Assembly: GCA_963169235.1 (NCBI GenBank)
Contig: CAUJCX010000057.1
Coordinates: forward strand, 1-43,371
Origin: Actinomycetota bacterium
GTDB taxonomy: Bacteria; Actinomycetota; Thermoleophilia; Miltoncostaeales; Miltoncostaeaceae
DNA: 43,371 bases
Direction: 5' to 3'
Shown here: positions 1 to 43,371 of the stretch, piece after piece
Position numbering within the stretch: the first letter of the stretch is position 1
Layout: each line of letters begins with the position of its first letter
Program-made: the position numbers and the translations under genes
The notes under the pieces: generated by a model
Told to the model about the DNA's origin: nothing
Databases searched by the model: none
What the model saw: the letters and a program-made list of their open reading frames with translations, nothing else

Positions 1-2
1 GC

Positions 3-1412
3 GCCGACCGCGACGCCGGACTCGTCTCGGTGCTGATCGCCGAAACCCACGAAGACGTGACCACGCTGAACCGTCGCGCCCGCGCCGACCTGATCCTCAA
101 CAAGACGCTGAACCCCGACCGCGAAGTCGAGCTGCGCGACGGCACCGCCGCGGGCGTCGGCGACACCATCATCACCCGACGCAACAACCGGAACCTCCGC
201 ACCCTGGCGGGGTGGGACTGGGTACGCAATGGTGACATCTGGACCGTCACTGCCGTGGGCGACGACGGGACGATCACTATCGCGCGCGACTACGGGACCG
301 GCACCACCGTCCGCGACGACGGAACCATCAGGGCTCGCAGGCGTTGGCGCAGGTTCGGTAGGAGCATCGTCCTCCCGGCCTCGTACGTGGCCGAGCATGT
401 CGATCTCGGCTACGCAGTCACCGCCTACCGCGCCCAAGGCATCACGACCGACAGCGCGCACGTGCTGGTCGAACCGACCTCGACGAGGGAGACCTTCTAC
501 GTCGCGATGACCCGAGGACGGCACTCCAACCACGCCTACGTGACCCTCGACCGCGCCGACGACCACGCGCAGCCGCACCCCGGCGACGACCCACATGCCA
601 CAGCACGAAGCGTTCTCTACGGCGTTCTCCAGCACAGCGGTGCCGAACTCTCGGCGCACGAGACCATCGTTGCTGAGCAGGAACAGTGGGGCTCGATCGC
701 TCAACTCGCCGCCGAGTACGAGACCATCGCCGCAGCAGCCCAACACGATCGCTGGGCCACCCTCCTCCGCAGCTCCGGGCTCACCGACGAACAGGCCGTG
801 TGTGCCATCGAGTCCGAAGCGTTCGGCCCGCTCGCGGCTGAACTCCGCCGCGCCGAGGCCAACCGCCACAACCTCGATACGCTCTTGCCGCGCCTCGTCG
901 CAGCGCGCGGATTCGGCGACGCCGACGACATCGCCGCCGTCCTCCACTACAGGGTCGAGCGGGCGACCGTCCGCCCCGCAGGCTCGGGCCGGACTCGCAA
1001 GCCAGCGCGACTGATCGCTGGCCTCATCCCACAGGCGTGTGGAGTGCTCGACGCGGAGATGCGAGCTGCTCTCGACGAGCGAGAGGAACTGATCGAGGCA
1101 CGCGCCGACGCCACACTCGAAGCCGCGCTCACCGAGAACGCAGCGTGGACGAAGGCACTCGGAACACCGCTCGCCGATCGACGACGAGCCGCGGCCTGGC
1201 GCAAGTCCGCACGTGTGGTCGCGGCCTACCGAGACCAGTACCGCATCACCGACGACGCGCCCATCGGTGCCCCGCCCGAGTCGGCCGCGCAGAAGATCGA
1301 CGCCGCCCGAGCGCGCTTCGCGCTCGACCGAACGCTAAACGTTGCTCGCGTCGAACAAGACCAAGAACACTCTCGACGCGCTCGGACCCAGCGCACCGGG
1401 CCGTCGCTGTGA
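3..1412 (+). CDS. MobF/TraA-type conjugative relaxase, C-terminal helicase part (5' truncated)
   Basis: The frame is open from the window edge, so the N-terminus lies outside; a GTG at 30 is only an internal codon. What remains is about 470 codons. The segment encoded near 395-545 contains the late superfamily 1 helicase motifs typical of TrwC/TraA proteins (AYRAQGIT, then YVAMTRGR). The rest is an alpha-helical, Arg/Glu-rich tail ending in a basic stretch. In MobF proteins an N-terminal relaxase nicks oriT and this RecD-like helicase unwinds the transferred strand; only the helicase end is seen here. It marks the left side as part of a conjugative plasmid or integrative element. The relaxase domain itself is not visible, so a helicase-only protein cannot be excluded. 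Confidence 0.85.
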   Translation, partial: ADRDAGLVSVLIAETHEDVTTLNRRARADLILNKTLNPDREVELRDGTAAGVGDTIITRRNNRNLRTLAGWDWVRNGDIWTVTAVGDDGTITIARDYGTGTTVRDDGTIRARRRWRRFGRSIVLPASYVAEHVDLGYAVTAYRAQGITTDSAHVLVEPTSTRETFYVAMTRGRHSNHAYVTLDRADDHAQPHPGDDPHATARSVLYGVLQHSGAELSAHETIVAEQEQWGSIAQLAAEYETIAAAAQHDRWATLLRSSGLTDEQAVCAIESEAFGPLAAELRRAEANRHNLDTLLPRLVAARGFGDADDIAAVLHYRVERATVRPAGSGRTRKPARLIAGLIPQACGVLDAEMRAALDEREELIEARADATLEAALTENAAWTKALGTPLADRRRAAAWRKSARVVAAYRDQYRITDDAPIGAPPESAAQKIDAARARFALDRTLNVARVEQDQEHSRRARTQRTGPSL

Positions 1413-1475
1413 GCCGGAGTGAGCTTCGGAGCGCCGCGTCCGCTGTGTCGTCCAGCCTGACCCCGGCTCCTCGGG

Positions 1476-1481
1476 TATGAT
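1476..1481 (+). promoter_or_regulatory. candidate -10 hexamer TATGAT upstream of the AAA ATPase gene
   Basis: TATGAT is one base from the TATAAT consensus and sits in the only gap before the ATPase gene. No convincing -35 is seen at 16-18 bp. Transcription from here would begin about 4 nt before a 12-codon reading frame (1492-1530, MTVRVGPVTRIS) that ends 20 nt before the ATPase start; it could be a leader peptide or chance. Confidence 0.3.
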
Positions 1482-1550
1482 GGACAGCACCATGACAGTT
1501 CGAGTTGGACCGGTGACACGTATCTCCTGACACCGTTCGCCAGGACGGAG

Positions 1551-4145
1551 GTGGACGTGGCCGCTCAAGAGGTCTCAGTCAACTTGGGAGATGCGACGCC
1601 CCGACGCCTGCTGGTGGATTGGGCGAACGGTCAGGACGCATGGGTGCGTCAGATCACCGCTGAAACGATCCTCTCTCGCCAGGCACCGAGCGATGCCTTG
1701 CTGGACGCCGCCTACGCCACCTTCCTCGCTGAGAAAGGGCTTGGCGATGGCGAGGCCCCGGAAGTCCCAAAGCTTGAACTCGTCGCTGCGGATGCGGCGG
1801 AAGAGGAGACTCTCGAACTCGTCAGTCTGGCGAACATCGAAGGCGTCAACGCACTCGCCGCCGACCAAGAGCTTGACTTCGACCCGGAACTGACCGTGCT
1901 CTTTGGGCAAAACGGATCGGGGAAGACGGGGTATGCACGAATACTGAAGCGCATCTCGGCTGTTCGGACCGCTGAGGACATCCTGCCGAACGCGCACACC
2001 GCCTATTTCGATAGCCCGCCGTCGCCCAGCGCCACCATCCAGTACCGACTGTCTGGCACGGACTCCTCGGTGATGTGGAAGGACGAATCCGGCCTTGCGC
2101 CATTCACACGCATCAGCGTCTTCGACGCGAGCGCAGTGTCGCTGCACGTTGACAGCGATCTGGGTTACGTCTACACGCCGGCCGAACTCGCACTGTTTGG
2201 TCACGTCGCTGCCGGGCTGCAAGGCATTCAGCAGCGGATCGCCACCGAGGTCAAGGCATTGGCGCCGGGGAGCAACCCGCTGTTGTCGAGGTTCACGCGA
2301 GGTACGAAGGTGTATCCCGTGATCGAGACCCTGGGTGCTACCACAGACCTTGCGGAGCTTGACGCACTGGCAACGCTGCCCGACGGTGCCGAGGCCAACC
2401 GCGAGCGTCTCGAAGGTGAGATCGCGGCATTGCGTTCCAACTCGCTCGACGCGATTCTCTCCAGCGCACAGGAGATGGGACGTCACCTCAATCGGCTGCA
2501 CGGCGTGCTTACAACGGCGATGAACTTCGATGCGGTCGTCTACGAGAAGGCCCGGGTGAAACTCCAGGAAGCGGAAGGTCGAAGGACAGAAGCGCGAGAG
2601 CAACTCTTCAGTCAGGATGAGCTGCCAGGCCCAGCAGATGGGGAATGGCAGGAGTTCATCGTTGCGGGGGACTCGTACCGCCAACACCTTGGCCGCGAGC
2701 ACTATCCAGCTGCCGGGGACAAGTGCCTCTACTGCATGCAGGAGCTCAGCTCGACGGCCTTGAATCTGCTGACTCGCTATCGCACGTTCCTCGATGAAAC
2801 GCTTGTCCGTCAGGTCGAGGACGCGAACACCGAAGTGCGCAGCTCCAGCCTCAGGTTCGACGAAGCCGAACTAACCCGCGCGAACGAGTTCGCCACAGAA
2901 CAGCGGGATGGTGAAGACCCACCGGCATGGGCCACTCAAGCATGTGAGGTGCTCGCGGCGGCTCGGGCCGCCGCTCAGGACACCGCGAATGGGAAGCCCG
3001 TGACCGCAGGCACCCTCCGAGAGAGCGCAGAAACAGTAACCTCCACGGTCGCAGCCGAACTGGCGACTGCGCGGGCAGCGGTCCAGCAGATGTCGGAGGA
3101 CAAAGCGAATGCGGCAACCGCGCTCACCGGCAAGCAGAAGGAACTTTCAGAACTCGCTGCACGCATTGAGTTGAACCGGAACATCGCCGCAGCCCGCGAG
3201 TATGTCCGACGCGCGCGAAGAGCGCAACAGCTCGACAAGCTCTCACGGGTCATCTCAAGCGGCGCGTCGAAGCAGCTCACGGTCCAGTCCAAACTCGCCA
3301 GCGAAGACCTCGTGAACAAGAACTTCGAGACGCTGTTCGCCGAGGAGTGCGCTCGCCTCCGAGCGCCTCGCGTCGCACTTCGATTTCAAGGGCGCAGCGG
3401 ACAGGCGCAACGCAAGAAAGCGGTCGCCTCATACAAGCCCTCTGCGGTGCTCTCGGAAGGTGAGCAGAAGGTGCTGGCGCTGGCCGACTTTCTTGCCGAG
3501 AGTCGGATGCGAGGGACCAAAGCACCTCTGGTCTTCGATGACCCGGTGACAAGTCTCGACTACCGCAGACTTGATGAGGTTGCTGCACGCATCCAGAATC
3601 TCGCCGAGACACACCAGGTCGTTGTCTTGACCCACAACATCATGTTCGCGTCAGCGCTGATGGCGGCCAGGCAGAACAAGAAGCTCAGGACGAAAATCTA
3701 CGAGGTGCGCGACGGCGGAGAGGCCAAGGGAATCCTGGCCCCGGACGTCGAGCCGAGGCTCGATACGCCAGCCGATCTGGCCAAGCGGATCAACGTCAAG
3801 CTTCAAGAGATGACGAGTGCCGAGCCGGTGGTTCAGGATGCACTCATCAAAGAGACCTACGACCTCATTCGCGCCTGGTGCGAAGCCTTCGTCGAGCAGG
3901 AGCTCCTACAGAACGTCACACAGCGGTACCGCAAGAACATCATGATGACCCGCCTGTCGAAGATCGACAGCTCTCGGCTCGATGCTGCCATCGCAGTCAT
4001 TGAACCTCTCTTCGATCGTGCTTGCGAGCGAATGACCGGACACTCCCACGCCGCCGAGTACATGAGCACCAAGCCGACTGTGAACGAAGTGCAGGAAGAC
4101 TGGGAGAAGGCGAAAGCAGCGCGCTCGGCATACATCGCCACCTGA
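1551..4145 (+). CDS. AAA/ABC-type ATPase of the PrrC/RloC (AAA_13) kind, candidate anticodon-nuclease-like defence protein
   Basis: 864 aa, GTG start preceded by GGACGGAG (a GTG two codons later is an alternative). Walker A GQNGSGKT is at residues 119-126, followed by a long coiled-coil-like middle with a CLYC pair (C392, C395) at the turn, like a zinc hook. The ABC signature LSEGEQ is at 634-639, Walker B LVFDDP at 660-665, and a switch-like LTHN follows. This split-ATPase layout matches RloC/PrrC-type proteins, SMC-like ATPases that in known cases cut tRNA anticodon loops during phage infection. In the C-terminal ~90 residues R774-x3-E778 and H831/H833 resemble the Arg-Glu-His triad described for those nucleases. 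The spacing from Glu to His is longer than I recall for PrrC, so nuclease activity is inference. It lies between a relaxase and dprA on the mobile segment. ATPase fold: confident; nuclease role: moderate. Confidence 0.8.
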   Translation: MDVAAQEVSVNLGDATPRRLLVDWANGQDAWVRQITAETILSRQAPSDALLDAAYATFLAEKGLGDGEAPEVPKLELVAADAAEEETLELVSLANIEGVNALAADQELDFDPELTVLFGQNGSGKTGYARILKRISAVRTAEDILPNAHTAYFDSPPSPSATIQYRLSGTDSSVMWKDESGLAPFTRISVFDASAVSLHVDSDLGYVYTPAELALFGHVAAGLQGIQQRIATEVKALAPGSNPLLSRFTRGTKVYPVIETLGATTDLAELDALATLPDGAEANRERLEGEIAALRSNSLDAILSSAQEMGRHLNRLHGVLTTAMNFDAVVYEKARVKLQEAEGRRTEAREQLFSQDELPGPADGEWQEFIVAGDSYRQHLGREHYPAAGDKCLYCMQELSSTALNLLTRYRTFLDETLVRQVEDANTEVRSSSLRFDEAELTRANEFATEQRDGEDPPAWATQACEVLAAARAAAQDTANGKPVTAGTLRESAETVTSTVAAELATARAAVQQMSEDKANAATALTGKQKELSELAARIELNRNIAAAREYVRRARRAQQLDKLSRVISSGASKQLTVQSKLASEDLVNKNFETLFAEECARLRAPRVALRFQGRSGQAQRKKAVASYKPSAVLSEGEQKVLALADFLAESRMRGTKAPLVFDDPVTSLDYRRLDEVAARIQNLAETHQVVVLTHNIMFASALMAARQNKKLRTKIYEVRDGGEAKGILAPDVEPRLDTPADLAKRINVKLQEMTSAEPVVQDALIKETYDLIRAWCEAFVEQELLQNVTQRYRKNIMMTRLSKIDSSRLDAAIAVIEPLFDRACERMTGHSHAAEYMSTKPTVNEVQEDWEKAKAARSAYIAT

Positions 4146-4179
4146 GCGGCGGATCAGCGTGGAAGCGGCTCGCGGGCGG

Positions 4180-5178
4180 CTACAGGGCGCGGGCGTTCAT
4201 CGACGCCGTGGCTGCTGAGCGTCGCCCTGAATCGCGGGATGCCGCAGAAGCCCGGATCGCGCTTGCGCTGTCACGTCCGCGTGGAGAGAGAAGGTCCGCG
4301 GCATCCGTGACCAGTGAAGCGCGATCTCGCAGGAGTTGGTGTGGCCCGGCGCTCGTTGCGCTGGTCACCGGGCCGGGAACAGCTCCGACGGCGCGCCCGA
4401 GTTCGTGCGCATGCCGGGCGACGGTCATCGATCCAGATCGAGCGCCGGCTTCGACAACGACGGTCGACGCGGCGAGCGCGGCCATCAGCCGCGTCCGAGC
4501 AATGAAGCGATGGCGCGTCGGCACCGTGCCCGGCGGAACCTCACTGACAAGGAGTCCGAGGTCTGCCACCCGCTCAAGCAGTTCACGGTGACCCATCGGG
4601 TAGGGGCGATCAACGCCGTTCGCCACGACCGCGATCGTGTCGCCGCCTGACGCGAGGGCCGCTCGATGAGCAGCACCTTCGATGCCGTACGCACCGCCGG
4701 CCACGATGATCCGCTCAGCGCTGGCGAGGTCGGAGGCAAGCTGCCCGGCCACATGCTCGCCGTAGGAGGTCGAGGCCCTCGCGCCGGTGATCGTGACGAG
4801 ATCGTTGAGCGGTCGTGCGAGGAACGATGTCGTGCCACGAGTCCACAAGACGTACGGACGCCGGTCGCCAAGATCGTCGAGCGCGGAAGGCCATTCTTTG
4901 TCGCCGGGAGTCAGCGTGCCGATACCGGAGCGCTCGGCTCCGACGAGGTTCTGTTCAAGTGTCCGAGCATCTGAGCGCTGGAACTGGGCACGCCACACCT
5001 GAGCGTCAACGGTACGGAGCCCCGGCACCGCGTCTTCCCCCTCGGCGAGCCGAAACAGCTCAAGCGCACCGAGCTCGCCCAGGAGGCGACCGGTCACGGC
5101 ATCATCCGGTTCAACGAGCATCGACAGCGCCATCCGCGCCGTGCGCTCGTCCTGGACTACCTGGCTCAGGATCGTCAT
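4180..5178 (-). CDS. dprA: DprA/Smf-like DNA-processing protein
   Basis: 332 aa, ATG start with GAGAGGAGG upstream. Residues ~1-110 form a helical N-terminal region; residues ~120-300 are the Rossmann-like DprA domain, with ITGARAS, an AGGAYGIEGAAH segment corresponding to the SGxARGID motif of DprA, a VANGVDRPYP stretch, RHRFIARTRLMAALA (RNR of canonical DprA is RTR here), GSMTVARHAHELGR and VPGPV. DprA binds single-stranded DNA and loads RecA during uptake or transfer. The C-terminus is a short Ser/Ala/Arg-rich tail with no clear winged helix. It is convergent with the ATPase gene (34-nt gap) and divergent from the small membrane protein. Being beside a relaxase, it is more likely an element-borne paralogue than the chromosomal copy. 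A role in protecting incoming single-stranded DNA is inference. Confidence 0.85.
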   Translation of the reverse strand: MTILSQVVQDERTARMALSMLVEPDDAVTGRLLGELGALELFRLAEGEDAVPGLRTVDAQVWRAQFQRSDARTLEQNLVGAERSGIGTLTPGDKEWPSALDDLGDRRPYVLWTRGTTSFLARPLNDLVTITGARASTSYGEHVAGQLASDLASAERIIVAGGAYGIEGAAHRAALASGGDTIAVVANGVDRPYPMGHRELLERVADLGLLVSEVPPGTVPTRHRFIARTRLMAALAASTVVVEAGARSGSMTVARHAHELGRAVGAVPGPVTSATSAGPHQLLRDRASLVTDAADLLSPRGRDSASAIRASAASRDSGRRSAATASMNARAL

Positions 5179-5374
5179 CGCCGCCTCCTCTCACTCCTAC
5201 AGAGAGGTGCGCGCGGCGACGCGGAAGCCGGAGGGTTCCATGAACGCCGACCCCGGCGTAGAGTGGACGGCGAGGCAGGTTCTCCTCATATTGCGGGTCC
5301 TCCGGGACGGCCTTCGGGCACTCACACACGTTCTGCCTCCTCGACGGAGTAACACGTGTGACGAGAGGCACGTC

Positions 5375-5746
5375 ATGTTCCGCCTTATCTGGACGCTCAG
5401 CGTTCGCACCCGCGACTACCTGCACCGCTACATGCCGAGCAACCGACTGCTCGCCGCCATCCGCACCCGGCGCGGACTCAAGTGGGGGATACCCGCGATG
5501 CTGGTCGCGCTTCCGTACATCCTGATCGCCAGCATCTGCTCTACCTCGGCAGCCGACGGCGGCCCCGGCTGGCTCCACTTCATCGTGCTGTGGGCATGCT
5601 GGAACGCGCTCAAGTTCATCATCATGGGACCCGTGAGCGTCGTTCTGCTCATCCGCACGCGCCTGCGCGAGGCCGCGATCCGTCGTCACCAGCGCCGCGA
5701 CTCACTCGTCGAGGCAAGCCCCCGTGATCCAGCTCTTCGTGTCTAG
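5375..5746 (+). CDS. small two-helix membrane protein, function unknown
   Basis: 123 aa from the ATG at 5375, which has GAGAGG about 6 nt upstream. The frame is open further upstream (to 5141) but that part overlaps dprA and its promoter region, so the shorter start is preferred. The protein has a basic, aromatic N-terminus, one hydrophobic segment at about residues 33-52, a second around 62-87 and a basic C-terminal tail. It resembles small conserved membrane proteins found on actinobacterial mobile regions, sometimes labelled sulfate permease; that label is not supported by its size. No catalytic motif is visible. It may belong to the transfer or maintenance functions of the element, but this is only a positional argument. 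Confidence 0.6.
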   Translation: MFRLIWTLSVRTRDYLHRYMPSNRLLAAIRTRRGLKWGIPAMLVALPYILIASICSTSAADGGPGWLHFIVLWACWNALKFIIMGPVSVVLLIRTRLREAAIRRHQRRDSLVEASPRDPALRV

Positions 5747-5956
5747 GCCGAGCGCCAGCAAGACCCTCAAGGGCCTGCTCCTCGGGCCCCACCTCCTGTC
5801 TATCCGACGACGCCTTGAACGGTCCGATCCGTGCATCTGGAGGCTCCGCCACAGGCCACACGCAAGGACCTCACGTGAGATACTAGAGCCATCCGACTCG
5901 GCACGTTGTCGGGAAGCACCGGGTGGCCAGGCGACAGGCTGGAGGGACTAGAAGCG

Positions 5957-7024
5957 ATGCTTGGGATCATGCTCTGTGGCGCAAGCGACACAGCCGACTT
6001 GGCGCGCTCGTTTGCCGAGGTCACCCAAGGCATAGGCGGAGAGCCCTGGCACTATCAAACTGGCGAGATCCTCTACCTCAACAACGCCACAGCGAGTTGG
6101 GAGGGAAACTCGCGCCGAACCATTGCGGCAGCGGACCTTTGCGTCTTCGTCATCTTGCGAAGACACGGTGAGATTACGTGGAGTACCGAACTTCGCGCCG
6201 CTCTGGACGGTGGCAAACCCTTCCTTGTGCTCTGCCTCGACACGACTTACGCCGAGTATCTGGCGCTCACTCGCAACGTCGCAGTTGATGCGATCAGCGA
6301 CGACAACAAGCGGAGGCTAGTCGAGACGATGACCGAATTGGAGTCCGAGCGGCAACTGACCGTTGCAACCTTCGACTTCAACACCTTCAAAGATGTCTAC
6401 CGTCGCGAAGCAGCCAAGCTCTTCGAGGAGGCGCTCCACCTGCTGAGTGAACGCTCCAAGCGACAGACACTCATCGCGCTGCTCGGAGACCCAGCACGGC
6501 TCACAAGGCGGGACCTGGAAGCCGTCGAGGAATTGGCTGTCGATGAGTTTGAAGACAAGCACCCGCGAAAACTCGCGGTAGCCGCGCTCGCGGCCCGGGG
6601 CGGGGCAAGTCCAGACACAGTACTTGCGCTGATGGCGAGCAAGGAGCAGGGCATCCAACGGGCTTCCATTGCGGGGCTTTCGCGCCTGTACGTGGAACGG
6701 CCAGCAGATCCGGAGTTTCTCGACGATTGCGTTTCCCTTGCCAACGACTCTGATGACACAGGCGTGACGCGTCGACTCATACCTGCCATGTTCGAATTGG
6801 GTGTCGCAGAGGCAATACAGGCGCTGGACGCCCTGGACCTCGGAGAGATCGGCGCGCGTCGGCGACTGGCTGCGGCACTGGAAGCGAACGAAGGAGCCAT
6901 ACGTGACGAGAACCTTTCTCTTGAAGCGATCAACCTGCTCAACCGATGCCTCGTTAAGACCGAGGACGCGGGCTGGTTGGCGCGGTGTCGATCCTTCATC
7001 GACAGGCTTGGGTCCCGTTCCTGA
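5957..7024 (+). CDS. TIR/DUF4062-like N-terminal domain fused to alpha-helical (HEAT-like) repeats; candidate defence protein
   Basis: 355 aa from the ATG at 5957, chosen because GGAGGG lies 10 nt upstream; a TTG at 5906 would add 17 unlikely residues. Residues 1-100 show an alternating strand/helix pattern: IMLCGAS, then IAAADLCVFVIL, then ITWSTELRAAL, then GKPFLVLCLD. This is the layout of TIR and DUF4062-type domains, in which the second block is the core strand and an acidic residue (here E78) follows on the next helix. Residues ~170-350 are Leu/Ala-rich helices with recurring LxxLAxxx units like HEAT repeats. TIR proteins in phage defence often degrade NAD once a sensor domain is triggered. 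Here the repeats could be that sensor, by analogy only. The gene stands alone on the mobile segment. Low similarity to a textbook TIR leaves the family assignment open. Confidence 0.55.
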   Translation: MLGIMLCGASDTADLARSFAEVTQGIGGEPWHYQTGEILYLNNATASWEGNSRRTIAAADLCVFVILRRHGEITWSTELRAALDGGKPFLVLCLDTTYAEYLALTRNVAVDAISDDNKRRLVETMTELESERQLTVATFDFNTFKDVYRREAAKLFEEALHLLSERSKRQTLIALLGDPARLTRRDLEAVEELAVDEFEDKHPRKLAVAALAARGGASPDTVLALMASKEQGIQRASIAGLSRLYVERPADPEFLDDCVSLANDSDDTGVTRRLIPAMFELGVAEAIQALDALDLGEIGARRRLAAALEANEGAIRDENLSLEAINLLNRCLVKTEDAGWLARCRSFIDRLGSRS

Positions 7025-7156
7025 CCTCCTTCGCCTAACTGACTAAGCGCGGCACAAGAGGCGGGGAACGGGGTAGAATGGTGAGGCACCCCGCGTCTCA
7101 GCGTCTTGTAACGCCGCAGATCAGAGACCCAGGGCGCGGACAAGAAGCACCGGAAC

Positions 7157-7498
7157 CTACACGGCTGCTTCGTGGATGCGGGAAGGATCGAACCGTCCAC
7201 GGCGGATCGTCACCTCCGGCCGGGTGAGGTGCATGGCGACCGTGCGGCGGTTCACTCCGAACAGGGACGCCAGCTCCACGAGCGTCGCGCCCTCGCGATA
7301 CTGCGCCACCAGATCGTCGACCTGCTCCGGGCGAAGCAGGGTTTGAGCCATCCCAAGTGATCGCACCACCCGACCCCTGGAGTCGGACACCGTAGGCTCC
7401 GAGGAGCGCTGATCGCGGTTGTAGAAGCCTCGCGACCTGCGCAAAGACAAGGTTTTCAAGTGTGGGCAGGGGTTCTCAAACTCTCTACGGAGGTCCAC
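7157..7498 (-). CDS. small helix-turn-helix protein (recombinase HTH-like)
   Basis: Up to 113 aa from a GTG at 7498; an internal ATG at 7351 gives a 64-aa form that contains all of the recognisable domain. Residues 50-105 read as a Hin/resolvase-type HTH: LRPEQVDDLVAQYREGATL, ELASLFGVNRRTVAMHL. This fold binds DNA and is found in transcription regulators and at the C-terminus of serine recombinases. The N-terminal half is basic and unrecognised, and no catalytic recombinase domain precedes it, so this is either a free-standing regulator or a recombinase remnant at the edge of the mobile segment. Neither start has a strong ribosome binding site. Confidence 0.5.
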   Translation of the reverse strand: MDLRREFENPCPHLKTLSLRRSRGFYNRDQRSSEPTVSDSRGRVVRSLGMAQTLLRPEQVDDLVAQYREGATLVELASLFGVNRRTVAMHLTRPEVTIRRGRFDPSRIHEAAV

Positions 7499-7510
7499 TT
7501 CCGCACCGTG

Positions 7511-7535
7511 AAACCCTCGCCTCGGCGGGGGTTTT
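7511..7535 (+). terminator. rho-independent terminator
   Basis: Nine-base stem AACCCTCGC / GCGGGGGTT (one G-U pair) with a CTCG loop, followed by TTTTC. It is oriented to stop transcription from the left and marks the right edge of the accessory segment. Confidence 0.7.
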
Positions 7536-7606
7536 CTGGTTGTGCCCGCGCGGCGGACGCGGCAACGCCGGCGTCAGGCGGAGCGTATTCGGCGGTGGCC
7601 CGCGCC

Positions 7607-7639
7607 GCCGTCAACCCCAGTGGAGCCGGGGTTGACGGC
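7607..7639. terminator. perfect 12-bp stem-loop downstream of the large secreted-protein gene
   Basis: GCCGTCAACCCC and GGGGTTGACGGC pair perfectly around a 9-nt loop, 14 nt beyond the stop of the minus-strand gene that ends at 7654. There is no T tract, so it would act as a tailless (I-shaped) terminator. Those are common in high-GC actinobacteria. Confidence 0.6.
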
Positions 7640-7653
7640 GCTCCCTCGGCCGC

Positions 7654-10600
7654 CTACCGCCGCCGCGCGGCGAGCGTGGCGCGGACCGGACGGGCGGCGC
7701 GTCCCGTGGCGGCGAGGGACGTGACGGACACGCTCACCGCGCGACCGTCGATGCCGGCGATCCGGGCCGTGTGGGCGCGGCCGCCGAGCATCCGCGACAC
7801 CACCGGCCCGGCCGGCACCTTCACGACCAGCACCTGCCGGCGGGCGTTGGCACCGGGCCGCCACGTCACCACGACCGCGCTGCCGGCCCGCCGCACGCGC
7901 ACCTTGGTGGCCCGGCCCAGCGGCGGGGGCGGGGGCGCGACGTACGACGCGACCACGCGCTCCTCGCGCACCAGGCCGTCCTGGGAGAGCTGGGCCACGA
8001 TCTGCCGCCTGCCGCCCGGGCCCGGGCCGGGCGTGAACCGCAGCGCGCCCGAACCCCGCTTGGCGTCACCCAGCGGCCGCGTGCCCGCCCGTCCGCGTTC
8101 CAGGAACGTGATGCCCTGGCCGTCGACGAACGTGGTGCGGTACCGCAGCGTGCGTGCCCGGGCGCGGCCGCTCACGGCGACCCGGCCAACGGTCGGGGCC
8201 GGCACGTCCCGCGACACAGCGACCTCGGTGATGGCCGGGGCCCCGTCGTGCGTGCGCAGCGTCCAGTGCCCGGCCGCGGGCGCCTTGACCGCCAGGTAGC
8301 GCGCGAACGCCTGGTTGTCGGGCACGTCCCCGTCCGGCGTCACGACCTGGCCGTCGGGACCGACGAGATCGACGACGGGTGCGGCCGCGACGCCCGCCAC
8401 CCGGAACGTCGCCGTCGCGCCCCCGGCCAGGTCGACCCCCGTCTCGGCCACCGGCGGGCCGACCTCCATCTGCCGGGTTCCCGGCACCGCGTAACGCGTC
8501 GCGTAGCAACTGATCGGCCAGATCGACGGGAAGCTGTCACCCCACGTGTAGCCCGCGCCGCGGGGCGGGATCAGGGCGAACGGCGGGAACGGCACCGCGA
8601 CGGGCGTGGGGATCACCCCGCGGCACAAGGCGATGCCCTTGGACGACACCACGGCGTCGTAGCCCTCCAGGCACACGTCGATCCCGAGATCGACGCACGC
8701 CTCGCCGTGCGCCCGCAGCGAGAACTGGCGGGCGGGCGCGTCGAACCAGCCCGCCGTCTGCGCCTTGATCGAGAAGATCCCGAACGAGGGTCCGCCGCTG
8801 AGGTCGACGCTCGCGTACCCGTCGGACGTGACCCGCATCGTCCCGGAGCCGATCCCGATGCCCCCGGCCGTCACGACCCCGGTGCCGGTGAGCACCACCG
8901 GATCGGCCAGCAGGACGGTGAGGTGGCCGTCCAACTGCGCCAGCGACGTGTCCTGGGCGGCGCCCGCCACCTCCAGCCGGAACGTGCCGTCCACCTTGGC
9001 CGGCCGCAGTTGGAGGCCGCCACCGAGTGACGTGAGGCTGAGCCCGGGGAACAACACGATGCCCGGGTACGGCAGGTCGACACGAAACGTCGCGGCGCGG
9101 AAGCCGTCCGGGGTGCCGAAACGGATCGAACCGCACACCCCGGGACCCACCTTGGGCGGCGGAAGCTCGAGCTCGAACACACCCGCCCACTCGTTGGGCT
9201 GCACCGCCGCGCCCGACGACGGAGGGACAAGGCATTCCCCGAGCGTGGTGCCGCCCTCGGCCCGGTACTGCACCTGCAGGCGACGCAGCGTCGCGGGTCC
9301 CAGCCGGACGTTGTCGGCCCGGAAGTCGAGGGAGTCGAGCACCAACCCCTGGCGGTTGTTGAGGATGAGCTCCGCCGAGCCGCGGATGTCGCCGAACTCC
9401 TTGGGCAGCTCGAGGCTCACCGGGATGCGCACGCCGTCGCTGCCGTCGAGCCGCACGTCGATGTCGCCGCGCACCGGGAAGCCCAACAGGTCGGGCTTGA
9501 ACATCTTCTCGCCGAACGTCGCCAGCTCGGATCCCGCGCGCTTACCGGCCGCGTTGACGTCGAGCCGGCCGCGGAACAGCGTGATGTCCGGCACCCCCGG
9601 GGCCCGGAGCTCTACCGAGACCGTCCCCGTCGAGCGGATCGTCTTGGCGTTGAGGTCGATCTGCACCTGGACGCCGGCGTCGGGGATGATGTCCATGCCG
9701 TTCAGCCGGAACGGGCCGTTGCTCACCTTGACGCCACCACGGCTGGCGTTCAGGAAGCACGGGCCGTCGAGCAGCGCCTGCACGGCCGGGCCGAGCTGGA
9801 TCTTCTGGCAGTCCACGGCGACGTCGGCGGGCGGGGCGCCTCCGCCGGGCAGGTGACCCAGCGCGGGCAGCCCGGTGGGCAGGGTGTTGCCGAAGCCGGA
9901 CAGCAGGATGCGTTTGTCGTCGGTGTCGCGCACGGTGACGCCGCCACCGTCGTCCGTCGCGGCCGCGGTCATGATGACGCCCTCCTCGGTGCTGACGAGG
10001 ACCGGGGTGCCGACCACGCGCCCCGACGCGCCCACGCGTTCGCGCCGCCAGACGCCGCGTACGAGGCCCTCCGCCCCCTGCCACACGACCGACGTCGAGC
10101 CGTCGGCGTGGCCGATGGGGACGATCTGGCTCCCCGGCTGCCCGGACGACAGCGTCCGCACGGCGCCGTCCGCCATGTTGCGCAGCTCGAGCGCCCCACC
10201 GTCCGGACGCCTGTCGGTCACCATCAGGGTGCCACCGGCGTTCGTGATCCCGGGCTCCAGCCCCGCGAAGGACGTCGGGGGGCTCCACGTCGCGGCGTCG
10301 TTCACGTCGCCCGGCCCCGTCCACGTCCGGACGAACGACGTGGAACCCAAGTCGTGGTAGACGACGCTGGGGATGCCGTTGGCTACGGCCATCCGGCCTT
10401 CGGTGAAGTCTCCGGGGGCCAGCGCCGCGGCCGTGGTGGTGAACCGGCCCGCCGAGGTCGCCGAGAACTGCACCCCTCCCGTCTTGACGTTGGTGACTGA
10501 ACCCACCAGCGGGTTGTCGGCGCTTCCGAACGCCACGGATTGCCCCGCCAGGGGGGCCACGCCGACGATGCCGGGGCTCTGGAACGTGGCGCCGCCGTCG

Positions 10601-11067
10601 TCGCTCGCCCACAGGTACAGGGTGTCCCTCGCCAGGTCGGGGTTCCCGCCGGGTTTCGCCACCTCCTGCGGGAACCGGTGCGACAACACCACCACCTGGT
10701 CGTTCACCGCCAGCACCTGCGGCCCGTCGGCGTCGTCCGACAGGGGGCCGGCGCCCGGCGGCACCAGCCGCTGGGTGACGTCACACGTCTTGGCCGCGCG
10801 CGGAACCCGGCAGTAGACCGTGACGTCCGGGCCGGCGTCCGACGGCTCGTTCCAGACGATGTGCGCGGTGCCGGCGGCGTCGACGATCGCGTCCGGGCGC
10901 TCGCCGGCCGACGACAAGAGGGCGGCGGGGGGCGTGGTCGGCGCCTGGGTCGCGATGGCCCGGGGCGCGGGCCGGGCCTTCCCCGCGGACGAGAGCACGG
11001 GGGGTGCCGCCGCGGCGGCGGCCGGCGCGACGACGGCGACGACGGCGCCGATCAGACCTCGACCCAT
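7654..11067 (-). CDS. large secreted beta-rich protein with BNR-like N-terminal region, function unknown
   Basis: 1137 aa from the ATG at 11067, preceded by GGGGGG at the right distance. The frame is open for another 273 codons upstream but that part is Arg/Pro junk without a signal peptide. Residues 1-25 (MGRGLIGAVVAVVAPAAAAA) form a signal peptide. Residues ~50-400 contain sialidase/BNR-like elements, such as a WASDDGGATF Asp-box-like segment. Residues ~420-900 are a long series of alternating hydrophobic beta strands with a few Cys pairs, reminiscent of extended beta-sheet proteins. The last ~230 residues look like Ig-like extracellular domains with a basic end. It is probably exported and surface associated. 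No catalytic site or named family is certain. The gene is transcribed alone and ends at a strong hairpin. Confidence 0.7.
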   Translation of the reverse strand: MGRGLIGAVVAVVAPAAAAAAPPVLSSAGKARPAPRAIATQAPTTPPAALLSSAGERPDAIVDAAGTAHIVWNEPSDAGPDVTVYCRVPRAAKTCDVTQRLVPPGAGPLSDDADGPQVLAVNDQVVVLSHRFPQEVAKPGGNPDLARDTLYLWASDDGGATFQSPGIVGVAPLAGQSVAFGSADNPLVGSVTNVKTGGVQFSATSAGRFTTTAAALAPGDFTEGRMAVANGIPSVVYHDLGSTSFVRTWTGPGDVNDAATWSPPTSFAGLEPGITNAGGTLMVTDRRPDGGALELRNMADGAVRTLSSGQPGSQIVPIGHADGSTSVVWQGAEGLVRGVWRRERVGASGRVVGTPVLVSTEEGVIMTAAATDDGGGVTVRDTDDKRILLSGFGNTLPTGLPALGHLPGGGAPPADVAVDCQKIQLGPAVQALLDGPCFLNASRGGVKVSNGPFRLNGMDIIPDAGVQVQIDLNAKTIRSTGTVSVELRAPGVPDITLFRGRLDVNAAGKRAGSELATFGEKMFKPDLLGFPVRGDIDVRLDGSDGVRIPVSLELPKEFGDIRGSAELILNNRQGLVLDSLDFRADNVRLGPATLRRLQVQYRAEGGTTLGECLVPPSSGAAVQPNEWAGVFELELPPPKVGPGVCGSIRFGTPDGFRAATFRVDLPYPGIVLFPGLSLTSLGGGLQLRPAKVDGTFRLEVAGAAQDTSLAQLDGHLTVLLADPVVLTGTGVVTAGGIGIGSGTMRVTSDGYASVDLSGGPSFGIFSIKAQTAGWFDAPARQFSLRAHGEACVDLGIDVCLEGYDAVVSSKGIALCRGVIPTPVAVPFPPFALIPPRGAGYTWGDSFPSIWPISCYATRYAVPGTRQMEVGPPVAETGVDLAGGATATFRVAGVAAAPVVDLVGPDGQVVTPDGDVPDNQAFARYLAVKAPAAGHWTLRTHDGAPAITEVAVSRDVPAPTVGRVAVSGRARARTLRYRTTFVDGQGITFLERGRAGTRPLGDAKRGSGALRFTPGPGPGGRRQIVAQLSQDGLVREERVVASYVAPPPPPLGRATKVRVRRAGSAVVVTWRPGANARRQVLVVKVPAGPVVSRMLGGRAHTARIAGIDGRAVSVSVTSLAATGRAARPVRATLAARRR

Positions 11068-11402
11068 GAGAGAACCCCCCGAACGAACGTGTGTCGGCGC
11101 CGGTCGACCGTGCGTACGGGCGCGTGGTGCCGGGGGAATCTCACACGGAACCTGCGGCGCGGCGTATGCGTGCCAGCACGGAACCTCGGACCGCGGGAGG
11201 ACGGGGCCGTGCCTGGATCCACTCCGCCACCCGCGACGATCTGGCGCTGCTGCCGGTCGTGACGGCCGAACCGTTCGTCGTTCCACTTCCCGGCGCGACG
11301 GCGCAGATCGGGGTTCGGCGTGCCGGTGTCCGGGCCGCGACCCCGCGTCGCGCGTCGCCGGCGCGAGCCCCTGCCCCGGCGGGTCCCGGGGTTCGCGGGG
11401 TT
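11068..11402. other. 335-bp intergenic region with no recognisable gene
   Basis: This lies between the start of the secreted-protein gene and the end of the DUF385 gene, both on the minus strand. Frames open through it on both strands lack signal peptides, domains or ribosome binding sites. It presumably holds the promoter of the secreted-protein gene and the terminator of the DUF385 gene. GC-rich inverted segments lie at about 11370-11402, but none has a clean stem plus T run. Confidence 0.5.
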
Positions 11403-11798
11403 CTACGCCGGCGTCAGCCGGAACACGGGGTGGTCCTTGTCGTCGGGGAGCTTCTCGAACAGGCTCTTGACCGCCCGGCCCGCCTTCACCCGGTAGTCGC
11501 TGATCACCGGGCCGCGCTCGGCGACGGGGATCTCGACGGCCGCGAACGGCTGTTCCTTGCCGTGGCGCCCCACCCGGCACGTGCCGGACGCCCGCAGATT
11601 GCGCACCCACTGGGTCTCGCCGCGCGGGCACACCAGGTACCGGTGCCCGTCGCGCTCCACCGTGATCACCGGCACCCTCTGCACCCCGCCCGAGCGGCGG
11701 CGGGGCACCTCGAGCACCTCGGCGCCGCCGATGCCGAACCGCATGGCCAGGGGGTTGAACACGTTGCGCACGAACAGCGGCGGGCGGAGGTAGGGCAC
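11403..11798 (-). CDS. nitroreductase/deazaflavin (F420)-dependent oxidoreductase family (DUF385)
   Basis: 131 aa, GTG start with GGAGA 8 nt upstream. It matches the small split-barrel Ddn-like family: an N-terminal helix (RNVFNPLAMRFG), then VLEVPRRRSG, VPVITVERDGHRYLVCPRG, WVRNLRASG and a C-terminal FRLTPA. These proteins bind deazaflavin F420 or FMN and reduce varied substrates; the pattern of a strand pair, a ...GE..WVRNLRA.G segment and a VISDYR helix is diagnostic. Length is typical. The substrate cannot be told from sequence. The gene is divergent from the FIST gene across a 166-bp gap. Confidence 0.85.
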   Translation of the reverse strand: MPYLRPPLFVRNVFNPLAMRFGIGGAEVLEVPRRRSGGVQRVPVITVERDGHRYLVCPRGETQWVRNLRASGTCRVGRHGKEQPFAAVEIPVAERGPVISDYRVKAGRAVKSLFEKLPDDKDHPVFRLTPA

Positions 11799-11964
11799 GG
11801 GGATCTCCGGTCGTCGGGTGTGGCGCGCATCCTGTCACGCGCGACGGCGAACGGGCCGACGCGGCGATCGCCTGCGGCGCCTTCATGCTCCGGCGACGCG
11901 ATGCCGATGAAAGTGGCGATGTGTGGCACCATGACGTGCCTCAGACGACGTGGAGGAAAATGTC

Positions 11965-13176
11965 ATGGCCGTCGCAGTCGAGTCGTACGTCTCGGCACGG
12001 GGCAGCACGGCGGACGCCGTGGCCGATCTCGACGCGCAGCTGTCGCGCGGCGGCGGCACCCCCCACTTCGCGTTCGTGTTCTACGGCCAGTGCCACGACG
12101 ACGCGGTGATCGACGGCTTCCTGCGCGCGCGGCTCCCCGGGGTGCCCCTGGTGGGCGGTACGTCCTGCGCCGGGGTGATGAGCGACCACGGGCTGGGCGG
12201 CGCCGACTCCCTGGGGCTGCTGCTGGTGCACGACCCGGACGGCGCGTACGGGTCGGCGGCCGCCCCGCTGGGGGACGATGCGTCGGACACCGCGCAGCAG
12301 ACGCTGACCCGGGCCCTCGCATCGGCCGACGCCGCGGGTGAGCTGCCCGAGCTCATCTGGGTCTACCAGAGCCCCGGGCAGGAGGAGGCAGTGATCGCGG
12401 GGCTGCGGCGGGTGGTCGGTGACCGCTGCCCCATCATCGGCGGCAGCTCGGCCGACGACGACGTGTCGGGCGTCTGGCGCCAGATGGGCCCCGACGGGCC
12501 GATGCGCAACGGCGTGGTGGTCGGCGTCCTCTTCCCATCGGGCGGCGTCGGGTTCGGGTTCCAGGGCGGCTACGAGCCGACCGGCGAGCACGGCGTGGTC
12601 ACCGAGCTGGGCGACGACACCGGGCAGGGGGTCGGCCGGCACATCCTCACCATCGACGACGCGCCGGCGGCGGAGGTCTACAACGGCTGGCTCGGCGGCA
12701 CGCTGCCCGCCGACGCGATGGAGCACGGCGGCCCCATCCTGGAGGCCACCACCAGCACGCCCCTGGCCGTGGGAGCCGGCAGCGTGGAAGGCGTGACGTA
12801 CTACCAGCTGATCCACCCCGAGGCCATCACGCCGCAGAAGGGGCTGGCGACGTTCGCGGCGGTCGAGCGCGGCGCCCGCGTCCACGGCATGCGGGGCAAC
12901 CGTGACCACCTGGTGACGCGCGTAGGACGGGTCGTCTCCACCGCGCAGTCGTCGCTGCACGTCGGCGCCAACGACGTCGCGGGCGGCATCGTCGTGTACT
13001 GTGCCGGGTGCCTGCTGGCCGTCGGCGACCGGGCCCCGGAGGTGGCCGACACGGCCCGTCAGAGCTTCGGCGACGCGCCGTTTCTGGGCAGCTTCACGTT
13101 TGGCGAGCAGGGCACCATCCTCGACAGGAACCTGCACGCCAACCTGATGATCTCGGCCGTGGTGTTCGGCCGCTGA
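11965..13176 (+). CDS. FIST N- and C-domain sensory protein (NosP-like)
   Basis: 403 aa from the ATG at 11965, which has GGAGG 8 nt upstream; a GTG at 11950 would place that site inside the gene. It spans a complete FIST protein: the N-domain (about residues 30-215) has PLVGGTSCAGVMS and CPIIGGSSADDD segments, and the FIST_C domain (about 225-385) ends in FGDAPFLGSFTFGEQG. FIST proteins are soluble ligand sensors, and the NosP subgroup binds haem and nitric oxide and controls kinases or c-di-GMP enzymes. This gene is followed after 31 nt by a GGDEF/EAL gene on the same strand, so a two-gene signalling operon is likely. The ligand is not shown by sequence. Confidence 0.9.
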   Translation: MAVAVESYVSARGSTADAVADLDAQLSRGGGTPHFAFVFYGQCHDDAVIDGFLRARLPGVPLVGGTSCAGVMSDHGLGGADSLGLLLVHDPDGAYGSAAAPLGDDASDTAQQTLTRALASADAAGELPELIWVYQSPGQEEAVIAGLRRVVGDRCPIIGGSSADDDVSGVWRQMGPDGPMRNGVVVGVLFPSGGVGFGFQGGYEPTGEHGVVTELGDDTGQGVGRHILTIDDAPAAEVYNGWLGGTLPADAMEHGGPILEATTSTPLAVGAGSVEGVTYYQLIHPEAITPQKGLATFAAVERGARVHGMRGNRDHLVTRVGRVVSTAQSSLHVGANDVAGGIVVYCAGCLLAVGDRAPEVADTARQSFGDAPFLGSFTFGEQGTILDRNLHANLMISAVVFGR

Positions 13177-13207
13177 GTCGGCGACGGTTGCGCGGATCTG
13201 CCCTTCC

Positions 13208-15178
13208 ATGAACGCCGGTCATGACAGCACGGAGGAACTGCGTGAGGTGATCCTCGCGCAGCATCGTCAGCTCGACGCGCTGCAACGCGAGGTGGACGAC
13301 GCCGAGGTGCTCATCCAGGCGCTGAACGCCCTGCTCAAGCTGGACGCCGACGCGGAGCCGTTCGCCAGCGTGTTCGACGTGCTGGCGCCGCTGCTGCAGT
13401 TCTCCCACGCGCTCGTGCTGGTGGAGGACGACGCCCCCGACGCCTCCCTGCGTTGCGTCGCCGCGAGCCACCCCGGGCTGGTCGGCACCGCGTGGGACCG
13501 GACGCCCATCATCAGCAAGGCCGTGGGAGGACGGGTGATCGCCACGGTCCCGCCCGGGACGGGAGACGCGTGGCCGCCCGACGTGGTGCGGTGCGGGCTG
13601 TCGCCCGACCAGCCGGCGCTGTACCTGCCCCTGGGCTCCCGCGACCGCCGCGGCATGCTGATGCTGCTGCGCCCGCTCGGCACCGAGGGCTACGACCGCC
13701 GTGACATCACGGTGGCCCGCAAGCTGTCGCTGCTGGCCTCCCACGCGTTCGCGACCCGGCAGGCGAACCGCAGCGAGAAGGAGCGCCGTCGCCTGCACGA
13801 GCTCACCAAGGAGCTGCGCTCAGCACAGGACGCCCTGGCGTACCGGGCGAACTACGACCCGCTCACCGGGCTGCCGAACCGCGCGTTCTTCGAGGAGCAG
13901 ATCACGCGGGCGACGCGCGAGCTGGCCCCGGGGCAGAAGATGGCGCTCGCGTTCATCGATCTCGACGGCTTCAAGCAGGTCAACGACTTCTACGGCCACG
14001 ACACCGGCGACAAGCTGCTGACCGCGGTGGCCGAGCGGCTGCGCGACCACATCCGCGACCACGACATCCTGGGGCGCATCAGCGGCGACGAGTTCGTGCT
14101 GCTGCTGAACCCCATCGCCGACGCCGCGTCGGTGACCCCGATCGTCGACCGCGTACTCGACGGGCTGCGCGAGCCGTTCCACATCGGCCCGCTGCACCTG
14201 ATGGCGTCGGCATCCGTGGGTCTGGCCGTCTTCCCCGACCACGGCGACGACTACGAGCGCCTGCGCCGCAACGCCGATATGGCCATGTACAGCGCCAAGA
14301 ACAACGCACGCGGCCGCGCCGCGTTCTTCGAGGACCGCATCGCGCGCGCCACCACGTCGCGCGCCCGCGCCGAGCAGGAGCTTCGCCGGGCCGTGGCCGA
14401 CGGCCGCTTCCGCGCGGTGCTGCAGCCGAAGATCGACCTGATGACCATGCGCGTCGTCGGCTTCGAGACGCTCGCCCGGCGGGTGGGCGGAGACGGCTCC
14501 CTCGGCCCGGGCGCCGACTTCATCGAGCTCGCCGGCGACCTCGGCCTGCTCGACCAGATCACCGACATCGTCCTGGACAGCCTCCTCACCGACCTGCCCG
14601 GGCTCGACGCGGCCTACGGCGACGGCACCTCGATCAGCGTCAACGTCGCCACGGGCCAGGCCACCGATCCGCGGCGGATGGACGCCGTGCTGGCGCGCCT
14701 GCGCGGCACGGGCCGTCCCGACCGCTTCGTGGTGGAGGTCACCGAGGACGCCCTGCTGAACGCCGACGCGTTTCGCGATGACGTGCTGCCGCTGCTGGTC
14801 GACGCCGGCGTGCGCGTCTCCATCGACGACTTCGGTACGGGGTACGCCGCGTTGTCACGCATGGTCGACGTCCCCGCCGACGAGGTGAAGATCGACCGCT
14901 CGTTCGTCACCACGGTGCACGAGCGCGCCCGCAGCCAGGTGATCGTGCGGGCGTTGTCGACCGTCGGCCACGAGCTGGGCAGCAGCGTCGTCGCGGAAGG
15001 CGTCGAGACCGTCGACGAGCTGCGGTACCTGGTCACGCACACCGCCATCCGCTACGGGCAGGGGTACCTGTTCGCACGGCCCGCTCCGGCTCACGACCTG
15101 ATCGCGCGACGCGCACAGCTACTCGCGTCGCTGGCGCGCCTCGAACGGCCGCCGCGGCTGGCGGTGGCCGACGGGTGA
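13208..15178 (+). CDS. GAF-like/GGDEF/EAL bifunctional cyclic-di-GMP enzyme
   Basis: 656 aa, ATG start. A coiled coil (residues 8-45) leads to a GAF-like sensor domain (~50-175), a linker helix, then GGDEF (~210-370) and EAL (~385-640). The GGDEF active site reads SGDEF (292-296), with an RDHD inhibitory site (283-286) five residues upstream, so synthesis with product inhibition is plausible. In the EAL domain the signature is ETL (420-422) rather than EAL. The other conserved sites are intact: N479, E510 in VVEVTE, DDFGTG (540-545), K561 in KID, and AEGVET. Hydrolysis is therefore also plausible. No membrane segment is present, so it is cytosolic. It lies directly after the FIST gene, its likely upstream sensor partner. 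Confidence 0.93.
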   Translation: MNAGHDSTEELREVILAQHRQLDALQREVDDAEVLIQALNALLKLDADAEPFASVFDVLAPLLQFSHALVLVEDDAPDASLRCVAASHPGLVGTAWDRTPIISKAVGGRVIATVPPGTGDAWPPDVVRCGLSPDQPALYLPLGSRDRRGMLMLLRPLGTEGYDRRDITVARKLSLLASHAFATRQANRSEKERRRLHELTKELRSAQDALAYRANYDPLTGLPNRAFFEEQITRATRELAPGQKMALAFIDLDGFKQVNDFYGHDTGDKLLTAVAERLRDHIRDHDILGRISGDEFVLLLNPIADAASVTPIVDRVLDGLREPFHIGPLHLMASASVGLAVFPDHGDDYERLRRNADMAMYSAKNNARGRAAFFEDRIARATTSRARAEQELRRAVADGRFRAVLQPKIDLMTMRVVGFETLARRVGGDGSLGPGADFIELAGDLGLLDQITDIVLDSLLTDLPGLDAAYGDGTSISVNVATGQATDPRRMDAVLARLRGTGRPDRFVVEVTEDALLNADAFRDDVLPLLVDAGVRVSIDDFGTGYAALSRMVDVPADEVKIDRSFVTTVHERARSQVIVRALSTVGHELGSSVVAEGVETVDELRYLVTHTAIRYGQGYLFARPAPAHDLIARRAQLLASLARLERPPRLAVADG

Positions 15179-15189
15179 CTCCGGGCCGT

Positions 15190-15242
15190 GGGGCCCTCAC
15201 GAGGAGACGCGCGCGTGCGGAGCCCCGAGGGCCCCGCACGCG
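15190..15242. terminator. bidirectional hairpin terminator between convergent genes
   Basis: GGGGCCCTC (15190-15198) pairs with GAGGGCCCC (15227-15235); an alternative 9-bp stem CGCGTGCGG (15212-15220) / CCGCACGCG (15234-15242) overlaps it. It lies between the ends of the GGDEF/EAL gene and nirK and could end transcription both ways. Confidence 0.6.
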
Positions 15243-15252
15243 TGACGGACGG

Positions 15253-16332
15253 CTAGTGGTGGCCGTTCTCGCCGGGGTCGGCCGCGGCGCCCGGACCGGG
15301 CTTGCCGTCGCCGGCCAGGATCATGCCCACGGCGCCCTTCGCGGCGTGGTCGAACTGGTGCGTGACGAACGGGAACTTGCCCTCGCCCACGAACTTCATC
15401 TCGAACACACCGGCGCCCGAGGCGGGCAGGTTGTACGTCTGGCGACCCACCGTGAGGTTGTGGTCGTCGGTGTTGCCGTCGGCGTACACCTTGTCGAAGA
15501 TCGTGCCCACCACGTGGAAGCTCGACTGCTCGCTGGGGCCCGCGTTCATGACGAACAGGCGCGCCTCGCTGTTGGCCTTCACCTTGATGGGGTTGGCGAT
15601 GTACTGCGACGGAATGCCGTTGAACGCCATTGCGTCAGGCTTGCGGTTGATGATGTCGTCAAGCGACGCGTACAGCTCGGACTGCGTGATGGCGTACTCG
15701 GGCATCGGGCGACCGAAGCCTTCCTTGGGCTGCACGATGATCATGCCGTACATGCCCATGCCGATGTGGTGCAGCACCGGCGCCGTGGCGCAGTGGTACA
15801 TGAACACGCCGGGGTAGTCGAGCTTGAACTTGAACTCGCCGGCCTTGCCGGGCGCCACCTGCACCTCGCCGCCACCGAGGCTCATGCGCGATGCGTGGTA
15901 GTCGACGCTGTGGAAGAACTTGCTGGTGGGGTCGTTCTTGATCTTGATGGTGACGGTGTCGCCCACCACGGCGCGCAGCACGGGGCCGGGCACCTGGTTG
16001 TTGAACGTCCACATGCGGTAGACCTTGTCGCCCACCTTGACGTTCTTCTCGGTCGTGGTGAGCTCGAACGTCTTGTTGCCCGGCTGCACCGGCCGGGTGC
16101 GGGGGTCGTACTCACCCAGCGTGATGTCGACGGGACCGGCGGGTGCCGTCGTCGCCGCTGCGGCCGTGGTGCCCGCCGCGGGGGTGTCCGCAGACTTACT
16201 GTCGCTGCTGCACGATGCGATACCAAACGCGGCACCGGCCATTGCGACAGCGGCGCCAATCAGCGCTGCACTCGCTCGCGGACGCCGCAGGCGCGCCGTC
16301 CGGGCGTCACGACCCTTCGTCACGTCTGCCAC
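15253..16332 (-). CDS. nirK: copper-containing nitrite reductase, AniA class, lipoprotein
   Basis: 359 aa, GTG start with GAGGAG 7 nt upstream. A basic N-terminus and hydrophobic segment end in a lipobox IASC (C41), so it is probably a lipid-anchored extracytoplasmic protein. Two cupredoxin domains follow. Type 1 copper ligands are H141, C181, H189 and M194; type 2 ligands are H146, H180 and H325; the catalytic Asp and His correspond to D144 and H273. The short C-x7-H-x4-M loop (CATAPVLHH then GMGM) and SSFHVVG...FDKVY match AniA rather than the longer loop of Alcaligenes NirK. The enzyme reduces nitrite to nitric oxide. It is convergent with the FIST-GGDEF/EAL pair, and a cytochrome c lipoprotein gene 5 kb away is a possible donor. 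No nitrate or NO reductase gene is in the window. Confidence 0.9.
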   Translation of the reverse strand: MADVTKGRDARTARLRRPRASAALIGAAVAMAGAAFGIASCSSDSKSADTPAAGTTAAAATTAPAGPVDITLGEYDPRTRPVQPGNKTFELTTTEKNVKVGDKVYRMWTFNNQVPGPVLRAVVGDTVTIKIKNDPTSKFFHSVDYHASRMSLGGGEVQVAPGKAGEFKFKLDYPGVFMYHCATAPVLHHIGMGMYGMIIVQPKEGFGRPMPEYAITQSELYASLDDIINRKPDAMAFNGIPSQYIANPIKVKANSEARLFVMNAGPSEQSSFHVVGTIFDKVYADGNTDDHNLTVGRQTYNLPASGAGVFEMKFVGEGKFPFVTHQFDHAAKGAVGMILAGDGKPGPGAAADPGENGHH

Positions 16333-16470
16333 TTACTGCTCCTCTCGTGTCGGGTCACCCACGAAAGGGCCACCCACGCTGTTACACAGTCAACGGTTCC
16401 ACCGACCGGGCCCTGAGTCGAGGGATCACTCCACACACATGGCGAGCGCCCCACCTTTATGTGACACATG

Positions 16471-16483
16471 TCGAATATTTCGA
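16471..16483. promoter_or_regulatory. inverted repeat TCGAA-TAT-TTCGA between nirK and the RNB gene
   Basis: A 5+5 inverted repeat in the 186-bp divergent region, with TGTGACACA (16460-16468) next to it. It is the least GC-rich spot in the gap and could bind a regulator of either gene. It does not match an FNR or NsrR consensus that I can recall exactly. Confidence 0.3.
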
Positions 16484-16505
16484 CGCGATGCGGGGGCAGC
16501 GGCGC

Positions 16506-16511
16506 TAGTGT
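16506..16511 (+). promoter_or_regulatory. -10 element TAGTGT placed for a leaderless transcript of the RNB gene
   Basis: TAGTGT fits the TANNNT actinobacterial -10 and is followed by exactly 7 nt and the ATG at 16519. There is no Shine-Dalgarno sequence before that ATG. Transcription would start at or next to the start codon. Confidence 0.5.
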
Positions 16512-16518
16512 TTGTAAC

Positions 16519-17913
16519 ATGAGTCACGGACGCATCACTGCCGACCACACACCCGAGAGCCTGACCGAGGGCTTCGACCTCATCCGGGGGGAGCTGAAGC
16601 TACCTGCCGCGTTCCCGGACGAGGTGGAGACGAATGCCCGCGCTGCGGCGACATCCGTCCCTGATGACTCTGGACGTCTCGACATGCGAGACATCCGCTT
16701 CGTCACCATCGACCCTCCCGGCAGCCTCGACCTCGACCAGGCCGTGTGCATCGACGCGGACGGCGACGACCGGGTGATCCGGTACGCCATCGCCGACGTG
16801 GGGGCGTTCGTGCCACGCGGCGGCCCCGTCGACCGCGAGGCGTGGGACCGCGGCGAGACCATCTACCTGCCCGACGCGCGCACGCCCCTGTACCCCACCG
16901 TGCTCAGCGAGGGCGCCGCCAGCCTGCTGCCCGACCAGGACCGCCCCGCCATCGTGTTCACCATCGCCGTCGCCGCCGACGGGGAGCTGGGCGAGGCGTC
17001 CGTGACCCCGGCCCTGGTGCGCTCGACGCGCCGCATGACGTACGCGGAGGTCGACGACGACTCGGTGCCCCACTTGCGCGACACGGGCGAGCGGCTACTG
17101 GCGGCGTCGGCCCGCCGGGGCGCGAGCCAGGTGGACCTGCCCGACCTGGAGGTGGAACCCGACCCCGGCAGCGCGGCGGGGTACCGCCTGGTGGCCCGCG
17201 AACGGCTGCCGGCCGAGGACTGGAACGCGCAGGTGTCGCTGGCCGCCAACATGGTGGCCGCGCGCATGATGGTCGCGGCCCGCACCGGGCTGTTCCGCGT
17301 GATGGCGGCTCCCGACCCCCAGCGCATGGCCGACCTGGCGGCCGCCGCCCGCGCCCTGGGGTTCGACGTGGCCGAGGAGGCGCACCCCGGCGCGCTGGTG
17401 CGGGCGCCCGGGCCGCCGGACGCGCGGCGCGCGCTGGGCGACGCCGCCCGGGCCACCGCCGGCGCGGGCTACCGCCCGTTCGACGCCGACACCCCGCCGT
17501 TCCACGCGGCCGTGGCCGCGGCGTACTCCCACGCCACCGCCCCGCTGCGCCGCCTGGCCGACCGCTACGTGCTGGACCTGCTGGTGGCCCTCTCCCAGGG
17601 ACGCGAGGGCGAGGAGACCCCGTGGGGCGACCTGGCCCGCACCATGGACGAGGCCGACAACCGGGCCGCGCGGGCCGAGGCCGCCGCCATCGACCTGGTG
17701 GAGGCGTTCCTGCTGGCGCCGCGCGTGGGCCAGCGGTTCGACGCGGTGGTCACCGGCGCCCGCGACGACGGCGTGCGCCTGCAGCTGGTCGATCCGCCGG
17801 TGCGGGCGGCGCTGAAGCTCGCGGACGCGCCCGCCGCGGGCACGCACCTTGAGGTGACGCTGACCGACGCCGACGTGAAGGCGCGGCGCGTGCGGTTCGC
17901 CCCGGCGGGCTGA
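16519..17913 (+). CDS. RNB-domain (RNase II/R family) exoribonuclease
   Basis: 464 aa from the ATG at 16519; an earlier in-frame ATG (16468) lies in the operator region and adds residues unlike the family. The RNB catalytic signature is at residues 64-80 (TIDPPGSLDLDQAV), with Asp residues 65, 71 and 73 as probable magnesium ligands. The third Asp of the classical IDDA is Gln, as I recall for actinobacterial members. A SHATAPLRRLADRYV segment near residue 340 is the conserved RNB motif around the RNA 3' end. The protein lacks the N-terminal cold-shock domains of RNase R; a short C-terminal beta domain may replace S1. It should degrade RNA 3' to 5' in the cytoplasm. It is divergent from nirK and probably monocistronic. 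Confidence 0.88.
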   Translation: MSHGRITADHTPESLTEGFDLIRGELKLPAAFPDEVETNARAAATSVPDDSGRLDMRDIRFVTIDPPGSLDLDQAVCIDADGDDRVIRYAIADVGAFVPRGGPVDREAWDRGETIYLPDARTPLYPTVLSEGAASLLPDQDRPAIVFTIAVAADGELGEASVTPALVRSTRRMTYAEVDDDSVPHLRDTGERLLAASARRGASQVDLPDLEVEPDPGSAAGYRLVARERLPAEDWNAQVSLAANMVAARMMVAARTGLFRVMAAPDPQRMADLAAAARALGFDVAEEAHPGALVRAPGPPDARRALGDAARATAGAGYRPFDADTPPFHAAVAAAYSHATAPLRRLADRYVLDLLVALSQGREGEETPWGDLARTMDEADNRAARAEAAAIDLVEAFLLAPRVGQRFDAVVTGARDDGVRLQLVDPPVRAALKLADAPAAGTHLEVTLTDADVKARRVRFAPAG

Positions 17914-18050
17914 GAACGCCCGCCCGCAGGGTCGAACGGCCCCTGGGAAAGCGGGTCGAACCGCGTGACGGCTCGGTACAGTGGGGGGACTCGGCTTGCC
18001 GAGGGCACGCGTGTGCCGTCCTTTCGCCTCCCGACGACCCCAGAGGGCTC

Positions 18051-19742
18051 ATGAGCATCACACCGGCCGACTACCCGCCGCTGTTCGAGACCGCCTCCCA
18101 CATCGCGCTGCCCACCGCGGGCGAGGACGAGCGCATCGAGGTCGGCGTCCTGATCGTGGGCGGAGGGCCCGCGGGGCTCGCCACCGCCGTGCGCCTGGGG
18201 CAGCTGCTCGAGAACGAGCCCGAGCTGGCCGAGAGCCTCGGCGAGGTGCCCATCGCGCTGGCCGAGAAGGGCAAGGCACCCGGCTCGCACCTTCTGTCCG
18301 GCGCGGTGATGAAGCCGGGCCCCATCAAGGACCTGTTCCCCGACGTCGACCCCGCCGACATCCCGCACTACTGGGAGGTCGACAAGGAGGCCGTCTACTT
18401 CCTCACGCGCAGCGCCAGCCTGCGCATCCCGCCGCCCCCGCAGATGCGCAACCACCACAACTGGGTGGTGTCGGTCTCGCAACTGGCCCGCTGGATGAGC
18501 GAGAAGGCCGAGGAGCTGGGCGTCTACCTGCTGCCCGAGACGGACTGCCAAAAGGTCATCATCGACCAGGGCACCGTGCGCGGCGTCGTGACGGGCGACA
18601 AGGGCCGCGGCCGTGACGGCGAGGAGCTGGGCACGTTCGAGCCCGGCATGGAGCTGCACGCCCAGGTGACCGTGCTCAGCGAGGGCACGCCCGGCCATCT
18701 CACCGGCGTGCTGCGCAAGCACTTCGAGCTGGACCAGGAGTCGGTGCAGACCTGGGAGCTGGGCGTCAAGGAGGTGTGGGAGGTCCCGAACGAGCTCACC
18801 AGCCTCGTCCACACCGCCGGCTTCCCGCTGCGCCTGGGCAAGAAGTACCGCGAGTACGGCGGCTCATGGATCTACCCCATGGGCGAGAACATGGTGTCGC
18901 TGGGCTTCGTGGTGGGCCTCGACTACGCGGACGCCACGCTGTCGGTGCACGACCTGCTGCAGGAGTTCAAGACGCACAAGCTGGTGCGCGGCATCCTGGA
19001 GGGCGGCAAGCGCGTTGCCTGGGGCGCCAAGACCATCCCGGGCGGCGGGCTGTACGGCCTGCCCAGCCGGCTGCACGTGCCGGGCGCCATGTTCGTGGGC
19101 GACTCGGCCGGCTTCGTCGACATGGCGGCCCTCAAGGGCGTCAACTACGCCATCCGCTCCGGCATGCTGGCGGCGGAGTCCATCGTGGAGGCGCTGAAGG
19201 CCGGTAAGGCCACCCAGCCCACCGGCCTGTGGGGCTACGACAAGCGCATCAAGGACTCCGAGGTCTGGAAGGACCTGTGGAAGGTGCGCAACATCCGGCC
19301 CGGCTTCCAGCGCGGGTTCCTCATCGGCGGTGCCATCCACGGCATGGCGACCGCGTCCATGGGGCATCTACCCAAGACGCTCAAGCCGATCTCCGACGCC
19401 GCGGAGCCCATGTTCCTCGGCGACAAGGCGTACCCCAAGCCCGACGGCAAGCTGATCTTCGACAAGCTCTCGAGCGTCTTCGCCAGCGGCAACAAGACGC
19501 GCGACGACCAGCCCAGCCACATCCGCATCCGCACCGACGTGCCGCGCACGCTGGCGACCACGTGGGTCAGCATGTGCCCGGCGCAGGTGTACGAGATCGA
19601 CGAGGACGCGCCCGGCACCAACGGCAACGTCACGGTGCGCGTGAACGCCTCCAACTGCGTGCAGTGCGGCGCCATCACCGCGAAGGGCGGGCGCCTGACG
19701 CCGCCCGAGGGCGGATCGGGTCCCGAATACACCATCACCTGA
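18051..19742 (+). CDS. electron-transfer flavoprotein-ubiquinone oxidoreductase
   Basis: 563 aa, ATG start with AGAGGG just upstream; a TACAGT hexamer at 17976 is a possible -10. The FAD-binding GGGPAG is at 37-42, a GSHLLSGAV segment follows, and the middle carries the ETF-QO ubiquinone-binding pattern (GAKTIPGGGLYGLP, then FVGDSAGFVDMAALKGVNYA). The C-terminal ferredoxin-like part has C509 (MCPAQVYE) and C536/C539 (NCVQC), but the residue that should be the fourth cluster ligand is I542. The enzyme passes electrons from ETF, reduced by acyl-CoA and other dehydrogenases, to membrane quinone. Length and domain order are those of the family. The three-cysteine pattern may be a subfamily trait. 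The ETF subunits are not in the window. Confidence 0.92.
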   Translation: MSITPADYPPLFETASHIALPTAGEDERIEVGVLIVGGGPAGLATAVRLGQLLENEPELAESLGEVPIALAEKGKAPGSHLLSGAVMKPGPIKDLFPDVDPADIPHYWEVDKEAVYFLTRSASLRIPPPPQMRNHHNWVVSVSQLARWMSEKAEELGVYLLPETDCQKVIIDQGTVRGVVTGDKGRGRDGEELGTFEPGMELHAQVTVLSEGTPGHLTGVLRKHFELDQESVQTWELGVKEVWEVPNELTSLVHTAGFPLRLGKKYREYGGSWIYPMGENMVSLGFVVGLDYADATLSVHDLLQEFKTHKLVRGILEGGKRVAWGAKTIPGGGLYGLPSRLHVPGAMFVGDSAGFVDMAALKGVNYAIRSGMLAAESIVEALKAGKATQPTGLWGYDKRIKDSEVWKDLWKVRNIRPGFQRGFLIGGAIHGMATASMGHLPKTLKPISDAAEPMFLGDKAYPKPDGKLIFDKLSSVFASGNKTRDDQPSHIRIRTDVPRTLATTWVSMCPAQVYEIDEDAPGTNGNVTVRVNASNCVQCGAITAKGGRLTPPEGGSGPEYTIT

Positions 19743-19751
19743 TCGACAGGT

Positions 19752-19780
19752 TCCGGCGGGTGCCATCAGCCCCCGCCGGA
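19752..19780 (+). terminator. stem-loop after the ETF-QO gene
   Basis: TCCGGCGGG and CCCGCCGGA form a perfect 9-bp stem with an 11-nt loop, 10 nt past the stop codon. No T run follows. Confidence 0.55.
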
Positions 19781-19836
19781 GTGCCGGTACCCGCGCGAGT
19801 CGGTTCTGGGCCCGCGCCGCCGATACACAACGGGAT

Positions 19837-20855
19837 ATGACCGTGTTGCGCTCCCTGTTCGCCGCGCCCGAGCACCGGCGGGCCGCCGCCCGCTCCGCGG
19901 GCGCGTTCCTGCTCGTCGGGGCGGCGTTCCTCACCCTGTTCAGCATGATCCTGCCCGGCTGGGACGGTGGCCGTCCCGCGCTGATGGCCGCCGTCGTGGC
20001 CGGCCTGACGGTGCAGGGAGTGCGCGGTTGGTTCTTCCCGCACACCATGACGCCCGCCGAGATGGCCCTCTTGCCCCCGCTGCTGGCGTGCGTGGTGGCG
20101 GGCCAGAACGCGTGGACGATGGACGCGACGGCCGGGGCCCAGATGTTCCTCCTGTGGCCGCTTGCGTACGCCGCGCTGTTCCTCAACTCCCGCAGACGCT
20201 GGTGACGCTGGGCACCGTGATCGCCGCCGACCTGATGTCGGTGGCGCACGTCCTCTCGCTCGACGCGGCGCTCGCCGACGTCGCCAGCGTCGCCGTCGCG
20301 TTCGCCGGCACGGCCATCGTCGTGCACTCCCTGCGCCGGCGCCTGTCCGCGATCCTCGCCGAGAGCGAGCGCCACGCCCACCAGGATCACCTGACGGGCC
20401 TCGCCAACCGCAGGGCGTTCAGCGCCGCGCTGGACGCCGCCCTCGCGCACCGCACCCGCACGGACGAGCCGCTGTCGCTGGTGACGGTGGACGTGGACGA
20501 CTTCAAGGAAGTGAACGACACGCGGGGCCACGCCGCGGGTGACGCGGTGCTGCGCCAGGTCACGGCGGCTCTGCGCTCAAGCGTCCGGCGCGGCGGCGAC
20601 ACCGTCGCGCGGCTGGGCGGTGACGAGTTCGTCGCCCTCCTGCGGGGGTGCGATCAGGACGATGCCGCGAGCCTGGCCGAACGGATCCGCAGCGACGTGG
20701 CCACGCGCACGGGCGGCGTCACCGTCAGCATCGGGGTCGCCACGCTCACGTCCGGCACGGCCAGCCCGGACGAGGTGATGCGCGCATCCGACGGCGCCCT
20801 GTACGCCGCCAAGGCGTCGGGACGCGACCGCGTCTCGGCGGCCGTGATCGCCTAA
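19837..20855 (+). pseudogene. membrane GGDEF diguanylate cyclase, frameshifted
   Basis: Two overlapping frames together make one protein. Frame 1 (ATG 19837 to TGA 20205) gives four hydrophobic segments ending FLNSRRRW; frame 3 continues from about 20190 with TLVTLGTVIAADLMSV, another membrane segment, a linker, and a full GGDEF domain to 20855. The total is 1019 nt, one base short of a whole number of codons, so a single-base loss near 20190-20200 explains the break. The GGDEF domain has DHLTGLANRRAF, LGGDEF and an RGGD inhibitory site five residues upstream, all intact. Without the shift it would be a ~339-aa membrane diguanylate cyclase. A sequencing error is as likely as a true mutation; a programmed -1 shift is possible but no slippery heptamer is evident. 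Confidence 0.75.
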
Positions 20856-20877
20856 GGCGCCGCCTGCGCCCGCCGGC

Positions 20878-21384
20878 TCAGGCCGTGCGATGCCGCTCGA
20901 TCATGCCCACGTAGTGCCGGGCCGACGCCGCGATCGCCTCGCGCTCCTGGTCCGTGGTGGCCCGCCGCACGCGCCCCGGTACGCCCACCACCAGCGAGTT
21001 GGCGGGTACGCGGGTGCCCTCGCTCACCACCGCCCCCGCCCCGATGATGCTGCCCGACTCCACGACGGCGCCGTTCATCACGATGGCGCCCATGCCGATG
21101 AGGCAGCCGTCCTCCACCGTGCAGCCGTGGACGATCGCCCGGTGCCCCACGGTGACGGCGCGCCCCACGGTGCACGGCACGCCCTCGTCGGCGTGTAACA
21201 CGGCGCCGTCCTGCACGTTGGTGTCGTCGCCGACGCTGATGACGTCGGTGTCGCCCCGCAGCACGGCGGTGGGCCACACCGACGCGCGCGCGCCCAGGAC
21301 CACGCGCCCCACCACCACCGCGGTGTCGTCCACGTAGGCGCCCGCGCCCACCTGGGGCACCCCGCACGAAAGCGACCGGATCAT
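20878..21384 (-). CDS. gamma-carbonic anhydrase-like left-handed beta-helix protein
   Basis: 168 aa, ATG start with GGGGA upstream. The sequence is a series of hexapeptide repeats ([LIV]-G-x4): AYVDDTAVVVGRVVLGARASVW and so on. It contains RGDTD and NVQDGAVLHAD, then VTVGHRAIVHG and CLIGMGAIVMNGA, which hold the three metal-binding His (HAD, VGH, VHG) at family positions. Such trimers bind zinc or iron and hydrate CO2 or serve as CaiE/PaaY-like thioesterase-type enzymes. Activity cannot be decided here. It is convergent with the GGDEF gene (22-bp gap) and divergent from the cytochrome gene. Confidence 0.9.
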   Translation of the reverse strand: MIRSLSCGVPQVGAGAYVDDTAVVVGRVVLGARASVWPTAVLRGDTDVISVGDDTNVQDGAVLHADEGVPCTVGRAVTVGHRAIVHGCTVEDGCLIGMGAIVMNGAVVESGSIIGAGAVVSEGTRVPANSLVVGVPGRVRRATTDQEREAIAASARHYVGMIERHRTA

Positions 21385-21526
21385 CGCCGTCCCCGTGCCC
21401 GGTGAAACCGTGACAATCGGCGCAGATCGTGCGTTTCGGTCACAAAGTCACCCCTCAACCCTGGCGATCCCGGGGACCGTTGTTAGGATGCTCCTAGCCT
21501 ATCCGCAGTCGAGGGAGCTACGACGT

Positions 21527-21991
21527 ATGCGCAGAATGAAGAAGACCGCGGCGCTGCTGGCGATCGCGAGCATCGTTGGTGCCGGCGCTCTGGCCGGGTG
21601 CAACGACTCGAAGGGCGCAGACGCCTCCACGCCGGCAGGCGCCAGCACGGTGGCCAACACCGCGGTGCAGACGGACTCCGACGGCAAGACGGCCACGACC
21701 GAGGCCACCACGCCTCCCGCCGAGACGGCCGCGACCGAGCCCGGTGACGACGCGGGCACCGGCGGCGACGCCGCAGCCGGCAAGACGCTGTTCGACGGCA
21801 CGTGCCAGGGCTGCCACCCCAACGGCGGGCAGGACGCGGGCGTGGGCCCGAAGCTGGCCGGCGCTGCGGGGCTTGACGCCGCACTCGTGAAGGACCGCAT
21901 CGTCAACGGCAAGGGCGCGATGCCTCCGGGCCTGGTCACCGACCCGACCGACGAGGCCAACGTCATCGCCTACGTGATGAGCCTGCAGTAG
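21527..21991 (+). CDS. monohaem c-type cytochrome lipoprotein
   Basis: 154 aa from the ATG at 21527, with GAGGGAG 9 nt upstream; TAGGAT at 21484 is a possible -10. The N-terminus is a lipoprotein signal with LAGC at residue 25. A Thr/Ala/Pro-rich linker (26-80) leads to a small class I cytochrome domain: CQGCH haem site (93-97) and GAMPPG, where M132 is the likely sixth ligand. It should be tethered outside the membrane and carry single electrons. Nearby electron-transfer genes (nirK, ETF-QO) make it a candidate donor to the nitrite reductase, which is inference. Confidence 0.9.
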   Translation: MRRMKKTAALLAIASIVGAGALAGCNDSKGADASTPAGASTVANTAVQTDSDGKTATTEATTPPAETAATEPGDDAGTGGDAAAGKTLFDGTCQGCHPNGGQDAGVGPKLAGAAGLDAALVKDRIVNGKGAMPPGLVTDPTDEANVIAYVMSLQ

Positions 21992-22109
21992 TACGTCTGG
22001 TCACGGCCACTGGGAGCTGATCAGCGCGGCCGACCGGCTGCGCGCGATCGGTTCCCAGTGGGACGCGCTGGCCCGGGCTTGCGGCCGGCCGCTCGCGTCC
22101 CCCGCATGG

Positions 22110-23156
22110 ATGATGGCGTGGTGGGATGCGTACGCTCCCGCGGGCGCCCGCCTGCACGTTGCCGCCGCATGGGACGGCGACACGCTGATCGGCATCGCCC
22201 CCGCGATGCGCCGGCGCCACCGCGGCCTCGATGAGGTGGTGGGCCTGGCGCCCGGCATGGCCGTGCGCGGCGCCGTGTTGCTGGCCCCGCACGACCAGCC
22301 GCGCGCCGCCGCGCGCATCGCCCACGCATGGCACGCCCACGGCGCACCGCACCGCCTGACGTTCCCCCAGACCGACGTGGACGACCCGTTTCCCGCGCTC
22401 CTGCGCGACGCGTGGCCCACGTCGGTGCGGCCCGCCGTGCAGTGGGGACCACCGCGGGCCGTGCCCGTGATGGACATGAGCGGACGGGGCTACGACGAGT
22501 GGCTGGCGTCCAAGAGCAGCAACTTCCGCCAGCGCATCCGGCGCGAGGGGCGCCGCATGGAGGCCAAGGGCGCCACGTTCCGGCTGGCCCAGACGCCGGA
22601 CGACCTCGACTGGGCGCTGGGGGAGTTCCACCGGCTCCACGGCGCGAAGTGGGCCGAGCGCTCGTCGCTGTCGTCCGCGCAGGGGCTGGAGATGATGCGC
22701 CGCGCCGCCGCCGAGATGGGCCCCGAGCGCATGCGGGTGCACGTCATCCAGGTGGACGACCGCGCCGTGTCCGTGCAGGTCTTCGTCACCCACGGTGGCG
22801 AGCTCATCTACTGGAACGGCGGGTGGGATCCCGACTGGGCGGCCCACTCCCCCGCCCTGGTCGGCATCGTCGCCGCCCTCGAGGACGGCTTCGCCCGCGG
22901 CGACCGGCGCCTCGACCTGGGCGAAGACGACACGTACGACTACAAGAAGCGCATCGCCGACGGCGACGCCCCCGTCGCCACCGTCACCGTGACGCCGCGG
23001 GGCCTCGGATACCCGGTGGCTCTGGCGCTGACGGCCCCCCAGCGGGTGGCACCGCTGGTGAGGAAGGCCGCCCGCACGATGGTGCGCCACCCCCGTGGTC
23101 CCGTGGCGCTGGCCCGGCGCCTGCGCGGCGGGGACCGCGGCGACGCGGACGCCTAG
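22110..23156 (+). CDS. FemAB/GNAT-type acyltransferase (BioF2-like), N-terminus uncertain
   Basis: At least 348 aa. The frame is open upstream to the preceding cytochrome gene and reads AADRLRAIGSQWDALARACG just before the ATG, which is the usual N-terminal start of this family. The true start may be a CTG at 22017, or the gene may have lost its normal start codon. The double-GNAT fold is shown by PAWMMAWWDAY, the FRQRIRREGRRM basic segment, GEFHRLHGAKW, and the C-terminal LIYWNGGWDPDWAAHSP and DLGEDDTYDYKKRIAD. This protein class moves aminoacyl or acyl groups onto cell-wall or polysaccharide sugars. It opens the polysaccharide locus. The substrate is unknown. Confidence 0.8.
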   Translation: MMAWWDAYAPAGARLHVAAAWDGDTLIGIAPAMRRRHRGLDEVVGLAPGMAVRGAVLLAPHDQPRAAARIAHAWHAHGAPHRLTFPQTDVDDPFPALLRDAWPTSVRPAVQWGPPRAVPVMDMSGRGYDEWLASKSSNFRQRIRREGRRMEAKGATFRLAQTPDDLDWALGEFHRLHGAKWAERSSLSSAQGLEMMRRAAAEMGPERMRVHVIQVDDRAVSVQVFVTHGGELIYWNGGWDPDWAAHSPALVGIVAALEDGFARGDRRLDLGEDDTYDYKKRIADGDAPVATVTVTPRGLGYPVALALTAPQRVAPLVRKAARTMVRHPRGPVALARRLRGGDRGDADA

Positions 23157-24772
23157 ATCGTCAGGTCACGCTGCGGCGAGCCGGGCCGCGCGTCCATGCG
23201 CGCCAGCACGTTGGTCATCAGCTGGCGGATGCGCCGGTCGGGCTCGCCCTGGGGCTTGCCCGGGTCGTACACCCGGCGCCCGTCGGCGTCGAGGCCCCAG
23301 CTGAACAGGATGCTGCCCGTGGCGAACACGTGCGCGCCGGACGCCCTCGTGTGGAACGCCGCGCTCGACACCGCGTCACCGTCGCCCGGTCGGCCGCGGG
23401 CGTCCATCAGCTGGCCGTTGACCGGGGTGTCGGCCAGGTGCCGTAGGCCCGCGGGGGTGAGGCCGTTGTCCACCACGCCGTCCCACTCCCAGCCCACCAG
23501 CTCGCGCCCGATGACGGTGTCGGCGCCCCGGCCGAGGCCGGCGTGCGCCCACAGCGGGTCGGAGGCGTCGCGTCCCGGCACGACCAGCGACGAGTAGTGC
23601 GTCAGGTTCTGCCCCAGGTACATGACGCCGTACAGGGCGTTCTCGGGCTGGTTCGCCCCGTTCGGGTCGCGCCACAGCCCGGTGGGGCCGTCCGGGTCGC
23701 GTACCGGCCCCTCACCCAGCGTGGTGAGGCTGACCTCGCCGTCCTTGTAACAGACCATCACGCGGTCGGGTTCGTCGCTCCAGGGATCCGGCTCCATGCG
23801 CACCCGCCAGTACGCCGTGTTGGCGGCCATCACCGCCAGGTGCGTGCCGCCGTCGAGCATCGCCTCGTGGGCGTCGCGCATGCGCTGCGACCAGTATTCG
23901 TTGTGGCCGCCCGAGATCCACACCCGCCGCGCCCCCAGCCCCGCGGACGCGTGCAGGTGCACATCGAGTGCGCCGGCGTACGTCACGTCGTAGCCCTGGG
24001 CCTCCAGCCACTTCACCAACCCGTGTTCTGCCCGCAGGTACCAGTCGGCCTGGTCGTGAGACGAGTTGCTGTACGGGCGATCGAACGCCACCCTTACCGC
24101 ACGCGGCTCGTCCTCACCCGCGTACAGCGAGAAGCCGCCCCAGTAGTTGTACGCCTGGTAGGTCGTGTCGGACAGGAGGTACAGAACGTCGCTCGCCCGC
24201 GTGTCATCCCGCACCACCACGATCGCGTGATCGTCGCTTCCCCCCGACGACACCAGCTTGGCCAGGTACACGCCGCTGGGCCACTGGGACGTGTCGAACC
24301 GCTCGGACGCCGTCCAGTTCGATGCGCTCACCAGGCCCGTGCGGGCGTCGGCGTGCGGCGCCGGCTGCCGTGGGGCGCGTCGCGGCTTCGTGCGCGCCAC
24401 CAGGCGCGCACCGACGTCGTCGTAGTAGCCCGTGCGGTACACCTCGACGTGGTATTGCGGGTCGGCGGTGCGCAGCTTCAGCACCAGTTCCTGACCACGT
24501 TGCACGCTGGTGCGCGTGAAGAACCCCTCGATGCGCCCGTCGGCACGTGCCAGTCGCCAGCCGGGGGTGCCGGGGCGGCAGTTCTCGGCCACCGTGGGGT
24601 TGGCGGGGTCCGCGCAGTCCACGCGGCGGGCGATGGCGGGGTATACGCCCTTGGGATCCGGGTCTACCGGGCGCCCGCCGCGCAGAAGCCGCCGCGCCAC
24701 GTACGCGCCGCCGGGCGCCGCGACGATCGCGGCGGTCGCCCCCGCGATGGCTTGACGACGCGTTATGCGCAT
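23153..24772 (-). CDS. Tat-exported protein of the N,N-dimethylformamidase large-subunit-like family
   Basis: 539 aa, ATG start. The N-terminus ITRRQAIAGATAAIVAAPGG is a twin-arginine signal. The mature part has the family pattern: YHVEVYRTGYYDDVGARLV, PSGVYLAKL, DVLYLLSDTTYQAYNYWGG, GYDVTY, then WISGGHNEYWSQRMRDAHE and GWEWDG near the C-terminus. Relatives are annotated as dimethylformamidase beta subunit-like domains. True DMFase also has a small subunit, which is not seen nearby, so the substrate is unknown. In actinobacteria such proteins are often secreted with cell-surface genes, as here. The 3' end overlaps the FemAB-like gene by 4 nt on the opposite strand. Confidence 0.8.
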   Translation of the reverse strand: MRITRRQAIAGATAAIVAAPGGAYVARRLLRGGRPVDPDPKGVYPAIARRVDCADPANPTVAENCRPGTPGWRLARADGRIEGFFTRTSVQRGQELVLKLRTADPQYHVEVYRTGYYDDVGARLVARTKPRRAPRQPAPHADARTGLVSASNWTASERFDTSQWPSGVYLAKLVSSGGSDDHAIVVVRDDTRASDVLYLLSDTTYQAYNYWGGFSLYAGEDEPRAVRVAFDRPYSNSSHDQADWYLRAEHGLVKWLEAQGYDVTYAGALDVHLHASAGLGARRVWISGGHNEYWSQRMRDAHEAMLDGGTHLAVMAANTAYWRVRMEPDPWSDEPDRVMVCYKDGEVSLTTLGEGPVRDPDGPTGLWRDPNGANQPENALYGVMYLGQNLTHYSSLVVPGRDASDPLWAHAGLGRGADTVIGRELVGWEWDGVVDNGLTPAGLRHLADTPVNGQLMDARGRPGDGDAVSSAAFHTRASGAHVFATGSILFSWGLDADGRRVYDPGKPQGEPDRRIRQLMTNVLARMDARPGSPQRDLTI

Positions 24773-24855
24773 AAGGTGGGGGACGTGGAGGAAGCCGACC
24801 GCATGGACGCACGGGATTGTAGGCCTGTCCGGCGGCGCGTGGCCGGGTGCGGGGC

Positions 24856-25914
24856 ATGATCACGGGGTACGAGCCCGCCCAGACGGTCGCCCCGGCCTGG
24901 GCCGATCTGTGGCGGCGGCACGGCGCCGATCCGTTCGGTGCGCCCGGATGGCATCTGGCATGGGCCACGGCGTTCGCGCCCGGCTGCGACACGGTGCTCA
25001 CCGCCCGCGGGCGCGACGGCACGCTACACGGCGTGCTGCCCCTCGACCGCCGGCGGGCCTCGGTGTCGCTGGCCGCCAACGCCCACACGCCGCGGGCGTC
25101 GGTGGTCGCCGATGGCCCGGACGCGCTCGCCGCGCTGGCGCGGGCGTTCGCCCGCTCCGCGTCCGCCGAGATCGTCGCGGCGCCGCTCGTCGCCGGCTCC
25201 GCGCCGGCGGCCGCGCTGCAGGCGGCCCTCGCGGGCGAGCGCCTGATCGCCGCCACCCACGTCCAGATGCGCTCCCCCTATCTCGACGTCACCGCCGATC
25301 CCGCCGAACACCTGGCGCGCAAGATGCGCAAGGAGATCGCCCGCGGTGGCCGGCGACTCGAGGAGTCCGGGCCGTTGACGCTGGACGTCACCCACGCCGG
25401 CGAGGACGCGCTGCGCGGCTTCGACGACCTGGTGCGCATCGAGGGGCTCGGGTGGAAGGGTGAGGCGGGCACGTCGATCGCCGCCGAACCCGGTGCCCGC
25501 GACTTCTACGGCGACGTGGTGCGCTGGGCCGCCGACGAGGGCCTGCTGTGGATGGTGGTGCTGCGTGCCGGCGACACGCCCGTCGCGGCCGAGCTCGATC
25601 TGCGGCACGGGGACAGCCTCTACAGCCTGAAGATGGGCTTCGATCCCGCGTACGCCAAGACCGGCCCCGGCCACGTGATGGTGGCCCGCCTTCTGGCCCG
25701 GGCGTGGCAGGACGGCGTGCGGCGCTACGAGATGCTGGGCGCGGACGACGCGTACAAGATGCGGTGGACGTCCACCGTGCACGACGTGCTGAGCCTGCGG
25801 GCGTTCCGTGCCACGCCGCGCGGACTGACGGCCTACGGGGTGCGCCGCCTGGCACCGAGCGTGCGCCGGCGGGCGGCCGTGGTCGCCGGCGCCGGCCGCC
25901 GGAGGTGGCGGTGA
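24856..25914 (+). CDS. FemAB/GNAT-type acyltransferase (BioF2-like)
   Basis: 352 aa from the ATG at 24856; a GTG at 24847 would add three residues and no ribosome binding site is strong for either. The double-GNAT fold is seen in the middle ARKMRKEIARGGRRLEESG basic helix, then DDLVRIEGLGWKGEAGTSI, AAELDLRHGDSLYSLKMGFD, GHVMVARLLARAW and YEMLGADDAYKMRW. This is the second of three such genes in the locus. Its stop overlaps the next start by GTGA (25911-25914), so the two are translationally coupled. It probably modifies a sugar or lipid-linked intermediate made with the adjacent GT-C protein. Confidence 0.85.
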   Translation: MITGYEPAQTVAPAWADLWRRHGADPFGAPGWHLAWATAFAPGCDTVLTARGRDGTLHGVLPLDRRRASVSLAANAHTPRASVVADGPDALAALARAFARSASAEIVAAPLVAGSAPAAALQAALAGERLIAATHVQMRSPYLDVTADPAEHLARKMRKEIARGGRRLEESGPLTLDVTHAGEDALRGFDDLVRIEGLGWKGEAGTSIAAEPGARDFYGDVVRWAADEGLLWMVVLRAGDTPVAAELDLRHGDSLYSLKMGFDPAYAKTGPGHVMVARLLARAWQDGVRRYEMLGADDAYKMRWTSTVHDVLSLRAFRATPRGLTAYGVRRLAPSVRRRAAVVAGAGRRRWR

Positions 25915-27392
25915 TCTCCCGGGCCGAGCGGTCGCGCACGGGGCGGTTCGTCGCCGCCGCCGTGGTGGTGGGACTCGCCATCGCCCTGGTGGGCGCGTTG
26001 CGCATCCCCGCGTCGCTCGATGAGTCGTTCGTGTACGCGCTCACCCAGCACGGGCTCACAGGCGTGTTCGACGCATGGAGCCACGACCCGCAGGCGCTGC
26101 TGCCACAGCTGATCGCCTGGCCGTTCGGCGCCACAAGCGCGTCGCTGCTGTGGCTGCGGGTCCCATCGCTGATCGCGTTCGCCGGGGCCATCGTCGGCAC
26201 CTGGTGGACCGCCCGGCCACTTGTGGGAAGCCGCATGGCCGCACTCGCCGCGATGTTCACCGCCGTCAGCGTGCAGGCCGTCTTCGCCGCCACCGACGCC
26301 CGCTGGCCGGCCATGGCGATGCTGTCGGTGGTGTGGGGCTGGGGCTTCCTGGTGCGCGGCGCCGACGGCGACCGCGGGCCCCATTGGCTCATGTACGCGC
26401 TGACGCTGATACTCGGCATCTACTGCAACGCGCTGGTGGTGCTGATGATCCCCGCCCATGCGCTGGCGCTGTGGACCCTGTCGCGCTCCCGCGCCATCGT
26501 GCCGTGGGCCGCGTCGGTGGTGGTCGCGGGCATCGCCGCCGTGCCGCTGGCCCTGGCCGTGCGGGCCGCGAACGCGCCCAACCCGCTGGTGCGCCTGCAC
26601 GTGCCGACTCCGCAGCAGGTACCGGGGTTCGGTGCCGCGCTGGTCGGGGCCGGCTCCCCCACGCACGTGCGCCAGCTCGTGTTCGTGGCGATCGTCGCGG
26701 TGATCATCGCCGGCGTGGCGTTCGCGTGGCGCGGCACCGCGCACCCCACCGACGTCGTACCGGCCGGCGTGCTGGCCGCGTGGGTGCTGGTGCCCGTGGG
26801 CCTGGCGTTCGTGATCTCGCAGATGGGAAGCAGCGTCTGGGAGCCCCGCTACGTGGTGGGCATCATCCCGGGCCTCGCGATCTGGCTGGCGTGGGCCGTC
26901 GGGCAGTTCCCGCACCGCGCGGTGGCCGTTGTGGTGGCGTTCGCGCTGGTGGTCGCCATGGCGGCGGTCAGCCTGAACGTCGCGCGCGGGTCGGGCAACG
27001 AGCAGACGGACCTGTGGACGTCGGCGCTGGCGCAGATGCATGATCCGGGCACCCCGGTGGTGTTCTACGAGGCCGAGGGCGTGCAGGCCGCCGGCTACTA
27101 CCAGTCGGAGTTCCGCAACGCCGCCGGTGACGTGGTGGTGCCGGGATGGCCGAAGGCGGCACCGTCGGGCGACATCGTGCTGCTGGACAACCCCACGTTC
27201 GACCGCCTGCCCCCGGGGCCCCCGAGCGCGAGCCTGGTGCAGACGCTCTTGCGGCGCGACGGCCAGGTGGTGCTGGCGCTGCGGCCGCCGACGCAGCCGA
27301 CGCCCGCCGTCACGTGGGCGCGCGCGCACTGCGAGGTGTCCGAGCGACTTTTCCGCTCTCAGGCGCTCTACCACATCAGCCGATGTAGATAG
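25911..27392 (+). CDS. GT39-like GT-C membrane glycosyltransferase
   Basis: 493 aa from the GTG at 25911, which has GGAGGT about 5 nt upstream and overlaps the previous stop. About ten hydrophobic helices are visible. The first extracytoplasmic loop contains SLDES (near residue 37), where GT-C enzymes carry the catalytic Asp. A WEPRYVVGIIPGLAIWLAW stretch and an extracytoplasmic C-terminal domain (from about residue 360) complete the ArnT/PMT-like layout. Such proteins move a sugar from a polyprenyl-phosphate donor to a lipid, protein or glycan outside the membrane. The downstream GT2 gene could make that donor. Confidence 0.8.
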   Translation: MISRAERSRTGRFVAAAVVVGLAIALVGALRIPASLDESFVYALTQHGLTGVFDAWSHDPQALLPQLIAWPFGATSASLLWLRVPSLIAFAGAIVGTWWTARPLVGSRMAALAAMFTAVSVQAVFAATDARWPAMAMLSVVWGWGFLVRGADGDRGPHWLMYALTLILGIYCNALVVLMIPAHALALWTLSRSRAIVPWAASVVVAGIAAVPLALAVRAANAPNPLVRLHVPTPQQVPGFGAALVGAGSPTHVRQLVFVAIVAVIIAGVAFAWRGTAHPTDVVPAGVLAAWVLVPVGLAFVISQMGSSVWEPRYVVGIIPGLAIWLAWAVGQFPHRAVAVVVAFALVVAMAAVSLNVARGSGNEQTDLWTSALAQMHDPGTPVVFYEAEGVQAAGYYQSEFRNAAGDVVVPGWPKAAPSGDIVLLDNPTFDRLPPGPPSASLVQTLLRRDGQVVLALRPPTQPTPAVTWARAHCEVSERLFRSQALYHISRCR

Positions 27393-27410
27393 CGACACCC
27401 CCGCCGGGAT

Positions 27411-27430
27411 AGGCCCCGGTAACGGGGCCT
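27411..27430 (+). terminator. stem-loop after the GT-C gene
   Basis: AGGCCCCG and CGGGGCCT pair perfectly over a GTAA tetraloop, 18 nt past the stop. No T tract follows; the next gene begins 130 nt later. Confidence 0.5.
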
Positions 27431-27559
27431 CATGGACGCCGGTCTAGTGGCCATCCTGGCCGCTGGGGGGGTTACCCGGGGAACGGTCGCATCTAGCATT
27501 CGTGCTGTCCGAGTGGACCAACGCACTGAGCGCCGCACCGGCGAAGAAGGGACGATGAG

Positions 27560-28363
27560 GTGACCACGCAGATCACGCAGCCCAGTGGGACCGATGCCGG
27601 TGCGACCACGACCGTGCGCGCCGCGATCATCGTGCCGGCGTACAACGAGCAGGACAACCTGCCGAACCTGTTCGGCGAGCTCGAGTCGGCCCTCGCGGGC
27701 AGCCCGCACACCTACCAGGTGATCATCGTCGACGACGGCTCCGACGACGACACCGCCGCGCTGGCCGACGCGTACCGCGGGCCCGTCGCGCTCGACCTGG
27801 TACGCCAGGGCGTCAACAAGGGTCTGGGCGAGGCGCTGATGGCGGGTTTCCGCCGCGCGCTCGACGATGAGGACCTCGACGTCATCGTCACCATCGAGGC
27901 CGACACCACGTGCGACCTGGGCCAGCTCGACCGCATGGTCGACGAGGTGGTCGCCGGCGCCCACGTGGCGCAGGGCTCCATGCACCACCCCGACGGCGAG
28001 ATGGTGGACGTGTCGGGCTTCCGCCAGCTCACCAGCCGCGCCGCGAGCGTGGTGATGCGCCTGGCCACCGGGTCGTCGGTGCACACGTTCACCAACCTCT
28101 ACCGCGGCATCTCGGTGCCGTTCCTGCGCGCCGAGTTCCAGCGCCACGGCGACCGCCTCATCACCGAGCCGGGCTTCGCGGGCGTCACCGAGCTGCTCAT
28201 CCGCTTCATGGCGGACGGCGGCAAGGTGGTGGAGGTGCCGATCACCCTCAACGCCCACAAGCGCGTGGGTGAGAGCAAGATGAAGGTGTGGCCGACCGTG
28301 AAGGCACAGGGGCGCGTCGCGAGCAAGGCGATGATCGGCCGGCTGCGGCGGCGATTCCTCTGA
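27560..28363 (+). CDS. family 2 glycosyltransferase (polyprenyl-phosphate sugar synthase-like)
   Basis: 267 aa, GTG start with AAGGGA upstream; TAGCAT at 27493 is a plausible -10. The GT-A fold is clear: AAIIVPAYNEQDNLPNL, VIIVDDGSDDDT, NKGLGEALMAGFRRAL, and the metal-site region IEADTT where the usual DAD is EAD. The C-terminal half has FTNLYRGISV and HKRVGESKMKV, as in dolichol-phosphate mannose synthase-like proteins. No membrane helix follows, so it is a soluble DPM1-type enzyme. It probably charges a polyprenyl phosphate with a sugar for the GT-C enzyme just upstream. It is followed immediately by the FAD oxidoreductase gene. Confidence 0.9.
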   Translation: MTTQITQPSGTDAGATTTVRAAIIVPAYNEQDNLPNLFGELESALAGSPHTYQVIIVDDGSDDDTAALADAYRGPVALDLVRQGVNKGLGEALMAGFRRALDDEDLDVIVTIEADTTCDLGQLDRMVDEVVAGAHVAQGSMHHPDGEMVDVSGFRQLTSRAASVVMRLATGSSVHTFTNLYRGISVPFLRAEFQRHGDRLITEPGFAGVTELLIRFMADGGKVVEVPITLNAHKRVGESKMKVWPTVKAQGRVASKAMIGRLRRRFL

Positions 28364-28374
28364 GCGACACCGAG

Positions 28375-29733
28375 GTGGTGCAGCCCGTCACGACGGGGGA
28401 CCGGGTCGCCGTCATCGGCGGGGGCCTCACGGGCCTGACGCTGGCCTACCGGCTGTCGACCATGGGCGTGGGCGTCGACGTGTACGAGTCGTCCGCCACG
28501 CTGGGCGGCCTGGCGGGGGACATGGAGTTCGACGGCGCGCGCGTCGACCGCTTCTACCACGTCATCCTCCCCACCGACGACAAGGTCATCAACCTGGCGC
28601 GCGAGGTGGGCGTGCCGGGCGAGGTGGAGTTCACCGACACGGCCGTGGGCTTCTTCCACTCCGGGCGGCTGGAGTCCATCTCGACGCTGGGCGAGTTCCT
28701 GCGCTTCTCGCTGCTGACGCCCGCGCAGAGGGTGCGGCTGGCGGCGTTCGTGGCGTACTGCCAGGCCATCCCCAGCTGGAAGCGCATCGACCGCAAGCCC
28801 CTGGTGGGGTGGATCGAGCGCTGCGCCGGACGGGGCGTGTTCGAGCGCATGTGGAACCCGCTCTTGCGGGCGAAGTTCGACGACGACCTGGACGGCCTGT
28901 CGGCGACCTGGCTGTGGCAGCGCACCCGGCGCATGTCGGGCGCCCGCCGCAAGGGCTCCACCGAGGTCTGCGGCGCCCTCGACGGGGGCTACCAGACGAT
29001 GGTGGACGCGCTGGCCGCGCGCATCACCGAGCGCGGCGGCCGCCTGTTCACCAGCACCGCGGTGGACGGCTTCGCGGCCGGCACGCCCCCCACCGTCACG
29101 GTGGACGGCGAGGTGCGCCCGTACCGCATGGTGGCGGCCACCACCCTGCCGCCCATCACCCGCCGCCTCATGGGCGACGACTCGGTGCTGGAGGGCACTC
29201 CCGACCGCTACCTGGGCGTCGTGTGCCTGCTGCTGAAGCTGCGCCGCAGCCTCAGCCGGTACTACACGGTGAACATCACCGATCCCACCACCACGCTCAC
29301 CGGCATCATCGAGACCACGCGCGTGCTCGACCCCGGAGGCGAGCGCGATCACGCCCTGGTGTACCTGCCGAAGTACGTCAACTCCGACAGCCCGCTGCTG
29401 AAGGCTCCCGACGAGGAGATCGAGCAGCGCTTCCTGCGCGACCTGGGGCACGTGTTCCCCGACTTCTCGCCCGAGCGCGACGTCATCGCGTCGCGGGTGA
29501 TGCGGGCGGGCCTCGCCGAGCCCGTGCACGGCATCGGTGCCGGGCCGGGTGTGCCCGGAACGTTCCACCCCGCCAGCCCCGGCATCGCGTTCGCGTCCAC
29601 CGCCCAGATCTTCCCGATCGTGGTCAGCGGGCAGGCCACCATCCGCCTGGCCGATCAGGCGTGCGAGGACATCCTGGGCGCCCTCGGCGAGGCGCCTACG
29701 GCCGCCGCAGCAGCGAGCGCCGCGGCCGGCTGA
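28375..29733 (+). CDS. NAD(P)/FAD-dependent oxidoreductase (amine oxidase/PPOX-like fold)
   Basis: 452 aa if started at the GTG at 28375 (a second GTG follows at once). The frame is open back to 28288, inside the GT2 gene, and no ATG or good ribosome binding site lies near the junction, so the start is uncertain; coupling to the GT2 stop at 28361 is likely. The N-terminal Rossmann motif GGGLTG and the YESSATLGGLAG segment are those of the flavin amine oxidase/protoporphyrinogen oxidase superfamily. A C-terminal IAFASTAQIFP segment is the second flavin-binding site. Members beside GT2 genes in polysaccharide loci are common and may act on lipid or sugar intermediates. Haem synthesis is not suggested by the context. 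The 3' end overlaps the convergent GT4 gene by 38 nt. Confidence 0.8.
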   Translation: MVQPVTTGDRVAVIGGGLTGLTLAYRLSTMGVGVDVYESSATLGGLAGDMEFDGARVDRFYHVILPTDDKVINLAREVGVPGEVEFTDTAVGFFHSGRLESISTLGEFLRFSLLTPAQRVRLAAFVAYCQAIPSWKRIDRKPLVGWIERCAGRGVFERMWNPLLRAKFDDDLDGLSATWLWQRTRRMSGARRKGSTEVCGALDGGYQTMVDALAARITERGGRLFTSTAVDGFAAGTPPTVTVDGEVRPYRMVAATTLPPITRRLMGDDSVLEGTPDRYLGVVCLLLKLRRSLSRYYTVNITDPTTTLTGIIETTRVLDPGGERDHALVYLPKYVNSDSPLLKAPDEEIEQRFLRDLGHVFPDFSPERDVIASRVMRAGLAEPVHGIGAGPGVPGTFHPASPGIAFASTAQIFPIVVSGQATIRLADQACEDILGALGEAPTAAAAASAAAG

Positions 29734-30937
29734 TCAGCTCGGCGTACGCGCGCACCAGGTTGGCGCGCGACGTCTCCCAGCTGAGCGACTGCTCGACGCG
29801 GCGGCGCCCCCGCGCGCCCATGCGCTCACGCCGCTCGGGGTCGTCGAACAGCTCGCCGACCAGGCGCCCGAACTCGCGGATGTCGTCGCCGTCGCCACGC
29901 GTGTAGACCGCGGCGTCCCCGGCGGTGACGCGCGCCTCGTGCAGGTCGAACGACACCAGCGGCTTCGACATGGCCATGTACTCGACCACCTTGTTCATCG
30001 ACGAGACGTCGTTGAGCGGGTTCTTCGGGTCGGGCGACAGGCAGACGTCGGCCGTCGACAGCAGCGCCTGGACGTCGGCGTCGGGGACGCGCCCCGTGAA
30101 CTCCACCGTGTCGTCCAGGTCGAGCTCGTGCGCCAGGCGCACGCAGTCGTCGTACGCGTCGCCGCCGCCGATGAACGTGGCGTGGAAGTCGTCGCGGCCC
30201 AGGTCGTGGCGCAGGTGCGCCATGGCCCGTAGCGCGTAGTCGACGCCGTCCTGCGGGCCCATGACCCCCAGGTAGCAGGCGAGAAACGGCTTGCCGCGCT
30301 TGAGGGCGGGGTCGGGCGCGACCGGCACGAACCGCGTGAGGTCGGGGGCGCTGCGCACCACGGTGACGCGGTCCGGGGGCACGTGACCGCGTTCGATCGC
30401 GGCCCGCCGGTAGCTCTCGTTGGTGCAGATGACCGCGTCGGCCAGCCAGAACGTGGCCCGCTCGAACGCGCGCACGCCCGCCATGAGCGCTCGCGGGCCG
30501 TTGACGAAGCGCGACGTGAACAGCTCGGGCACCAGGTCGTGGTGGTCGAACAGAAACCGCGTGCCCGAGCGACGGATGGCCAGGGCCACCAGGAACAGCA
30601 GGTCGGGCGGGTTGCATGCGTGGACGACGTCCACGGGGCCGTCGGCCGCCAGGCGGCGGGCGATGCGCACCGTGTGCCACAGCGCCGTGCCGTACTCTTT
30701 CAGGTACCCGGCGGGGCCGCCGGTGGCGGGCGTCAGCGGGTAGCGGTGGATGCGCACGCCGTCGATCTCGACGAAGGCCTCGGTGTCGCGCTTGGTGCCG
30801 CGCGGGCAGATGACCTCGACCGCGTACCCCGCGTCCACGAGCGCCTTCGACTCCTGCCACACCCGCCGGTCGAACGGCACCGACAGGTTCTCCACCAGGA
30901 TGAGGACCCGCGGGCGGCGGCGGGACGCGTCGGTCAC
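29696..30937 (-). CDS. family 4 glycosyltransferase
   Basis: 413 aa from the GTG at 30937, which overlaps the stop of the dehydrogenase gene by GTGA; the frame is open far upstream but only as a shadow of that gene. It is a GT-B fold: RVLILVENLSVPFDRRVWQE at the N-terminus, DVVHACNPPDLLF, then FLACYLGVMGPQDGVDYALR, and the nucleotide-sugar site SSMNKVVEYMAMSKPLVSFD near residue 320. Family 4 enzymes transfer sugars with retention, here probably from a nucleotide sugar onto the growing repeat unit. Coupling to an AlgD-like dehydrogenase suggests that it may use the uronic acid sugar made by it (inference). Confidence 0.9.
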   Translation of the reverse strand: MTDASRRRPRVLILVENLSVPFDRRVWQESKALVDAGYAVEVICPRGTKRDTEAFVEIDGVRIHRYPLTPATGGPAGYLKEYGTALWHTVRIARRLAADGPVDVVHACNPPDLLFLVALAIRRSGTRFLFDHHDLVPELFTSRFVNGPRALMAGVRAFERATFWLADAVICTNESYRRAAIERGHVPPDRVTVVRSAPDLTRFVPVAPDPALKRGKPFLACYLGVMGPQDGVDYALRAMAHLRHDLGRDDFHATFIGGGDAYDDCVRLAHELDLDDTVEFTGRVPDADVQALLSTADVCLSPDPKNPLNDVSSMNKVVEYMAMSKPLVSFDLHEARVTAGDAAVYTRGDGDDIREFGRLVGELFDDPERRERMGARGRRRVEQSLSWETSRANLVRAYAELISRPRRSLLRRP

Positions 30938-32256
30938 CAGCAGAGGCCGTCGTAGCGGCCGTCGCCCTCGCGCTCGTCGGCGCCCGGATAGCGCACCAGG
31001 TCGACGACGTGCGCGCCGGGTGCCGACGCGAGCGCCCGCACCACGTCGGGATCGGCGTTGCCCACCACCAGCACCTCGCCGTGGGCGGCGACCGCCTCGG
31101 GGGTGGACGCCATCAGCTTGTTGAGGTGCGGGATGCGCTCGTCGACGTACGCCCGGTTGGCGCCCATGAGGGTCGACAGCGACACGTTGGAGTCGTAGAT
31201 GAGCAGGTCGAAGCCGCGCCCCATGAGGCGCTCGGCCAGCTCCACCAGCGGGCTCTCGCGCAGGTCGTCCGTGCCCTTCTTGAACGACAGGCCGAACATG
31301 CCCACCCGCTTCTTGCCGGTGGCCGCGACCGCGTCGAACGCCCGGTCGATGTGGCGGGTGTTGCTGGGGATCACGCTGTCGAGGATGGGCACCGCGACGT
31401 CGGCGTGGCGGGCGGCGTGCGTGATGGCCCGCAGGTCCTTCGGCAGGCACGAGCCGCCGAACGCGTACCCGGGTTTCAGGTAGGCGGGCGAGATGTTGAG
31501 CTTGCGGTCGGACGTGAAGATGTCCATCACCGCGTGGCTGTCGAGCCCGAGCGCCTTGCAGATGCGCCCCACCTCGTTGGCGAAGCCCACCTTCAGCGCG
31601 TGGAAGCTGTTGTCGCAGTACTTGACCATCTCGGCGACGCGCACCGCGGTGCGGTACACGGGACCCGGCAGGCCCTCGTACAGCGCGGCGACGGCGTCGC
31701 CGCTGGCCGCGTCGACCTCGCCGATGACCGTCTTGGGCGGGTCGAAGAAGTCTTTGACCGACGTGCCCTCGCGCAGGAACTCGGGGTTCACGGCCAGGCC
31801 GAAGCCCTCGCCGGCCACCATGCCCGACGCCTCCTCGAGGCGCGGGCGGATGACCTCGTCGCACGTGCCGGGCAGCATGGTCGACCGCAGCACCACCGTG
31901 TAGCGGTCGGTGCGTCCCTTGAGGGCGGCGCCGATCTGCCCGGCCACCTCCTCGAGGTAGCGGGTGGACAGCGCGCCCGAGGGGGCCGACGGCGTGCCCA
32001 CGCACACCAGGGCCATGTCGGTGGCGGCGATGGCCTCGGCGTGGTCGACGGTGGCCCGCAGGCGTCCGGCGGCGACCTGCTCGGCGATGAGGTCGCCGAT
32101 GCGTTCCTCGACGACGGGCGTGCGCCCCTCGTTCACCATGGCGATCTTGTCGGGGTTGACGTCCACCCCGATGACGTTGTTGCCCCGGCTGGCAAGGCAG
32201 GCGGCGCTGACGCAGCCTACGTAGCCCATACCGAAGACGGCGATGTTGTGCGGCAT
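30934..32256 (-). CDS. UDP-glucose/GDP-mannose 6-dehydrogenase family, AlgD-like
   Basis: 440 aa, ATG start. The NAD-binding GMGYVG is at residues 9-14. The middle domain has NPEFLREG (157-164), and K212/N216 in MVKYCDNSFHA. The catalytic Cys is C270 in the GGSCLPKD motif. A C-terminal domain with ANRAYVDERIPHLNKLM resembles AlgD of the alginate pathway more than UDP-glucose dehydrogenases. It performs the four-electron oxidation of a nucleotide hexose to a uronate. GDP-mannuronate is the best guess, UDP-glucuronate the alternative. It has no Shine-Dalgarno; a TANNNT hexamer 7 nt before the ATG suggests a leaderless message. It is divergent from the polysaccharide lyase gene. Confidence 0.9.
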   Translation of the reverse strand: MPHNIAVFGMGYVGCVSAACLASRGNNVIGVDVNPDKIAMVNEGRTPVVEERIGDLIAEQVAAGRLRATVDHAEAIAATDMALVCVGTPSAPSGALSTRYLEEVAGQIGAALKGRTDRYTVVLRSTMLPGTCDEVIRPRLEEASGMVAGEGFGLAVNPEFLREGTSVKDFFDPPKTVIGEVDAASGDAVAALYEGLPGPVYRTAVRVAEMVKYCDNSFHALKVGFANEVGRICKALGLDSHAVMDIFTSDRKLNISPAYLKPGYAFGGSCLPKDLRAITHAARHADVAVPILDSVIPSNTRHIDRAFDAVAATGKKRVGMFGLSFKKGTDDLRESPLVELAERLMGRGFDLLIYDSNVSLSTLMGANRAYVDERIPHLNKLMASTPEAVAAHGEVLVVGNADPDVVRALASAPGAHVVDLVRYPGADEREGDGRYDGLCW

Positions 32257-32263
32257 TCGGGGG

Positions 32264-32269
32264 ATGTTA
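32264..32269 (-). promoter_or_regulatory. -10 element TAACAT placed for a leaderless transcript of the dehydrogenase gene
   Basis: Read on the minus strand, TAACAT is followed by exactly 7 nt and the ATG at 32256. No ribosome binding site is present. The geometry is the same as at 16506-16519 and 38637-38650. Confidence 0.5.
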
Positions 32270-32488
32270 CCGGGTCGTCCGCGCCCATGGACGCATTGCC
32301 TATATCACGCGCGCGACGTTCTGTCGACAAGAGGGCGCTCAAGACCACGAGGGGTGCCGTCGATAAACAGGGGGACGCTGACCGCACACACGGCCCGACG
32401 AAGCCGCGGACAGCGCGAAACCCACGTGCCCCGCCGCCCCCTCCGATACCGGGCGGCGTAGACGAAGACAGAAAGGTCACAAGACAGG

Positions 32489-34495
32489 ATGTCTGTGGAC
32501 TCCCCCCGCCGCGCCCGTGCCCTGGGCGCCCTGGTTGCACTCGCTGCGATGCCCGCACTGGCCGGTACGGCCGCCGCGGCTCCGGCGACGTCCGGCCCCC
32601 TCGCCATCCCCGGCAACACCATGTGGGCCGGCGACTACGAGACCGGCTCCACGTCGCAGTGGAGCGGCTGCCAGAAGACCGGCAGCTGGAGCATCAACGT
32701 GCAGTCGTCGTTCGTGCGCGAAGGCAACTACGCCGCCCGCTACGAGCTGCGCGACGGCGACAAGCCGATCGACGCGAACGAGCGCAGCGAGTGCCAGAAG
32801 TCGACCGGTGAGGTCGAGGGCTCGGACCGCTGGTACTCGTGGTCGACGTACCTCGACCCCGACTTCCCCGTCTCGAACGGCGCCGGCTGGGCGACGTTCA
32901 CGCAGTGGCACACGACGGGCCCGAGCTCGCCGCCCGTCGGCTTCTTCCTCGAGGGTGGCAAGATCGTCCTCAAGCTGCAGCGCCAGTCCGTGCCGGGCAC
33001 GTTCATCGGCACCATCAACCCCTGGGGCATCGACCTGGCCAGCAACCGCGGCAAGTGGCTCGATTTCGCCATGCACATCAAGTGGTCGGGCTCCGACTCG
33101 ACGGGCACCATCGAGCTGTGGCTCAACGGCGTCAAGCAGACGATGAACTACCCGCTGGGTGGCGGTTCGTCCGCCTACGGCGGCGTGGGCACGTCGGTGC
33201 TGCGCGCCCGCACCCTGGTGCCGGGCTACGGCGCCTACTTCAAGCACGGTTACTACCGCGCGGCCGGCCTCAGCGGCACCGCCGTCATCTACCAGGACGC
33301 GTTCCGCATGACCGACGGCTCGGGCAACGGTCCGTACCCGACGCCCGATGGCTCCACCCCGCCGCCTCCGCCGCCCCCGCCCCCGCCGCCCCCGCCGCCG
33401 CCCCCGCCGCCGCCGCCCCCCGTGGTGACCGTGGCGATCAGCCCCACCGCGGCGTCGCTGCAGACCAGCACCACGAAGCAGTTCACGGCCTCGGGCAGCG
33501 CCGTGGTGTGGAGCGTCAACGGCGTCAACGGCGGTAACTCCACCGTCGGCACCGTGTCGTCGACCGGCCTCTACACCGCGCCGGCCGCCGTGCCGACGGG
33601 TGCCGTCACCGTCACGGCCACGTCCACCACCGACACGTCCGTGAAGGCGTCGGCCGCCGTCACCGTGACGGCCCCGGTCGTTCCGCCTCCGCCTCCGCCG
33701 CCGCCGCCCGTCGTGGACACCCCGCTGTTCACCGACGGCTTCGAGGGCACGGCTCCCGGAGCGGGCGGTTCGCCGTGGACCATCTCCCGCCAGGGCTCCA
33801 ACACGGCCGGCGTGGTGACGTCGCCGGTGAGCGCCGGTGGCAGGGCCATGGACTTCCGCAAGTACACGTCGGGCAACTACACGTACGCCGGCCGCAACTT
33901 CACGCCGTCGAACAACGCCAACGTGACGATGCGGGTGTACCTGCGCGACAACTACATCGCCAACGGCTCGGCGCACGTCATCACCCGCGTGCTGGACGGC
34001 GCGGGCAACATGGCCTACACGCCGCGGTACGAGGTGGGCGTGTCCCGCACGTCGGCCGGTGCGCTGCGCTGGTCGGTGTGGTCGATGGACTCCAAGCGCG
34101 TCTACAGCGCCACGGCGTTCTCGTCGACGACCCCGCAGATGAACCGCTGGTACACGGTGAAGATCACCACCACGTGGAACAGCGGCACCTCGCAGGGCCG
34201 CCTGCAGATCGACGACGGCACCGACCTGCGCACCCCGCTGCTCAACCGCAGTGGCTTCCAGGCCGACCGCGTCGAGATCGGCGTGCCGTGGACCAACACC
34301 GGCAGCCGCCTGCGGGTGACGTTCGACGACGTGTCCGTGAACAACAGCAGCGTCACGACCACGGCCGCCCGCACGGCGCAGCGGTACGCCGCGACCCGTA
34401 TCCCGGGCTACACCGTGAAGGCGACGTCGCGGGCCAAGAAGGTGCAGGCCGCGCGCAAGCACGCCGCCGCCAAGAAGGGCGTGCGCCTCACCTAG
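32489..34495 (+). CDS. secreted modular polysaccharide lyase-like protein with polyproline linkers
   Basis: 668 aa, ATG start. A signal peptide occupies residues 1-32 (cleavage after ...TAAAA). Residues ~35-285 form a jelly-roll domain resembling heparin lyase I/PF14099-type polysaccharide lyases, with SFVREGNYAARYELRDGD, WYSWSTYLDPDF and WTFTQW-like aromatic patches (here ATFTQWHT) and a C-terminal YFKHGYYR...VIYQDAFRM. Then come 21 consecutive prolines (291-311), a Big/Ig-like domain (~312-395), a second proline run, and a laminin-G-like domain (~410-620), ending in a basic Lys/Arg/Ala tail. It probably binds and cleaves an extracellular uronate-containing polysaccharide. The substrate is unproven. 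It is divergent from the AlgD-like gene. Confidence 0.85.
   Translation: MSVDSPRRARALGALVALAAMPALAGTAAAAPATSGPLAIPGNTMWAGDYETGSTSQWSGCQKTGSWSINVQSSFVREGNYAARYELRDGDKPIDANERSECQKSTGEVEGSDRWYSWSTYLDPDFPVSNGAGWATFTQWHTTGPSSPPVGFFLEGGKIVLKLQRQSVPGTFIGTINPWGIDLASNRGKWLDFAMHIKWSGSDSTGTIELWLNGVKQTMNYPLGGGSSAYGGVGTSVLRARTLVPGYGAYFKHGYYRAAGLSGTAVIYQDAFRMTDGSGNGPYPTPDGSTPPPPPPPPPPPPPPPPPPPPPVVTVAISPTAASLQTSTTKQFTASGSAVVWSVNGVNGGNSTVGTVSSTGLYTAPAAVPTGAVTVTATSTTDTSVKASAAVTVTAPVVPPPPPPPPPVVDTPLFTDGFEGTAPGAGGSPWTISRQGSNTAGVVTSPVSAGGRAMDFRKYTSGNYTYAGRNFTPSNNANVTMRVYLRDNYIANGSAHVITRVLDGAGNMAYTPRYEVGVSRTSAGALRWSVWSMDSKRVYSATAFSSTTPQMNRWYTVKITTTWNSGTSQGRLQIDDGTDLRTPLLNRSGFQADRVEIGVPWTNTGSRLRVTFDDVSVNNSSVTTTAARTAQRYAATRIPGYTVKATSRAKKVQAARKHAAAKKGVRLT
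33359..33421 (+). repeat. 21-codon proline repeat (CCN)21
   Basis: Sixty-three bases encode prolines 291-311 of the lyase, mostly CCG and CCC, forming a C-rich/G-rich tract. It is a flexible spacer between the lyase and Ig-like domains and could vary in length by slippage. Confidence 0.85.
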
Positions 34496-34538
34496 CGGTG
34501 ACGGACGTGCGCATGACGTGAACGGCCGGGGCCGTCCC

Positions 34539-35597
34539 TCAGGGGGCGGCCCCGCGTCGTTGGGCCCGCGCGTGCCACCGGTCGACCCACCGGCCGGCCC
34601 GCACGTACGCGGCGCCGCGCCACGACAGCGGCCACTGCGCCGTGACCACGGGTACGGGCGCCGTGAACGACTTCTTGAAGCCGTCGCCCCCCGACCCGAG
34701 GTCGATGGACGTGACGCCTTCGGCCACCAGCGCGTCCAGGGACGCCAGGAACGCCGCGGCCCCCAGCCCCGACACGCCCGGGCGGTTGCGATCGAAGGCC
34801 ATGCGGTAGCCCACGGCGCCATCCCCGGACCTCACCGCGAGGGCGAACGCCACGAGGTCGTCCTGCGCGCGCAGGGTGGTGAGGTGCACCAGCCCCTCGC
34901 GGCCCAGGATGTCGAGGCTCTCGTCGGTGACGCGCCGGCCCCATTCGCTGGCCACCAGATCGTCCGCGTCGGGGGCCGAGTTCCAGCGGTCGCGGTGCAT
35001 CTGCCGGCACTCGGCGAGCGCCGGCTGCATGGCGTTCCAGTCGTGCAGGATGTCGACGATCAAGGGCTGGTTGTCGCGCTCGAAGACGCGCACCAGGCGC
35101 CGGCACTCGGCGCGGCGCTTGCGGGCGGTCACCCGGAGGTCCTCGGGGGTCACGCGGTACGTGGGGTACTCGGTCTCGAGGCGCGGTTCGGCCCCCAGCC
35201 GGCGCATGGCGGCCAGCAGCGGCGAGTCGGCCCGGATCTCCCGCAGGCGCAGGATGTCGGCCGGCAGCGCGCGGCAGGCCTGCAGCAGCCGCACGGCGGC
35301 GTCGTCGTCGAGCACGGGGGGCTCGGCATCGAACCACCCCGCCGCCGGGCCGAGCGTGCGCACCACCCGCAGCCCGCGGCGCGAGGTCAGTGCCAGCGGC
35401 GCCGCCCCCACCGCCTGTCCGTCGCGTCGTGCCACCGCCACCAGCGGGTGTTCCTCGCGGGAGGCCATCAGCATCAGCACGTCGAGGCGGCGGAACGGGT
35501 CGTCGTTGCCGGCGCTGTCGAGCAGCGCGTCCCATCCGGCGTCCTCCAGCGCGACGCGCAGGTCGATGAGGCGGCGGGGACCGTCGGCGCCGGTCAC
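34539..35597 (-). CDS. FemAB/GNAT-type acyltransferase (BioF2-like)
   Basis: 352 aa from the GTG at 35597, which overlaps the upstream gene's stop by GTGA; the frame is open 83 codons further as a shadow only. The family pattern is clear: LDVLMLMASREEHPLVAVARR, RVVRTLGPAAGWFDAEPPVL, VTARKRRAECRRLVRVFE, AVGYRMAFDRNRPGVSGLGA, SIDLGSGGDGFKKSF and a C-terminal WHARAQRRG. It is the third such gene and the last of a three-gene minus-strand operon with the heparinase II/III-like and GT4 genes. It probably attaches an acyl or aminoacyl group to the polysaccharide. Confidence 0.85.
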   Translation of the reverse strand: MTGADGPRRLIDLRVALEDAGWDALLDSAGNDDPFRRLDVLMLMASREEHPLVAVARRDGQAVGAAPLALTSRRGLRVVRTLGPAAGWFDAEPPVLDDDAAVRLLQACRALPADILRLREIRADSPLLAAMRRLGAEPRLETEYPTYRVTPEDLRVTARKRRAECRRLVRVFERDNQPLIVDILHDWNAMQPALAECRQMHRDRWNSAPDADDLVASEWGRRVTDESLDILGREGLVHLTTLRAQDDLVAFALAVRSGDGAVGYRMAFDRNRPGVSGLGAAAFLASLDALVAEGVTSIDLGSGGDGFKKSFTAPVPVVTAQWPLSWRGAAYVRAGRWVDRWHARAQRRGAAP

Positions 35598-36670
35598 GGG
35601 CGCCCCGGCCGGTCGCCGAGAATCTGCCGGAAGCACTCGTCGAGCTGCCCGGCCACCACGGTGGTGGAGCACCGCTCGCGCACGCGCTGCCTGCCCCGTT
35701 CGCCCATGGCCCGGGCCTCGTCGGGGTGCGACCACAGCCGGTCGAGGGCGTCCGCCAGGCCGCGGGGGTCGTCGGGCGCGACGAACAGCACGTGCTCGCC
35801 GTCGGCGACGAGGTCGGGGATGCCGCCCACGGGCGTGACGATGCACGGCACGCCCCGCGCCATGGCCTCCAGCAGCGCCATCGGCATGCCTTCGTCGCGG
35901 GAGGGCAGCGCGAACACCGACGCCTCGTCCAGCAGGCGGGCCACGCGGTCGCCGTCCACCCAGCCGGTCAGCGTCACCCGATCGGAGACCCCCAGCCGGG
36001 CGGCCAGCTCGCGCACCGGCACGGGATCACCGTCGCCCGCCAGCACGAGGTGCCGCCCGGGATGCCGGTCGGCCACGAGCGCCAGGGCTTCCACCAGCAC
36101 GCGCGAGCCCTTGTGGTCGCCCACCCGGCCCGTCACCAGCACGGGGCCGTCGCCGCCGACCCCATGGCCGGCGTCGGCGGGCACGTCCACGGGGTTCATC
36201 ACCCGCACGCTGACGCACGGGGCCATGGCGTTGAGCGCCCGCTCCCAGCTGTCGCCGAGGGCCACCACCAGGGCGGCCGAGCGCAGCACGCGGCGCACAA
36301 CGGCCCGCTCGGCTCCGGACGCGCCCTCGTAGTACCGCACCATCCCGGACGTGTGCGAGTGGAACACGTACGGGGTGCGGGTGAGGCGCGCCAGCGTGGC
36401 CACCACGGCCTTGCGCCGAAACGACGCGTCGGCCGACGAGTGGATCCACACCATGTCGACGCCGCGCACCATGGCCGCGCCGGCCCGGGCGATGCCGGTG
36501 GCGGCCTGCCGCAGCTTGGCGGCGGCCGACCCGTCGCGGTGGGTGGCGACGTGCTGGAGCTCGTACGCGTCGGCGAGGGGCGAGTGCAGCAGGGTGTCGA
36601 TGGCCGACCACACCCCTCCCAGGGAGTGCGGGCCGGGCCCCACCACCAGCACGCGCGGCCGTGCCGTCAC
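35594..36670 (-). CDS. family 4 glycosyltransferase
   Basis: 358 aa from the GTG at 36670, overlapping the heparinase-like stop by GTGA. The GT-B motifs are: RVLVVGPGPHSLGGVWSAID at the start, FHSHTSGMVRYYEG, VLVTGRVGDHKGSRVLVEAL, LTGWVDGDRVARLLDEA, and the donor-site ALPSRDEGMPMALLEAMARG with the E-x7-E-like arrangement, followed by PVGGIPDLV. It is a cytosolic transferase of the repeat-unit assembly. It sits between the heparinase-like and FemAB-like genes in one coupled operon. Confidence 0.92.
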   Translation of the reverse strand: MTARPRVLVVGPGPHSLGGVWSAIDTLLHSPLADAYELQHVATHRDGSAAAKLRQAATGIARAGAAMVRGVDMVWIHSSADASFRRKAVVATLARLTRTPYVFHSHTSGMVRYYEGASGAERAVVRRVLRSAALVVALGDSWERALNAMAPCVSVRVMNPVDVPADAGHGVGGDGPVLVTGRVGDHKGSRVLVEALALVADRHPGRHLVLAGDGDPVPVRELAARLGVSDRVTLTGWVDGDRVARLLDEASVFALPSRDEGMPMALLEAMARGVPCIVTPVGGIPDLVADGEHVLFVAPDDPRGLADALDRLWSHPDEARAMGERGRQRVRERCSTTVVAGQLDECFRQILGDRPGRP

Positions 36671-38637
36671 CGGCGACCCGCGACGATGCGGGTGACGACC
36701 ACGTGCGCGCGCGTGGGGCGGCAGCGGGCGATGACGGTGGGCGACGGCTCCCACGTCTCCAGGCCGGTGGAGCGGAAGCCGACGGGGGCCGACGCGCATC
36801 CGGTGACCACGCGCAGGTCGTCCGCGCCGGTGACCGTCAGCGCGACGCGGGCGCGCTCGCCGGTCCACACCACCGTGGAGCCGTCCACCACGGCGTCGCC
36901 CGGCGCCAGGTGCCAGCGCAGTTCGGCGGCGGGCGGGTCGGCGACGCCGGTGAGGCGGTCCTCCACCACCAGCCCCGAGTCGTCCATGGTGAGCGTGCGC
37001 TCGTGCCGCACGGGGGCGTATCCGTCGTGGTGGGCGCGCACCGCCGCGGCCCCGTCCAGCGTGACCGCGTCGACCACGCCGTCGACGGGACGCCGCCACA
37101 GGAACGCGCCCGACGGCGTGGCCTGGTCGCGTCCGTCGACCCGCAGGGTGGAGTGGGCGCCGGTCGAGCGCGCGTAGTCGCGCCAGCGCTGGTCGCCGTA
37201 GTACGTGAACGTGCCGGCGTCGACCAGGGCCTCCTCGCCGTCGACCGAGACGCACACCGACAGCTGGTCGGCGTGGGCGTGGGCGTAGATGGGTGCCAGG
37301 CCGAACGGCCCGGCCCGCAGCACGGCCCGCAGCTCGCCCACCGCGTCGTCGCGGCGGCGCAGCACCACCAGGCCCCCGGCGGGGAACACGGCGCTGCCCG
37401 GACGCCGCTCGGGCAGCGGACGTGCCGACGCCTCCGCGCCGCACAGCCACACGAACTGCTCGTCGAGGCCGGGGTCGAGGCGCGCGGTGGGCTCCCCCAC
37501 CAGCACCGACACCGTGCGCAGGCGGGAGCGCAGGCGCGTGACGTCGTCGGCGCCGGACGCCAGGTCGATGGCGACGGCGTCGTCGTTGTCGCCGATGGCC
37601 GGCAGCGAGCCCGAGTCGGACGCGAGCGTGCCCGCCACGTCGGCCATGGCCTTCAGGGGGCGCGCGAGGCCGTCGGGAACGGGCCGCCCGGCGCGGACGA
37701 CCACCGCGGTGGTGGCCACCAGCAGGTCGAGGACGAACTGGTGGTAGTACACGGCCTGCTCGGCGTTGACGCCGTCCGGGTGCGTCTGCGCATCGAGCTC
37801 GGCGCACAGGCCGTCCATGCCGAGCTGGTAGCGCTCCTGGGCCCGAGGGAGCTCGGGGAACGCGAGGCCGCCCACCACCAGCCCGGCCAGCTCACCCAGG
37901 CGGTGGTTGTTGGCCGACGAATACAGCGACGGGTAGCGCTCGAGCCACGCCATGTGGGCGTCGGCCGACGCCAGCAGGTCGCGGCCCAACGCGGGCGTCA
38001 GCACGTCGCTCCCCCGCAGGAACTCCGCGATGAAGGCCCACGAGATGAGCCGCAGGCCCAGCTCGAGGCCCACGCGCCACTGGATGCCCATGCCCGGCGG
38101 GCACTGCCGCAGGAAACCCTCGAGCTGGCGGGCGACCGCGGCCGCGTAGCGATCGTCGCCGGTCAGCCGCCACGCGCGGGCCAGGTGCACCAGGTGCAGG
38201 TGGCGTCCCAGCTCCCACAGCCACTTGGGGTCGCCGTCCGAGCGGCGGTACTCCACGGTGCTCCAGTGCCCCTCCGCGAACCGGTGCCCGGACGTGAGGT
38301 CGAGGTTCCAGTCGGGGTCGGCGGGCAGCGTCACCTCGCCGTGCCCGAACATGGTGATGCGACCCTCGACCAGCGCGTCGGCGAGGCGACGGGCACCGTC
38401 GACGACGCCGGGGAGCGCGCTGACCGCGGCGACGTCAGCAGGCCCCACCAGCGTGGGCGCCTCGGGCAGGCGCGGCCAGCCGGGCGCGGGCGCCGGGATG
38501 ACGATGGCCGGCGCCGGGCGCGAGCGGTCGCGGGCCGCCCGCACGGCCGTGCGGGCGCGATGCGCGTACTCGGCCGGGGGCATGGCGGCAGCCCGCGACG
38601 CGTACCAGCGCATGCGCGAGATCGCAGGGATTTTCAT
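36667..38637 (-). CDS. heparinase II/III family protein (alginate/heparin lyase-like)
   Basis: 656 aa from the ATG at 38637. An N-terminal helical (alpha/alpha toroid) domain spans about residues 60-370, including the family's PDWNLDL, WLWELGRHLHLVHLA, SANNHRLGELAGL and YYHQFVLDLL segments. A C-terminal beta-sheet domain begins with the diagnostic block AHAHADQLSV, LVDAGTFTYYG and STGAHSTLRVDG. The His and Tyr residues of the catalytic centre of related lyases (HR in NNHRLG, YY in VYYHQ, HAHAD) are present. No signal peptide is evident, so it may act in the cytoplasm or export a different way. It starts a GTGA-linked operon and is divergent from the O-antigen-ligase-like gene. The ATG lacks a ribosome binding site (see promoter). 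Confidence 0.88.
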   Translation of the reverse strand: MKIPAISRMRWYASRAAAMPPAEYAHRARTAVRAARDRSRPAPAIVIPAPAPGWPRLPEAPTLVGPADVAAVSALPGVVDGARRLADALVEGRITMFGHGEVTLPADPDWNLDLTSGHRFAEGHWSTVEYRRSDGDPKWLWELGRHLHLVHLARAWRLTGDDRYAAAVARQLEGFLRQCPPGMGIQWRVGLELGLRLISWAFIAEFLRGSDVLTPALGRDLLASADAHMAWLERYPSLYSSANNHRLGELAGLVVGGLAFPELPRAQERYQLGMDGLCAELDAQTHPDGVNAEQAVYYHQFVLDLLVATTAVVVRAGRPVPDGLARPLKAMADVAGTLASDSGSLPAIGDNDDAVAIDLASGADDVTRLRSRLRTVSVLVGEPTARLDPGLDEQFVWLCGAEASARPLPERRPGSAVFPAGGLVVLRRRDDAVGELRAVLRAGPFGLAPIYAHAHADQLSVCVSVDGEEALVDAGTFTYYGDQRWRDYARSTGAHSTLRVDGRDQATPSGAFLWRRPVDGVVDAVTLDGAAAVRAHHDGYAPVRHERTLTMDDSGLVVEDRLTGVADPPAAELRWHLAPGDAVVDGSTVVWTGERARVALTVTGADDLRVVTGCASAPVGFRSTGLETWEPSPTVIARCRPTRAHVVVTRIVAGRR

Positions 38638-38644
38638 CGCCGGA

Positions 38645-38650
38645 AGTATA
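38645..38650 (-). promoter_or_regulatory. -10 element TATACT placed for a leaderless transcript of the heparinase-like gene
   Basis: On the minus strand TATACT, one base from TATAAT, is followed by exactly 7 nt and the ATG at 38637. This is the strongest of three such sites in the window. Confidence 0.55.
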
Positions 38651-38772
38651 GGCTGGCACGCCGTGCGGGCCGCGCCCGTCCTCGCGATGGGGTTCGCACG
38701 CGACCGCACGTGTGCCAACCTTGCGCGAGCCCACCACCCGTGCGCCCTCGTGGCGAAGGACCGTCCCCGCCG

Positions 38773-40302
38773 TTGACCATCGATCAGTTGCGCCGCGTCG
38801 CCGTCGGCGTCGTGCTGTCCATCGGCATCTTCTTCATCGTGAAGGAGGCCGTCGACCGCCTGGCCGCCCGCGGTGCCGAGATACCCGTGGGCGGGGTGGT
38901 GCTGGCGCTCAGCCTGCTGGCCGTGGTGCTGTGGGGGGTGTGGCGCAGCACGCGGGTGGGCGTGATGGTGTGGATGTTCGCCGCGATGTTCAGCGTCGTG
39001 GGCGGCGAGATGGGCATCCACGGCATCGAGCGCCTGGCGTTCGCGGCCCTCGCCGCGGGCTGGTTCATCGGCGTGGCGTCCGGCAAGACCCCGCTGCGGC
39101 GGTTCGGCATGCCCGAGGCGCTGATGGCGCTGTTCGTGGTGGTGCAGATCGTGTCGGCGCTGGCCCCGCACGAGCTGGCCGGCGCCGACGGCATCCCGCC
39201 CAGCAGCTACATCATCGGGGGAATCTTCCTGCCGATGGCGGCGTTCGTCATCGCGTCGCAGTCGCTGGCAGACGGGCTGTCGGTGCGCATGATGCTGTGG
39301 TACCTGGTGGGCGTCGGCCTGTACCTGGCCATCACGTGCCTGCTGCAGAAGTTCGGCGGCCGCGCGTTCGTGTTCCCGCCGCAGATCAACGACGCGGGCC
39401 TGGGAGTGAACCCCGAGCGCGCCCGCGGTCCGCTTCTGAACTCGGCGGCGGACGGCATCCTGATGACGTACGCGTTGTCGGCGGCCCTGTTCCTGGGTCA
39501 GCAGCGCGGGATGAAGCTGCGCTGGCTCGCGCTGCTGACCGCCATCATCATGCCGCTGGCCGTCTACACCACCATCACCCGCGCCATCTACCTGGGCGCG
39601 GCCATCGTCATCATCGGCGGCGCGGTGTTCGCCCGGGGCTGGCGGCGCTGGCACGTGATCCTGCTGACCAGCGCCGTCGCGGCGGTGGCGCTGAACTACA
39701 AGACGTTCCTCAGCGACGACCGCTCGTCCGGCGGCGTCGGGTCGGCCAGCGAGATCGAGAGCCGCTTCAACGACTGGGCCACGGCGTGGTGGGGCTTCAC
39801 GCACCGGCCCACGTTCGGCTGGGGCATCGGCCGCTTCCCGGAGCTCAACACGCTGCACCACCAGGCGTGGCCGGGCGTGGCGTGGAAGTGGGGCTGGGGG
39901 TACATCTCGCACAACACGTACCTGGCGTACGCCGCCGAGATCGGCATCATCGGGGCCGCCCTGTGGATCGCGGTGCTGGTGGCCATCGTGCTGCGCACCC
40001 GCAAGGCGTGGCGCAGGCTGCCCCAGCGCGGCGTCGTGTCGCGCGGGTTCGTGCTGGCGTTCTGGCTGGCGATGGCCAGCATGTGCGTGAACGCCATGGT
40101 CATCGACGTGCGCCTGTTCCCCGCCGTCCTGATCCCGCTATTCGCCTGGGCCGGCATCATCAGCGGCCTCGCCGACCGAAGTCCCGAGGAATTGGCGCGG
40201 ATGAACGAGCGCACCACCCTCCTGCGCCGACCACACGAGCCGGTGGGCATCCCACCGGAGCTGCTGGCGGGGACGCGTCCCCGGGCGGCGGCGCGGGAGT
40301 AG
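38773..40302 (+). CDS. O-antigen ligase/polymerase (Wzy/WaaL)-family membrane protein
   Basis: 509 aa from a TTG at 38773, with AAGGA about 12 nt upstream; a GTG at 38740 is an alternative. About a dozen hydrophobic helices are present. The large outer loop between residues ~310 and 385 carries the family's features, including SRFNDWATAWWGFTHRPTFG, GIGRFPELNTLHHQAW and YISHNTYLAYAAEIG. Members polymerise or ligate undecaprenyl-linked glycan repeat units outside the membrane. Here, next to glycosyltransferases and lyases, a Wzy-type polymerase is most likely. The basic C-terminal tail is cytosolic. It is divergent from the heparinase operon. Confidence 0.88.
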   Translation: MTIDQLRRVAVGVVLSIGIFFIVKEAVDRLAARGAEIPVGGVVLALSLLAVVLWGVWRSTRVGVMVWMFAAMFSVVGGEMGIHGIERLAFAALAAGWFIGVASGKTPLRRFGMPEALMALFVVVQIVSALAPHELAGADGIPPSSYIIGGIFLPMAAFVIASQSLADGLSVRMMLWYLVGVGLYLAITCLLQKFGGRAFVFPPQINDAGLGVNPERARGPLLNSAADGILMTYALSAALFLGQQRGMKLRWLALLTAIIMPLAVYTTITRAIYLGAAIVIIGGAVFARGWRRWHVILLTSAVAAVALNYKTFLSDDRSSGGVGSASEIESRFNDWATAWWGFTHRPTFGWGIGRFPELNTLHHQAWPGVAWKWGWGYISHNTYLAYAAEIGIIGAALWIAVLVAIVLRTRKAWRRLPQRGVVSRGFVLAFWLAMASMCVNAMVIDVRLFPAVLIPLFAWAGIISGLADRSPEELARMNERTTLLRRPHEPVGIPPELLAGTRPRAAARE

Positions 40303-40318
40303 CACGCCCGGAGGCGGA

Positions 40319-40364
40319 CGCCGTGCAGCGCCCGCCACTTCCCCGAGGCCGGCCTACGGCGCCT
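40319..40364. repeat. 46-bp direct repeat, copy 1
   Basis: Identical to 41335-41380 except at one base (T versus G at position 22). It overlaps the last 11 bases and stop of the methyltransferase gene. The left arm of the hairpin that precedes copy 2 is missing here, so copy 1 looks derived. Confidence 0.85.
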
Positions 40365-41160
40365 CGCCGGCGGACGCGCGTTCGCCCAGCAAATGGATGC
40401 TGTTGAACAGCACTCGCAGGGGCTGACGGCGGGTGACGCGCCGGCGGACCGACGGCGGCAGGCGAAAGATCAGCGACTCGAGCGGCCGCAGGACGGCGAG
40501 GGGGATCCTGACGGCCCGGCCGCGCACGTAGGCGTGGGCAGACACGTGTGCGAATCCCGACTCCCGGAACGCGGCCGCCAGCTCGCCGACCGAGTACTCC
40601 TTCAGGTGGAACCCGCGAGGCTCGTCACCGAAGAACGCGGAGATGTCGTGGGGCCCGCTGGCGCGGTGCGGGGTGACGCACAGGTAGCGACCGCCGGGCG
40701 AAAGACACCGGACGATCTCCGTCAGTTGCTCGCGGGCGTCGTCGGGATGCAGGTGCTCCATCACCTGGTTGGAGTACGCGAGCGTCACGCAGCCGTCGGC
40801 GATCGGCACGGTGATGCCGTCGGACAGCACCAGCTCGACGTTGGCGGGCCGTTCGCGCATCTGAAGGATGGTGGGTGACACGTCCAGAGCAAAGACGCGA
40901 TCCGCGGTGCTCGCGAGAGCCCTCGAAACGGCCGCGTCGCCGGCCCCGACCTCGAGAACGCGTTCGCGTTCCCCCATGAAGTTGCCCAGGAACCGCAGCT
41001 GGGAGCGGACGCGCTGGGCAGCGTCGGCCGCGCCCGCCTTGCGCGTCAGCTGGGGGTGGTCCGGAACACGCGCGAAGAGCTCCTCGTACACGGCCCGGTA
41101 GAGACGCGTGCGTTCATCGCGTGGCGCCGTCCTCAGCCTGTCCGCGAGCTCACGCTCCAC
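40354..41160 (-). CDS. class I SAM-dependent methyltransferase, 5' end possibly longer and phase-variable
   Basis: 268 aa from the GTG at 41160. Motif I VLEVGAGDAAVSRAL is near residue 70, followed by FALDVSP, LSDGITVPIADGCVTLAYSNQVMEHLHPDD and LSPGGRYLCVTP, a typical Rossmann methyltransferase (Methyltransf_11/25-like). Upstream of the GTG the same frame continues as RPPERLRAHYD, which looks like real protein, but no start codon is found in it. The frame is interrupted by a (GGGT)4 tract at 41201-41220; one more GGGT unit would put the ATG at 41234 in frame. The substrate may be a sugar of the polysaccharide. A direct repeat flanks the gene. Confidence 0.8.
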   Translation of the reverse strand: MERELADRLRTAPRDERTRLYRAVYEELFARVPDHPQLTRKAGAADAAQRVRSQLRFLGNFMGERERVLEVGAGDAAVSRALASTADRVFALDVSPTILQMRERPANVELVLSDGITVPIADGCVTLAYSNQVMEHLHPDDAREQLTEIVRCLSPGGRYLCVTPHRASGPHDISAFFGDEPRGFHLKEYSVGELAAAFRESGFAHVSAHAYVRGRAVRIPLAVLRPLESLIFRLPPSVRRRVTRRQPLRVLFNSIHLLGERASAGEAP

Positions 41161-41200
41161 GTCGTAGTGGGCGCGCAGGCGCTCAGGCGGGCGCTGCGCC

Positions 41201-41222
41201 GGGTGGGTGGGTGGGTGGGGGT
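41201..41222 (+). repeat. GGGT tandem tract, potential G-quadruplex and slippage site
   Basis: Four GGGT units then GGGGGT lie inside the presumed 5' coding region of the methyltransferase on the other strand. Four runs of at least three G with one-base loops satisfy the G-quadruplex rule. Gain or loss of one unit shifts the frame by 4 nt. Confidence 0.8.
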
Positions 41223-41321
41223 AGATCGTCCCATGGGGGCCCCGTGGCGTGCGAGAGCAGGTGGAACGACCCTAAGACGCCTCCCCGCAACCGGTGTGAG
41301 TACGCGCGTACCCACGCTGTG

Positions 41322-41361
41322 CGGGGCAGTGGCGCGCCGTGCAGCGCCCGCCACTGCCCCG
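41322..41361 (-). terminator. 13-bp stem-loop after the VOC gene
   Basis: CGGGGCAGTGGCG and CGCCACTGCCCCG pair perfectly around a 14-nt loop, 8 bases beyond the VOC stop on the minus strand. The right arm lies inside copy 2 of the 46-bp direct repeat. Confidence 0.6.
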
Positions 41362-41380
41362 AGGCCGGCCTACGGCGCCT
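41335..41380. repeat. 46-bp direct repeat, copy 2
   Basis: Matches 40319-40364 with one mismatch, at a spacing of 1016 bp, in the same orientation. It overlaps the last codons of the VOC gene. Both genes therefore end in the same residues (Ala-Pro-stop) and the same trailing sequence. Confidence 0.85.
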
Positions 41381-41714
41381 GGCCGAGGCCGATGGTGTTG
41401 CCGTCCGCGTCGGTGACGGTGGCGATGAGGTTGCCGCCGCCCACGTCGGTGGGCGCCTGCGTCACGGTGGCGCCGACGGCCTCGAGGGCGGCGATGGTGG
41501 CGTCGATGTCGGCGACGTTCCAGTACGGCACCGGGCCCGTCATGCCCTTCGCGGCGCCGCCGGGGTCGAGGCCCACCTGCCGGCCGTCCACCTCGTAGCC
41601 GACGTAGTACGGCTCGTCGATGTCGGGCTGCTTACCGAACAGCGCGGTGAGCGCCTTCTTGGCGGCCTCCACGTCGGACGTGGGGTAGATGATGCTGCCG
41701 AGGGTCGTGGCCAT
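41370..41714 (-). CDS. VOC (glyoxalase/bleomycin-resistance-like) family protein
   Basis: 114 aa from the ATG at 41714, with GAAGGGAG upstream. The babbab fold of the family is visible: GSIIYPTSDVEAAKKALTAL, YYVGYEVDGRQVGLDPGG, VPYWNVADIDATIAALEAVG and LIATVTDADGNTIGLGQ. Members are small metal-dependent or ligand-binding enzymes; the first strand and the DGNTIGL strand usually supply metal ligands, but no clear His/Glu set is seen, so activity is uncertain. It is divergent from an ECF sigma factor gene (76-bp gap), a common pairing that suggests it belongs to that sigma factor's regulon. Confidence 0.85.
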   Translation of the reverse strand: MATTLGSIIYPTSDVEAAKKALTALFGKQPDIDEPYYVGYEVDGRQVGLDPGGAAKGMTGPVPYWNVADIDATIAALEAVGATVTQAPTDVGGGNLIATVTDADGNTIGLGQAP

Positions 41715-41729
41715 GCCGGGCTCCCTTCG

Positions 41730-41756
41730 CGTCACGTTGCGGACCGGGTGGTCGTC
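41730..41756 (+). promoter_or_regulatory. candidate autoregulatory ECF promoter: CGTCACG-N16-CGTC
   Basis: CGTCACG (41730-41736), exactly 16 nt, then CGTC (41753-41756) lie just upstream of the sigma gene. From memory the ECF41 consensus is TGTCACA-N16-CGTC, so five of seven -35 bases and all four -10 bases fit. The consensus should be checked. Confidence 0.4.
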
Positions 41757-41790
41757 GTAGGGATGACGCACGCGACGGGAGGAATGTGAC

Positions 41791-42666
41791 ATGCGCGACC
41801 GAGACGCCTTGGCACGACGCTTCGAGGCCTGCCGCCCCCACCTTGAGGCCACGGCGCGGCGGGTGCTGGGGTCCGGCGACGCGGCCGGAGACGCCGTGCA
41901 GGAGGCGTGGCTGCGCCTGGAGCGCGCCGACGCGGCGGCCATCGACAACGTGGAGGCGTGGCTCACCACGGTGGTGGCGCGCATCTGCCTGGACACCGTC
42001 CGGGCGCGGCGGACGCATCCCGTGGCCGACGTGCCGGACGCCGTGGCCGACGACGACCCCGAGCGTGACGCCGTGCTGGCCGACGCGGTGGGGCAGGCGC
42101 TCGGCGTGGTGGTGGGAGAGCTGCGCCCGCGGGAGCGCCTGGCGTTCGTGCTGCACGACGTGTTCGGGTACTCGTTCGACGACGTGGCCGCCATGACCGG
42201 CACGACGCCGGCCGCCGCCCGTCAGGCCGCCAGCCGCGCCCGGCGGCGCGTCGGGGGCTCCCGCGACGCGGCCGAGACGGCGCGGGCCGACCGCGCGGTG
42301 GTGGAGGCGTTCCTCACCGCGTCCCGCGAGGGGGACATCGCGGGCCTGGTGGCGGTGCTCGCCCCCGGGGTGGCGCTGACCGCCGACGCGGCCGCCCTGG
42401 CCATGGGCGCCGAGCGCTACCTGGGGGCTCCCGGGGACGACGGCGAGACCCTGGCTGCGGGCCCGGACGCCGTGGCCGGCGCGTTCGCCGGACGTGCCCA
42501 GGCCGCGCAGGTGGCGACCATCGACGGCGCCCCCGGGGCCGTGTGGATGCACGGCGAACGCGTGCGGGTGGCGTTCGTGTTCACGGTGGACGACGGCCGC
42601 GTCACCGGCATCCGCCTGGTGGCCGACCCCGCGGCGCACGCGGCCATGAGCATCGTCCCGGGCTGA
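41791..42666 (+). CDS. ECF sigma factor with SnoaL-like C-terminal domain (SigJ/ECF41-like)
   Basis: 291 aa, ATG start with GGGAGG upstream. Residues ~5-75 are sigma region 2 (LGSGDAAGDAVQEAWLRLERAD, VEAWLTTVVARICLD), residues ~105-155 are region 4 (LRPRERLAFVLHDVFGYSFD, TPAAARQAASRARRRV). The remaining ~120 residues resemble a SnoaL/NTF2-like domain, as in the SigJ and ECF41/ECF56-type groups that lack a separate anti-sigma factor. In those groups the extension itself regulates activity. The WLPEP and DGGGR motifs described for ECF41 are not clearly present, so a related group is possible. It is divergent from the VOC gene, its likely target. Confidence 0.9.
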   Translation: MRDRDALARRFEACRPHLEATARRVLGSGDAAGDAVQEAWLRLERADAAAIDNVEAWLTTVVARICLDTVRARRTHPVADVPDAVADDDPERDAVLADAVGQALGVVVGELRPRERLAFVLHDVFGYSFDDVAAMTGTTPAAARQAASRARRRVGGSRDAAETARADRAVVEAFLTASREGDIAGLVAVLAPGVALTADAAALAMGAERYLGAPGDDGETLAAGPDAVAGAFAGRAQAAQVATIDGAPGAVWMHGERVRVAFVFTVDDGRVTGIRLVADPAAHAAMSIVPG

Positions 42667-42877
42667 ACGGGGGCGGCGGTCATGCGTCACCTGGCCGGAC
42701 GGGGAGGTCGGCGCAGGCCTCGGTGCGGGTCGAGGCGGATCCCGTCCGGCCCGCAGTGCCGAACCCACTGAGCGTAGAGGCCGCGAACCCGACCATCGGC
42801 GGGCGCGCCCGGGACGCGACGCGGGGGAGTATGGCGCCGTGCCTTATTCCACGTGCAACGTTCGACTTGGAGGGAAC

Positions 42878-43371
42878 GTGAGCAAGCCCGATCGAGGATG
42901 GACCCTGACGGCCGGAGGGCTCACCTCGCTGGCCCTCGGCGTCACCGCAGCCCTGACCATGGGCACGGCGACCCAGATGGCGCTGGCATCCGCACCGCCC
43001 ATCGCCGACAACTGCCCCGCCCCGCTGACGACCGCGAAGTCGGCGTCCGAGAGCGGAAAGACCTGGGTGTCGACCACGCCCGCCGCCGGGCTGTCGTCCA
43101 CGCTGAACGTCTCCGACATGGACGTCAGCGCCTCGACGCCGCACGTCATCCAGGACGTCGACGTCACCACGATGATCGACAGCACGTTCGCGGGTGACGC
43201 GACCATCACGCTGACGCACACGCCCCCCACAGGTGCCGCCCGCAGCGTCACCCTGGTGTCGCCCGAGACGAGCGTGCGCACCTGGGACCACCAGGACAAC
43301 CTGTGGCAGAACCGCCTGTTCGACGACCAGGCCGGCCAGACCGCCATGACGGCCCGTGGTGACGCCAACGG
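42878..43371 (+). CDS. secreted protein with P-domain-like beta sandwich, 3' truncated by window end
   Basis: GTG start at 42878 with TTGGAGGGA just upstream; 164 codons are visible and the frame is still open at the edge. Residues 1-37 (MSKPDRGWTLTAGGLTSLAL, ending ...LASAP) form a signal peptide. The mature part, from about residue 60, has TPAAGLSSTLNVSDMDV, VIQDVDVTTMIDSTFAGDAT, THTPPTGAARSVTLVSPE and a TWDHQDNLWQNRLFDDQA turn. It resembles the proprotein-convertase P-domain found in many secreted bacterial proteins. No protease domain is visible yet. The function of the missing part is unknown. Confidence 0.75.
   Translation, partial: MSKPDRGWTLTAGGLTSLALGVTAALTMGTATQMALASAPPIADNCPAPLTTAKSASESGKTWVSTTPAAGLSSTLNVSDMDVSASTPHVIQDVDVTTMIDSTFAGDATITLTHTPPTGAARSVTLVSPETSVRTWDHQDNLWQNRLFDDQAGQTAMTARGDAN

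Follow-up and report, generated by a model that had tools for sequence, protein, structure and literature searches.

Several described bacterial systems place a FIST protein next to a signalling partner. In Vibrio cholerae, VpsV (VcNosP) is reported to be an NO-binding haem protein that controls VpsS (PMC6769237, PMC7046293). VpsS itself belongs to the hybrid histidine kinases and passes its signal to LuxU (PMC6769237). VpsS and NosK are described as having no recognised sensory domain and as being controlled by a FIST protein (PMC6769237, PMC12570481). The NosP-NahK system of Pseudomonas aeruginosa and the NosP-NahK-NarR system of Legionella act in the end on c-di-GMP or biofilm formation (PMC8846402, PMC11784011). 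Control of c-di-GMP enzymes can also be direct: a stand-alone H-NOX protein controls the dual c-di-GMP enzyme encoded next to it in Shewanella woodyi (SwDGC) and in Legionella (Hnox1-Lpg1057) (PMC8846402, PMC11237717), and in CdpA of V. cholerae a FIST is fused to an EAL domain (PMC8846402).

Here we describe a FIST gene directly followed by a GGDEF/EAL gene in an actinobacterial contig of the class Thermoleophilia (CAUJCX010000057.1, assembly GCA_963169235.1). The whole stretch of 43,371 nucleotides that was analysed is called the window. The arrangement is like that of VpsV-VpsS in that the FIST gene lies directly upstream and the partner starts with the same coiled-coil/GAF module, and both FIST proteins belong to the same clade, provided that the Vibrio-like copies found here (loci L137-L140) are the orthologs, as gene order and kinase size suggest. 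Whereas VpsS is a kinase, the module in the window carries GGDEF and EAL domains directly. As in the P. aeruginosa and Legionella systems, the FIST protein is encoded beside its signalling partner, but the proteins that fit the NosP family are from another FIST branch, and the window pair includes neither a kinase nor a response regulator. The unit proposed here shares with SwDGC and Hnox1-Lpg1057 a stand-alone sensor, although FIST and H-NOX are unrelated sensor families. As in CdpA, the FIST is tied directly to a c-di-GMP enzyme; CdpA is one fused chain, whereas the window encodes two proteins, joined through the GAF module as we propose. Our preferred reading, which we consider probable, is that the FIST protein and its GGDEF/EAL partner form a two-gene, one-step signalling unit connected by the coiled-coil/GAF module, and that the nitrite reductase gene (nirK) next to them is an ordinary neighbour.

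Gene pair and domain content

The features of the pair are as follows, with the basis of each in brackets.

11952-11956, plus strand: Shine-Dalgarno-like GGAGG, 5' of the FIST start codon (ATG at 11965) (direct sequence reading)
11965-13176, plus strand: protein of 403 aa with FIST_N and FIST_C, a presumed soluble sensor (Pfam, tree)
13208-15178, plus strand: partner enzyme of 656 aa, with coiled coil, GAF, GGDEF and EAL in this order (ORF, Pfam, orthologs)
13208-13792, plus strand: N-terminal coupling module of the partner, residues 1-195, with a helix at 4-43 and a GAF at about 47-191 (hhalign, AlphaFold2)
13847-14314, plus strand: GGDEF domain, with SGDEF at residues 292-296 and the I-site RDHD at 283-286 (Pfam, motif positions)
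14375-15082, plus strand: EAL domain with the motif ETL and the catalytic N, E, DD, K, E and Q present (Pfam, motif positions)

The reading frames of the pair and of the nirK-like gene were found at the positions given in the original prediction, and the pair is operon-like, with 31 nt from the end of the FIST gene to the partner ATG at 13208. Third-position GC supported coding for the FIST gene (0.95), the partner gene (0.94) and the nirK-like gene (0.91). Both FIST domains scored above their gathering thresholds (PF08495 FIST_N, E 3.8e-23, 82.8 bits against 23.2; PF10442 FIST_C, E 2.7e-19, 70 bits against 28.5). In the partner, GGDEF (2.7e-46) and EAL (2.2e-49) were detected by Pfam, and the catalytic motifs of both domains were intact (SGDEF, RxxD, ETL, N, E, DD, K, E, Q). 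The enzyme is thus a predicted dual cyclase/phosphodiesterase. The GAF domain, also named in the original prediction, was below the Pfam cut-off (GAF_3, E 0.0023), yet the predicted fold of this region is that of a GAF. A further GGDEF gene, whose reading frame extends upstream, is located 5 kb from the pair (20028-20855).

Distribution of the pair

No match to the window FIST was found at E<=1e-20 in the other genomes of its class (n=349), and the congener (G001), whose FIST is of another kind, gave none even at E<=0.001. Across the sampled phylum, this FIST turned up in a single further genome. It belongs to a distant actinobacterium of another family (G584), with a FIST about 62-63% identical and a GGDEF/EAL ortholog (52%) that begins 16 nt after it. 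A scan of the genome collection added two more FISTs, from an alphaproteobacterial MAG (57%) and from Tritonibacter multivorans (49%). The Tritonibacter gene precedes a GGDEF/EAL ortholog (35%), and the FIST gene of the MAG is followed by a HisKA kinase gene; over its first 190 residues this kinase shares 39% identity with the window partner. In the Pseudomonadota sample, 69 of 383 genomes had a FIST match. There were 15 strong matches (E<1e-75), including the Tritonibacter gene itself; the other 14 were examined together with the locus of Aeromonas caviae, and a histidine kinase gene was found directly after the FIST gene at all 15 of these loci.

In most loci of the clade the FIST and partner genes were separated by short gaps or had overlapping reading frames, and their adjacency is kept across phyla. 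This conservation supports the earlier view of the two genes as a functional pair. The distribution is scattered and the actinobacterial pair is nested among Proteobacteria in the tree, which suggests that the pair spread by lateral transfer. This FIST clade is now seen outside Pseudomonadota, in two actinobacterial genomes.

In the class at large, FIST_C was present in 117 of 348 sampled genomes, and a GGDEF, GAF or kinase gene adjoined the FIST gene in at least 17 of 29 class loci examined. The second FIST of this genome (G000:C55:5478-5897; L069, about 2403-4900, minus strand) is of the common Thermoleophilia type and is followed by a PAS-GGDEF-HD region. The three-gene arrangement had been described as unfamiliar in Thermoleophilia; for its first two genes this needs correction, as a FIST gene followed by GGDEF is common in the class, this second copy included. 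The general FIST-GGDEF arrangement is therefore ordinary here, and what sets the window pair apart is its FIST clade and the coupling module. One locus (L146, 3894-6005; the same gene as in L114) encodes a fusion of a FIST with a SpoIIE-type phosphatase that has SiaA as a relative.

Clade and candidate ligands of the FIST protein

In a tree of 68 FISTs, the 19 module-linked proteins formed one group with a support of 100/100, separate from the NosP-like group. The NCBIfam model for NosP (NF041558, an equivalog model with a cut-off of 450 bits) gave no match to the window FIST at E<=0.1, and relatives in the same clade scored 25-72 bits. One protein of the NosP-like group scored 449.9 bits, indicating that the model fits another FIST branch. 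Given this lack of a match, we dropped the label 'NosP-type', which the original prediction had given to this gene. The part of that label that stands is a probable connection to a published haem/NO protein, as the branch probably holds Vibrio VpsV/VcNosP. This assignment is based on three or four loci (L137-L140) that contain a module-linked FIST, a cytoplasmic hybrid kinase of 574 aa and a divergent cbb3 oxidase operon. Judged by the gene order of the VC1439-VC1445 region of V. cholerae, these are probably the VpsV-VpsS locus. The clade with L137-L140 has a support of 100/100, and with the VpsV identity of these copies taken from gene order, VpsV (VcNosP) is a probable member of the window FIST clade. 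The window FIST is about 31-32% identical to the Vibrio-like copies. The FIST-kinase pair of L137-L140 stands back to back with the cbb3 oxidase operon, a hint of a link to respiration.

Few if any of the FISTs compared lacked H391 or C346, and H284 was present in 18 of 19 proteins of the window clade and in none of 49 other FISTs. These three residues are candidate haem ligands as judged from their conservation. The model of the FIST protein (pLDDT 59, centre unmodelled) was too poor to show a haem pocket, and no solved structure was significantly related by sequence to the window FIST.

By analogy with the Vibrio protein, NO sensing by the window FIST is plausible. It is also quite possible, if short of probable in our judgement, that the FIST protein controls the same partner enzyme in response to something other than NO, such as free haem, amino acids or another small molecule. 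FIST was originally predicted to bind small ligands (cited in PMC4398556), CdpA of V. cholerae is reported to be haem-responsive (PMC8846402), and V. cholerae makes no NO, with a vpsV mutant showing no change in quorum sensing (PMC7046293). The lack of detection by the NosP model points in the same direction. On the other hand, VcNosP, which probably belongs to the same clade, is reported to bind NO, and with H391, C346 and H284 candidate haem ligands are present.

N-terminal module of the partner enzyme

A module of about 190 residues was common to the kinase and the GGDEF/EAL partners of this FIST clade. Alignments made from the kinases only and from the GGDEF/EAL proteins only matched each other in hhalign with a probability of 98.3 (E 1.5e-14, 172 columns), compared with 0.3-2.4% in the same profile comparison for a control, the partner of another type of FIST that also carries a GAF. 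At each of the 19 loci examined in this FIST clade, the N-terminus of the direct downstream partner aligned with the module. An independent profile was built from the window, G584, MAG and Tritonibacter partners. When it was run on the 15 kinase partners left out of building, 10 gave the module at E<1e-3 and an eleventh at 1.4e-3; the 4 of 15 that it missed were placed through the multiple alignment only. For 20 FIST genes from outside the clade, neighbourhoods of limited length showed no such module. Co-occurrence at the 19 clade loci versus the 20 others gave a Fisher p of 1.5e-11, a count in which four kinases enter through the multiple alignment and the controls through the limited-length neighbourhoods. 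With the FIST-coupled module defined as an N-terminal coiled coil plus a GAF directly 3' of a FIST of this clade, the window partner carries it.

AlphaFold2 predicted the module as a long helix followed by a GAF fold (pLDDT 81), and the model superposed on GAF-B of DevS with Z 15.9 and an rmsd of 2.4 Å over 129 residues. The same GAF type was found on four alphaproteobacterial PAS/GAF kinases (L065-L068) that have no FIST neighbour, and therefore the module is not exclusively FIST-linked. Three of these four genomes carry a FIST elsewhere, from the NosP-like branch.

From the sequence comparisons we infer that the module couples FIST proteins to interchangeable outputs. The gene order, the homology, the clade-specific co-occurrence of the module, the catalytic motifs and the predicted GAF fold are observed. 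In the proposed mechanism a ligand, haem/NO if the protein is like VpsV/VcNosP of Vibrio, would alter the FIST protein, which would dock onto the N-terminal coiled-coil/GAF module of the partner. Docking would then shift the balance between c-di-GMP synthesis by the GGDEF domain and breakdown by the EAL domain. Outputs would have been swapped behind one and the same module, with histidine kinases in Pseudomonadota and GGDEF/EAL here, and the GGDEF/EAL version would bypass the relay of kinase and response regulator. Overall this would be a one-step version of the action of VpsV on VpsS. The physical docking, the ligand and the sign of the effect are what we infer at present. The shared module names a probable docking site for the kinases as well, and a two-protein system without a phosphorelay makes the control of an output by a FIST protein directly testable.

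Ligand binding is frequent among GAF folds, and the module could be a ligand sensor in its own right, with the FIST protein acting elsewhere and the two genes co-inherited without their products forming a complex. The related GAFs on kinases that lack an adjacent FIST would fit this explanation. We nevertheless regard it as unlikely, given the strict co-occurrence throughout the clade loci examined, the short gaps or overlapping frames in most of them, and the search beside 20 other FISTs, which gave no module.

The adjacent nitrite reductase gene

Two further features adjoin the pair.

15179-15252, no strand assigned: intergenic region between the convergent genes, containing a strong hairpin with its stem around CGCGTGCGG/CCGCACGCG (RNA fold)
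15253-16332, minus strand: secreted two-domain copper protein, NirK-like (structure match, copper and catalytic residues)

The nirK-like protein was closest to the Geobacillus-type copper nitrite reductase (3x1e, 1.2e-58). Like the Geobacillus/AniA-type enzymes it has two domains, all ligands of the T1 (H, C, H, M) and T2 (H, H, H) copper sites, and the catalytic Asp and His, with the motifs in register with 3x1e (HSVDYH 141, YHC 179, HHIGMGM 188, SSFH 270, VTHQ 323). Unlike curated NirK, it scored under the TIGR02376 cut-off (181.8 against 296.3 bits). The convergent AniA-class nitrite reductase of the original prediction was thus confirmed as to its copper and catalytic residues, with the Geobacillus type as its closest relative and with a score below the curated threshold. 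The region 15170-15262 folded with -50.5 kcal/mol (z -2.0), and this modelled hairpin is likely the boundary between two transcription units.

The nirK gene of the congener was 79% identical, with the similarity ending at the gene ends and the neighbours being different. No FIST of the window type was found near nirK at ten other relatives' nirK loci examined, and the flanks retrieved for the remaining module-linked FIST loci contained no nirK. A box of the FNR/Dnr type (TTGAT-N4-ATCAA) was not found within 2 mismatches upstream of the FIST gene or of nirK. The genome has tens of c-di-GMP genes (62 first-look candidates), and we estimate the chance of one of them lying beside nirK at a few per cent, which is not rare; the adjacency therefore needs no special explanation. 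Together, nirK looks like an ordinary, chance neighbour of the pair. A link between nirK and the FIST protein through diffusing NO is possible, without genomic support.

The original prediction had instead joined the three genes into one circuit, in which NO made by nirK would be detected by haem in the FIST protein, and the partner would adjust c-di-GMP and, through it, polysaccharide production. We consider this circuit quite improbable. The copper and catalytic residues of nirK are intact, the published NO/haem sensor VpsV/VcNosP (PMC6769237, PMC7046293) is probably related to the window FIST, and NO diffuses, so that shared transcription is unnecessary. These points are outweighed by the order of the genes, which is kept neither in the congener, where the same-genus nirK sits elsewhere and the window-type FIST is absent, nor at the other nirK loci. 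FIST, GGDEF/EAL and nirK occurred together in no relative examined, nirK is convergent to the pair with the hairpin in between, no FNR/Dnr-like box was seen, and a chance neighbour is not rare with so many c-di-GMP genes. No link of the polysaccharide genes to the FIST system was seen either; a UDP-glucose/GDP-mannose dehydrogenase gene (30937-32256) and a family 2 glycosyltransferase gene (27560-28360) lie 12-17 kb from the pair. A combined version, with the GAF as receptor for the whole FIST clade, kinases and c-di-GMP enzymes being swapped, and the window pair acting as a one-step NO-to-c-di-GMP switch with NO from nirK, is in our opinion very unlikely.

Among the haem-copper oxidases of the genome, no canonical NO reductase was found, as none matched a NorB model. 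Two divergent genes for haem-copper oxidase subunit I (G000:C15:9498-10856 and G000:C36:16778-18115), far under all NCBIfam cut-offs, could encode alternative oxidases or unusual NO reductases. Upstream of nirK, in the gap that separates it from the divergent gene for an RNB exonuclease, lies a perfect 15-bp inverted repeat, GTCGAATATTTCGAC (16470-16484). It is the sole copy in the window, is absent upstream of the nirK of the congener, and is a possible operator. A cytochrome c gene lies 5 kb from nirK (21395-21991). A relative of this cytochrome (L028, 8672-9172; 61% over the matched stretch) directly adjoins a nirK copy in genome G012, and for this reason the cytochrome c may be the electron donor of the reductase.
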